Source: an uncultured Prevotella sp. (GTDB lineage: Bacteria > Bacteroidota > Bacteroidia > Bacteroidales > Bacteroidaceae). From it: a DNA stretch of 50,039 nucleotides. The stretch lies in the NCBI GenBank assembly GCA_905235905.1, contig CAJONO010000147.1, positions 1-50,039 of the forward strand, in the 5' to 3' direction. The stretch's first letter is position 1. Each line of letters begins with the position of its first letter. The position numbers were made by a program, and so were the translations under genes. A model generated the notes under the pieces. It was not told the DNA's origin and did not search any database. It was given only the letters and a program-made list of their open reading frames with translations. Shown here in pieces: positions 1 to 50,039 of the stretch.

Positions 1-1359
1 CAGGAGTGGCTGCAATATCCCGTCATCCATATCGACCTGAGTGTCTGCAAGGGACAGGATTCGGCCAAGGCCCTTCAGGAAAGAATCCTTTTACAGCTGA
101 AGCCATATACCACGGTCTATGGTAAGGATGATGACGAGACAACCCCCGGCGGCATGCTCACAGGTCTTATCCGTCGGGCTTATGAGCAGACTGGCCTTCA
201 GGCAGTGGTCATCATCGACGAGTATGATGCCCCGTTGCTCGAAGTGCTTCATGAGGAAGAGAACCTGCCTCAGTTCCGCAGGGTGATGCAGGAATTCTAT
301 GTACCTCTGAAGGCCAGCGATCCCTACCTGCAGTTCTGCTTCATCACGGGCATCACGCGTCTGAGCCAGATGAATATCTTTTCCACGCTCAACAATCTGC
401 CCAACATCTCGTTGCGTCCAGACTTTTCGGCGATTTGCGGCATTGCCGAGGAAGAACTCTACACTGCCTTGCTGCCCGATATTGAGCAACTGGCCGTCCG
501 CTACGACTGCACGGCAGCGGATATGAAAGCCATGCTGAAAGCCCGCTACGACGGTTATCACTTCTCGGAAAAGTCGCCCGACATTTACAATCCGTACAGT
601 CTGTTCAGCGCCTTTGCCAACCGGCAGATAGCCAACTATTGGTTTGAGACGGGCACACCCACGTTCATCATTCAGATGATGCGCAAGTTCGGCTACGACA
701 TCACGTCTATGGACGACATCGAGTCTACCGACTATGCCATCAACCGTCCCACCGAGGCCATGACGACTATGGTACCCCTGCTCTATCAGAGCGGTTACCT
801 GACCATCAAGGATTACGACCCGGAGTCGTTCATCTATACACTCAGCATTCCGAACCGTGAGGTGCGGGTGGGGTATGCCGATGGCCTGCTGCCTGTCTAT
901 ACGGGGCTTGAAGGTGAAGACGTTCAGTCTGGCTTTGCCCTGAAGTTCTGGCGCGCCCTAAAGAAGAACGACCTCGACCTGGCGCTGCGCGAGATGCAGA
1001 GTTATATGGCAAGTATTCCCTATGTCGAGGGTTTCAAAAAGAAGCTGGAAGAAGCCGCTACAAAGGAGGGTTTCTACGAGTACACCTTCTACCTCATTTT
1101 CTCCATGCTCAACGTCTATGTACGTACGCAGGTGAAGTGTGCCGGAGGCCGCACCGACGTGGTGGTCTTCATGCCCGATACTACCTATGTTCTGGAGCTG
1201 AAGACTAACGATACCGCCCAGAAGGCCCTCGACCAGATAAACCAGAAAGGCTATGCCACTCCCTATCAGACCGATGGCCGCCGTGTCGTAAAGGCAGGCA
1301 TCTACTTCAATCCCGACACCCGCACTATCGACGACTGGGTCATAGAGAAAGATGTATAG
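1..1359 (+). CDS. AAA-ATPase-like / PD-(D/E)XK nuclease family protein (5' truncated by window)
   Basis: Frame 1 is open from base 1 (QEWLQYPVIHIDLSVCKGQDS...). 'AVVIIDEYDAPLLE' Walker-B-like motif and C-terminal 'GGRTDVVVFMPDTTYVLELKTN' PD-(D/E)XK-like core, typical of the AAA-ATPase_like plus PDDEXK_9 family. Confidence 0.88.
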   Translation, partial: QEWLQYPVIHIDLSVCKGQDSAKALQERILLQLKPYTTVYGKDDDETTPGGMLTGLIRRAYEQTGLQAVVIIDEYDAPLLEVLHEEENLPQFRRVMQEFYVPLKASDPYLQFCFITGITRLSQMNIFSTLNNLPNISLRPDFSAICGIAEEELYTALLPDIEQLAVRYDCTAADMKAMLKARYDGYHFSEKSPDIYNPYSLFSAFANRQIANYWFETGTPTFIIQMMRKFGYDITSMDDIESTDYAINRPTEAMTTMVPLLYQSGYLTIKDYDPESFIYTLSIPNREVRVGYADGLLPVYTGLEGEDVQSGFALKFWRALKKNDLDLALREMQSYMASIPYVEGFKKKLEEAATKEGFYEYTFYLIFSMLNVYVRTQVKCAGGRTDVVVFMPDTTYVLELKTNDTAQKALDQINQKGYATPYQTDGRRVVKAGIYFNPDTRTIDDWVIEKDV

Positions 1360-1376
1360 GTTACTTATGAATATAT

Positions 1377-1552
1377 ATTCACTTTATGAATATCCTAAAC
1401 TATTGATTACCAGTGTGTTATAATTTGACTTAAATTGCGCTTCAATTCATGCTGAATTACACGACAATTTAAGTTTAATTGCATCGTAATTCAGCATGAA
1501 TTTCAAGCGTACTTCCGTAAAGTCCCAAAATGCATGATTATGCAAACAAAAA
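1377..1552. repeat. Dispersed intergenic repeat element, copy A: eight 22-bp phased units, most with an internal dyad
   Basis: 22-mers start at 1377, 1399, 1421, 1443, 1465, 1487, 1509, 1531. Example: CAATTCATGCTGAATTACACGA / CAATTTAAGTTTAATTGCATCG / TAATTCAGCATGAATTTCAAGC. 17-bp perfect inverted repeat AATTCATGCTGAATTAC (1444-1460) and GTAATTCAGCATGAATT (1486-1502). Homologous to 40358-40533. Confidence 0.85.
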
Positions 1553-1570
1553 AAAGGGGAGGGAAAGTTC

Positions 1571-1618
1571 AGAAATGCGGCATCATGCCATTGAGGTGTG
1601 GTGCCGCATTTCTTTATT
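1571..1618 (+). terminator. Intrinsic terminator-like hairpin between convergent genes
   Basis: AGAAATGCGGCA ... TGCCGCATTTCT, 12-bp perfect arms, followed by TTATT. Confidence 0.6.
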
Positions 1619-1652
1619 GTGCAGATGTGCCTGACGACTGGCAGTATTGACG

Positions 1653-3584
1653 CTAACGTGAGTTGGAATAGCAGACCTTTCTGATCGTGCCGTCGGCACG
1701 GCGCTCTATGTAGAGCCCGGACTTCATGTGCGAGGCGTCGACCCTTTTGCCGTCGAGCGTATAGAAGCATGAGGACTGCTGCCCCCTGTCGGCAAAGGGC
1801 TGCGAAATGCCCAGTTGAAGAGTCTCGCCAAGAGCCAGGCTGTTGGCATTGATCACGTCGACATCGAGCAGATTGCTGTCGGTCACGGCATCGACCTTCT
1901 TGGTGAGAAGGGCTACGACGTTGGTGTGGCGAACGTTCCAGTCGGCAGCGAGCGTGGTGGTATAGACAACGCTGTACTTCCCGTCTTCAGCTTGGATGGC
2001 ATCGCCAATGGGAGAGGTGACAAAGGTGCGGAGCACCTGGTTGTGCTGATACTTCTGATTGTAGGAGGAGCGCTGGGTCAGAGCATTGTATTCGGCCTGA
2101 CGACTCTGCACACTGTCCTCGGTGAGCATCAGCGTGAGTGCCAACTGGCCGTAGATGGCTTCGGCCTCGGGCAGCAGAAGACCGCTGGCCTCGATGGTGA
2201 GCTGGCGGGTGGCCTCTTCGTAAGAGGACTGCAGGGCAACAGTGGCAAACGCCGGCGAGTAGTAGTCCTGCATGAGCATTTCGCCGAGAATGTTGGATAT
2301 CATGTCGGTGGGCACGGCTGTCAGATAGTCGTTCATGTCGTAGGACACGTAGGCTTCGCCAGGGAAGTAGGAGCGGTTGATGGTGAACGTGGGCCATGTG
2401 TAGGCATAGAGTTCATGGAGGTAGGCGGCTGACGCGAGTGCCAGAGGGGTGCTTGGCCGGTGGACGTTGACCACGGTGAGGGCGTTGTTGGCACGGAGCA
2501 GCTGGGCGATAGACTTGTTGAGGAAGGGTACGTAGGGCGATGTCTGGTCGGTATATACCTCGAGGTAGACCTTGTCGCGACGAACCATGTCGTTGTAGAC
2601 GGCAAAGGTGGCTGTCACTGTGTCGTTCTTGGAACGGGCATCGAGTGGCTCGCCATTGACCTTGCTGATGCTGACGCTGAGCTGGTGGGTACCAACCGTG
2701 ATGTCAGCGGGTAGCAGGAAGGGGAATACTGATGTGTTGCTACGTCCGGAAGTCACCGTGTCGGCATGGCTGACTGCTATTGGCTGCTCATTGTCAAGAC
2801 GTGCTTCCAGCTCGTAGCTGAGAATGGAGTCGCGCCCAGCATTGGCATAGGTGACCATCACGTCGATGCTTTCGCCCGGTTGCTTGTACTTGAACCCAGC
2901 ATCGATGGCGGTGAGGTCGAGATCATGGCGCGGAAGCGATGACACGTCGACGATGAGCTGTACACAGAGGCAGCCGATATTACTCAGGGAATAGAGCCCC
3001 AAGCCACTGCCAAAGTTGCCGTATGCATAGAAACCACCGTCTACGTCTTCGCCATAGCCGCAAAGTCCACCCTTGTCGGCAGCTACCATCTCGGCAGTCT
3101 CGGTATAGTCAAAGCCAAAGAAGAGGGTTTCCGTGCCCTGTATCTCGTAGCCGTCACCATTGAAGAGCACGTTGTTCCATCCCTCATAGAGACGCTGCTT
3201 CTGCTCGATGACGGCTGTCAGGCTTTTGTCGACTGTATAAATAAAGGTACGCGCACGACCCAGCTCCATGCTGGCAGCTACGCGGATGCCCACCACCCGG
3301 CAGCCAGCGTAGGCCGACAGCATCTGAGGCGTGAGGATGGCTCCCAGCGAATAGGTGCCGGCGGTGCCGAAAGCAGCTCCGCCGACGGTGATACTGTCGC
3401 CAGGCACATAGCCCAACAGCCGCTGGTTGTCAGAGAGTCCTTGGACGCGCATAGCAGCGGCATTCGCTGTCTTCGTCGCAAGTATGCTACGCCCACTGAC
3501 TTCCACCTGCTTGTGGGTCTGTGCCTGCACCGCGGGCAGGAACACAGACATGAACAATAATGCTAAGATATTCTTTGTTTTCAT
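1653..3584 (-). CDS. Secreted Omp28-related outer membrane protein with T9SS-like C-terminal region
   Basis: 643-aa ORF; signal peptide MKTKNILALLFMSVFLPAVQA; Omp28-like segment 'VYLEVYTDQTSPYVP...WPTFTINRSYFPG'; C-term 'CFYTLDGKRVDASHMKSGLYIERRADGTIRKV'. Confidence 0.7.
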   Translation of the reverse strand: MKTKNILALLFMSVFLPAVQAQTHKQVEVSGRSILATKTANAAAMRVQGLSDNQRLLGYVPGDSITVGGAAFGTAGTYSLGAILTPQMLSAYAGCRVVGIRVAASMELGRARTFIYTVDKSLTAVIEQKQRLYEGWNNVLFNGDGYEIQGTETLFFGFDYTETAEMVAADKGGLCGYGEDVDGGFYAYGNFGSGLGLYSLSNIGCLCVQLIVDVSSLPRHDLDLTAIDAGFKYKQPGESIDVMVTYANAGRDSILSYELEARLDNEQPIAVSHADTVTSGRSNTSVFPFLLPADITVGTHQLSVSISKVNGEPLDARSKNDTVTATFAVYNDMVRRDKVYLEVYTDQTSPYVPFLNKSIAQLLRANNALTVVNVHRPSTPLALASAAYLHELYAYTWPTFTINRSYFPGEAYVSYDMNDYLTAVPTDMISNILGEMLMQDYYSPAFATVALQSSYEEATRQLTIEASGLLLPEAEAIYGQLALTLMLTEDSVQSRQAEYNALTQRSSYNQKYQHNQVLRTFVTSPIGDAIQAEDGKYSVVYTTTLAADWNVRHTNVVALLTKKVDAVTDSNLLDVDVINANSLALGETLQLGISQPFADRGQQSSCFYTLDGKRVDASHMKSGLYIERRADGTIRKVCYSNSR

Positions 3585-3590
3585 AAAACT

Positions 3591-6065
3591 CTATTTCTTG
3601 ATTTTCACAGTGAGGCCGTTCTGCCGTACCAGATAGACACCAGCTGGCAGATGATGAAGGCTGCTGCCCAGACAGATTCCCGACAAGCTATAGACCGTCA
3701 TTGGAGCAGAGGGGTCGAGGCGCATACGGCGGATGCCGGAAGACACGTTATAGGCATAGCTGACAACATCGGAGGCTCCGTTCTGGTAAATGGCCTTGAT
3801 GCCCACAACATGGGAACCTTCGGTCAGGGACGGAATTGTGAATACAGGCTGGCTGCTTTCCCCGATTTTCTCGCCGTCGAGCAAGATTTCAAAGCGAACG
3901 ACGTTACCATAGTCGATCAGTGCGCCTTGTCCATCCTTCGGGCCTACGGTGAAGTCGTCGATTTGGGTAAGGAAAGCATCGTACGATGTGTAATGGACGG
4001 CTAAGCGGACAGTCTCTCCGGCAAAGCTGGAAAGGTCGGTCTCGTAGAGCGTCCACATACCAGCGCTGACTGCGTCGACTTTACTGATAGCCGAAAAATC
4101 GGAAGGCTGGTCGCCACCGGTTGAGATGCAGAACTCTATCGATTCGGGGTACATGGCCTCATAGGCTTTGGCCTTCACGCTCAAGACATAGTTGTCGTGA
4201 ATGTCGAAGAGGGGCGAGATGAGCCACTTGTCGCTCTTTGCTTGCTGAGACGAGAAGAAGATGATGGTTTTCTGGCCAGTGGGAGCGGCAATGGCAGCAT
4301 CGGTGGGCAGCATGGCCGGCGACGTGTTCCATGGGTTGAAGACCATGGGAGGAATGGCTGTGGGCTTGGTGGCAGTGCCCGAGCCGGGGAAGGTCACAAT
4401 GTTCGTGATACCCCCCAAGGCAATAGGATAGACGGGTGTCTGGTCGGCATCGACCGTCGTCCACTGGCCGAAGGTGCCAGTGGCAAAATCGTCATAGTCC
4501 TCGAAGCTGTCGTAGAAACTGAGTTCCTGATTCCAGCGAAGCACATAGCTGCCGTCGTCGGCAGGTGTCAGAGTTATGTTGTAGGGGGCGAGGATATGAT
4601 CGCTGAGAACAATGTCGATAGTTGTATCGTTCTCGATGACGGCAGTCTGCTGGTAATAATCGAAAGCACCCTCGTCAACATGGAATAAGTATGTGCCCTT
4701 GGGCAGCGACAGAAACTCAGCCTCGCTATTGGCAACGGTCTGGTCGTAGACCTCGGATGTTGACATGTTGACCAAGGATAGTTTCTGACCGTCGGTCGTC
4801 AGCCGACTGTCAGCCGTAATATGGAACACGACATGAGCATAGGCGTCTGTGGGAACGTCGACTTGGACTGTTGTCACCTCGCTTTCGGCTTGCATATAGA
4901 CGGCCTGTACGCCGATGGTATGGGTGCCACCCTTCACGTGGGGAATGATGGTGCTATAGGCATCGGTTGTCTCTACCAATTCGCCATCGAGGAAAATCTG
5001 GAAGCGCTCGTTAGGATTGGCAGCCGACCGCTTGGCCATCCGTGCCGAAGAGCGCAGGCGTGACTCATATTGCCGCTGACCCACATAGACATCGTCGACC
5101 ATCAGCATGAAAGAGCCGTAGCGGTTGTAATGGCTGATATAGCGAATGGCAAACTTGATGGGCTGGCCGGCATAGGCAGAGAGGTCGTAGGAATACTTGT
5201 GCCAGCCACGGTAGTCGGCTGTCTCGTAGTTGTCGGGGTCTATACGCACGAAGTCGTCCTGTGTGGGCTGTGTGGTCTTGGTGGTTACATAGACCATGAA
5301 ACGCTCAGGAAACTGGTCGGCAGCCTTGCCCATAAACGACAGCACATTGTCGGTGCCGGGCGTGATGACAGGCGAGATGAGCCAGTCGTCGTTGGCATTG
5401 CCCGAATTGGTACGGGTGAAACCCACATACTGCTGTCCGCTGTAGGGGCGAAGAATGGGATAGTCGTACCACCAGACAGGGTCAACGGCAAGCGGATTGA
5501 TGATTTGGGCATACTGCATCACTCCACGGTTAGGGTAGGAGCCTACGAGTGGTGCCGCAGCTTCGTTGTCAGCATCGATGCCCGTCCATTCGCCGAAACT
5601 GACGGAGAAAGGACTATAGCTCTCGAAATCGTCGAACAGCACGGGTGCCTCAGTGTTCCACGACAAGGCAATGTCGTCGGTTCCTTCGTAGACGTTGTGG
5701 CTGACGGTGGCTGTCAGGGCGTAGGGCTTGCGCGTCTTCTCGCTAAGGGTCAGCGAAACCGTCTTCTCCGATTCCTCGGCCTCAACCTCAAAGTCGTAGG
5801 AAACGGTCGTAAAACCGTCGCGTTCGATGGAGAGGTTATGGTGCCCGGCATAGACGTTGAGCCGGCATGTGCCTTCTGCATCGAGCTTCAGTGTGCCGTA
5901 GCTCACCTGGTAGTCAGTCTGTTTCAGTACAAGCTCTTGTCCGGAAAGATTGTCGCCCTCGACCGATGTTACCTGAATAGTCAGTTTCTTGTCACGTACC
6001 TGCGCCCCTAATGGTAGCGAGACAAGCAACAGGAATACCAATGACAGAGATGTGGATAGTTTCAT
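3591..6065 (-). CDS. Choice-of-anchor J / cleaved adhesin domain protein with T9SS-type C-terminal domain
   Basis: 824-aa ORF with signal peptide; two cleaved-adhesin modules ('LFDDFESYSPFSVSFGEWTGID...NDDWLISPVI' and 'FYDSFEDYDDFATGTFGQWTTVD...SDKWLISPLF'); C-term 'MTVYSLSGICLGSSLHHLPAGVYLVRQNGLTVKIKK'. Confidence 0.82.
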   Translation of the reverse strand: MKLSTSLSLVFLLLVSLPLGAQVRDKKLTIQVTSVEGDNLSGQELVLKQTDYQVSYGTLKLDAEGTCRLNVYAGHHNLSIERDGFTTVSYDFEVEAEESEKTVSLTLSEKTRKPYALTATVSHNVYEGTDDIALSWNTEAPVLFDDFESYSPFSVSFGEWTGIDADNEAAAPLVGSYPNRGVMQYAQIINPLAVDPVWWYDYPILRPYSGQQYVGFTRTNSGNANDDWLISPVITPGTDNVLSFMGKAADQFPERFMVYVTTKTTQPTQDDFVRIDPDNYETADYRGWHKYSYDLSAYAGQPIKFAIRYISHYNRYGSFMLMVDDVYVGQRQYESRLRSSARMAKRSAANPNERFQIFLDGELVETTDAYSTIIPHVKGGTHTIGVQAVYMQAESEVTTVQVDVPTDAYAHVVFHITADSRLTTDGQKLSLVNMSTSEVYDQTVANSEAEFLSLPKGTYLFHVDEGAFDYYQQTAVIENDTTIDIVLSDHILAPYNITLTPADDGSYVLRWNQELSFYDSFEDYDDFATGTFGQWTTVDADQTPVYPIALGGITNIVTFPGSGTATKPTAIPPMVFNPWNTSPAMLPTDAAIAAPTGQKTIIFFSSQQAKSDKWLISPLFDIHDNYVLSVKAKAYEAMYPESIEFCISTGGDQPSDFSAISKVDAVSAGMWTLYETDLSSFAGETVRLAVHYTSYDAFLTQIDDFTVGPKDGQGALIDYGNVVRFEILLDGEKIGESSQPVFTIPSLTEGSHVVGIKAIYQNGASDVVSYAYNVSSGIRRMRLDPSAPMTVYSLSGICLGSSLHHLPAGVYLVRQNGLTVKIKK

Positions 6066-6084
6066 TCTTCTTATTCATAATAAA

Positions 6085-6130
6085 AGAGGTAATGAGTGGT
6101 GACATGGCCTGCCATGCACTCATTACCTCT
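6085..6130 (-). terminator. Intrinsic terminator between two secreted-protein genes
   Basis: AGAGGTAATGAGTG ... CACTCATTACCTCT inverted repeat; on the minus strand followed by TTTTATTATG. Confidence 0.75.
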
Positions 6131-6144
6131 CAGATTTTACGGGA

Positions 6145-9100
6145 TTACTTGTTGACCACGCGCAATGTCTTCACGTTCTGGCCATCGCTCACCTTCACTA
6201 CGTAGAGACCCTTTTCGAGTGAGCGCAGGGTCTTGGCTCCACGGCCACTGGCCACCTTCATGCCATTGACATTGTAGATGGTTAGCAATGCGTTCTCGCT
6301 GACCGATGCCTCGAGCGATTGGATGCCGGAAGGATCAGCCTCGCTGACATGGGTAAACGTGAAGTCGTCGAAGAATGCAAGCCAGTTGGCACTTACCGTT
6401 GTATGGCGCAATGCCACATAGATGTTCTTGCCGGCATAGGCCGAGAGGTCTACTGTGTAGTGGTTGTACTCGTTCTCCTTCAAGTAGGGCATCTCGGTGC
6501 TTGCCATGAGTGTCTTGAAGTCTTTTGTACTTGCATTGCCTGTCTCACTGACGAGCACTTCTACGCTATGCAGGTCGTTGTCGCCAATAAACACCGAGTT
6601 GACGGTGCCTAAGTTGCGGGCATAGAAGTCGAAGGTGGCATTGGCTGCAGGGCAGATGGGCTTGCTGATAAGCCAGTCGTCGGCAGCTGAGTTGTCGTTG
6701 GGAGCAGAGGCGGCAATTGTGTGATTGCCAGAGACGGCTGCAAGCATGGCAGTGTTGTTGTTGGTCACCTGTGTAAAGGCATAGCGTCCGCCATCGTTCT
6801 CTACCTCGGTCAGGTAATAGCCTAACGAGTAGTTGGCTTTCTTGTCAACGTCTATTTGTGTGAAGTCCTTCTTCCAGTCATAGTCAAGGTCGTTGGGTTC
6901 GAAGGCATAGTAGAGCACGTCCTTTTCCAGTCCTTCACCACTGACGGGGAAGGTTGCCTTGTAGCCACTCTCGAACTCGATGGTCATCTCATCCTCGACT
7001 TTCTTGGCCACATCGTTTGCATTGAACTGTAAGCTGAACTTCATGCCGCTGTTGGCATCAATCTCTGTACCTGCGGCAATTGAGCTTTGGAAGAGGTTTG
7101 TGGCGAAGGTGACACTCTTCACTTTCAAGGTGTTCTTGCCACGGTTGAGCATGGTGAACTGCTCGCCTGAATTAACTGCCTTTCCGTAGTTCACCTTGCC
7201 TGCAGCCCAGCCCTCTTGGTTGAAGGTCACGTAGTCGTCGATATTGCCGTTGATGACGATCTGGTCGAGCGAAGCGCCATTGTGGCGGCTGCTCAGGGCG
7301 TGGTTAATCCAACGGAACTGCACACGCTTGCCAGCATATTCGGTCAGGTCGACGCGCTCCTCATGCCAATACTTGGTCTCATTATCTTCGTTGTAGTTCT
7401 CAGACAGATAGGCAGCCTGCTTCCACTCACCGTCGCAGCCAATCTCGAAGACCACGTCGCTGCTGCCATTGCCGCCTGCTACGTTCTGCTTCTTGAGCAG
7501 ACCAGTATCGTCCTTGATGAGCGAGCGCGGATGCTCGTCGCCCCAGACGAACGAGATGCTCATGCCTTTGCCCTCGGCTGGTAGTGCAAACTCTGGCGAG
7601 AGCAATGTGGCGCTCTTGCCTGCGTTCATCCAGCCTGTATAGAGACACGTGCCCTCGAAGGCAAATAAGGAGTTGGGGCTCCAACGACGGTTCTCGTATT
7701 CGTTGTCGGTGGTGCTCAGCCAACCTGTAGGAACATCGTTCTTACACTCGTCGAAGTTCTCGGTATAGGGGAACTCCAATACCGATGCGTCTTTCTGAGT
7801 GGTGAAACGCCAGGTGCTGACCGATGTGGCATCGCCCTTGTCGTTATAGGCAACGACACGCCACTTGTAGGTGGTCTCGTAGTCGGCCTTGGCTATGGTA
7901 TAGGTCAGTTCAGAACCGACATTGACACCTTCTATGAGGTTGTTGACGCTGCTATTGCTACCCACATAGATTTTGTAGCCCTTGGCAAACTGGGCAGGTC
8001 CCCACTTCAGGACAATGTCTTGTGGATAGACCTCGGTAGCGTTGTTGGCAGGAGAAATGAGGGTGGCATTGCCTGGAACGCCGTCGGCTCCGTAGACGTA
8101 AGGAAGCAGCACACGGTCGAGTGTGAAGTTAGAGTGCTCGTATGCACCTTCGTCATCGCTTTCAATGGCAGGATAGTACCACCGCACATAGCTTTCGTCG
8201 CTGCCAATGCCCAAGTCGACCTCGGCGGTAAGCAATTGGTTCAGGCCACCTTCCCAGTCGCTCGTCCACTTGGTAGTCCAGGAGTCGCCACCGTCGTAAG
8301 ATACTTGCAATTCAATGTCGTACTCAGGAGCGGTTTCCCCATCATACTGATTATAATAGGTGAACATTACTTTTCCGCCATCGCTCAAGTCAAGACGGGG
8401 CGAACGCAGATAGCTTTCAGAGAAATCGCCGCTACAATAGGCGCTCTTGTCGCCCTCGATAGCGGTGGCAACAGCACTCCATCCTGTGTTCTTCCAACCG
8501 GCAGGGGGGAAGTAGGCATCGAAATTCTCGTAGGAATAGCCTTCGGGCAGCAGCTGCTTGCTGGCAGTAAAGGCAATCGTCACATCGCCGCCCGTGGTGT
8601 GAATTACGGCATTGCCACTGGCAACAGAGGTCATCGATGCTACATAGAAAAGCTGGAAATCGACCTCGTCGTAAGTCCTCAGATTCACCTCGTCGGCATT
8701 GAGCGTGGTGCCAAGTCCCTCTGGCAGTTCCATGCCCGTAATGGTCAGACCGTCTTTGCCTGTATTCGTAATCGTGATGATGTCACTATATAACTTCTCA
8801 CCGACATAAAGCTCCTTGAAGTCATAACGGTCGAGCGTAACAGATGCCACCGGCCCTGTAGCGGGTGTGAACTTCTTTACGCTGATGTCGTCGAGCCAGA
8901 CGATATTGGCAGAGGGAGCCATCATCTTATAGACAAAGGCCAGCTTCACCTTCGAACCTTTCCAGTCGCTCAAGTCGACCTTCGAGGTGTGCAAATCCCA
9001 TGTGTTGATGGGGAAAACGATGACACCACTCTGGCGCAGCATTTGCTCGTTCTGGATAGAGAACACGGTTTCGGCACCCTTTAGGTCATCATTCTCTACC

Positions 9101-9516
9101 ACACGCACCTGCAAGTCATAACGCGACTTGTCGTCGGCGTTCATGGGGCTTACCTTCCATGAGAACTGCAACTGGTAAGTGTCGTTCAGGTCGAGTTCTG
9201 GCGAAAGCAGTATCTCTTCACGGGGTCCGGCACCGTCAGTCGAACCTGTAGAGATAGGGCCGTCGCAGGCTGCACAATTGGCACCACTGATGGTAGGGCC
9301 GCCTGTAGCTTCTGGATCAGAGTAATAATTGAACCAATTGTACTGGATGGTAGTGCCAGAGTAAGAGTCCACAGTAGTCCAGCCATTTCCTCGGGTCAAT
9401 GGGGTCTTGGCCGATTTCGTCGTTCCTGTTTCAAAATCCTCTTCGAGAATTGTCTGTGCTTGTAGCGAAGACAGCGACATCGATAGGAATAACAGTAATA
9501 GGTAATTTCTATTCAT
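6145..9516 (-). CDS. Choice-of-anchor J / cleaved adhesin and Ig-like/FnIII-domain surface protein with T9SS-type C-terminal domain
   Basis: 1123-aa ORF; signal peptide MNRNYLLLLFLSMSLSSLQA; several 'FDDFTF'/'LSDWKGSKVKLAFVY' jelly-roll segments; C-term 'LTIYNVNGMKVASGRGAKTLRSLEKGLYVVKVSDGQNVKTLRVVNK'. Confidence 0.82.
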   Translation of the reverse strand: MNRNYLLLLFLSMSLSSLQAQTILEEDFETGTTKSAKTPLTRGNGWTTVDSYSGTTIQYNWFNYYSDPEATGGPTISGANCAACDGPISTGSTDGAGPREEILLSPELDLNDTYQLQFSWKVSPMNADDKSRYDLQVRVVENDDLKGAETVFSIQNEQMLRQSGVIVFPINTWDLHTSKVDLSDWKGSKVKLAFVYKMMAPSANIVWLDDISVKKFTPATGPVASVTLDRYDFKELYVGEKLYSDIITITNTGKDGLTITGMELPEGLGTTLNADEVNLRTYDEVDFQLFYVASMTSVASGNAVIHTTGGDVTIAFTASKQLLPEGYSYENFDAYFPPAGWKNTGWSAVATAIEGDKSAYCSGDFSESYLRSPRLDLSDGGKVMFTYYNQYDGETAPEYDIELQVSYDGGDSWTTKWTSDWEGGLNQLLTAEVDLGIGSDESYVRWYYPAIESDDEGAYEHSNFTLDRVLLPYVYGADGVPGNATLISPANNATEVYPQDIVLKWGPAQFAKGYKIYVGSNSSVNNLIEGVNVGSELTYTIAKADYETTYKWRVVAYNDKGDATSVSTWRFTTQKDASVLEFPYTENFDECKNDVPTGWLSTTDNEYENRRWSPNSLFAFEGTCLYTGWMNAGKSATLLSPEFALPAEGKGMSISFVWGDEHPRSLIKDDTGLLKKQNVAGGNGSSDVVFEIGCDGEWKQAAYLSENYNEDNETKYWHEERVDLTEYAGKRVQFRWINHALSSRHNGASLDQIVINGNIDDYVTFNQEGWAAGKVNYGKAVNSGEQFTMLNRGKNTLKVKSVTFATNLFQSSIAAGTEIDANSGMKFSLQFNANDVAKKVEDEMTIEFESGYKATFPVSGEGLEKDVLYYAFEPNDLDYDWKKDFTQIDVDKKANYSLGYYLTEVENDGGRYAFTQVTNNNTAMLAAVSGNHTIAASAPNDNSAADDWLISKPICPAANATFDFYARNLGTVNSVFIGDNDLHSVEVLVSETGNASTKDFKTLMASTEMPYLKENEYNHYTVDLSAYAGKNIYVALRHTTVSANWLAFFDDFTFTHVSEADPSGIQSLEASVSENALLTIYNVNGMKVASGRGAKTLRSLEKGLYVVKVSDGQNVKTLRVVNK

Positions 9517-9566
9517 ACTTTCAGTTTTGTTTGTTGAGTTTTTGTTTTTGTTTCAGAATCGGACTG

Positions 9567-9574
9567 CAAAAGTA
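9567..9574 (-). promoter_or_regulatory. Bacteroidetes -7 promoter element (TACTTTTG) for the 6145-9516 gene
   Basis: CAAAAGTA on + strand = TACTTTTG on minus, matching TAnnTTTG, upstream of the start. Confidence 0.5.
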
Positions 9575-9700
9575 CAAAAAATAATTCAAATGTGCAATGT
9601 TTTTGCCGATTTAACTATCATTTGACAGATTTAACAACCAAATAGTGACGAATTAATATCTGCTATGGCTACTAAAATGGTGTGGCTTGTAGCAGAGAGA

Positions 9701-10924
9701 TTAGAATACGTCGGCAAGAATCTTGCTGGTGGCACCAGCCTTGCCCTTGACGTATGCGGAAGCCTTGTTGCCCGCCTCGGTGAGGAAGGCATCATCGGCA
9801 GTGAAGCGCTCCATAATGCGGGCAAAGTCATCGTAGCAGGTGATTTCGAAGCATCCGCCATTGGCCAGCAACTCTTGTGCTTCCTGGAACCGCTTGTTGT
9901 TCGGCCCGATAATGACAGGGGTGCCCCAGACAGCCGCTTCGAGCACGTTATGAATGCCTACGCCAAAGCCTCCTCCCACGTAGGTGACGGTTCCATAATG
10001 ATAGATGCTGGACAGCAGACCGAAGCAGTTGATAATGAGCACATCGGCACTCTTTAGGTCGGCTGCATGCTCCGCCTCTGTATAGAGAATCGATTTCTTT
10101 CCCTTCAGCAATGCCAGGATTTGCTTCAGATGCTCTTCGCCAATTACGTGTGGGGCGATGATTAGTTTCCAGTCATTGTGCTTGTTGAAATAGTTAATGA
10201 ATATCTCCTCGTCGGGAGGCCACGACGAACCTGCCACAAACACGTTGGGGCAATCGCCCACAAACGTATCCACCAGTGGCAACTGCTTGGCTCGTTCTTT
10301 GATTTGCAGCACACGGTCGAAGCGGGTGTCACCGGTAATGGTGGCGTTGGTCAGGCCAATACTGGCCAACAGCTGACGGCTCTTTTCGTTCTGTACATAG
10401 AAATGAGTAAAGCACTTCAGTACTTGTCCGTACTGCCGGCCATACCAGCGGAAGAACACTTGTCCTTCGCGGAAGATGCTTGACACACTATAGACGGGAA
10501 CGTTGCGGTGCTTCAGAATGTGCAGGTAGTTGTACCAGAACTCGTACTTGATGAAAAATGCCATCTCTGGATGGATGAGCCGTAGAAAACGGCGGGCATT
10601 GCGAATGGTGTCGAGCGGCAGATAGCAGATGATGTCGGCACCCTCGTAGTTCTTGCGGACCTCAAAGCCCGATGGCGAGAAGAACGTGAGCAGGATTTTC
10701 AACTCCGGATGCTGGCGGCGTATCTCTTCCATCAGTGGGCGTCCTTGCTCAAATTCTCCTAACGAGGCGGCATGGAACCACACGTAGTGAGCATTCGGGT
10801 CGGTCTTTTCCTTCAATATGCGGAAAGCATCACGCTCACCACGCCACATCTTGCGCACCTTCTCGCTGAAAAAGCTGGTGACGACGACGCCGAGAAGATA
10901 GAGGTAGATGATCAGATTATACAT
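9701..10924 (-). CDS. waaA: 3-deoxy-D-manno-octulosonic acid (Kdo) transferase
   Basis: 407 aa; 'WFHAASLGEFEQGRPLMEEIR', 'FIKYEFWYNYLH', 'YVGGGFGVGIHNVLEAAVWGTPVIIGPNN' are KdtA/WaaA signatures. Confidence 0.95.
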   Translation of the reverse strand: MYNLIIYLYLLGVVVTSFFSEKVRKMWRGERDAFRILKEKTDPNAHYVWFHAASLGEFEQGRPLMEEIRRQHPELKILLTFFSPSGFEVRKNYEGADIICYLPLDTIRNARRFLRLIHPEMAFFIKYEFWYNYLHILKHRNVPVYSVSSIFREGQVFFRWYGRQYGQVLKCFTHFYVQNEKSRQLLASIGLTNATITGDTRFDRVLQIKERAKQLPLVDTFVGDCPNVFVAGSSWPPDEEIFINYFNKHNDWKLIIAPHVIGEEHLKQILALLKGKKSILYTEAEHAADLKSADVLIINCFGLLSSIYHYGTVTYVGGGFGVGIHNVLEAAVWGTPVIIGPNNKRFQEAQELLANGGCFEITCYDDFARIMERFTADDAFLTEAGNKASAYVKGKAGATSKILADVF

Positions 10925-10934
10925 ACAAGCGCGC

Positions 10935-12464
10935 TTACTTCAATATTTCTATCGCCTTCTTCGTGCGTCTGATGGTTTCCTCCTTGCCGAGGAAGGCAGA
11001 GATGTCGAACATGCCGGGACCCTTGCCCTCGCCGACAAGAGCCAGGCGCCAGGCGTTCATCACGTTGCCCAGTTTCAGTTCCTTGCTCTCAATCCATGCG
11101 TGTACGGTCTGTTCTTGGTTCTCCAATGAGAAATCGTCGAGACCTTCGAGGATGGCGCAAAGTTCTGTAAGTGTTTGTGCCGAGTCCTCTTTCCAACGCT
11201 TCTTGGCCGTCTTTTCATCGTATTGTGTAGGTGCCTCGAAGAAGAACGAGCAAAGGGGCCACAGCTCCTTGACGAACGACACGCGGTCTTTCATCATCTC
11301 GCAGACTTTCACAATGCGCTCGAACGAGTCCCTTACGCCATGCTCACGGCATTCCGGCTCCCACAGCCGCGCAATATCCTCGGCCGATTTCTTCAGGATA
11401 TACTCATGGTTGAACCAGATGCCCTTCTCGTAGGCAAACTTGGCACCTGCCTTCGAGCACTTTGCAATGTCGAACGCCTGAACCAGTTCGTCGAGGGTAA
11501 ACATTTCCTGCTCTGTGCCAGGATTCCATCCTAACAGGGCGAGGAAATTCACCACTGCCTCGGGGAAGTAGCCCTGCTCACGATAGCCGGAACAGAACAC
11601 CTCTTCGCCTGTTTTCTTGTCGACGGCATGCCAATCGAGCGGAAACACGGGGAAGCCCAGACGGTCGCCGTCGCGCTTCGATAGCTTTCCTTTCCCGTCG
11701 GGCTTGAGCAACAGCGGCAGATGGGCAAAGCGGGGCATCGTTTCCTCCCAGCCAAAGGCTTTGTAGAGAAGCACGTGGAGTGGGGCAGAGGGCAACCATT
11801 CCTCGCCACGAATCACGTGGGTAATCTCCATCAAATGGTCGTCTACGATATTGGCCAGATGATAGGTTGGCAGTTCGTCGGCACTCTTGTAGAGCACCTT
11901 GTCGTCGAGAATATCGCTTTTCACGCGTACCTCGCCACGAATCATGTCGTCGACCAGCACTTCTTCGCCAGCCTCGATTTTGATGCGAACCACATACTGC
12001 TGTCCCTCGCTAATCAGTCGCTCCACCTCTTCGGCGGGCATGGTCAGCGAGTTGCGCATCATGGTGCGCGTCTTGTTGTCGTATTGGAAGTTTTCTATTT
12101 CCTTGCGCTTGGCGTCCAGCTCCTCTGGCGTGTCGAAGGCAATGTAGGCCTTGCCGCTGTCGAGCAGTTGCTTCACGTATTTCTTGTAAATGTCGCGTCG
12201 CTCGCTCTGACGATAAGGACCATAGTTGCCGCCAAACGAAACGCCCTCGTCAAACTTGATGCCTAACCACTGGAAGGCTTCGATGATGTAGGCTTCGGCT
12301 TCGGGCACAAAGCGGGTTGTGTCGGTGTCCTCAATGCGGAACACGAAATCGCCGCCATGCTTCTTGGCAAACAGATAGTTATACAGGGCGGTACGCACAC
12401 CGCCGATATGCAATGGTCCCGTAGGACTGGGTGCAAAGCGCACTCTTGTTCTTCTTTCTGTCAT
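10935..12464 (-). CDS. gltX: Glutamyl-tRNA synthetase
   Basis: 509 aa; '[28 protein letters not shown]' HIGH-type motif and '[17 protein letters not shown]' KMSKS-type motif. Confidence 0.97.
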
Positions 12465-12485
12465 ATATTATTTCAATTTTGAGTG

Positions 12486-12493
12486 CAAAGGTA
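12486..12493 (-). promoter_or_regulatory. Bacteroidetes -7 promoter element (TACCTTTG) for gltX
   Basis: CAAAGGTA on + strand = TACCTTTG, matching TAnnTTTG. Confidence 0.55.
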
Positions 12494-12521
12494 CGAAATT
12501 TTAGTCATCAATCACACTGAT

Positions 12522-14033
12522 TTAACTGTTTTTTTTACTTTTCTCGTTCTTCCAACGTGCAATGAGCGAACGAAGGTCTAGTCGACGGTCAAGTTGGATG
12601 ATGCAGAAAACGCTACATGAGAAGGTGATAATAGTCATGAGCCCATAGCTCCACCAGGCAGGCGACACATACGAGCAGCCGAAACAAAGAAGCGCCGAAA
12701 GCACCAGGATGGTCAGTAGTTTCAGTGAGATGCCACTCAGCCTGAAGCCGTAGCGCCAACGCGTCATGCTGATGCTCACCGCCACATCGATGAGCGCCGT
12801 GCAGAGCGCCCCATAACCCAAGCCTTCGAGGCCCATATAGGCATAGAAGCCTGCCATGATGGAGAAAGTCTTCAGGTTGCCCCACGCTGTCTCTACCCAG
12901 AAAAGGTAATGCTTGTCTCCCTTGGCATAGGCAATATAGTCCATCGGGAAGCACAGTGCCTTGAAGATTGCCGCCAGACCAAGAAAACGCACCAGACTCC
13001 TGATAACCAGGAAGTCGCTGCCTAATAACACACTAATGAGTAGCGGGGTGGTCAGGATAATGAGCATTGACAAAGGGGTGATGACAAGCAGCACAATCTC
13101 CGTCTGCTGATTTACCAGACGGAAAGCATCCTTCATACTGGTCTTCACCATTGCCGACAAATGAGGGTAGTAGTCGGTGGCCATCGCCGTGAAGATAATG
13201 CCTACATACTGCATGGTCACCACGTTAGCCGCCTGATAGAATCCGACATCGGAAACCGAACCGTGATTGCTGATGAAGGCCGAGAGGGCATAGGTCGTAA
13301 TGGTGCCTATGACGACGCCGACAGTCATCACAAACCCGAACTGTATGATGTCGTGGCCCAGCACCCATACCCTGCGCAGGGTGAGTCGTTCCCGTGCCCC
13401 CTCAGTTTGTCGGCGGCGGTAGGAATAGCTGCGTATGACGCAGAAATAGACGACGTTTGCCAGGATCATTGCCGGCACGATGCCTTTGATGCCCCATATA
13501 TAATAAAGAGGTATGCTGAGCAGCAAGCCGCAGGCTGGCGGAATGGTAGAACAGAAGGCCAGTTGCTTGTAGCGGCGCAAGCCTTGCATGATGGCCATTT
13601 CGCCTGTGCCCATGATGCTGAAGAACACCGACACGCTGAGCAGTAGGAAGAATGACACATACTCGTTATTGCCAAAGGAGAACTCTGACATGAGCGGTGA
13701 GAGAAGCACTGTGAGCACCAGACCCAGTATGGCAGAAGCAAACACCATGACTCTGACGAGGCGGACGGTGAAGTCGAGCACACGCTCGTCGCCTTGCTCC
13801 CTGACCTGCGACACATTGCGCACGGCAGAGATATTGATGCCCATCAGGGCAATCTGCTGAACAATATTGGCCGCATTCGACAAGAGCGACATGACGCCCA
13901 TACCGGTAGAATGGAGAATCGTTGCCACCAGACGGCCGCGGATGGTGTTCACAACCACGTTCAGCAGTTGCGCACCGCCGAAAACAGCTGTGCTCGTAAC
14001 AATTTTCCTGTATGTCGTCCTTAGTTCGTCCAT
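12522..14033 (-). CDS. O-antigen translocase / polysaccharide flippase (Wzx-like, MATE-fold)
   Basis: 503-aa polytopic protein; 'TAVFGGAQLLNVVVNTIRGRLVATILHSTGMGVMSLLSNAANIVQQIALMGI'. Confidence 0.88.
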   Translation of the reverse strand: MDELRTTYRKIVTSTAVFGGAQLLNVVVNTIRGRLVATILHSTGMGVMSLLSNAANIVQQIALMGINISAVRNVSQVREQGDERVLDFTVRLVRVMVFASAILGLVLTVLLSPLMSEFSFGNNEYVSFFLLLSVSVFFSIMGTGEMAIMQGLRRYKQLAFCSTIPPACGLLLSIPLYYIWGIKGIVPAMILANVVYFCVIRSYSYRRRQTEGARERLTLRRVWVLGHDIIQFGFVMTVGVVIGTITTYALSAFISNHGSVSDVGFYQAANVVTMQYVGIIFTAMATDYYPHLSAMVKTSMKDAFRLVNQQTEIVLLVITPLSMLIILTTPLLISVLLGSDFLVIRSLVRFLGLAAIFKALCFPMDYIAYAKGDKHYLFWVETAWGNLKTFSIMAGFYAYMGLEGLGYGALCTALIDVAVSISMTRWRYGFRLSGISLKLLTILVLSALLCFGCSYVSPAWWSYGLMTIITFSCSVFCIIQLDRRLDLRSLIARWKNEKSKKNS

Positions 14034-14048
14034 GCGTCTTTCTTTTGT

Positions 14049-16079
14049 TTAGAATGAAATCGTCTTACATGTCTTTCCCCCCAACCTGGCTGCGGCATAA
14101 GGAAAACCGCTGCCCATCATCCGCGGCCCCCGTAACAGATAGGCTTCATCGGCACGGGCAATCATGAAGAAGTCGAGAAATGTCTTTTCGTAATACTCAT
14201 AGCTCTCACGGCGGTCGTTGCCAATGTGCGAAACCGTCCCTGGTATCACGTAGACGTAATCCCTGCCCATGCAGGCGTGTTCTGCAAACGTAGTGCTGTC
14301 AGAGCAGACAATGATGCGCTTGTCCTGGTGCTGGCGGTGCAAAGTAGCCAACTGTGTCAGGCAGCTGGCTATCAGCGCATCCTGTTCGGCCAGTGGCAAC
14401 GGCTCGTTGTAGGTTTCTTCATTGAAATCGTCAAGCAGATTGCAGAAACGGGCAGAAACGGTGATGTATGGCCCCCCCACGTCCTGCCTGATGGCATCTA
14501 AGTGTTGCGCTAATCGGGCTGTGGGCTTGAACAGTTCGTGAAAGGCTCCTGCAAAGTCGGCGTCGTAGCAGAAATTGGCGTTGGTGTAGACGTGTAGTTG
14601 TCGGTTTCTGTGCTTTTCCATCACGTTGTGCATCTTCCGTCTCTGGTACCGGCGTTCCCATAGGGTGTCTGTCTGTGTGTCGCAAACAAGAGTGTCAGCC
14701 TGCTGGGGATTGAAAGTGAGCTCATGCTCGTCTATCTGCCAGTCATATTTGTTGGGCTGCAGATAGTCGGCCAGCAGGAAAGGATGGGTGAAATGAATTC
14801 TGAAATCGCGCCCCGTGTCCCTACATGCCATATAGGTACTCACGATGCCGCGCAAGCGGTCGACCAAACCGCCACTTCTCACGTTTCCGCAATGCATGCA
14901 TACAACGAAGGGGGTGTTGCTGTCTTCAGTCGTGCCTGAGTGTGTTTCGCGATTCTTTGTGCCTGGGGCTGTGGCAGCACTTTCAGGGAAAGAGAGTGAT
15001 TGCCTAAGTTCGCGTTCCATCCGCCGCCTTATGAACAACCATCGGTAGGCCGTCGGCCACAGGCGTAGCACGGCTTTTTCAAGCAGGCACCGTGGGGAAT
15101 ATTTCAGGCAGAACAGAACGAAAAGGAGTTGGTAATTGCACAGGTTCAGGAAGCGGATGCGTTCTCCTGCAGAGAGTTGATGCACATCGATGCTCTGAAA
15201 ACACTGGCGCAGGTTGGCAACGAGCAGCCCCTCTGCGTCAGACAGCTCACGATAGTGGCGCACATAGTGGGCCGTCAGGCTGCGCCATGTGTAGAACGCT
15301 TTGCGGTTGGCGCCTGCATACTCACTGCTTTCTTTGCCAAATTCCTGCTCGATGATTTCCTGCAATTGCAAGCAGGTTTTCAATGGCTGGAACTGGCGCG
15401 GCGACACGCGACAGGTAATTGACTCAGGGTGGTTCTGGTAAGTGTATTCGGCGTTTGAGAAAGCTACTCGCTCTGCCTGTAACAGGTAGAGCCGTTCGTC
15501 TACCTCGTCAGAGTTCATCCAGACGGGTTCGTGCCTGCCAGGATAGCTCATGTTCACCCATACCTTGCGGCGATAGAGTCCGCCGTTGCAGCCTATCCGC
15601 CACTCTGGCAGCGTAGCGCCCACCAAGTCGCGGCCACGATAAACAGCTTTTGTGTCGAAGTCTTCTACTGGCAGTACCTCGGTGACACGCCCCGTCGGCA
15701 TATCGACGAAAAGCATTCGCGGATAGACAATGGCTGCATCCGTTTCCTGCATCCTGCAGAGCATGGCTCGCAGGTAGCCAGCTTCAATCTTGTCGTCGGC
15801 ATCCAACGGAAGAATGACTTCTCCCTTCGATTCGTAGACCGCCCTGTCGCGGGGCATCTTGGCTGAACCGCTGTTCTTCTGATGAAAATAGACGATGCGG
15901 GCATCGCTCGCCGACAATGCCTGCATGATAGCATCGGTATCGTCGGCAGAGCCATCGTTCACTACTACCCATTCCCAGTTCTTGTATGTTTGGTCACAAA
16001 GGCATTGGTAGGTGTCCCGCAAAAATCTGCCGCCATTATAGACAGGAGTAACGACAGAAATCAGCATCGTTTCGTCCAT
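14049..16079 (-). CDS. Two-domain glycosyltransferase: N-terminal GT2 plus C-terminal fucosyltransferase-like (GT-B) domain
   Basis: 676 aa; GT2 'ISVVTPVYNGGRFLRDTYQCLCDQTYKNWEWVVVNDGSADDTDAI...LPLDADDKIEAGY'; C-terminal half 'GGLVDRLRGIVSTYMACRDTG...IVCSDSTTFAEHA...KTFLDFFMIARADEAYLLRGPRMMGSGFPYAAARLGGK'. Confidence 0.8.
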   Translation of the reverse strand: MDETMLISVVTPVYNGGRFLRDTYQCLCDQTYKNWEWVVVNDGSADDTDAIMQALSASDARIVYFHQKNSGSAKMPRDRAVYESKGEVILPLDADDKIEAGYLRAMLCRMQETDAAIVYPRMLFVDMPTGRVTEVLPVEDFDTKAVYRGRDLVGATLPEWRIGCNGGLYRRKVWVNMSYPGRHEPVWMNSDEVDERLYLLQAERVAFSNAEYTYQNHPESITCRVSPRQFQPLKTCLQLQEIIEQEFGKESSEYAGANRKAFYTWRSLTAHYVRHYRELSDAEGLLVANLRQCFQSIDVHQLSAGERIRFLNLCNYQLLFVLFCLKYSPRCLLEKAVLRLWPTAYRWLFIRRRMERELRQSLSFPESAATAPGTKNRETHSGTTEDSNTPFVVCMHCGNVRSGGLVDRLRGIVSTYMACRDTGRDFRIHFTHPFLLADYLQPNKYDWQIDEHELTFNPQQADTLVCDTQTDTLWERRYQRRKMHNVMEKHRNRQLHVYTNANFCYDADFAGAFHELFKPTARLAQHLDAIRQDVGGPYITVSARFCNLLDDFNEETYNEPLPLAEQDALIASCLTQLATLHRQHQDKRIIVCSDSTTFAEHACMGRDYVYVIPGTVSHIGNDRRESYEYYEKTFLDFFMIARADEAYLLRGPRMMGSGFPYAAARLGGKTCKTISF

Positions 16080-16140
16080 TTCACCTCTTTATTATATATA
16101 AATATATAACGATAAAAAACCGGTATTATTATGTCATAGC

Positions 16141-17172
16141 TCACATACATGTTATTTCTCCTCGAATGCTGTGCTGCATGTAGTGGCGCACCTGTTCTGG
16201 GTCATTGTAGTGCGACTGCAGGAACATGAGTTTAGTCACGGCACTCTCCACCGTCGAGTCGTGTCCGCTGATGACGCCCGCTTCCTTCAGCTGGAAGCCC
16301 GTGTCGTAGCGGCCCATCTCTACCATGCCTTGCATGCACTGGCTTATGTTGACAATCACCTTGCCCTGTCGCGTACCCTCTTTCAGGGCGCTGATGAGCC
16401 AGGGGCTTTGTGGCGCATTGCCACTTCCGAAGGTGCGCATCACGATGCTGCGCAGGTTGGGCGTGGCAATGATATGGCGTATCAGGTCTTCGCGAATGCC
16501 GGGAAAGAGCGAGAAGATAATCACGTTGTTGTCGAGGCGGAAGTGGGGGAGCATGGGCTTTGTGAAGTCGGGCTTCAGGATTCTGTCTTCGTGGTAGCTG
16601 ATGTTCACGCCCGCATCGACCAGATGGGGATAGTTGAACGACTCAAAGGCGTTGAACTCGTCGGCACTCTGCTTTGTGGTACGGTTGCCGCGCAACAGAT
16701 GGCCGTTGAAATAGATGCCCACTTCGGGCACCATGGCCGTTCCGTCCTTATGACGGGCCGCTGCAATCTCGATCGAAGTGATGAGGTTCTCTTTGCCGTC
16801 AGTCCGCAGTTGGCCGATGGGCAGTTGCGAACCGGTGAATATGACGGGCTTGGTGAGGTTTTCGAGCAGATAGCTCAAGGCCGAGGCGGTATAGGCCATG
16901 GTGTCGGTGCCATGCAGCACGACGAAGCCATCATAGTCCTCATAACGGTCGGCTATGACGTGGGAGAGTTGTGTCCACAATGCCGGCGACATGTCGCTGG
17001 AGTCGATGGGTGGTGAGAATTGGTAGGCTTCTATCTGTATGTCGAACTGGTTCAGTTCGGGCACATTCTGGCGAAGGTGCTCGAAGTCTAAGGGCTCGAG
17101 CGCCTTCGTTAGGGGGTTGTGGCTCATACCTATCGTGCCACCCGTATAAATCAGGAGAACCTTTCTTTCCAT
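16141..17172 (-). CDS. ansA: Type I L-asparaginase
   Basis: 343 aa; 'LLIYTGGTIGMSHN', 'DGFVVLHGTDTMAYTASALSYLLENLTKPVIFTGSQLPIGQLRTDGKENLITSIEIAA'. Confidence 0.95.
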   Translation of the reverse strand: MERKVLLIYTGGTIGMSHNPLTKALEPLDFEHLRQNVPELNQFDIQIEAYQFSPPIDSSDMSPALWTQLSHVIADRYEDYDGFVVLHGTDTMAYTASALSYLLENLTKPVIFTGSQLPIGQLRTDGKENLITSIEIAAARHKDGTAMVPEVGIYFNGHLLRGNRTTKQSADEFNAFESFNYPHLVDAGVNISYHEDRILKPDFTKPMLPHFRLDNNVIIFSLFPGIREDLIRHIIATPNLRSIVMRTFGSGNAPQSPWLISALKEGTRQGKVIVNISQCMQGMVEMGRYDTGFQLKEAGVISGHDSTVESAVTKLMFLQSHYNDPEQVRHYMQHSIRGEITCM

Positions 17173-17190
17173 TATTGTTGCTAATTACGC

Positions 17191-17304
17191 GGCGGGAAAA
17201 CCGCCGCACACGAACTTACTCATGTGGCGGGAAAACCGCCGCACACGAACTTACTCATGTGGTGGGAAAACCGCCGCACACGAACTACCTACGCCGCACA
17301 CGAA
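17191..17304. repeat. 35-bp tandem repeat (about 3 copies) between ansA and a porin gene
   Basis: GGCGGGAAAACCGCCGCACACGAACTTACTCATGT starts at 17191 and 17226; third copy at 17261 (GGTGGGAAAACCGCCGCACACGAACT); a further CCGCACACGAAC follows. GGCGGgaaaaCCGCC mini-hairpin in each unit. Confidence 0.92.
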
Positions 17305-17310
17305 CGGCCC

Positions 17311-18408
17311 TTAGAAGCGGAAGTCGAGTTCGAGGTCTAAGAGATTGTAGTTCAGGTCGTTGGTACGCTCATTGACACGGGCATACTCCAAATTGAGCTG
17401 CAGGTTCTTCGTAAACAGATAGTCGGCACCAATCTCGTAGAAGGTCTTGCTCGACGACCATTCGCGCTTGTCGCGATAGGTGTCGTAGCGGGCCTTCACG
17501 TGCAGTTTGTTCTTGATGACGGGAGCAATGCAGAGCGCATAGAAGCCGTCGGCTTTGTCGCAGGCCTTGCCATCGCTGCCGATGGAGTTGCTGCCATAGC
17601 CTTTGCTGTAGATATACTCCGTGCGGAAAGTCCAGTCATCCTTGGCATATTCTGCCGAGAACGCGCAGCGCTTCTTCTCGACGTTCTCGGTCTTCTTCAC
17701 CTCGGTCTTGCTGCCGTCGGCGTTGGTAATGCGCTCGGCCACGTAGGTCATGTTGCCGCGTGAGCCAATCCATCCGAAGGCACCGATGCGCAAGCCCTCG
17801 ATAGGCCATACCCAGAGGCCGCCGATGATGTCCTTGCGGTTGTCGGCATCCTTCACGTTGATGCCCTGCCCATTGAACACGCCCACCTGATAGTGCAGCA
17901 GGTTTCGCTTGCCCACCTTGAGGAAGTCGCCCTGAATCTGCACACCCAGGTCACGGCCGTTCGAAGCCTGTTCGCCCGTTCGGTCGGAGAAGCCCGACAG
18001 CTTCGACACGTTCTGCGAATAGCTCATGAAACCCTGCGTGATGGGGTGCATGGGGTTCTCGAAGGTGAACGGACGCTTGAACTGTCCGGCCTTCACCTTG
18101 AAGAACTCATACTTCTGCCATTCGCCGAAGAGGTCGACCAAGCGTATGGCCGTGTTGTCGGTATTGGTCGTACCGTTGATTTGCATCTGCACTTTCCAGT
18201 AAAAGTCCTGGTGGGCACGGCCTTCCAGGGCCATACGCACCAGTCGCAGATTGAAGGCGTTGGTCTTGTCGCTCTCCTTGTCCTGTGCCTGATACTGCAC
18301 CATACCGTATCCGCTCAGCTTCACATTCTGGAACCACTCGCTTGTCTGAGCCATTGTGCTCAGTGCCACTCCAATCATGAGGGCAGTCATCATTGTTCTT
18401 TTCATCAT
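17311..18408 (-). CDS. Porin (phosphate-selective OprO/OprP-like beta-barrel)
   Basis: 365 aa; signal peptide; 'KLSGYGMVQYQAQDKES...FNLRLVRMALEGRAHQDFYWKVQMQING'; C-terminal aromatic 'DLELDFRF'. Confidence 0.8.
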   Translation of the reverse strand: MMKRTMMTALMIGVALSTMAQTSEWFQNVKLSGYGMVQYQAQDKESDKTNAFNLRLVRMALEGRAHQDFYWKVQMQINGTTNTDNTAIRLVDLFGEWQKYEFFKVKAGQFKRPFTFENPMHPITQGFMSYSQNVSKLSGFSDRTGEQASNGRDLGVQIQGDFLKVGKRNLLHYQVGVFNGQGINVKDADNRKDIIGGLWVWPIEGLRIGAFGWIGSRGNMTYVAERITNADGSKTEVKKTENVEKKRCAFSAEYAKDDWTFRTEYIYSKGYGSNSIGSDGKACDKADGFYALCIAPVIKNKLHVKARYDTYRDKREWSSSKTFYEIGADYLFTKNLQLNLEYARVNERTNDLNYNLLDLELDFRF

Positions 18409-18409
18409 G

Positions 18410-19825
18410 CTATCTTCGTTTCAATAATACTACATTCTCTACATGGGGGGTGTGGGGGAACATGTCGACGGGCTGCACCTCGACAACGCGGTATTGCTGG
18501 TCTAACTCCTGCAGGTCGCGGGCTTGTGTGGCAGGGTTGCAGCTCACGTAGACAATCCTTTCGGGGGCTGCCCTGAGAATGGTCTTCACCACGTCGGGGT
18601 GCATGCCTGCACGTGGCGGGTCGGTGATAATCACGTCGGGACGTCCGTGACTGGCGATAAAGTCGTCGGTCAGTATGTCCTTCATGTCGCCAGCATAGAA
18701 CAGGGTGTTCTCTATATGGTTCAGTTCTGAATTGACCTTCGCATCGTCGATGGCTTCGGGCACATACTCGATGCCAATGACTTTCCTGGCGCGTTTGGCC
18801 ACGAAATTGGCAATGGTGCCTGTTCCCGTGTACAGGTCGTAGACCATTTCCCGTCCTGTCAGCGCGGCAAACTCGCGGGCCACGGAATAGAGATGGTAGG
18901 CCTGCTCGGTATTGGTCTGATAGAACGACTTGGGACCCACTTTGAACTTCAGGTCCTCCATCAGTTCGAAGATGTGGTCCTCGCCCTTAAACACGAGTAT
19001 CTCCTGGTCGGCAATGGTGTCGTTGCACTTCTGGTTGTCGAGATACATGAGCGAGGTTATTTGCGGAAATGTGTCGGCTAAGTGCTGCAGCAGGCCAAAA
19101 GCCTCGTGCTCGCCGCCTGTCTCGTCGTAGTGGAACTGTACGATAACCATCCATTCGCCCGATGCCGAATTCCTGATGATGACGTCTCTGAGCAGTCCCT
19201 TCTGCGCCCTGAGGTCGAAGAAGCTGATGCCGTGCTGCAAGGCATAGTCGCGCACCTCGTTGCGTATCTGGTTGTGCAGGTCGTCCATGAGCCAGCACTT
19301 GTCTATAGGCAGAATCTTGTCGAAGGCGCCGGTGATGTGGAAACCCAGCGCGTCGCGCTGGAACTCGCGTCCCGATGCTATCTCCTCTTGGGTGAGGTAG
19401 CGGCGGTTCGAGGCTCCGAAGTCGAGCTTGTTGCGGTATTCCTGCGTCTTCACGCTGCCTAAGATGGGGCGGAACGCAGGCAGCTCAACCTTGCCGATGC
19501 GATGCAACTGGTCGGATACCTGCTGTTGCTTGGCCTTCAGCTGCTCCTCATAGGGCAGGTTCTGCCACTTGCAGCCGCCGCATACGCCGAAGTGCTGGCA
19601 GAAAGGTGTGGCGCGAACGGGGCTGTATTCCTGAAAACGCACCACCTCGCCCTCGGCAAAGGAGTGCTTCTTGCGGCGAATCTGCACGTCGCAGATGTCG
19701 CCAGGCACACAAAACGGTACAAACACCACCAGGTCGTTCCAATGGAACAGGCACTTGCCTTCGGCAGCAATGGCCTCTATCTTGATGCCCTCTAACAAGG
19801 GCAATGGTTTCTTGTTTCTTGACAT
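18410..19825 (-). CDS. rlmD: 23S rRNA (uracil-5)-methyltransferase (TrmA/RumA family, RlmD-like)
   Basis: 471 aa; 'CQHFGVCGGCKWQNLPYEEQLKAKQQQV' Fe-S motif, 'VYDLYTGTGTIANFVAKRARKVIGIEYVPEAI', 'DPPRAGMHPDVV...IVYVSCNPATQARDL'. Confidence 0.93.
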   Translation of the reverse strand: MSRNKKPLPLLEGIKIEAIAAEGKCLFHWNDLVVFVPFCVPGDICDVQIRRKKHSFAEGEVVRFQEYSPVRATPFCQHFGVCGGCKWQNLPYEEQLKAKQQQVSDQLHRIGKVELPAFRPILGSVKTQEYRNKLDFGASNRRYLTQEEIASGREFQRDALGFHITGAFDKILPIDKCWLMDDLHNQIRNEVRDYALQHGISFFDLRAQKGLLRDVIIRNSASGEWMVIVQFHYDETGGEHEAFGLLQHLADTFPQITSLMYLDNQKCNDTIADQEILVFKGEDHIFELMEDLKFKVGPKSFYQTNTEQAYHLYSVAREFAALTGREMVYDLYTGTGTIANFVAKRARKVIGIEYVPEAIDDAKVNSELNHIENTLFYAGDMKDILTDDFIASHGRPDVIITDPPRAGMHPDVVKTILRAAPERIVYVSCNPATQARDLQELDQQYRVVEVQPVDMFPHTPHVENVVLLKRR

Positions 19826-19905
19826 AAATTGTGCAATTTGGCTGCGAAGTTACCAAAAAAACGTGAATTGGCCAAACATTATTAGGCCATTTCGAGAAAA
19901 ATGAG

Positions 19906-19913
19906 TAACTTTG
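19906..19913 (+). promoter_or_regulatory. Bacteroidetes -7 promoter element (TAACTTTG) for mltG
   Basis: TAACTTTGCAG just upstream of the likely ATG at 19932. Confidence 0.5.
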
Positions 19914-19931
19914 CAGCGATTTTTTAACCAA

Positions 19932-20972
19932 ATGCCTGAAAAGATGAAAACACTATCGCAAAAGAAATACTATCTCACCGCAGCCGTTGTCTGCCTTCTG
20001 GCTGTCATTGGCTTCGTCTACTACTACTTTTTTACGGGCTTTGCCATCTGTAGCGAAACGAAGCATGTCTATATAGACGATGACGACACGGCCGACTCGG
20101 TCTATGCGAAGATTGCCCCCTACGGATGCCGGCATGGCATGATAGCCGTGCGCACCTTGCTGCGCCATCAGGACTACGACAGCCACATACGTACCGGCCG
20201 CTACGCCATCGAGCCTGGCGATGGCGTGGTGAGCGTGTTTCGCAAGCTGAAGAATGGCCGTCAGGTGCCTTGCAGGCTCACGGTGCCCGAGAGCCGCACC
20301 GTCGACCGTCTGGCCGGTGTGCTGTCGCGCCGGCTCATGGCCGACAGCCTCAGCTTCCTGAACGCACTCACCGACAGCCTGCTGCTGGCACGGCTGGGCT
20401 ACGACACGTGCTCGGTGATGGCCATGTTTGTGCCTAACACCTACGAGGTCTACTGGAACCTGGGGGCCGGGCAGCTGCTGGAACGCATGAAGAAGGAGCA
20501 CGACACCTTCTGGAACTACAACCGCATGCACAAGGCAGAGGCTGTGGGACTGACACCCAACGAGGTGGCAACACTGGCCAGCATCATCGACGAAGAGACG
20601 GCCAATACGGCCGAAAAGCCCATGATTGCCGGCATGTACCTGAACCGTCTTGCTGCCGGCATGCCCCTGCAAGCCGACCCTACGGTGAAGTTCGCACTGA
20701 AGGACTTTGCCATCAAGCGCGTTTACCAGGGCATGCTTACCACCGACAGTCCTTACAACACCTACCGTTACGCCGGCCTTCCACCGGGACCCATCAAAAT
20801 AGCAAGTATCAAGGGCATCGATGCCGTGTTAGACCGCGTGAACCACGACTATCTTTTCATGTGTGCCAAGGAAGACCTTTCGGGCACCCACAACTTTGCC
20901 CGTACCTACAAGGAGCATCAGCAGAACGCTGCCCGCTATGCCCGTGCATTGAATCAAAGGGGAATCAGATAG
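19932..20972 (+). CDS. mltG: Endolytic transglycosylase MltG (YceG-like)
   Basis: 'LTPNEVATLASIIDEETANTAEKPMIAGMYLNRLAAGMPLQADPTVKFAL...SPYNTYRYAGLPPGPIKIASIKGIDAVL' YceG signature; the track start at 19911 is TTG, ATG at 19932 preferred. Confidence 0.95.
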   Translation: MPEKMKTLSQKKYYLTAAVVCLLAVIGFVYYYFFTGFAICSETKHVYIDDDDTADSVYAKIAPYGCRHGMIAVRTLLRHQDYDSHIRTGRYAIEPGDGVVSVFRKLKNGRQVPCRLTVPESRTVDRLAGVLSRRLMADSLSFLNALTDSLLLARLGYDTCSVMAMFVPNTYEVYWNLGAGQLLERMKKEHDTFWNYNRMHKAEAVGLTPNEVATLASIIDEETANTAEKPMIAGMYLNRLAAGMPLQADPTVKFALKDFAIKRVYQGMLTTDSPYNTYRYAGLPPGPIKIASIKGIDAVLDRVNHDYLFMCAKEDLSGTHNFARTYKEHQQNAARYARALNQRGIR

Positions 20973-21037
20973 CCTTTTGATGATTCGCCCCCTTGGCTTC
21001 CGTGCTTCCGACCCTTCCCATCTGTGCCATTTGCGTT

Positions 21038-21252
21038 CATTACAAACGCCTTGTAATGCAACTAAGTGGCATACTTACTGCCATTACAAATGCCTTGTAA
21101 TATCCCTTGAGTGGCAATTCGCCTTGCAATCGATGCTGAATTGTGTTGCAATTGATGCTGAATTGTGTTGCAATTGATGCTGAATTACAGTGTAATTAAT
21201 GCTGAATTACAGGGCAATTGATGCTGAATTACAGGGCAATAACCCTTATTGC
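21038..21252. repeat. 22-bp periodic dyad array (about 10 phased units)
   Basis: Near-identical units at 21126, 21148, 21170, 21192, 21214 (GCAATTGATGCTGAATTACAGG type), preceded in the same phase by two 44-bp units (CATTACAAAcGCCTTGTAAT at 21038 and CATTACAAAtGCCTTGTAAT at 21082) and ended by GCAATAAcccTTATTGC at 21236. Confidence 0.92.
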
Positions 21253-21255
21253 GGA

Positions 21256-21558
21256 TTAGGCAGTATAGATGATTTTCCCACGCCGTTTGATGTGGTCAAT
21301 CAGGGCAGGGTTGTCAAGTCTGCTGAAAAGAGACACGTCGCAGAAATATGGCAGTGATGATTCTGACAGCCTATAAGCCACGTCGGCAAGGTCATCGTCG
21401 TTGAGATGGTCACCTATCAGTGTGATATCCACGTCAGAGAATGGCATGTTGTTGCCTTTAGCCCGTGAACCATACAGTATCACCTGCTTTAGGTTGGCCG
21501 TCTTTGCAAAGGTGTCGTTCATCAGCTGTAGCTCATCGTCCTCCAATCCGTACTTCAT
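21256..21558 (-). CDS. MNT-type nucleotidyltransferase domain protein (antitoxin-like)
   Basis: 100 aa; 'VILYGSRAKGNNMPFSDVDITLIG' GSRAKG..SDVD motif; overlaps the upstream HEPN gene by 4 nt. Confidence 0.9.
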   Translation of the reverse strand: MKYGLEDDELQLMNDTFAKTANLKQVILYGSRAKGNNMPFSDVDITLIGDHLNDDDLADVAYRLSESSLPYFCDVSLFSRLDNPALIDHIKRRGKIIYTA

Positions 21559-21980
21559 TGTTTCAGTCCTTTCATCGTTTCTTCAAATTTGTTGAATAGG
21601 GGCAGATAGTCACCTATGATTCTTGTCATAATTAACTCTGCCGTTGCGCTATCGTAGTGATGCGACGACTGGTTGCGGTCTTCTATCGTCTTCATCCAAT
21701 TCCTGTTATCAATTAGGTTTACACTGAGTGCATATCTGATGGCATCGCGAGAGCCTCTGACATCCACGAAACCTTGATAAGTAGCATAGTCTTTCATTAC
21801 GTTCCATGCCGATTCGTGTGTGTATTCAAACCTCTGTATCAGCCCTTCACGGAGCAAGTCTGAAACATCATGCCCATAGTCAAGATTTCGTGACACGATT
21901 TCTACAGCTTCGTTCAGCAGCGCCAGAGCCTTGCTGAAATTCTCAAAACGCTGTTGCCAGCGAATATCCAAATCCTCCAT
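21555..21980 (-). CDS. HEPN / nucleotidyltransferase substrate-binding protein (HI0074 family), toxin-like
   Basis: 'GLIQRFEYTHESAWNVMKDYATYQGFVDVRGSRDAIRYAL...EDRNQSSHHY', RxxxxHxY HEPN motif; track start at 22010 is TTG, ATG (MEDLDIRWQQ) at 21980 preferred. Confidence 0.88.
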   Translation of the reverse strand: MEDLDIRWQQRFENFSKALALLNEAVEIVSRNLDYGHDVSDLLREGLIQRFEYTHESAWNVMKDYATYQGFVDVRGSRDAIRYALSVNLIDNRNWMKTIEDRNQSSHHYDSATAELIMTRIIGDYLPLFNKFEETMKGLKQ

Positions 21981-22089
21981 ACTTGTTATGAGTGTTGTAA
22001 TTTGTCGCAAAGATAGGGATAATTATTGGAATCGCCAAATATTTTTCAGACTTTTTGAAACGGAAGAGGCCGCTTGGGGCAGAACACAG

Positions 22090-22129
22090 AAAAACCGGCG
22101 GCACCGCCCATGAATGGGTGATGCCGCCA
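22090..22129 (-). terminator. Intrinsic terminator downstream of the Sus-like operon
   Basis: GGCGGCA...CCCAT ga ATGGG...TGCCGCC hairpin; on the minus strand followed by GGTTTTTC. Confidence 0.75.
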
Positions 22130-22156
22130 GAATAATGTGTGTCACTTGATAGTGGC

Positions 22157-22876
22157 TTAATCGTTCTCAGCCAAGCCAGAGTAGCGGATGCCGCTCACCT
22201 TGTACTTAGCATAGCCGTCACCAGGATACCAGGGATCGTTCTTATAGGTGACGAAGAAGACAATGCTGTCGGCCTTCGAACCGTTGTTCTGCGTACCGGC
22301 CATGGGCAGAATCTTACCTTCGATGGTGACGGGCATGGCATACTCGGCGTGGAACATCGAGTCGACCATAATCTTGTTGCCATCCTCATCGAGAACGTCA
22401 TTCCAGAGCGAGTCTTTCTTGGTAACCTTCGTCCACCACTCATAGCCCTCGCCAAAGTTCTCGGCTTCAGTTGAAGAGAACGTAAGTGCGTTCTGGTTAA
22501 TCTTCACCTTTGCCTTGATGGTATAGGTGGGGAAGAAGCCATAGGTTTTGTAGTAGCTTGCATAGTCGGCAGCGAAATTACCTACCCCCATATTGTCAAT
22601 CCACATCTCGTCGGAAGCATTGCCAGCCGTGTTGTAGGTTAGCATGAGTGTTCTGCCTACGTCAAAGTAGTCCTCGCCGTCGTTATATTTGGTTAAATTG
22701 CCGTCCTCGTCATACTGTGGCACGTGAATGGGCGTTCCATTGTCATCGACAGCATCGATTGTGACATACCACTGTCCGGCAACCGACTGTGTGGCAGTGC
22801 CACCAACTTCCTCTTTCTCACAGGCCGTGAAAGCAGTCGTGAGCAGCAGAGCTGCAAAAAATATCAGTTTCTTCAT
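22157..22876 (-). CDS. Lipid-binding / lipocalin-like lipoprotein of a Sus-like operon
   Basis: Lipoprotein signal 'MKKLIFFAALLLTTAFTAC'; 'VAGQWYVTIDAVD...MLTYNTAGNASDEMWIDNMG'; internal ATG preferred over the track start. Confidence 0.7.
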   Translation of the reverse strand: MKKLIFFAALLLTTAFTACEKEEVGGTATQSVAGQWYVTIDAVDDNGTPIHVPQYDEDGNLTKYNDGEDYFDVGRTLMLTYNTAGNASDEMWIDNMGVGNFAADYASYYKTYGFFPTYTIKAKVKINQNALTFSSTEAENFGEGYEWWTKVTKKDSLWNDVLDEDGNKIMVDSMFHAEYAMPVTIEGKILPMAGTQNNGSKADSIVFFVTYKNDPWYPGDGYAKYKVSGIRYSGLAEND

Positions 22877-22883
22877 AATTCGT

Positions 22884-23594
22884 TTACTCAATTACTTGTT
22901 TAACCCATGTCTGAACAAAATCCATGCCAGCATAAACAGTGTTCAGTGTGAACGTGCCTGTAGCGGCATCGAAAGTACCTGTGAAGTCGTCATGGCTGTC
23001 GCCCCAACCGGGAACCTGACTTGCCAAGAGACTGACAGTGCCGTCGGCAGCAACGGAAATCACAGCTTCCATGGCATATCTGACACCATAGCCTGCACGA
23101 TAGTAATACCATCCGCCGAGCATGTCGTCAACATGGTAGTTGCCGTCGGCACGCTTGATGACAGCGATGGGGTAGGATGCACCGTAGGCCACCTTCGCAC
23201 CCTGACGAAGACGATAGCTGGAGGCGTCGAGCCAGTAGAGACCCTCGACGGCATCGGCCTTGTCGGCCACGATGACGCGGCGTGTGGCAGAGGCATCGAA
23301 TCCGTCTTCATTCTTGGTTGTAGTATAGGTAATCGTAAAGTCGCCCGACGTTGTTCCGTCAGGAGCACCTTTCACGGTAACCTTGTCAGAAACGTCCTCA
23401 CCACCCATAATCGAAACATAGCCAGGGTCTGCCCAGGTGCTGCCTTTAGCCATCACATAGGGGTCGTCGCCCTGAATTTCGATGGTGGGATAGTAGGTAA
23501 TGCGCGACAGACCTTCTGTTTCCTTATCGCCACAGCTGCTCAGACCCAGCGAGGTGAAAGCGAGCATGGCTGCAAAAAATATGTTCTTTTTCAT
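22884..23594 (-). CDS. DUF5011/Ig-like domain lipoprotein of a Sus-like operon
   Basis: Lipobox 'FTSLGLSSCGDKE'; 'VMAKGSTWADPGYVSIMGGEDVSDKVTVKGAPDGTTSGDFTITYTTTKNEDG..ATRRVIVAD' Ig-like DUF5011 pattern. Confidence 0.75.
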   Translation of the reverse strand: MKKNIFFAAMLAFTSLGLSSCGDKETEGLSRITYYPTIEIQGDDPYVMAKGSTWADPGYVSIMGGEDVSDKVTVKGAPDGTTSGDFTITYTTTKNEDGFDASATRRVIVADKADAVEGLYWLDASSYRLRQGAKVAYGASYPIAVIKRADGNYHVDDMLGGWYYYRAGYGVRYAMEAVISVAADGTVSLLASQVPGWGDSHDDFTGTFDAATGTFTLNTVYAGMDFVQTWVKQVIE

Positions 23595-23625
23595 TGTCTT
23601 TACCTTTGTTTGAAGTTAATATCCA

Positions 23626-25149
23626 TTACTTATCCCAGAAAATTTTCACGGAGTTGCCGGGGAATGCAGGAGCATTGCCGTTACGGGCAGAAGAGCTTTC
23701 GGGATAGTTCCAGCGGTTCAGCAGTGTGTTCTCGCCAATCTTATTGTCTACCTGAATAGGTGTATAGAGCATTTGACCCTCTGCTACCTTGTTCAGCAAC
23801 TCAGGCTTGTAGGACGAGTCGTCTTTCAGGTTATACATGTCGCTACCCTTGACAGTGCCAAACGTAGGATAGTCCAGACGGCGCACCTCGCACCATGCCT
23901 CGAAGTTGTTGGTGCCAGTGAGGGCAATCCACTTCGACATGCCGATAGACTTCTTCCAATTGGCCTGATCGTAGGGGAACGCTGCGACAACTGTAGCAGC
24001 ACCGCCTACACCTGCCGTAGCGCAAGAGGCTGCGATGGCTGCTTCATAGTGAGCCTTGGCATTCGTGTTGTCGTTCTGGCGGGCATAGTACTCGGCAATG
24101 AAGAACTCAACCTCAGACACCGTAATCAGATAGACGGGCATGTCGTAGGAGGCCACGGGGCGGCACCAATAGGTAGCCTTGTAACTGTCGGACGTAGAGA
24201 AGTTCGTGCCAGAGATAGCGCCTGTATAGGCACCTGAACCATTCTTTTCGAAGAAAGCGGGCAGACGGGGATCAGAGAAGACGACAGCACCTTCGTTATC
24301 TTTCTGAAGCATGGTATTGATGATGGCCACGTTGGCTACAACGTTTTCCTGAGTGCTACCCCAAGCCGACGAGAATTCCTCGGCATAGAAGGGACTCATG
24401 GAGCCAGCCTCGTTCTTCCAGCAGCCGGCGTAAGCAGCATCGGCAGTTAGGAAGTTGTCGGCATCGACCAGTGCCTTCACGCTGGCTGCCACATCGACAG
24501 CGTCATACTCACGCATCAGAATCTTCAGCTTCACAGAGTTGGCAAACTGAATCCAGCTCTCGGCAGTCTTGCCGGGGAACAGGAAGTTGGTGGCCACGCG
24601 GTAGGAAGCCTGTGCCTTTTCCAAAGCCTCGTCGAGTTCCTTGAGTACGCCGGCATAGATGTCCTTGCCCTGGTCGTACTTGGGAGAATTGATGCCCGAA
24701 GTGAAAGCCTCAGAGTAGGGAATCTCGCCGTAGCAGTCGACAAGCGCCTGATAGATGAAGGCGCGCAGTGAGGTGGCTGCAAGGTATGTGCCCCATTCTT
24801 CCTTGTTCTTGGCCATCGAGCGAATGGTCTCAAGGTTCTTCAGCGCACGGCTGTTCAGCTGCGTATAGGTGCTGCTGGAACGGGTGGCCGACATGGTGAA
24901 CTGTGAGTAGTCCAGATAGTTCGATGTGCCGAAGGTCTGGGCGAAATGCTGAGCGTAGTAGCCGCCCGTGATGCGCAGGAAGTCGCCATAGCTGCCTGCA
25001 AGGTTCATCTCGGCGCCAGGCAGCAAGATGTCGGTGGTCATGTTGCCCTCGGCGGGAGAGTTGGGATCCTGGTTGATGTCTAAGTAGCTGTCGCACGAAG
25101 TGGCTGCGAAGCCCAGGACAATTGTAGATATAATTGCAAATTTCTTCAT
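23626..25149 (-). CDS. SusD/RagB-family nutrient-binding lipoprotein (SusD-like_2 type)
   Basis: 507 aa; 'AATSCDSYLDINQDPNSPAEGNMTTDILLPGAEMNLAGSYGDFLRITGGYYAQHFAQ'; 'MSKWIALTGTNNFEAWCEVRRLDYP'. Confidence 0.92.
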   Translation of the reverse strand: MKKFAIISTIVLGFAATSCDSYLDINQDPNSPAEGNMTTDILLPGAEMNLAGSYGDFLRITGGYYAQHFAQTFGTSNYLDYSQFTMSATRSSSTYTQLNSRALKNLETIRSMAKNKEEWGTYLAATSLRAFIYQALVDCYGEIPYSEAFTSGINSPKYDQGKDIYAGVLKELDEALEKAQASYRVATNFLFPGKTAESWIQFANSVKLKILMREYDAVDVAASVKALVDADNFLTADAAYAGCWKNEAGSMSPFYAEEFSSAWGSTQENVVANVAIINTMLQKDNEGAVVFSDPRLPAFFEKNGSGAYTGAISGTNFSTSDSYKATYWCRPVASYDMPVYLITVSEVEFFIAEYYARQNDNTNAKAHYEAAIAASCATAGVGGAATVVAAFPYDQANWKKSIGMSKWIALTGTNNFEAWCEVRRLDYPTFGTVKGSDMYNLKDDSSYKPELLNKVAEGQMLYTPIQVDNKIGENTLLNRWNYPESSSARNGNAPAFPGNSVKIFWDK

Positions 25150-25171
25150 AGTTTTCTTTCCTCCTTCTTGA

Positions 25172-28100
25172 TTAGAATTTCACACCAACGTTGAAGCCGA
25201 AGTTGCGGCAGGCAGGATTAGAGTAGAGTTCGCCGAACATACCTTCGAGGTCATTGCCGTAAGACGAGGTCTCGGGGTCGATGTACTTGTTGGACTTGTG
25301 GGTCCAGGTGAACAGGTTGTTGGCAAAAATCGAGAGGGTGATGTCGCTCAGGTAGAGCTTGCTGACGATGCTCTTGGGCAGTGAGTAGGCCAGCGTGACG
25401 TTACGCAGCTTCACATACGAGCGGTCGAGCAGATAGAACTCGCCACCCTGTGCGGCACCGTAGTTGTTGAAGTAGTCCTGATAGCTGCCATCGTTCAAGT
25501 AAATAGGAGAAATATTCTCCGAACCGTCTGCATAAACTGAGTTAGGAATAACGAACGGATTACGGTTGTTGTAGAGCGTAGCCTCGCCGTTACCGGTGAA
25601 CTGCATCAGGTTCTTCGTGCGAGAGAACATGTAGCCGCCCTTGCGGATGTCGAGAGCTGCACTGAGCGTGACACCGTAGGCCGAGAAGGCGGTGTTGATG
25701 CCACCCGTCCAGTCGGCATTCACGTTCTTGCCTGTATCCTTCACCTCGTCGGTGAGCAGGGGCTGGCCGTCGGCACCTACGATGAGTTTGCCATCGTCGG
25801 TGTACTGAGGCATGTAGGTGAAGAGTTCACCCATGGGCAGACCCTCAACGGCGCGCATGTAGACGGCATCGTTGCCGGCAGAGAAGCTGTTGATGTTGAC
25901 CATGCCGCCATCGAGGCTCTCAGGCATCGACACAACCTTGTTCTTATTCTTCGAGAAGTTGAAGCCCAGTTCCCAACGAATGTTCTTCGTCTGCACGGGA
26001 ACAGTGTTGACCAACAGCTCGAAGCCCTTGTTGTTCACCTTACCGAAGTTGGTCACCATGAAGCCATAACCCGTTGAGGGGTCGACGGGCAGGGTGAAGA
26101 TCTGGTCGGTGGTGTTGCGGTTATAGTAAGAAGCGTCGATGTTGATGCGGTTGTTCAGGAAAGCAAGGTTCAGACCCACCTCAAACTCGGTGGTCATCTC
26201 AGGCTTCAGGTCGTTGCTGCCAGCGGTCGATGCAGCCTGGAAAGCGTTCACACCGTTGAAGGGGAACTTGGTCAGGTCGGCGGCATAGTAGCCATTCGAA
26301 TAGGCCTGTACGTAGCGGGGATAAACCTGATAGACACTGGCGTCGTTACCCGTCTTACCGTAGGCCATACGCACCTTACCAAAGGTCAGGATGTCGTTCT
26401 TGGGAATGAGCTTGGTGAAAATCCAGCTCAGTGTGGCACCCGGATAGAAGTAGCTGTTCTTCTCCAAGGGCAGTGTGCTCGAATAGTCCTTACGGGCGGT
26501 GAGGTCCAGATAAATCATCTCGTCCCAACCCAAGGTCAGGTCGCCGAAGATGCCCACGGCGCGACGCTTTGACTGGCTCTCCATGATTTCAGTCTTCGTT
26601 GAGCCGTTGCTCAGATCCCAGAAACCAGTGCCGAAGGTCAGGCCGTCGGTCTGGTTGCGGCTGTAGGTCTGATAGCGCTCGCTCATGTTCACACCGAGCA
26701 TCAGGTTCACGTCGAGCTTCTCGTCGAGATACTTGTCCTGCCAGTTGGCCAGGAAGTCGTGGTTCACCTCATACTTGCGCAGATAGGTCGTAGAGACATA
26801 GCCCGACTGGTTCATCTTCGAGGGGGCATAGCCATAGTCCTCGTTGATGAGGGCATCGTCGAGAGCAATCTCGGGTACGCCGAGCTTGTGGTCGTAGTCG
26901 GTGTAGTCAAAGCCCAGACGATAGGTCAGCGTCAGCTGAGGGATGGGCTTGATGTCGGCCTGAATCTTGCCGAACACCTGCTTGGCATCGTTGTGGTTGT
27001 AGTTGTTCTCGATAGCCCAGTAGGGGTTGGTGATGCCGTAAGGTGTATACCAAGCCTCGGGAGTGTTGAAGGGGCTGGTAAGATCTTTGCGGTCGACCAG
27101 TGAGAGGTCGCGGGGGAACTCAAGGATACCGTCGATCATGGAAGTACCCTGATAGGTGCCCACGGTGTTGGTGTTGGTCTTCGAGAAGTTGATGCTTGAG
27201 CTCAGCTTCAGCCAGTCGGTGGCGTCGTAGCTGCCGCGATAGGCAATGGTATTACGCTTGTAGGTGTCCTTGTCGCCGGGGATGATACCGTTGTCCGAGG
27301 TGTAAGAATAGCTCAGATAATAGGTTGCCTTGTTGTCGCTCGACACGCCGTTCAGAGCCACGCTGTGAGAGGTCGACAGGCCCGTGTCGTAGAAGTCCTT
27401 GATGTTGTTCTCGGCAGCACTGTAGGTGTGGATGAGCTGCTGATGGTTCCAGATGGGACCGTAGACCTGAGTGGAGCCGTCCATTTCGGGACCCCATGAA
27501 CCGTTCTCAATAAACGTCTGTCCGCCATTCCAACCCTGACCGAACTGGTTCTGGAACTTCGGCAGAGTCGACACCTGACGCCACTGTACGCTTCCGTCAT
27601 AGCTAATCTGGAAGTTCTTCTCGCCCTGGCGCTTGCCGCTCTTGGTGGTAATCATGATGACACCGTTGGCAGCGCGGCTACCATAAAGGGCGGTAGCGGC
27701 GGCACCCTTCAGCACCGTCATGCTCTCAATGTCGTTCGGGTTGATGCTCGAGATACCACCAACGGCGTTGGTGAACTCGTCCTGGCCTTTCTGAGTGCCC
27801 TCGAACGTGGTCTGCTGCAAGGGCACACCGTCGACGACATAGAGGGGCTGGTTGTTGCCGTTGATAGAGCTGATACCACGGATGATGACCGAGTTGGCCT
27901 GTCCGGGGTCGCTTGAGGTGGTGTTGATTTGCACACCAGCCACCTTACCTGCCAGAGCCGATGTGACATCGGTCATACGGCCTACCACCAGCTCTTCGTT
28001 GTCCAAGGACTGAGCCGAGTAGCCAATGGTTTTCTCGCTCTTCTTAATGCCCATAGCCGTCACCACCACTTCGTCGATGGCTGTGGCGTCAAGGCCGAGG

Positions 28101-28375
28101 CGCACGACCATACCGTTGCGAGCCGTAACGGCCTGGGTCTCCATGCCGATGTAGGTCACGCGGATCTTGGTCTTGCCCTGAGGCATGGTAAGCGTGAACT
28201 TACCCTTGTTGTCAGTAACTGTACCGAGGTTTGTGCCAACGATTAGAATCGAAGCGCCGATGACGGGCTGCCCATCTTCCTGAGACACCACGGTACCTGT
28301 GACTTTAGTCTGGGAAAATACCCCCCCCACCAAGAGGAAGAGGCTCACCAGAAGCATTGTTAGTCTTTTTTCCAT
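25172..28375 (-). CDS. SusC/RagA-family TonB-linked outer membrane protein
   Basis: 1067 aa; carboxypeptidase-like domain 'KVTGTVVSQEDGQPVIGASILIVGTNLGTVTDNKGKFTL', 'IDEVVVTAMGIKKSEKTIGYSAQ', plug and barrel, C-term 'ACRNFGFNVGVKF'. Confidence 0.96.
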   Translation of the reverse strand: MEKRLTMLLVSLFLLVGGVFSQTKVTGTVVSQEDGQPVIGASILIVGTNLGTVTDNKGKFTLTMPQGKTKIRVTYIGMETQAVTARNGMVVRLGLDATAIDEVVVTAMGIKKSEKTIGYSAQSLDNEELVVGRMTDVTSALAGKVAGVQINTTSSDPGQANSVIIRGISSINGNNQPLYVVDGVPLQQTTFEGTQKGQDEFTNAVGGISSINPNDIESMTVLKGAAATALYGSRAANGVIMITTKSGKRQGEKNFQISYDGSVQWRQVSTLPKFQNQFGQGWNGGQTFIENGSWGPEMDGSTQVYGPIWNHQQLIHTYSAAENNIKDFYDTGLSTSHSVALNGVSSDNKATYYLSYSYTSDNGIIPGDKDTYKRNTIAYRGSYDATDWLKLSSSINFSKTNTNTVGTYQGTSMIDGILEFPRDLSLVDRKDLTSPFNTPEAWYTPYGITNPYWAIENNYNHNDAKQVFGKIQADIKPIPQLTLTYRLGFDYTDYDHKLGVPEIALDDALINEDYGYAPSKMNQSGYVSTTYLRKYEVNHDFLANWQDKYLDEKLDVNLMLGVNMSERYQTYSRNQTDGLTFGTGFWDLSNGSTKTEIMESQSKRRAVGIFGDLTLGWDEMIYLDLTARKDYSSTLPLEKNSYFYPGATLSWIFTKLIPKNDILTFGKVRMAYGKTGNDASVYQVYPRYVQAYSNGYYAADLTKFPFNGVNAFQAASTAGSNDLKPEMTTEFEVGLNLAFLNNRINIDASYYNRNTTDQIFTLPVDPSTGYGFMVTNFGKVNNKGFELLVNTVPVQTKNIRWELGFNFSKNKNKVVSMPESLDGGMVNINSFSAGNDAVYMRAVEGLPMGELFTYMPQYTDDGKLIVGADGQPLLTDEVKDTGKNVNADWTGGINTAFSAYGVTLSAALDIRKGGYMFSRTKNLMQFTGNGEATLYNNRNPFVIPNSVYADGSENISPIYLNDGSYQDYFNNYGAAQGGEFYLLDRSYVKLRNVTLAYSLPKSIVSKLYLSDITLSIFANNLFTWTHKSNKYIDPETSSYGNDLEGMFGELYSNPACRNFGFNVGVKF

Positions 28376-28468
28376 AAATCTCTCTCGTTTTGTTACAATT
28401 ATTAAGTTTGTTATTAAAAAATATGTATGCGTAAAGTCTCTTTTTTAAACTTCGTTTTATTTAGCCTG

Positions 28469-28476
28469 CAAAAGTA
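28469..28476 (-). promoter_or_regulatory. Bacteroidetes -7 promoter element (TACTTTTG) for the susC-like operon
   Basis: CAAAAGTA on + strand = TACTTTTG on minus, about 95 nt upstream of the SusC start. Confidence 0.5.
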
Positions 28477-28563
28477 CACATATTTTTTGTATTTTACAAG
28501 CAAAATTATCAAAAATTGCATTTTGATACCGATTTCGGCCCATTATTGAATAGAAATACAAAA

Positions 28564-28600
28564 AAAATGAGAGAAAGAATGCAAAAACCCTTCCTCTCAT
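28564..28600 (-). terminator. Candidate intrinsic terminator after the BamA/TamA-like gene
   Basis: Minus strand ATGAGAG ... CTCTCAT followed by T8 (poly-A on + strand). Confidence 0.45.
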
Positions 28601-28625
28601 GACAGTCATGACCAGGCTTCGGCAG

Positions 28626-31016
28626 TTAGAAGGGATAGCCGATGGCCAAATGCAGGGAATGCATGTCTTTGAAGGTGGGTATGTTGAAATAGCCGCTCTT
28701 GCCTGTATCGTAGGGAACATGGAAGCCAAAGCCCCAGTCGACTCGCAGAATCAGGAAGTCGAGGTCATAGCGCAGGCCCAGCCCTGTGCCGGTAGCCAGT
28801 TGGCGTGGCAGGCTCTTCAGTCGCAGCTGCGTGTCGGAGAACACGCTGTTCCATCTGTCGATAAGCTCCTGGTCTTCGGCCGTAATGACCTCTCCTTCCT
28901 CTGGTTGGAGTGTCAGGTCGAGATTGCTCCACACGTTGCCCGCATCCAAGAAGATGGCACCATAGAGGCTGCCGAAGAGACGGCGGCGATACTCCAGGTT
29001 GAAGACCAGCTTCGTGTTGCCGTGCTGCATCATGTAGGATGCCTGGCGGTTTCTGAGTCCTGTGCAGGAACCGGGGCCAATGCTTCTCACGGTGAAGGCA
29101 CGGATGGTGTTGGCACCGCCCACATAGAAGCCCTCGCTGAAAGGATAGGCATCGGAATTGCCGAAGACCCACATGTGGCCGGCATTGGCATGAGCCACTA
29201 ACTGTGACGAGGCGTCGAGCTGCCAGGTCTTGGTGAAGTCGGTCTCTATTTTCACAAACTGTGAGTAGGGGGTGTTGAACAGTTCCTTGTCTTGCTTGTT
29301 CCACTTTTCGCCAAATGCCATGAGGCAAAGTGAGGTGAAATTGCCCGACTCCTCGATAGACGTCTCCCACCGTATGGGGTTGCGAGTGGTTTTCTTGTCC
29401 TTATAGGTATAGGTGTAGCGCATCTTCGGAATGAAGTAGTCGTCCATGGCTGTCAACAGGTAGGTGTTCTCGCTGACAATATCTTCAAACTTCTGTGTGT
29501 GGCTGCTCATGTACTGGTACTTCACAATGAGCGGGACGAAGGAGTGGAAGCGTGTGGCCATGGGCTGCCAGCGGTATGACCATTCGCCTGAGAATATCTG
29601 CATGCGGTAATAGCTGGGGCGGTTGATAATGTCGGCCGAGAGCTTGGCAACAGTCCATGGCGTCGAGTTGTATTCCTTTGGCCGAATGATGCGACCGTCC
29701 TTGCCGCGTCTGGGAGCGCTTTCTCCTACAAAGGGTGCTATGATGCGCGGAAACTCCACGGCCACGTCGGCACCATACTGGTAGGTGCTCATGCCTGAAG
29801 AGTTGTCGCCTGTTTCCCATTCATAGGAGCCGTGCAGGTTGACGTCTAATTTCTCGGCTCCGCGGAAAGCATTGCGGATGGTGAGGCCCACCTTTGCCTC
29901 AGGCCCCATGCGGCCGATGGTGCGGCTGTTGAAAGTGGTCTCTACGTAGAAGTCGTAAGGCTTGTCGAACGTGCAGTTCAATTGCATGTCGAGCGTGTCG
30001 GTGCCCGCTCGTGGGGTAAACGTCATATCGGCCTGCGAGAAGATGCCAGCAGCATTGATTTTCGATACCGACTCCTGGTAGGCACTATAGCTGAATGGTT
30101 CGCGAGGACGCAGTTTCATGTCGCGCAGAATGACTCTGGGGCGCACTGGCGGACGCTTGCCGTTATAGTAGACTTTCAGGAATCGGCGTCCCATCGAGTC
30201 GTTGAGCTGTTCTGCCATAGTGCGGCGCAAATTGACCTGCATGCTGCCGATATACCATTTCTTCGTGACATCGGTCGAGAGGGAGTCGGCCATCTGTAGG
30301 CGCAACCTCGCACGGTTGGGCACGTCGAAGGTATCGGCCAAATAGGAGGCATAGCCCGCGGAGTAGCCGTAGTAGCCATTGTCGCGGAACAGCCGCGAGA
30401 GACGTGTGCGCTCGGCATCGAGTGAGGAAACGGCGAAAGGCGAGCCACGGCGTATGTAGGCCTCGTCGAGGGTCGAGTCGATCAGTGCCTGCATGGGTAC
30501 AGGAAACTTCTGATAGCTCATGGAGTCGACGCGGAAAAGGGAGTCGAGCCTGACGCGATAGCCTATTTTCATCTTCTTAGGGTTCTTCTGTGGCACCTCT
30601 GTGTAGACAACGTCGCCATGCAGATAGCCGTTCTTGCGCAACACCGAACGGGCCACCGATGCCCGCAACCGGGGATTCACCTGGCTCATGAGTACCGGGG
30701 CCTTGCCGAAGGTTTTGTTCATCCATTTCTTGAACCAGTTGTCCGAACCGTTGCAGGTGTTCCATATCCATAGGCCCAGTGAGGGCATGCGGTAATAGCT
30801 GGAGCCGAAGATGGCACCGTTGGGGGCTGTGGCGAGTGCTGCCTCAATTTCCTCCTGGGTTGCCGTGAAATGGTCGTTATCCTCATAGTCGGTATATTCA
30901 ATCTTCGTCAGCCCCGTAAACAATTGGTCGTCTTCGGGGATGTTCTTCGTCGAAGAACAAGAGGAAAGCAACAGCAGCCCACAGAGCCACCAAGACAAAG
31001 AGGTTCTATTTTTCAT
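28626..31016 (-). CDS. BamA/TamA-family outer membrane protein
   Basis: 796 aa lipoprotein-like N-term 'CGLLLLSSCSSTKNIPEDDQLFTGLTKIEY'; POTRA-like region; C-terminal 'GSLYGAIFLDAGNVWSN...GTGLGLRYDLDFLILRVDWGF' Omp85 barrel. Confidence 0.9.
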   Translation of the reverse strand: MKNRTSLSWWLCGLLLLSSCSSTKNIPEDDQLFTGLTKIEYTDYEDNDHFTATQEEIEAALATAPNGAIFGSSYYRMPSLGLWIWNTCNGSDNWFKKWMNKTFGKAPVLMSQVNPRLRASVARSVLRKNGYLHGDVVYTEVPQKNPKKMKIGYRVRLDSLFRVDSMSYQKFPVPMQALIDSTLDEAYIRRGSPFAVSSLDAERTRLSRLFRDNGYYGYSAGYASYLADTFDVPNRARLRLQMADSLSTDVTKKWYIGSMQVNLRRTMAEQLNDSMGRRFLKVYYNGKRPPVRPRVILRDMKLRPREPFSYSAYQESVSKINAAGIFSQADMTFTPRAGTDTLDMQLNCTFDKPYDFYVETTFNSRTIGRMGPEAKVGLTIRNAFRGAEKLDVNLHGSYEWETGDNSSGMSTYQYGADVAVEFPRIIAPFVGESAPRRGKDGRIIRPKEYNSTPWTVAKLSADIINRPSYYRMQIFSGEWSYRWQPMATRFHSFVPLIVKYQYMSSHTQKFEDIVSENTYLLTAMDDYFIPKMRYTYTYKDKKTTRNPIRWETSIEESGNFTSLCLMAFGEKWNKQDKELFNTPYSQFVKIETDFTKTWQLDASSQLVAHANAGHMWVFGNSDAYPFSEGFYVGGANTIRAFTVRSIGPGSCTGLRNRQASYMMQHGNTKLVFNLEYRRRLFGSLYGAIFLDAGNVWSNLDLTLQPEEGEVITAEDQELIDRWNSVFSDTQLRLKSLPRQLATGTGLGLRYDLDFLILRVDWGFGFHVPYDTGKSGYFNIPTFKDMHSLHLAIGYPF

Positions 31017-34000
31017 TGTTGTTCGGTTTTATTGTGTCTGTCCTTTCACTTCTCCGCGTGGTCGTCGGGAAAGCCCTGTCGCTTTCCTTGCTGTTGCCCC
31101 AGATGTGGAAGATGTCCCGGAAGGATGATAGTTTGCGCCGCCACAGGTAGCCCACGCCATACTGTCCGGTGTAGCCTTCTAACCAGTCGTAGACGTTCTG
31201 GTTGTAGAATAGCTTCAGATATTGGTTCGACGTGGGCGTGATGCGGTACTCCATCGTCACGTTGTCGAAGAACGACTGTCCCGTCTGTCCTGCCTGTTGC
31301 GCCTCCGAGCCTGTCGACACTTTTCCGCCTATCTGTACGCTGAGACGGTTGTTCCAGAATCGTTTGGCAAACTTGAAGGAATAGTCTGTGTGGGTCTCGC
31401 CAGTGGCATCGGTGGTGTTGTCGAGTCCCACGCTCAGGTCCACGGAATTCAGGGCGTTGCCCGTGATGGTGTTGATCTCACTTTGCAGGAATGAGCTCAG
31501 GGCATTGTTCATGGAGAAGCCGCTGGTGTTGCCGTCGGCCAGATACATGCCTGTAGTAAGCATGGTCACTGCCACCTTGCCCCGCTCTTCTGTGGTCATG
31601 GAATTCAAATCGTTTGAGATGCTGTTGTCCTCTGGTGCGTCGATGATGAACTCAAGACCTAAATTCTGCAAGGTGCGGGTAATGGTCACACCGCAGTCGA
31701 ACGCCACATTGCGACTCTGGCCCTCCTCTGAGCTCACCGAAGCCTTGGTGCGTTCAGTGGCAGTGATATTCATGGTGGGGTTCATCATGTTGCCTGTGAA
31801 CTCGACATAGCTGCCGTCCTGAATGGTAAACGTCTTCAGCGGAATGACTGGCAAGGAATATTTCATTCGGCCACTGCTCAGCGTGTAACGTCCTCGCAGG
31901 CTTATTTCGTCGCCGGTATATTTCATGTAGAGGTCGCCACCGCCATAGAGGTCTACATAATTCGATTGGTCGGCATTCAGGCCGCAAAGCACATGGGTTC
32001 CCTCGTCGACGCTCACGGTCATGTCGACGTTTAGGCCCTGTGGTGTTGGTTTCTGCACAACGGTCTGGGTAGAGTCACTGAAGTCGGTAAAGCGAACCAG
32101 CTCGTCAAGCTGGTTGTCTGTAGACAGGGGCGAGTCGAGCAGCAGGTAGGTGACGTCGGTCGTTCCCAGTACGTCGAGCTTGCCACGCATCTGTAACTGG
32201 TCGACGCGTCCGTTCATGCGGGCAAAGAAATTGACGAAGGCCTTGCCATAGGCTATCGACCCACGGGTTTGCTTCGAGTTAATGAGCTGGAAATTCCGGG
32301 CCTGCATGCGCATGTCGACCGTCATGCGGTCCAAGTCGTGGAAATCGATATTGCCCATGATAACTAACGGGTTATTGTTGTGGGCATACATGTTGAAGTT
32401 CTCGAAGAGCAGTTTCGAATTTTCGAAGCGCACGGGGTCGTTGTCGAATCGCAGGTTCATGCCGTAGGGCTTGCTCACGAGAAAGGCTGAGTCGAGCATC
32501 AGCTCACCGTTCACTATTGGCGCATCGAGAGCACCTTCTATTTTCACTTCTCCCTCGGCGTAGCCTTCCAGACCGATGAGCTGGTCGGGCACGAAGCCGT
32601 TGGCCATCATCAGCGGAAAACGGGTCAGCTGTATGTCGGCCGAAAGATTTCCCTTTCCTGTGTTCTTGTATTCGCCGCTAATGGCGGCAATGTCGCGCCC
32701 GTCGAGCTGAAGCTGGCCTTCAATGGCATGTGTGTCGTCTTCTCGCTGCAGGTAGACAAACTCGGTGCCAAGAGTGCCTATGGGGCTCTTCTCATAGGCA
32801 AGTCTTTCTATCTGCATGTCGCTCGCCACCGAAATGTGTTGCTGGTGATCCATGATGAGGTGATAGTCGCCGCCCAGTATTCCTGAGATTTGGGGCACCA
32901 CGTAAGGAAGAACGCTCGTAAGCTGCTCCAAGTCGAACTTGTGAAGGCTCACGGTGAGGTCTTGCAAAAGAGTCGAGTCTTGTGATTCGGAATAGATTTT
33001 CACACCCGTTCCGTCGTCAGCGATGAGGTCTACTTTCGCCTCGATGCGCATGTTCTTGTTGAGAAGCAGGAAGTTGTCTTTGTTCAGGTTGAACTCCTTA
33101 TAGCCGATAGTGGGGCGCTCTGGCATCAGCTTCAGCATGATGCCTTCGGCAACCATGTCGGCCGTCATGCCGATACGCAGTCCCATCTGTCCCCGATGGT
33201 CATAGTAGCGCAGGCCCGCCAATGCCCCTTTTTCATGCACCTTTCCGTCGAGCAGGGCGCTGAACACGAATTGTGGGTTGCGCCGGTTGTTCACCACCCG
33301 TCCCTGGTAGGTGAGTCCGCGCTCGGTGTCTTTCAGGTGAAGTGCAATGGTGTCAATGCGTATGGAGTCGGCATTAAGGCCGAACACATGGGCGTCGCCG
33401 TTGATGCCGGCCACTGGCGAGGTCGTCATGTCAACCACCAGACTCTTGAAATAAGTGTCGACCGAGGAACGTAGGAAGTTGGCTATCGGATTGTTGCGCC
33501 CACTGGTCAGATAGAATCGTGCGGTGGGCAGCTGTCTTTTGATGGCAGGCTGGTCAATGATGCGCTGATGTAGCTGGGTCATGGTAGTATCGGCCAAGGC
33601 CATGAAGCTGTTCAGCAGTTGCTCGTAGCCGCCACTGGCATCGGCCTTCATCACAAAGTCGCCGCTCTGCAGTCGCAGAAGTGTCGTGTCTAAACGGGTA
33701 AGCAGGCTCAGTCCCACATCCTCTGGTCGGAAAGTCTGTAGCGAATCTTTGATATAAAGGTCGCCAATCATTCCGTCGGCTTTATATAAGTCATTGAGAT
33801 TGCTTTCCAGGTCGATATGGCCGCAGAGTCCCATTGATAGTGGCCGGTCGACAAATTGCAATGCCTCGAAATCGACTTTTTGGATATTGGCTACTACTGT
33901 GGCGCGTATGTACTCTCTTTTCTTTCTCGCCTTGATGTCGGCCATGTTTTCTAAAAGGGCATCGACATTGACTGTTCCCTGCAGAAGTGCGTTGTTGCTA

Positions 34001-35706
34001 ATCAGGCCTGCCGTGGCATGCGAATCCTGAAGCTGGGCGGTAAGCGTCAGACTGTCAATGTTATAGCTGCCATATCCTAAATGGGCTACATGGGCCTCGG
34101 CCTGCAATCGGCTGCGCTTGCTGAAGAAGTCTGTTCCGTAACCGCTCACATGGGCTGACGCTGTGAGGGTATAGATGGAATCCTTTGGCATGAAGTGGTG
34201 CAAATTCAGGTTGTTCACGTCGGCAACCAGTCGGTAGCCCATCACGTCCTGCGTTTGCGGATGCAGGGTGGCACTGCCGTTCAGCTTCACCACGCCACTC
34301 CCTTCCCTGGCCACTAACCGGGCGGCGTAGCGGTTGGCGTTAACGTCGATATTGCCCGTAAGCGAGATGTTCTTGGGAATGCGGTATTGCTTCATGAGTT
34401 CTGGGTCAAGCAGTGTCGTGGCAAAGCCCAGGTCGTAGGTGTTGGCCTTTACGTCGAGTTGGGCCAGCAGTCGGGGCAAATCGGTCAGGTTCTCTACGTC
34501 GCCGCTGGCCGAAAGCGAGAAAGCAGTGGGCAGTTCGGCCTCGGCATTCCAGATGTGTGCCCGCTGCATGTTGCCGTTCATCTTGCAGTTGAGGCGCAAC
34601 GGCCAGTCTGGCCATCGGGTCTGAAACGTTTTAGGCATGTCGGCCATGAAGAGCATCAGGTCTTGTTTGCCCAATTCGGCCTTGAGATCGAGAAAGAGTT
34701 TGCCAGGATTGATGGAGTCCATCACATTGAAATCGGCCTCCGCACGTGCGTATATATTAGAATAAGGTGTAGCAAGTGCCATGCTGGGCAGGCGGATACC
34801 CGCCGAGTCCATGAGCATCTTACCCGTCATCTGTGTCAGTTCCAAGCCACTTTGCTCGCGGAGCGATGCGTCCCTGATTTTTAGTGAGAGCTGCGGAGCG
34901 GCAAAAAACACCGAGTCAATGCCGCAGTTCACTCCCGAAAGGGCTATGTGGCTATAGTCAAGGCCGGCAGGCAGTCGCGGCTCCTTAGGCAGGTCGTAGG
35001 TCACCTCGCCGTTGCGATAGTCGAAAGAGTGCACGGTATAGACCGCCTTGTCCAAATCTACTAAGACCTCCTCGGCCTTGGCCAAATCCATATAGACCAT
35101 GATGTGCATGCTGTCGCCTGGCATGTGCAGTTCTATTCGTGCCCTTCTCACGGCAATGCTGTCCATGCTTATCAGCCAGGGAACCTCGCTGGTTGTCGTG
35201 TCTACGGCAGCCGTGTCGCTCAGCTCTATGAGCAGGTCGGCATCGGCCAGCTGTGCTGAACTAAGGGCTACGGTGCCCGCGTCGATATCGATGCCTGTCG
35301 CACCCACCGACAGATGGTCCAGCCATCCGCTCACCTGCAGGTCGGGGACAAGGTCGAGCGTGTTAAGGCGTGTTTTGTCGAGGGCCAGCTGTTTCACCTC
35401 TACTTCCTTCTTCAGCAGGGGCCACAAGCCCACGTCGACCGTGGCTCTTCCTATGCAGGCTATCGTATCACCGCTCTCATGGACAACGGTCACACCGTCT
35501 ACACCCAGGTCGAGCGGGAAGACAAGGTCTATATGGCCGACGGAAATCTGCATACCTGTTTGTTCCGAGGCCACCGAGGCCACCTTGTCTACCACCCAGT
35601 TCTGAATGGCAGGCACATAGAGCAGACCCGTTAACACGAGAAAAAGCAGAACGGGGCTCAGCAAAATGCCCCCTATCCACATGAATGCTTTCTTCATGGA
35701 CTGCAA
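31006..35706 (-). CDS. TamB-family translocation/assembly module protein (DUF490); true start may be at the second Met
   Basis: 1566 aa AsmA/TamB-like beta-repeat protein; C-term 'GRYTLSSGRMKYSLPVIPLKTFTIQDGSYVEFTGNMMNPTMNITATERTKASV'; overlaps the BamA-like ORF by 11 nt. Confidence 0.9.
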   Translation of the reverse strand: MQSMKKAFMWIGGILLSPVLLFLVLTGLLYVPAIQNWVVDKVASVASEQTGMQISVGHIDLVFPLDLGVDGVTVVHESGDTIACIGRATVDVGLWPLLKKEVEVKQLALDKTRLNTLDLVPDLQVSGWLDHLSVGATGIDIDAGTVALSSAQLADADLLIELSDTAAVDTTTSEVPWLISMDSIAVRRARIELHMPGDSMHIMVYMDLAKAEEVLVDLDKAVYTVHSFDYRNGEVTYDLPKEPRLPAGLDYSHIALSGVNCGIDSVFFAAPQLSLKIRDASLREQSGLELTQMTGKMLMDSAGIRLPSMALATPYSNIYARAEADFNVMDSINPGKLFLDLKAELGKQDLMLFMADMPKTFQTRWPDWPLRLNCKMNGNMQRAHIWNAEAELPTAFSLSASGDVENLTDLPRLLAQLDVKANTYDLGFATTLLDPELMKQYRIPKNISLTGNIDVNANRYAARLVAREGSGVVKLNGSATLHPQTQDVMGYRLVADVNNLNLHHFMPKDSIYTLTASAHVSGYGTDFFSKRSRLQAEAHVAHLGYGSYNIDSLTLTAQLQDSHATAGLISNNALLQGTVNVDALLENMADIKARKKREYIRATVVANIQKVDFEALQFVDRPLSMGLCGHIDLESNLNDLYKADGMIGDLYIKDSLQTFRPEDVGLSLLTRLDTTLLRLQSGDFVMKADASGGYEQLLNSFMALADTTMTQLHQRIIDQPAIKRQLPTARFYLTSGRNNPIANFLRSSVDTYFKSLVVDMTTSPVAGINGDAHVFGLNADSIRIDTIALHLKDTERGLTYQGRVVNNRRNPQFVFSALLDGKVHEKGALAGLRYYDHRGQMGLRIGMTADMVAEGIMLKLMPERPTIGYKEFNLNKDNFLLLNKNMRIEAKVDLIADDGTGVKIYSESQDSTLLQDLTVSLHKFDLEQLTSVLPYVVPQISGILGGDYHLIMDHQQHISVASDMQIERLAYEKSPIGTLGTEFVYLQREDDTHAIEGQLQLDGRDIAAISGEYKNTGKGNLSADIQLTRFPLMMANGFVPDQLIGLEGYAEGEVKIEGALDAPIVNGELMLDSAFLVSKPYGMNLRFDNDPVRFENSKLLFENFNMYAHNNNPLVIMGNIDFHDLDRMTVDMRMQARNFQLINSKQTRGSIAYGKAFVNFFARMNGRVDQLQMRGKLDVLGTTDVTYLLLDSPLSTDNQLDELVRFTDFSDSTQTVVQKPTPQGLNVDMTVSVDEGTHVLCGLNADQSNYVDLYGGGDLYMKYTGDEISLRGRYTLSSGRMKYSLPVIPLKTFTIQDGSYVEFTGNMMNPTMNITATERTKASVSSEEGQSRNVAFDCGVTITRTLQNLGLEFIIDAPEDNSISNDLNSMTTEERGKVAVTMLTTGMYLADGNTSGFSMNNALSSFLQSEINTITGNALNSVDLSVGLDNTTDATGETHTDYSFKFAKRFWNNRLSVQIGGKVSTGSEAQQAGQTGQSFFDNVTMEYRITPTSNQYLKLFYNQNVYDWLEGYTGQYGVGYLWRRKLSSFRDIFHIWGNSKESDRAFPTTTRRSERTDTIKPNNNEK

Positions 35707-35785
35707 AGTAAGTAAAAAAAAATGAAACGAACAAAGATTAGCGTTGTTTTTTCAAAAAAAACGGTTCTAAGTGAAAATAAATTCG

Positions 35786-35793
35786 TAATTTTG
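35786..35793 (+). promoter_or_regulatory. Bacteroidetes -7 promoter element (TAATTTTG) for the GH28-GH2 pair
   Basis: TAATTTTGCC about 32 nt upstream of the GH28 start. Confidence 0.5.
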
Positions 35794-35824
35794 CCACAAA
35801 AACTAATCGAAGAAACTAATAGCA

Positions 35825-37165
35825 ATGAGACAACGACTTTTTTTCTGCCTGATGCTGACTATCCTCAGTACTGCCGTCATGGGTAAGGGGAAGAAGCAGC
35901 AACAAGACCTTTGGCCCGACGGCACTCCTATTCCGGCATGGTTCAGTGACACCACTCGTATAGACGTGAGCACACTGGGCCGTCGCTATGTCGTGACCGA
36001 CTATGGTGTGAAGAACTATTCCGAACAGATACAAACGGAGAAGCTGCAAGCTGTTATAGACCGTGCCGCCCAAGAGGGTGGGGGAGTCGTGGTCATTCCC
36101 CGAGGCTTCGTGGTGAGCGGTAGCCTGTTCTTCAAGCCGGGCACCCACCTGCTCATTGAGGAGAACGGCGAGCTGCGCGGCTCTGACCGCATCCGCGACT
36201 TCAAGATTCTGAAGACTCGCATGGAGGGCCAGACGCTGAACTACTTCGCCGCACTGGTCAATGCCGACGGCTGCGACGGTTTTACCATTACCGGTCCGGG
36301 CACTATCAACGGCAACGGTCAGGCCTATTGGGAGGAGTTCTGGATTCGCCGGCAGTATAACAAGAACTGTACCAATCTGGAGGCCATGCGCCCCCGCAAT
36401 GTCTATATCTCTAATTCAAAGAACGTCACCGTACAGGATGTGCGCATCATCAACTCGCCTTTCTGGACCAACCATCTCTACAAGTGCGAGAATGTTCGCT
36501 ACTTAGGCTGCTACATCTTCGCCCCGTTCGACAACGTGACACCCGTCGACCCGAAGCGGGGCGCGCCTTCGAGCGATGCCATCGACCTCGATGTCTGCAA
36601 GAATGTGCTCGTCTCGGGTTGTTATATGAGTGTCAACGACGATGCCGTGGTGCTGAAAGGTGGCAAGGGCACATGGGCTGATAAAGACCCTGACAACGGC
36701 CCCTGTGAGAATATCATCGTCAGCGACTGTGTCTATGGGCGGGTGCATGGCTGCATGACGCTTGGCTCGGAGTCGCTCCACGACAGGAACGTCATCATGC
36801 GTCGCTGCCAGGTGACCAACGCCAGTCGTGTGCTGTGGCTGAAGATGCGTCCCGACACGCCGCAACATTATGAATATGTACGCGTAGAGGACTTCAAAGG
36901 CTCTTGCGGTTCGTTCCTCGTCGTGCGTCCCTGGACGCAGTTCTTCAAGCCCGAACAGCGCGACGATATGCCGCTGTCGCAGTGCAATAACATCACGTTC
37001 CGCAACATCGAGATGGACTGCAAGAACTTCTTCGATGTGGGCAAGAGCGACAAGTATCGCCTTCTTGACTTCACCTTCGAGGACATCCGTGTGAACGATC
37101 AGAAAAAGGCTTTCGATGCATCGCTCATAGAGAATTGTACTGTCAGGAATGTTCAGATAAAATGA
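35825..37165 (+). CDS. Glycoside hydrolase family 28 (polygalacturonase-like), secreted
   Basis: 446 aa; 'GPGTINGNGQAYWEEFW', right-handed beta-helix 'SDAIDLDVCKNVLVSGCYMSVNDDAVVLKGGKG', 'VHGCMTLGSES'. Confidence 0.9.
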   Translation: MRQRLFFCLMLTILSTAVMGKGKKQQQDLWPDGTPIPAWFSDTTRIDVSTLGRRYVVTDYGVKNYSEQIQTEKLQAVIDRAAQEGGGVVVIPRGFVVSGSLFFKPGTHLLIEENGELRGSDRIRDFKILKTRMEGQTLNYFAALVNADGCDGFTITGPGTINGNGQAYWEEFWIRRQYNKNCTNLEAMRPRNVYISNSKNVTVQDVRIINSPFWTNHLYKCENVRYLGCYIFAPFDNVTPVDPKRGAPSSDAIDLDVCKNVLVSGCYMSVNDDAVVLKGGKGTWADKDPDNGPCENIIVSDCVYGRVHGCMTLGSESLHDRNVIMRRCQVTNASRVLWLKMRPDTPQHYEYVRVEDFKGSCGSFLVVRPWTQFFKPEQRDDMPLSQCNNITFRNIEMDCKNFFDVGKSDKYRLLDFTFEDIRVNDQKKAFDASLIENCTVRNVQIK

Positions 37166-40100
37166 AAAAGGTAATTACATTGTTTCTGCTGGCGTGGGTC
37201 GTAATGGCATCGGCTTCAGAGAGAAAGAAACTGCTGTTCAATGCCGACTGGCACCTGAAGGTGGGCGACATTGCTGAGGCTTCTCGGCCAGATTACGACG
37301 ACTCGGCGTGGAAGCGCGTCACGCTGCCATTTGCCTTTAACGGCGAGGAGGCCTTCAAGCGCGACATCGTCGACCTCACCGATACCGTCTGTTGGTATCG
37401 CAAGACCTTTACCCTGACTGAAGACGACGTGAAAGGCAAAGTCTTCGTCGAGTTCGAAGGTGCCCGTCAGGGGGCCGACGTGTGGCTGAACGGACAGAAG
37501 GTGGGCTTCAGTGACAATGGCGTGATGGCCTTCGGCTTCGACCTCACACCTTATATAATAAAAGGTGAGAATGTTTTGGCCGTGCGCTGCGACAACAGTT
37601 GGCAATATCGCGACCGCACACTGAACAGCCGCTACCAGTGGAACGACAAGAACTTCAACGCCAACTATGGCGGCCTGCCCAAGAATGTCTATCTGCATAA
37701 GACGGGACTGCTCTATCAGACACTGCCCCTTTACTCGAATCTCGGTACCACAGGCACCTACGTCTATGCTACCGATTTCGATGTGGAGCACCACCAGGCG
37801 GTGGTTCATGTGGAGAGCGAGGTGAAGAACGATGACAGCACACCACGATATGTAGGCTTCCGCACTGTCATTACTGATGCCGACGGGAATGTGGTGGCAG
37901 AAGAAGGCATCCATACTCCTGTGGAAATATATCCGGGCAAGACCTATACCTTCAAGATTTCAGTACCTGTCAGCGGACTGCATTTCTGGTCGTGGGGCTA
38001 CGGTTATCTCTACAAAGTGACGACCTATCTGAAAGAGGTAACGACAGACGGCGATATGATTGTCTACGATGATCCCGTGGTCACACGGACTGGCTTCCGC
38101 AAGACGGAGTTCAAGGACGGTAAGTTCTACCTGAACGACCGCGTGATGATGGTTCACGGCTATGCCCAGCGCACGTCGAACGAGTGGCCGGGTGTAGGCA
38201 TCAGCGTCCCAGCCTGGCTGAGCGACTACTCGAACGACCTCGCCGTGAAGAGTGGTGGCAACCTGATGCGCTGGATGCACGTCTGCCCCTGGAAGCAGGA
38301 CATCGAGTCGTGCGACCGCGTGGGCATGATGCAGGCCATGCCTGCCGGCGATGCCGAGAAAGACGTGGAAGGAGCCCGCTGGCAGCAACGCACCCAGCTG
38401 ATGCGCGATGCCATCATCTACAACCGTAACAATCCCTCCATCATTTTCTATGAGTGCGGCAACTACCGCATATCTAAAGAGCACATGGAGGAGATGAAGG
38501 CTATACGCGACGAGTACGACCCTCATGGCGGCCGGGCCATTGGCAGTCGCGAGATGCTCGACCGCCCCGAGGCTGAGTATGGCGGTGAGATGCTCTATAT
38601 CAACAAAAGTGCCACGAAGCCCATGTGGTCGATGGAGTACTATCGCGACGAGGGACTGCGCAAGTACTGGGACGAATACAGCTATCCTTATCACAAGGAA
38701 GGCGACGGTCCGCTCTATCGCGGAGCACCCGCCCTCGACTATAATCACAACATGGATGCCCTGGCCTGTGGCATGGTCGAGAGGTGGCACGAATACTGGT
38801 TGGAGCGTCCCGGTACGGGCAAGCGTGTCAGCAGTGGTGGCGTGAAGATTGTGTTCTCCGACACGAATACCCACCATCGCGGCGAGTCGAACTATCGTAC
38901 CAGCGGTGTCACCGATGCCATGCGCATTCCCAAGGATGCCTTTTTTGCCCATCAGGTGATGTGGGACGGCTGGGTGTCGCCCGAGAACGACCGCACCTAT
39001 ATCATCGGACATTGGAACTACGGTGCCCCCCATTCTGCCCCCGAGGGGGCTACAATAGTGAAGCCCGTTTATGTGGTCAGCACTGGCGACGAAGTGGAAC
39101 TATTCCTCAACGGCAAGTCGCTGGGCTTTGGCAAACGCTCTTTCCAGTGGCTCTTCACTTGGGACAGTGTGCGATATGAGCCAGGCACTCTCAAAGCCGT
39201 CAGCTACAAACGCGACAGCAAAGCTAAAGTAGCCCCTTCGGGGGCTGAAGGAGGGGCTTCCTCCTATGCCATCGAGACCGTCGGAGAACCCTATCAGCTG
39301 AAGCTGACGGCCATTGAGAATCCCGAAGGTTTCCGTGCCGATGGTGCCGACATGGCGCTCGTTCAGGTCGAGGTGCTCGACAAGCAGGGCCGCCGCTGTC
39401 CGCTCGACGACCGCATGATCCACTTCGCCATGCACGGTGAAGGCCGCTGGATTGGCGGTATCGGTACCCGCAACAACAAAGATTTCCTTGTCGACGACGT
39501 GAAGAAAGACCAGAAGCTGCTCGACTCTGCCAATAAGAAAAACCTCTCCGACAACTACGTCGGTCACATGTCGCTGCCCGTAGAGTGTGGCATCAACCGT
39601 GTGCTCGTCCGCTCTACGCCTACGCCCGGTGAAATCTCTCTCTCGGTCATGGCCGAGGGTGTGCGCCCTGCCTATCTCACCTTGAAGACCCAGCCGACGC
39701 CTGCCGCTGATGTGCTGCCTGCCATGACCCTCAAACCCGTCCTCGACCGTGGCGAGACACCTGCCACCCCCTCTTACCAGGATTGTTTCCTATGCGTCGA
39801 TATTGTCGACGCCCAAGCCGGCAGCAACGCCGCCGATATTCGCAATTCCTACGACGACAACGAACTGACCGAGTGGAAGAGCGACGGTGAGAAAGCCAAT
39901 GCATGGATAACCTATCAGTTGGAACGAAAGGCGGCCGTCAAAGAGCTGACTCTCAAACTCACGGGCTGGCGACAGAAATGCTATCCACTTGAGGTCTATG
40001 CAGGCAAGAAGAAAGTGTGGGAGGGCATTACGCCTGCCACGTTGGGCTATGCCCACATACAGATTGCGCAGCCTGTCGCTGCCAAGGAACTGACCATCCG

Positions 40101-40248
40101 TATGGTTGGCCCTGCGCAGGAAAGCAGGAAGTTCGGACTCATCAAGGAACTGGCTGGCGGTGCCGCCAACGAGATGGATCGCATGAAGACGGCCAAGGGA
40201 AAGACCGAACTGCGTATCGTAGAAGTTGACCTGCTGGCTCTTCCATGA
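37162..40248 (+). CDS. Glycoside hydrolase family 2 protein with C-terminal discoidin (F5/8-type C)-like domain
   Basis: ATG at 37162 overlaps the GH28 stop (ATGA); signal peptide MKKVITLFLLAWVVMASAS; 'GARQGADVWLNGQKVGFSDNGVMAFGFDLTPYI', 'IYNRNNPSIIFYECGN', C-term 'IRNSYDDNELTEWKSDGEKANAWITYQLERKAAVKELTLKLTGW'. Confidence 0.9.
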   Translation: MKKVITLFLLAWVVMASASERKKLLFNADWHLKVGDIAEASRPDYDDSAWKRVTLPFAFNGEEAFKRDIVDLTDTVCWYRKTFTLTEDDVKGKVFVEFEGARQGADVWLNGQKVGFSDNGVMAFGFDLTPYIIKGENVLAVRCDNSWQYRDRTLNSRYQWNDKNFNANYGGLPKNVYLHKTGLLYQTLPLYSNLGTTGTYVYATDFDVEHHQAVVHVESEVKNDDSTPRYVGFRTVITDADGNVVAEEGIHTPVEIYPGKTYTFKISVPVSGLHFWSWGYGYLYKVTTYLKEVTTDGDMIVYDDPVVTRTGFRKTEFKDGKFYLNDRVMMVHGYAQRTSNEWPGVGISVPAWLSDYSNDLAVKSGGNLMRWMHVCPWKQDIESCDRVGMMQAMPAGDAEKDVEGARWQQRTQLMRDAIIYNRNNPSIIFYECGNYRISKEHMEEMKAIRDEYDPHGGRAIGSREMLDRPEAEYGGEMLYINKSATKPMWSMEYYRDEGLRKYWDEYSYPYHKEGDGPLYRGAPALDYNHNMDALACGMVERWHEYWLERPGTGKRVSSGGVKIVFSDTNTHHRGESNYRTSGVTDAMRIPKDAFFAHQVMWDGWVSPENDRTYIIGHWNYGAPHSAPEGATIVKPVYVVSTGDEVELFLNGKSLGFGKRSFQWLFTWDSVRYEPGTLKAVSYKRDSKAKVAPSGAEGGASSYAIETVGEPYQLKLTAIENPEGFRADGADMALVQVEVLDKQGRRCPLDDRMIHFAMHGEGRWIGGIGTRNNKDFLVDDVKKDQKLLDSANKKNLSDNYVGHMSLPVECGINRVLVRSTPTPGEISLSVMAEGVRPAYLTLKTQPTPAADVLPAMTLKPVLDRGETPATPSYQDCFLCVDIVDAQAGSNAADIRNSYDDNELTEWKSDGEKANAWITYQLERKAAVKELTLKLTGWRQKCYPLEVYAGKKKVWEGITPATLGYAHIQIAQPVAAKELTIRMVGPAQESRKFGLIKELAGGAANEMDRMKTAKGKTELRIVEVDLLALP
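39031..39057. repeat. GC-rich palindromic insert copy 1 within the GH2 CDS
   Basis: CATTCTGCCCCCGAGGGGGCTACAATA; reverse complement contains GTAGCCCCCTCGGGGGCAGAA, near-identical to copy 2. Confidence 0.7.
39224..39265. repeat. GC-rich palindromic insert copy 2 within the GH2 CDS (inverted relative to copy 1)
   Basis: GTAGCCCCTTCGGGGGCTGAAGGAGGGGCTTCCTCC; encodes low-complexity VAPSGAEGGASS. Confidence 0.7.
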
Positions 40249-40357
40249 TTGTCCCGACGGCGAATCGCGCTGCTGAACTCTCTTCTTTTGCCAGTCCCTT
40301 TAAGTAAGGTTGCTGGAGTTTCCTACCCTTTAAGGAACGATTGCCTATGAATATATA

Positions 40358-40533
40358 TACACTTTAGCAAACTCGGCAAATTACTGATTTCCAGTGTGTT
40401 ATAATTCAGCTTGAATTATGTTCCAATTCATGCTGAATTACGCGACAATTCAAGCTTAATTGTAACGCAATTCAGCATGAATTTCAGACGTGTTCGCATA
40501 AGGCCACAAAATGAATGATTATGCAAAAAAAGG
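40358..40533. repeat. Dispersed intergenic repeat element, copy B (22-bp phased dyad units)
   Basis: Units at 40402 TAATTCAGCTTGAATTATGTTC, 40424 CAATTCATGCTGAATTACGCGA, 40446 CAATTCAAGCTTAATTGTAACG, 40468 CAATTCAGCATGAATTTCAGAC; flanking 40380 and 40512 units also align to copy A in phase. Confidence 0.85.
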
Positions 40534-40637
40534 GGGTGGGAAACTGCAGTAGGGTAAGAAAACCCAACTTTTGGGGGCAGTATCGACGACGTTATGGTTT
40601 TTTAACGGTCAGATTTGGTGGTTTCAGAAAAAAGTTT

Positions 40638-40645
40638 TACCTTTG
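40638..40645 (+). promoter_or_regulatory. Bacteroidetes -7 promoter element (TACCTTTG) for mazG
   Basis: GTTTTACCTTTGC upstream of the ATG at 40663/40684. Confidence 0.55.
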
Positions 40646-40662
40646 CAAGAAATAATGAATGT

Positions 40663-41547
40663 ATGCATACTCGAGAGGAACAAATGAAGGCTTTTGGTCG
40701 GCTGCTTGACGTGCTTGACGAACTGAGGGAGAAATGCCCGTGGGACAGAAAACAGACGAACGAGAGCCTGCGCCCCAACACGATTGAGGAAACTTACGAA
40801 TTGTGCGACGCACTGAGCCGTGGCGATGAGCATGACACGATGAAGGAGTTGGGCGATGTGCTCATGCATCTGTGCTTCTATGCGAAGATTGCCTCGGAGA
40901 AGGGCTGCTACGACATCTATGACGTGTTGCGCCAGCAGGCCGACAAGCTGATTTTCCGCCATCCGCACATATACCATCCGAGTCAGGTGGGAAAGGACAA
41001 ACCGTTGCCGCTCACCGAGTGTACGGGAAACTCAGAGGGGGCAGAGACGGTGACCACTGCTGAACAGGTGCTGCAGAACTGGGAGCAGATAAAGTTGAAG
41101 GAAAAAGACGGCAACAAGCGGGTGCTTTCGGGTGTTCCTGCCGCTCTGCCGAGTGTTATCAAGGCCTACCGCATACAGGACAAGGCTCGCAACGTTGGCT
41201 TCGACTGGGAAAAGCGGGAGGATGTGTGGGCGAAGGTCAAGGAAGAGATTGCCGAATTTGAGGCCGAGTTGGCCAGACCACTCTCCGACGATGCTACCGA
41301 CGAGCAGAAGAAGTGCATCAGGGATGCGCAGGAGGCTGAGCTGGGCGACCTGCTCTTCTCGCTTATAAATGCTGCACGGCTCTACAAGCTGAACCCCGAC
41401 AATGCGTTGGAGAAGACCAATGCCAAGTTTATCAGACGGTTCACTTATATGGAAGAACACAGCATCCGTATGGGCCGACCGCTGACAGAGATGCCCTTGG
41501 AAGAGATGGAGGCTCTTTGGAACGAGGCGAAGAGGAAGGGTGAATAG
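40663..41547 (+). CDS. mazG: Nucleoside triphosphate pyrophosphohydrolase MazG
   Basis: 'LLDVLDELREKCPWDRKQTNESLRPNTIEETYELCDAL...ELGDVLMHLCFYAKIASE', second MazG domain 'EAELGDLLFSLINAARLYKLNPDNALEKTNAKFIRRF'. The track start at 40615 lies upstream of the promoter-like motif. Confidence 0.95.
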   Translation: MHTREEQMKAFGRLLDVLDELREKCPWDRKQTNESLRPNTIEETYELCDALSRGDEHDTMKELGDVLMHLCFYAKIASEKGCYDIYDVLRQQADKLIFRHPHIYHPSQVGKDKPLPLTECTGNSEGAETVTTAEQVLQNWEQIKLKEKDGNKRVLSGVPAALPSVIKAYRIQDKARNVGFDWEKREDVWAKVKEEIAEFEAELARPLSDDATDEQKKCIRDAQEAELGDLLFSLINAARLYKLNPDNALEKTNAKFIRRFTYMEEHSIRMGRPLTEMPLEEMEALWNEAKRKGE

Positions 41548-41566
41548 AATTTAGCATGAAAAGATT

Positions 41567-42235
41567 ATGATACGGAAGACAATGATTTTCTGGAGCTTCG
41601 GGCTGGCTCTGCTGATGACGGCCTGCGGCGGTGGTAAGGGTAAGCAACAGGTGGAGTGGGAAGACTTGCTTGGTGAGAGCATCCGCGACTCTACCATCTA
41701 CGGCATCTGTATGGAGGGCACAGCCATGAACACGCTGCAACTGCTCACCGACAATGGCGATACGCTCGTGTTGAGTCTGGTGAATACCAAGGAGCATGGC
41801 GGGCTGTTTGGCGGCATGGGTGTGGGCGATCGCATGGCAGTGCTCGTCAACAAGGACTCTACAGAGGCCACTATGGTACTTAACCAGACATCGCTCATGG
41901 GCGAATGGGTGATGCCCAACCCCATGGACGGGTCGTCGGAGATGGGCATCTACATTAAGGATGGCGGTATTGCCGAGAGCATCAACATGGGCACCATCAT
42001 CTACGAGTCATGGCGAATGTATAACGGCATGCTTGAGATAAGGAGCACACGCGATGACGGCGGCAACTTCCAGGAGACGGTCAAATATAAGCTGATTAGC
42101 CTAACCAACGATTCGCTCATCATCAAGGACAGCGAAGAGACCTTTGAGTATTGCCATCCGCATCATGATGACAGCTACGACAATCTCGACTTGGAGCTTG
42201 ACGAAGACGAGGAGTTCGAAGATTTCGTTATGTAG
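41567..42235 (+). CDS. Lipocalin-like lipoprotein with acidic C-terminal tail
   Basis: 222 aa; lipobox 'ALLMTACGGG'; C-term 'CHPHHDDSYDNLDLELDEDEEFEDFVM'. Confidence 0.65.
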   Translation: MIRKTMIFWSFGLALLMTACGGGKGKQQVEWEDLLGESIRDSTIYGICMEGTAMNTLQLLTDNGDTLVLSLVNTKEHGGLFGGMGVGDRMAVLVNKDSTEATMVLNQTSLMGEWVMPNPMDGSSEMGIYIKDGGIAESINMGTIIYESWRMYNGMLEIRSTRDDGGNFQETVKYKLISLTNDSLIIKDSEETFEYCHPHHDDSYDNLDLELDEDEEFEDFVM

Positions 42236-42249
42236 CCATTATCGTAGCT

Positions 42250-43167
42250 ATGGAACCATTCCGCATATACATACTCGGCTGTGGCAGCGCTTTGCCCACC
42301 CTCAGACATCTGCCCACCTCGCAGGTGGTGGAGTGCAGGGGCAAGCTGTTTATGATAGATTGTGGCGAAGGCACACAGCTGCAGCTGCGACGGATGGGCC
42401 TGTCCTTCAACAAACTTGGCCATATTTTCATTACCCATATACATGGCGATCACTGTTTCGGTCTGATAGGTCTCATCAGCACTTTCGGACTCTTAGGGCG
42501 AACCGCTACCCTCCACGTGCATGCACCAGCAGAATTGCAACCGATGCTTCAGGCACAACTCGACCTTTTCTTCAACTACGATATTGGCTATCAGGTTTTG
42601 TTCCATCCCGTAGATACTACCAGTCAGACCGTAGTCTATGAAGATCGTTCGCTCACTGTTGAGACCCTCCCCCTGCAGCATCGCATGCCTTGTTGTGGCT
42701 ATATTTTCCGCGAGAAGCCTCTGCTGCCTCATATTCGTCGTGACATGATTGACATGTACGGCATTCCCGTCTCTCAGATACAGAACATCAAGCTCGGTGC
42801 CGACTATACGCTTGCCGACGGTACGGTAGTTGCCAACGAGCGGTTGGTGATGCCTGGCGAGAAGCCTCGTGCATACGCCTTTGCCAGCGACACCCGCTAC
42901 ATGCCTCGTCTGCATGAGATGTTAAAAGGCATAAGTACCCTTTACCATGAAGCCACATACGCCGACGATAAAGCTGAGAATGCCGAGAAATACTGGCATT
43001 CCACCGCCCGTCAAGCCGCTATGGTGGCTCGCGAAGCTGGTGTGGGCAAGCTGCTGTTAGGACACTACAGTCAACGCTATGCTGACGAGTCGGTGCTCTT
43101 GCGTGAGGCACAGGAAGTGTTTCCTGAGACGTATCTTACCAACGAAACCGACGTGATTGATGTTTGA
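42250..43167 (+). CDS. rnz: Ribonuclease Z
   Basis: 305 aa; 'GCGSALPTLRHLPTSQVV', 'IFITHIHGDHCFGLIGLIST', 'LLLGHYSQRY'. Confidence 0.95.
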   Translation: MEPFRIYILGCGSALPTLRHLPTSQVVECRGKLFMIDCGEGTQLQLRRMGLSFNKLGHIFITHIHGDHCFGLIGLISTFGLLGRTATLHVHAPAELQPMLQAQLDLFFNYDIGYQVLFHPVDTTSQTVVYEDRSLTVETLPLQHRMPCCGYIFREKPLLPHIRRDMIDMYGIPVSQIQNIKLGADYTLADGTVVANERLVMPGEKPRAYAFASDTRYMPRLHEMLKGISTLYHEATYADDKAENAEKYWHSTARQAAMVAREAGVGKLLLGHYSQRYADESVLLREAQEVFPETYLTNETDVIDV

Positions 43168-43236
43168 AGAATGTAGAGAAAAAGCAATATTATACAAATA
43201 GTTAAACAATTATAAAAAGCTAAATCGTAAATAACA

Positions 43237-44607
43237 GTGGTACTTATTATTGTTTTCATGCTTGTCTTCGGCTATCTGCTCATAGCCACCGGCCATCTGA
43301 CGGGAGTCAACAAGGCTGCTATTGCCATGTTTATCGGCACTATCGGGTGGATTGTCTATGTGTGCTGGGGAGCCGACTTCGTTATGAAGCTCCATGCTCA
43401 GGAATACTTGGAGTTCCTTAATGGTCGTGAGGCCACGAGCGAGACGGTGAAGTACTACATCTACGACAATGTATTCCTGAAGTATGTGGGCAAGGCCGCC
43501 GCCATCGTTATGTTTCTCGTGGCCACGATGTCGATTATCGAGATACTCAATAACAACGGCTGCTTCGACTTTATACGTGAGTGGATACGCACCCGCAACT
43601 CTAAGCGGCTTCTTTGGACTATCACCCTTGCCACCTTTATCCTCTCGGCAAACCTTGACAACCTGACGACGGCCACGATGATGCTGGTGGTGATGCACGA
43701 CATTGTTAAAAACCGCATGCAGCGCATGCTGGTAGGCTCGGCCATCGTGCTGGCGGCCAATGCCGGCGGCTGCTTCACCGTGATTGGCGACCCTTTGGGC
43801 CTCATTCTCTGGGGCGACGAGGCCGTCACGGCCACTCATTTCTCTGGCTATCTGTTCCTGCCGGCGATGGCTGCATGGGTCATTCCCACCATATTAATTA
43901 ATCGTCAGCTGCCCGACCGTCTTGACACGGAGTGGGGGGCTGCACCCTATCGTGGCAACGACACCCGACTGAACCGCTGGCAGCGCGTGGTAATGCTCTT
44001 TGTGGGCATAGGTGGTCTGTGGTTCATTCCCACTTTCCGAAATATCACCAAGCTGTCGCCCTTCCTTGGAGCCCTCTGTGTGCTGTCGGTACTATGGGTG
44101 GTCAACGAGGCGTTCAACCGCAAGCTGATGCAGGCCGACCAGATGGCGCAAAGCCGGGTGCCTCGGGCATTGCAGTACGGTGCCATTCAGCAGATGCTCT
44201 TCGTCATGGGTATCATGCTCGGCATGGGTGTGCTCACTGAGTCGGGGGTGCTGGGCGACATTGCCCAGTGGTGTTTCGCATTCTTTCAGGGTAATGTCTG
44301 GGCAATGGGCTTTTCGTCGGGCTTGCTATCGTCGGTCATCGACACGTTTACCGTGTCTGTCACCAACGTGTCGTTCTTCCCCGTGGGCGAGGGTGTCTTT
44401 GCCACCAACGGCATCTATTGGCTCATCATAGCCTTCTCGACGGCCATTGGCGGCTCGCTGCTGTCGGTGGGAAGCACCAGTGGCATTGCCCTTATGCAGA
44501 TGGAGCACATGCGTCTCGGCTGGTATTTCAAGAACCTGACGTGGAAGGTTATGCTGGGCTTCGTCATTGGTTTGGTGGTGCTCTATCTTGAGATGCTTTT
44601 TCTCTGA
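43237..44607 (+). CDS. nhaD: NhaD-family Na+/H+ antiporter
   Basis: 456 aa polytopic; 'LLWTITLATFILSANLDNLTTATMMLVVMHDIVKNRMQRMLVGSAIVLAANAGGCFTVIGDPLGLILW'; GTG start. Confidence 0.9.
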   Translation: MVLIIVFMLVFGYLLIATGHLTGVNKAAIAMFIGTIGWIVYVCWGADFVMKLHAQEYLEFLNGREATSETVKYYIYDNVFLKYVGKAAAIVMFLVATMSIIEILNNNGCFDFIREWIRTRNSKRLLWTITLATFILSANLDNLTTATMMLVVMHDIVKNRMQRMLVGSAIVLAANAGGCFTVIGDPLGLILWGDEAVTATHFSGYLFLPAMAAWVIPTILINRQLPDRLDTEWGAAPYRGNDTRLNRWQRVVMLFVGIGGLWFIPTFRNITKLSPFLGALCVLSVLWVVNEAFNRKLMQADQMAQSRVPRALQYGAIQQMLFVMGIMLGMGVLTESGVLGDIAQWCFAFFQGNVWAMGFSSGLLSSVIDTFTVSVTNVSFFPVGEGVFATNGIYWLIIAFSTAIGGSLLSVGSTSGIALMQMEHMRLGWYFKNLTWKVMLGFVIGLVVLYLEMLFL

Positions 44608-44642
44608 ATTCCTTTCGTCAACTCCCCATTTTTAGGTATAAG

Positions 44643-44676
44643 CCGATAAAAACAAGTCTGTTTTTGTCGGTTTTTT
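44643..44676 (+). terminator. Intrinsic terminator after nhaD
   Basis: CCGAtAAAAACA agtc TGTTTTTgTCGG followed by TTTTTT. Confidence 0.8.
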
Positions 44677-44689
44677 CGCATAAAAGTTG

Positions 44690-44697
44690 TATCTTTG
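44690..44697 (+). promoter_or_regulatory. Bacteroidetes -7 promoter element (TATCTTTG) for feoAB
   Basis: GTTGTATCTTTGCATTC upstream of the ATG at 44720. Confidence 0.55.
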
Positions 44698-44719
44698 CAT
44701 TCTGAAAATAACGGATGGT

Positions 44720-47131
44720 ATGAGACTTTCAGAGCTGAAGACGGGTGAAAGGGGAGTTATTGTCAAGGTGCAAGGCCATGGCAGTTTCCGCAAGCGCATC
44801 ATGGAGATGGGCTTTGTGAAAGGCAAGCAGGTCGAGGTACTGCTCAATGCTCCTTTGCAAGACCCTGTGAAGTACAAGGTCATGGGTTACGAGGTGTCGC
44901 TCAGGCATCAGGAGGCCGATATGATTGAGGTGGTTACCACCGAGACGGTCATGGAGTCGGAAACTTTTGCGGCACGTGTCGAGGTCGACAAGCATGAGGA
45001 CGACTATCTGCAACACGTAGCGTGGCAGAAGCGCCGCACCATCAATGTTGCCCTGATAGGCAATCCAAATTGCGGCAAAACCTCGCTCTTCAACTATGCC
45101 AGCGGTGCCCATGGCCGAGTGGGTAACTATTCGGGGGTCACTGTCGATGCCTCAGAGGCACGTGCCTCGATGTTCGGCTACGAGTTCAACCTTATTGACC
45201 TGCCTGGCACCTATTCGCTATCCTGCTACTCGCCCGAGGAACTTTACGTGCGCAGCTATCTCACCGAGCAGATGCCCGATGTAGTCATCAACGTCATCGA
45301 CTCCACCAATCTCGAGCGCAATCTCTACCTCACCACCCAGCTCGTTGACATGGACTTGCGACTGGTGGGGGCACTCAATATGTACGACGAGTTTGAGCGA
45401 CGTGGCGATCAGGTGAACCTCGACACCCTCGGCACTCTCTTCGGCATGCCCATGATTCCTACGTCGTTTAAGAGTGGCACGGGAGTGAAGGAACTTTTCC
45501 GTGCCGTCATTCAGGTGTATGAAGGTGCCAGTCGTCATGCCCGTCATCTGCACATCAACTACGGACATGAGATAGAGAACGGCATCAGTCAGATACAGAA
45601 ATACCTGAAAGCCGACGAGCACATACGCCAGCGCTACTCTACGCGCTATCTGTCCATTAAGCTGCTTGAGCACGACAGCGACGTGCTGCAATACATCGGC
45701 CAGCACCTGGCCGACGAGCATAAGCCCGAAGAGCGCCAACGGTTGCTGGCAGCTCGCGACGCTGCTGCCACCCGTGTAAAGGAAGAGACGGGACAGGATG
45801 CCGAGACGGCCATCATGGACGCGAAGTACGGCTTTATCAACGGCGCGTTGCATGAGGCGGAGTACCTGACGGGGTCGAAGAAAGACACCTATCGCACCAC
45901 CCACCTCATCGACCGTGTGCTCTCCAATAAATATCTGGGCTTCCCCATCTTCTTCTTCCTGCTCTTCATCATGTTCCAGACGACGTTCTCGCTGGGACAG
46001 TACCCCATGGATTGGATTGAGGCTGCCGTAGAGTGGATAGGCAATTGGGTGGGGCGTACCATGCCCGATGGGCCGCTGCGCTCGCTGGTAGTCGACGGTG
46101 CCATTGCGGGTGTTGGCTCGGTCATCGTTTTCCTGCCGCAGATACTCATCCTCTACTTTTTCATCTCCTTGATGGAAGATTCTGGCTATATGGCCCGGGC
46201 CGCCTTCATCATGGACAAGCTCATGCACAAGATGGGACTCCATGGAAAGTCGTTCATACCGCTTATCATGGGCTTCGGCTGCAACGTGCCTGCCGTTATG
46301 GCCACCCGCACCATCGAAAGTAGGCGTTCGCGGCTGATTACGATGATGATCATTCCCTTCATGTCGTGCTCGGCACGCCTACCTATTTATATTATGATTG
46401 TAGGCACGTTCTTCTCCCTCCACTACCGTTCGTGGGTCATGCTGTCGCTCTATGTCATCGGCATTGTCATGTCGGTCCTGGTGAGCAAGGTGTTTGCCAC
46501 CTTCGTCATGAAGGGCGACGACACGCCTTTCGTCATGGAGCTGCCGCCCTACCGCTGGCCTACGGCCAAAGCCATTGGTCGCCACACGTGGGAGAAAGGC
46601 AAGGAATATCTGAAGAAGATGGGCGGCGTGATTCTCGTGGCCTCTGTCATTGTTTGGGCACTGGGCTACTATCCCCATAACGATGCTCTCACCCCGCAGC
46701 AACAGCAAGAGCAGTCGTACATAGGCAAACTGGGCAGGGCTGTGGAACCAGTGTTCAAGCCCCAGGGCTTTAACTGGAAACTCGACGTGAGCCTCCTGGC
46801 TGGCGTAGGGGCCAAGGAGATTGTGGCCTCATCGATAGGCGTACTCTACAGTGGCGACGACTCCTTTGCCGACGACGACACGTTCAGTGACGACAGTGAG
46901 AAATATACCCGTTTGCGCTTGCTCATGATGAACGATGGCATCACCCCCCTCACCGCCTATTGCTACTTGCTCTTCATCCTGCTCTACTTCCCCTGCATCG
47001 CCACGGTTATTGCCATCCGACATGAGACGTCGTCCTGGAGGTGGGCATTCTTTGCTGCCGGCTACACTACTGTTCTGGCATGGCTCGTCTCGGCACTCGT
47101 CTTCCAGATAGGCGGTTTCTTCGGCCTGTGA
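44720..47131 (+). CDS. feoB: FeoA-FeoB fusion ferrous iron transporter
   Basis: N-term FeoA 'MRLSELKTGERGVIVKVQGHGSFRKRIMEMGFVKGKQVEVLLNAPLQDPVKYKVMGYEVSLR'; FeoB 'ALIGNPNCGKTSLFNYASG', 'NYSGVTVDASEA', 'LPGTYSLSCYSPEE', Gate domains. Confidence 0.96.
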   Translation: MRLSELKTGERGVIVKVQGHGSFRKRIMEMGFVKGKQVEVLLNAPLQDPVKYKVMGYEVSLRHQEADMIEVVTTETVMESETFAARVEVDKHEDDYLQHVAWQKRRTINVALIGNPNCGKTSLFNYASGAHGRVGNYSGVTVDASEARASMFGYEFNLIDLPGTYSLSCYSPEELYVRSYLTEQMPDVVINVIDSTNLERNLYLTTQLVDMDLRLVGALNMYDEFERRGDQVNLDTLGTLFGMPMIPTSFKSGTGVKELFRAVIQVYEGASRHARHLHINYGHEIENGISQIQKYLKADEHIRQRYSTRYLSIKLLEHDSDVLQYIGQHLADEHKPEERQRLLAARDAAATRVKEETGQDAETAIMDAKYGFINGALHEAEYLTGSKKDTYRTTHLIDRVLSNKYLGFPIFFFLLFIMFQTTFSLGQYPMDWIEAAVEWIGNWVGRTMPDGPLRSLVVDGAIAGVGSVIVFLPQILILYFFISLMEDSGYMARAAFIMDKLMHKMGLHGKSFIPLIMGFGCNVPAVMATRTIESRRSRLITMMIIPFMSCSARLPIYIMIVGTFFSLHYRSWVMLSLYVIGIVMSVLVSKVFATFVMKGDDTPFVMELPPYRWPTAKAIGRHTWEKGKEYLKKMGGVILVASVIVWALGYYPHNDALTPQQQQEQSYIGKLGRAVEPVFKPQGFNWKLDVSLLAGVGAKEIVASSIGVLYSGDDSFADDDTFSDDSEKYTRLRLLMMNDGITPLTAYCYLLFILLYFPCIATVIAIRHETSSWRWAFFAAGYTTVLAWLVSALVFQIGGFFGL

Positions 47132-47199
47132 ACGGTTGAAAGAAATTCAACGCTAAGCAGATTCCTTGCATTTTTCTTGCTCCATTCGTTTTTTTTGAT

Positions 47200-47207
47200 T
47201 AATTTTG
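47200..47207 (+). promoter_or_regulatory. Bacteroidetes -7 promoter element (TAATTTTG) for manC
   Basis: TAATTTTGCC upstream of the ATG at 47233. Confidence 0.5.
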
Positions 47208-47232
47208 CCGATTATTTTAAAAGCATGGAATT

Positions 47233-48300
47233 ATGGCAAGAATCAACAATCATCTTGTGATTATGGCCGGTGGTGTGGGAAGCCGCTTTTGGCCCATGAG
47301 CACAACGGAGTGTCCTAAACAGTTTATCGATGTGCTTGGCACAGGAAAAACGCTACTACAGCTCACCGTAGAGCGCTTTGGCGACATGGTTGCCCCGGAA
47401 AATGTCTGGGTGGTGACCAATGAGAAATATGCCGAGATTGTGGCCTCGCAATTGCCCACAATGCCCCGCAGCAACATCCTTTGCGAACCCTGCAGGCGTA
47501 ACACCGCGCCATGTATAGCCTACGTCTCATGGCGCATCAAGAAGAAAGACCCAAAGGCCAACATCGTAGTGACACCGAGCGACCATGTGGTCATGAACAT
47601 TCAGGAATTCCAGCGTGTCATTACCGAGTGCATGAAATTTACGGCCGACACCGATGCTATCGTCACCTTGGGCATGAAGCCTTCACGTCCTGAGACGGGC
47701 TATGGCTACATTCAGGCCAACCTGGCCTCGCCGTCGCTCAGGAACAAGGGCATCTTCCGCGTTGACTCCTTCCGCGAGAAGCCCGATCTGGAAACTGCCA
47801 AGGAGTATATCAGCCACAACAACTATTTCTGGAATGCAGGCATTTTCATCTGGAACGTGAACACCATCGTCAATGCCTTCCGCATGTATCAGCCTAAGCT
47901 GGCCAAGATTTTCGAAGGAATGCTGCCCGTCTATGGCACCGAACAGGAACAGGCTGTCGTCAACGAGAAGTTCCCCACTTGTGAGAATATCTCGGTCGAT
48001 TATGCCATCATGGAGAAAGCCGAGGAAATCTTCGTCAGTCCTGCCGATTTCGGCTGGAGCGACCTGGGCACATGGGGTTCCTTGCAGACGCTCTCCAAGC
48101 ACGACCTCTACGGCAATGCCCTCATAGGTCCGAACGTACAGGTGTTCGAGACCCACAACTGCATGATTCACACCACGCAGGAGAAGAAGGTGGTGGTTCA
48201 GGGGCTTGATGGTTTCATCGTGGCCGAGAACAACGACACCTTATTAATATGCAAGCTCTCTGAGGAACAGCGCATCAAGCAATTCAGTGGTGAAAACTGA
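47233..48300 (+). CDS. manC: Mannose-1-phosphate guanylyltransferase
   Basis: 355 aa; 'VIMAGGVGSRFWPMSTTECPKQFIDVLGTGKTLLQ', 'PETGYGYIQ', 'FREKPDLETAKEYISHNNYFWNAGIFIW'. Confidence 0.95.
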   Translation: MARINNHLVIMAGGVGSRFWPMSTTECPKQFIDVLGTGKTLLQLTVERFGDMVAPENVWVVTNEKYAEIVASQLPTMPRSNILCEPCRRNTAPCIAYVSWRIKKKDPKANIVVTPSDHVVMNIQEFQRVITECMKFTADTDAIVTLGMKPSRPETGYGYIQANLASPSLRNKGIFRVDSFREKPDLETAKEYISHNNYFWNAGIFIWNVNTIVNAFRMYQPKLAKIFEGMLPVYGTEQEQAVVNEKFPTCENISVDYAIMEKAEEIFVSPADFGWSDLGTWGSLQTLSKHDLYGNALIGPNVQVFETHNCMIHTTQEKKVVVQGLDGFIVAENNDTLLICKLSEEQRIKQFSGEN

Positions 48301-48340
48301 TGGTTTTCACCAGAATAATGAATAATAAAAAACGAAGTTT

Positions 48341-49492
48341 ATGAAAAAAGTTGCTCTAATTACTGGTATTACTGGTCAGGACGGATCGTATCTGGCCGAG
48401 TTTCTCTTGGAAAAAGGCTATGATGTGCATGGCACTATCCGTCGCTCGTCGGTTGACTTCCGTGAGCGTATTGCCCACCTGGAAGGTCAGCCCAATTTCC
48501 ACTTGCACTATGCCGACCTTGGCGACTCGATGAGTGTGCTGGGCGTAGTCAGCAAAGTGCGCCCAACGGAAATCTACAATCTGGCAGCACAAAGCCATGT
48601 GCAGGTCAGCTTCGACTCGCCTGAGTTCACGGCCGACGTCGATGCCGTGGGTGTGCTCCGTGTCTTGGAGGCCGTTCGCCTGCTGGGACTTACCGACACC
48701 TGCCGCATCTATCAGGCTTCTACCTCCGAGCTTTATGGAAAAGTAGAAGAGGTTCCGCAGAACGAGAACACCCCCTTCCATCCCTATTCGCCCTACGCCG
48801 TGGCCAAGCAGTACGGCTTCTGGATTGTCAAGGAGTATCGCGAGGCCTACAACATGTACTGCTGCTCAGGCATCCTCTTCAACCACGAGAGCGAGCGCCG
48901 CGGCGAGACCTTCGTCACCCGTAAGATCACGCTGGCCGCCGCCCGCATCAAGCAGGGCAAGCAGGACAAGCTCTACTTAGGCAACCTCGGCTCACTGCGC
49001 GACTGGGGCTATGCCAAGGACTACGTGGAGTGCATGTGGCTCATCCTGCAGCAGGAGAAGCCTGAGGACTTCGTCATTGCCACTGGTGTGCAGCACTCCG
49101 TTCGCGAGTTCTGCTACTATGCCTTCAAGCATGTGGGCATCGAACTGGAGTTCGTGGGTGAAGGAGAAAATGAGAAAGGTATTATCAAGAGCTTTGATCC
49201 CGAACTCTCAACTCTCACCTCTCACCCCTCACCTCTCACCTCTCACCTCTCAATTGGAGACGTGCTCATCGAGGTGTCGCCCGACTTCTACCGTCCTACC
49301 GACGTGGTCAACCTCTGGGGCGACCCCACCAAGGCCAAGGCCAAGTTGGGCTGGAACCCGAACAAAACCTCGTTCGAGGAGCTGGTGAAGATCATGGTCG
49401 AGAGCGACATGGCCAAGGTTGCCGCCGAGGGCGCCGCCGCCAAGGTGCGCACGAATCTGGCCGAGTATTTAGAGAAAGGTATTGTGAAGTAA
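48341..49492 (+). CDS. gmd: GDP-mannose 4,6-dehydratase
   Basis: 383 aa; '[33 protein letters not shown]', '[12 protein letters not shown]', 'SPYAVAKQY'; contains insert '[17 protein letters not shown]'. Confidence 0.96.
49205..49253 (+). repeat. 7-bp tandem repeat (seven units) inside gmd
   Basis: CTCTCAA CTCTCAC CTCTCAC CCCTCAC CTCTCAC CTCTCAC CTCTCAA. Confidence 0.95.
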
Positions 49493-50039
49493 TGGACAAG
49501 GATTCTAAAATCTACGTAGCAGGCCACCACGGCCTGGTGGGCTCTGCCATCTGGAACAACCTCCTGCAGCGGGGATTTACCAATCTCGTAGGCCGCAGCC
49601 ACAAAGAACTTGACCTCACCGACCAAGTGGCCGTGCGCCGCTTCTTCGACGAGGAACGCCCCGATGCCGTCGTGCTCGCCGCCGCCTTCGTGGGCGGCAT
49701 CATGGCCAACTCGCTCTACCGCGCCGACTTCATCATGATGAACATGAAGATTCAGTGCAACGTCATCAGCGAGGCCTACGCCCACGGCGTGAAGAAGCTG
49801 CTCTTCCTCGGCTCTACGTGCATCTACCCGAAGAACGCACCGCAGCCCATGAAGGAAGACTGCCTGCTCACCTCACCGCTCGAGTACACCAACGAGGAGT
49901 ATGCCATCGCGAAGATTGCAGGCCTGAAGATGTGCGAGTCGTACAACCTGCAGTACGGCACCAACTACATTGCCGTGATGCCCACAAACCTCTACGGCCC
50001 TAACGACAACTTCCACCTTGAGAACTCGCACGTCATGCC
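49492..50039 (+). CDS. fcl: GDP-L-fucose synthase (3' truncated by window)
   Basis: ATG overlaps the gmd TAA; '[45 protein letters not shown]...[45 protein letters not shown]'. Confidence 0.95.

Follow-up and report, generated by a model that had tools for sequence, protein, structure and literature searches.

Background

Dispersed intergenic palindromic units, the REP and BIME sequences of enterobacteria, are enriched at the 3' ends of genes and are low in number between divergent genes. Tandem sites spaced by one or two helical turns are found in the 22-bp iterons of R6K and in the 11-bp repeats of R1 parC, which are bound by ParR, and such sites are bound cooperatively on the same face. 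The A-tract periodicity of bacterial chromosomes consists of helix-phased A/T tetranucleotides, including AATT, for which a nucleoid role has been proposed (PMC3940949). The BrickBuilt MITE of Porphyromonas gingivalis, which is restricted to P. gingivalis/gulae, contains 23-nt tandem repeats and has GAGACCTTTGCA-type ends like those of ISPg1/ISPg9, so that MITEs with an internal array have a precedent (PMC4596501). In a limited literature search, we did not find a description of a phased, host-maintained AATT array inside a MITE.

Anatomy of the phased arrays

The window, that is, the whole stretch of 50,039 nucleotides analysed here, is contig C147, positions 1-50039, within a 3.23-Mb Prevotella draft genome of 231 contigs. 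It holds three loci, MITE copy A, MITE copy C and a simpler array, copy B, whose features are as follows.

1361..1572, + strand: MITE copy A (class I), with the 5' terminal inverted repeat lost (copy alignment, 78-90% identity)
1368..1381, no strand: conserved 5' dyad TGAATATATATTCA, out of phase with the array (column conservation, spacer indels)
1422..1502, no strand: phased array, eight AATT at 1422, 1433, 1444, 1455, 1466, 1477, 1488 and 1499 (shuffle test, AATT divergence)
1444..1458, + strand: fully conserved site AATTCATGCTGAATT (nearly invariant, 55 copies)
1488..1502, - strand: fully conserved inverted site (AATTCAGCATGAATT on the + strand), 44 bp from the 1444..1458 site (55-copy alignment)
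1531..1544, no strand: conserved 3' dyad TGCATGATTATGCA (55-copy alignment)
1555..1572, - strand: remnant of the right terminal inverted repeat, CTGAACTTTCCCTCCCCT, which differs from CTGAAGTTTCCCACCCTT at 3 positions (flank alignment)
1571..1613, + strand: separate intrinsic terminator, 19-bp stem and TTTATT, directly after copy A (terminator scan)
21116..21240, + strand: copy B, array-only, head-to-tail 22-bp units AATTGATGCTGAATTACAGGGC, without MITE ends, convergent genes on either side
40313..40549, + strand: MITE copy C, eight-AATT array at 40403-40483 (copy alignment)
40313-40330, + strand, and 40532-40549, - strand: terminal inverted repeats of copy C, both present

Copy A begins directly past the stop codon of a truncated AAA-ATPase_like/PDDEXK_9 gene (1-1359). 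The basic unit of its array is AATT plus 7 nt with an 11-bp period, which is one helical turn, and the array at 1422-1502 consists of four 15-bp dyads at a 22-bp pitch, each dyad being a pair of 11-bp units in alternating orientation. The run of eight AATTs in copy A compares with a longest run of 4 in 20,000 dinucleotide shuffles (1361-1560; pitches 8 to 25).

The original prediction, made from the window alone, described eight consecutive 22-mers spanning 1377-1552, most of them with a dyad of their own. Four of these dyads, at 1422-1436, 1444-1458, 1466-1480 and 1488-1502, do lie on a strict 22-bp grid, but the family does not preserve the first one (1377, aTTCActttaTGAAt). What is conserved near this position is the dyad TGAATATATATTCA (1368-1381), which stands at a variable distance from the array. 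The ACTTCCGTAAAGT dyad is moderately conserved and TGCATGATTATGCA is well conserved. The reverse complementarity noticed between the units at 1443 and 1487 was confirmed, 1444-1458 and 1488-1502 being inverted copies. The element itself exceeds the predicted span, running from 1361 to 1572, where what is left of an IS-type terminal inverted repeat closes it. The original prediction had not recognised the 11-bp unit, the MITE ends with their parent IS family, or the terminator at 1571-1613. A CRISPR array had been rejected at that time, and we agree: the linkers are 7 bp and the units are non-identical, in place of identical repeats with unique spacers of about 30 bp. The dyad TGAATATATATTCA (1368-1381 of the window) resembles the ARG box of ArgR.

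Several other sequences of the window were noted. A gene pair of nucleotidyltransferase (Polbeta) and NTase_sub_bind, of the HEPN/MNT-like toxin-antitoxin type, adjoins copy B (21256-22010). An intergenic gap (17182-17286) contains a hairpin-like unit, TAATTACGCGGCGGGAAAACCGCCGCACACGAACT, in three tandem copies of 35 bp. About seven CTCTCAC heptamers (49205-49252) lie within the ORF of a GDP-mannose 4,6-dehydratase-like gene (48341-49492), and this tract is a candidate phase-variable locus because a change of one 7-bp unit would shift the frame. Four similar sequences starting with CTGCRAA, at 9564, 19842, 28466 and 35701, look in reverse like Bacteroidota promoters (TAnnTTTG).

Relationship to an IS4-family insertion sequence

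When 1361-1560 was used as the query against its own genome, at least 40 long copies with 78-90% identity were found. Within the fetched 1.09 Mb of the 3.23-Mb genome, a profile built from the aligned copies detected about 60 copies of the MITE. Another 29 arrays there, copy B among them, do not match the full MITE. The word AATTNATGCTGAATT has 187 exact matches genome-wide, and its reversed control has none. A finding of only a few loci would have counted against the original prediction, and there are dozens of copies. Membership of copy A was judged from an alignment of about 55-60 genomic copies, and all figures on conservation and covariation in the MITE come from an alignment of 55 MITE copies.

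Alignment of the copies with their flanks revealed terminal inverted repeats beyond the span of the original prediction: the 5' end reads CTGAAGTTTCCCACCCTTT, and the 3' end carries its complement. The intact MITE is about 238 bp long between its CTGAAG...CTTCAG ends and has no coding capacity. The left end is recognisable in 28 and the right end in 35 of the 55 copies, with both retained in 19. A perfect 7-bp target duplication, TCAGTGA, was seen at one locus (L095), and another locus (L075) has a direct repeat of 6 bp; most copies have none, consistent with decay.

IS ends matching those of the MITE occur at six contig breaks in the same genome, three left and three right, about 85 bp inside the terminal repeat, as expected of a collapsed multicopy IS. 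The same ends in congeners flank a 479-aa transposase, assigned to the IS4 family by NCBIfam; the body of the IS was not found in the MAG of our species. The shared terminal repeats and the matching IS ends identify copy A as a 5'-truncated MITE and copy C as a fuller one. Judged by its ends, its short gene-less length and its multiple copies, the family is a non-autonomous derivative of the IS4 family. A second subfamily with another phased array, CTAATTCAGCRTGAATTTGAAGACAATTCAGCACGAATT, was observed in the same genome (L114, 2284-2460; L117, 8715-8915; L156, 1717-1848), beside related ends such as CTCAACTTTCCCACCCTT, which were seen in L114 and L117.

Conservation and genomic placement

The eight AATTs diverge from the consensus by 2.0% in the 55 copies, against 18% for the other A/T columns in the rest of the core, 23% in the terminal inverted repeats and 30% in the spacer (p<1e-60), and only 3 indel events were counted in the 139-bp core of all copies against 20 in the neighbouring 23-bp spacer (p=1e-14); these p-values treat cells as independent and overstate the certainty because the copies share ancestry. 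The site AATTCATGCTGAATT and its inverse are nearly invariant, and the remaining two dyads keep little except AATT. The AATTs diverge by 2.3% where the ends are poor and by 1.1% where they are good (p=0.17), and by 1.4% in the 22 copies in which one end is essentially absent. A singleton test, which is weighted to recent changes, agrees (odds ratio 0.28, p=0.002). Constraint on a source element could explain part of the AATT conservation.

When the gaps between ORFs of at least 110 codons were classified, arrays were found in 35 convergent, 26 tandem and 6 divergent gaps, and the array-free gaps numbered 40, 143 and 78, respectively. Arrays are thus enriched between convergent genes (odds ratio 6.0, p=2e-9) and depleted between divergent genes (odds ratio 0.23, p=3e-4), and the distance from stop codon to element is 20 bp or less in 41 of 60 cases. 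This siting could mean that the arrays act at gene ends, or simply that insertions are tolerated where they spare promoters and coding sequence. The genome has six PF08011 (PDDEXK_9) genes, and the only one with a listed element nearby is that preceding copy A. We therefore regard the AAA/PD-(D/E)XK gene as a bystander, and the position after it, which the original prediction had pointed out, as chance. No linked rep/par gene was noticed at the loci examined.

Possible functions of the array

We somewhat favour, on the evidence of sequence comparison, an IS4-family MITE whose phased array offers binding sites to a predicted DNA-binding protein and is kept by the host after the ends decay. The MITE would have dispersed the array and lost its ends after insertion, and host selection would keep the array. 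Since AATT recurs every 11 bp, its narrow minor grooves all lie on the same side of the helix, and the two inverted 15-mers (AATTCATGCTGAATT) may provide sequence specificity. A putative dimer or oligomer could read the AATT minor grooves on this face together with the CATGCTG core, and it might load cooperatively on the sites spaced by one turn at gene ends, in a nucleoid-type or an iteron/centromere-type binding mode. The original suggestions had included a DNA-binding or mobile-element protein with sites on one face, and such sites fit the exact 11/22-bp pitch, the intolerance of indels, the mostly free linkers and the MITE ends. Such sites predict that binding would be lost on 5-bp insertions or on changes of AATT to TTAA.

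The alternative that survives best, which we nevertheless consider unlikely, is an RNA-level 3'-end element like REP/BIME, in which a transcribed long AU-rich hairpin would stabilise mRNA ends or block convergent antisense read-through and, being near-palindromic, would act on both strands. The siting at convergent gene ends close to stop codons would suit such an element, and the predicted fold of copy A is strong on both strands (z about -5), but this strength follows automatically from the palindromic AATT modules and the inverted 15-mers. In the 55 variable class I copies, no compensatory change was detected in the predicted stem when compared with independent columns (outer stem, p=0.52; inner linkers, p=0.45), and a long cruciform or RNA stem was rejected, with no covariation at register 290 or 291 or at most slid registers. 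The small dyad 138-152 alone showed covariation at p about 0.007, a value not counted as strong because it is one among many tests. The serial-hairpin ncRNA of the original prediction was accordingly not borne out for these copies. Hairpins, moreover, need neither the exact 11-bp pitch nor indel intolerance, and the AATTs of the first dyad (consensus 94-108), which are outside the stem, are equally conserved. The element is not itself an intrinsic terminator: the scan of copy A places the terminator outside the array, at 1571-1613, and the scan near copy C gave one weak match, likewise outside the array. No Rfam match was found in the window. Because covariation is lacking and copy A has its own terminator right behind it, we rank an array of DNA sites above an RNA element for the MITE core.

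The array-only class is more favourable to the RNA alternative. Many of these forms, about 87 bp long, consist of half-sites flanked by AATT and joined by four 7-bp linkers. The two outer linkers are complementary beyond permutations (p=0.0007), and the inner linkers are not (p=0.75); the inner linkers are unconstrained, and the pitch is still held. Pairing of the outer linkers was also seen in distinct arrays of a congener (G312; AGGTCGC/GCGACCT) and in three of the eight arrays of the Prevotella UBA2850 type (AGACTCT/AGAGTCT). Two array-only copies have very stable predicted hairpins (z about -9 to -12), but copy B folds poorly (z -1.3). These complementary outer linkers and stable hairpins are not predicted by a pure DNA-site array, and they keep the hairpin alternative alive for this class.

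An array of selfish sites, recognised by a mobilising enzyme such as a REP/RAYT-like protein or the IS transposase itself and conserved by selection on mobility, is in our opinion quite unlikely. The dispersed copies, the MITE ends, the terminal inverted repeats of roughly 20 bp in some array-only forms and the species-specific words, as in REP families, would agree with it. However, copies with ruined ends preserve AATT about equally well, which argues against transposition alone as the source of the constraint, and phased AATTs are missing from the parent IS examined.

Mechanical folding of the nucleoid by intrinsically curved DNA, that is, phased A-tracts without a specific protein, is improbable: the AATT tracts do stand at one-turn pitch and most arrays tested curve more than shuffles in one wedge model, but the effect is model dependent, fails to reach significance for copies A, B and C under the Bolshoy model and is modest (about 40-55 degrees over 88 bp, where a shorter A5 control gives roughly 125-145 degrees), and it leaves the fully conserved CATGCTG cores unexplained.

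Distribution in other genomes

The class I element is absent from the 398 sampled congeners, save for weak matches in G312, and its core had no match outside its own genome in the scan of named species. A looser pattern, AATT-N7-AATTC-N5-GAATT-N7-AATT with one mismatch, was found in 51 of 399 genomes of the genus including our own, and a control with a 10-bp pitch in 6 of 399. Many of the congener matches run to 5-13 units with quite different 7-mers. Note that a reversed-pattern control also matched in about 21 congener genomes (roughly 39 sites vs 177, hand count), so that extended arrays, and not single congener matches, are taken as evidence. A pattern designed for G312 was badly chosen and gave few matches.

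One congener (G267) and a named Prevotella record (L219) have the common array word ATACTCG. In a scan of GTDB genomes for six phased AATTs, the matches listed included plain 11-bp simple repeats with nearly identical 7-mers in many phyla; non-identical 7-mers repeating at 22 bp were, among the matches listed, mostly in Prevotella and rumen Bacteroidaceae records, and most of the matches listed for other taxa were of the plain 11-bp kind. Arrays with the Prevotella UBA2850 word AATGCCT/AGGCATT were seen in contigs filed as Selenomonas RUG14411 (L257) and Clostridiales RUG576 (L278), and these probably reflect misbinning, or else transfer. A resemblance (AATTNAGGCTNAATT-like) runs through the cores of several species, as though the binding site were drifting together with its putative protein.

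Implications and comparison with known systems

We tentatively propose that Prevotella species have phased-operator systems of their own, each with AATT-N7 at 11 bp and a species-specific 15-bp core (AATTCATGCTGAATT, AATTCAGGCTGAATT, AATTAATGCCTAATT, AATTAAGGCTTAATT), in which a putative co-evolving protein would mark gene ends or organise the chromosome; in our species such a system may have spread by MITE capture. Prevotella is among the most abundant genera of the gut and rumen. If the array is a landing site kept past transposition, a bacterial MITE would spread a regulatory or architectural site used by the host, and the array would point to an unrecognised DNA-binding protein in Prevotella.

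Compared with known systems, these arrays share the tandem one- or two-turn pitch of iterons and plasmid centromeres, but they are spread over the chromosome in dozens of copies. They are intergenic, biased to 3' ends and palindromic like REP/BIME, but they lack the GTAG/CGTC-tagged REP hairpin of 20-40 bp, and their AATTs are helically phased. They also differ from A-tract periodicity in that they are discrete, sequence-conserved and mobile with one invariant tetramer, and not a diffuse statistical signal. BrickBuilt is likewise an intergenic, multicopy Bacteroidales MITE, whose short-period array lies between leader and tail and whose terminal inverted repeats resemble the ends of a resident IS; the present units, however, are non-identical 11/22-bp units that share only the AATT pitch and inverted dyads, and the ends are those of an IS4-family IS.
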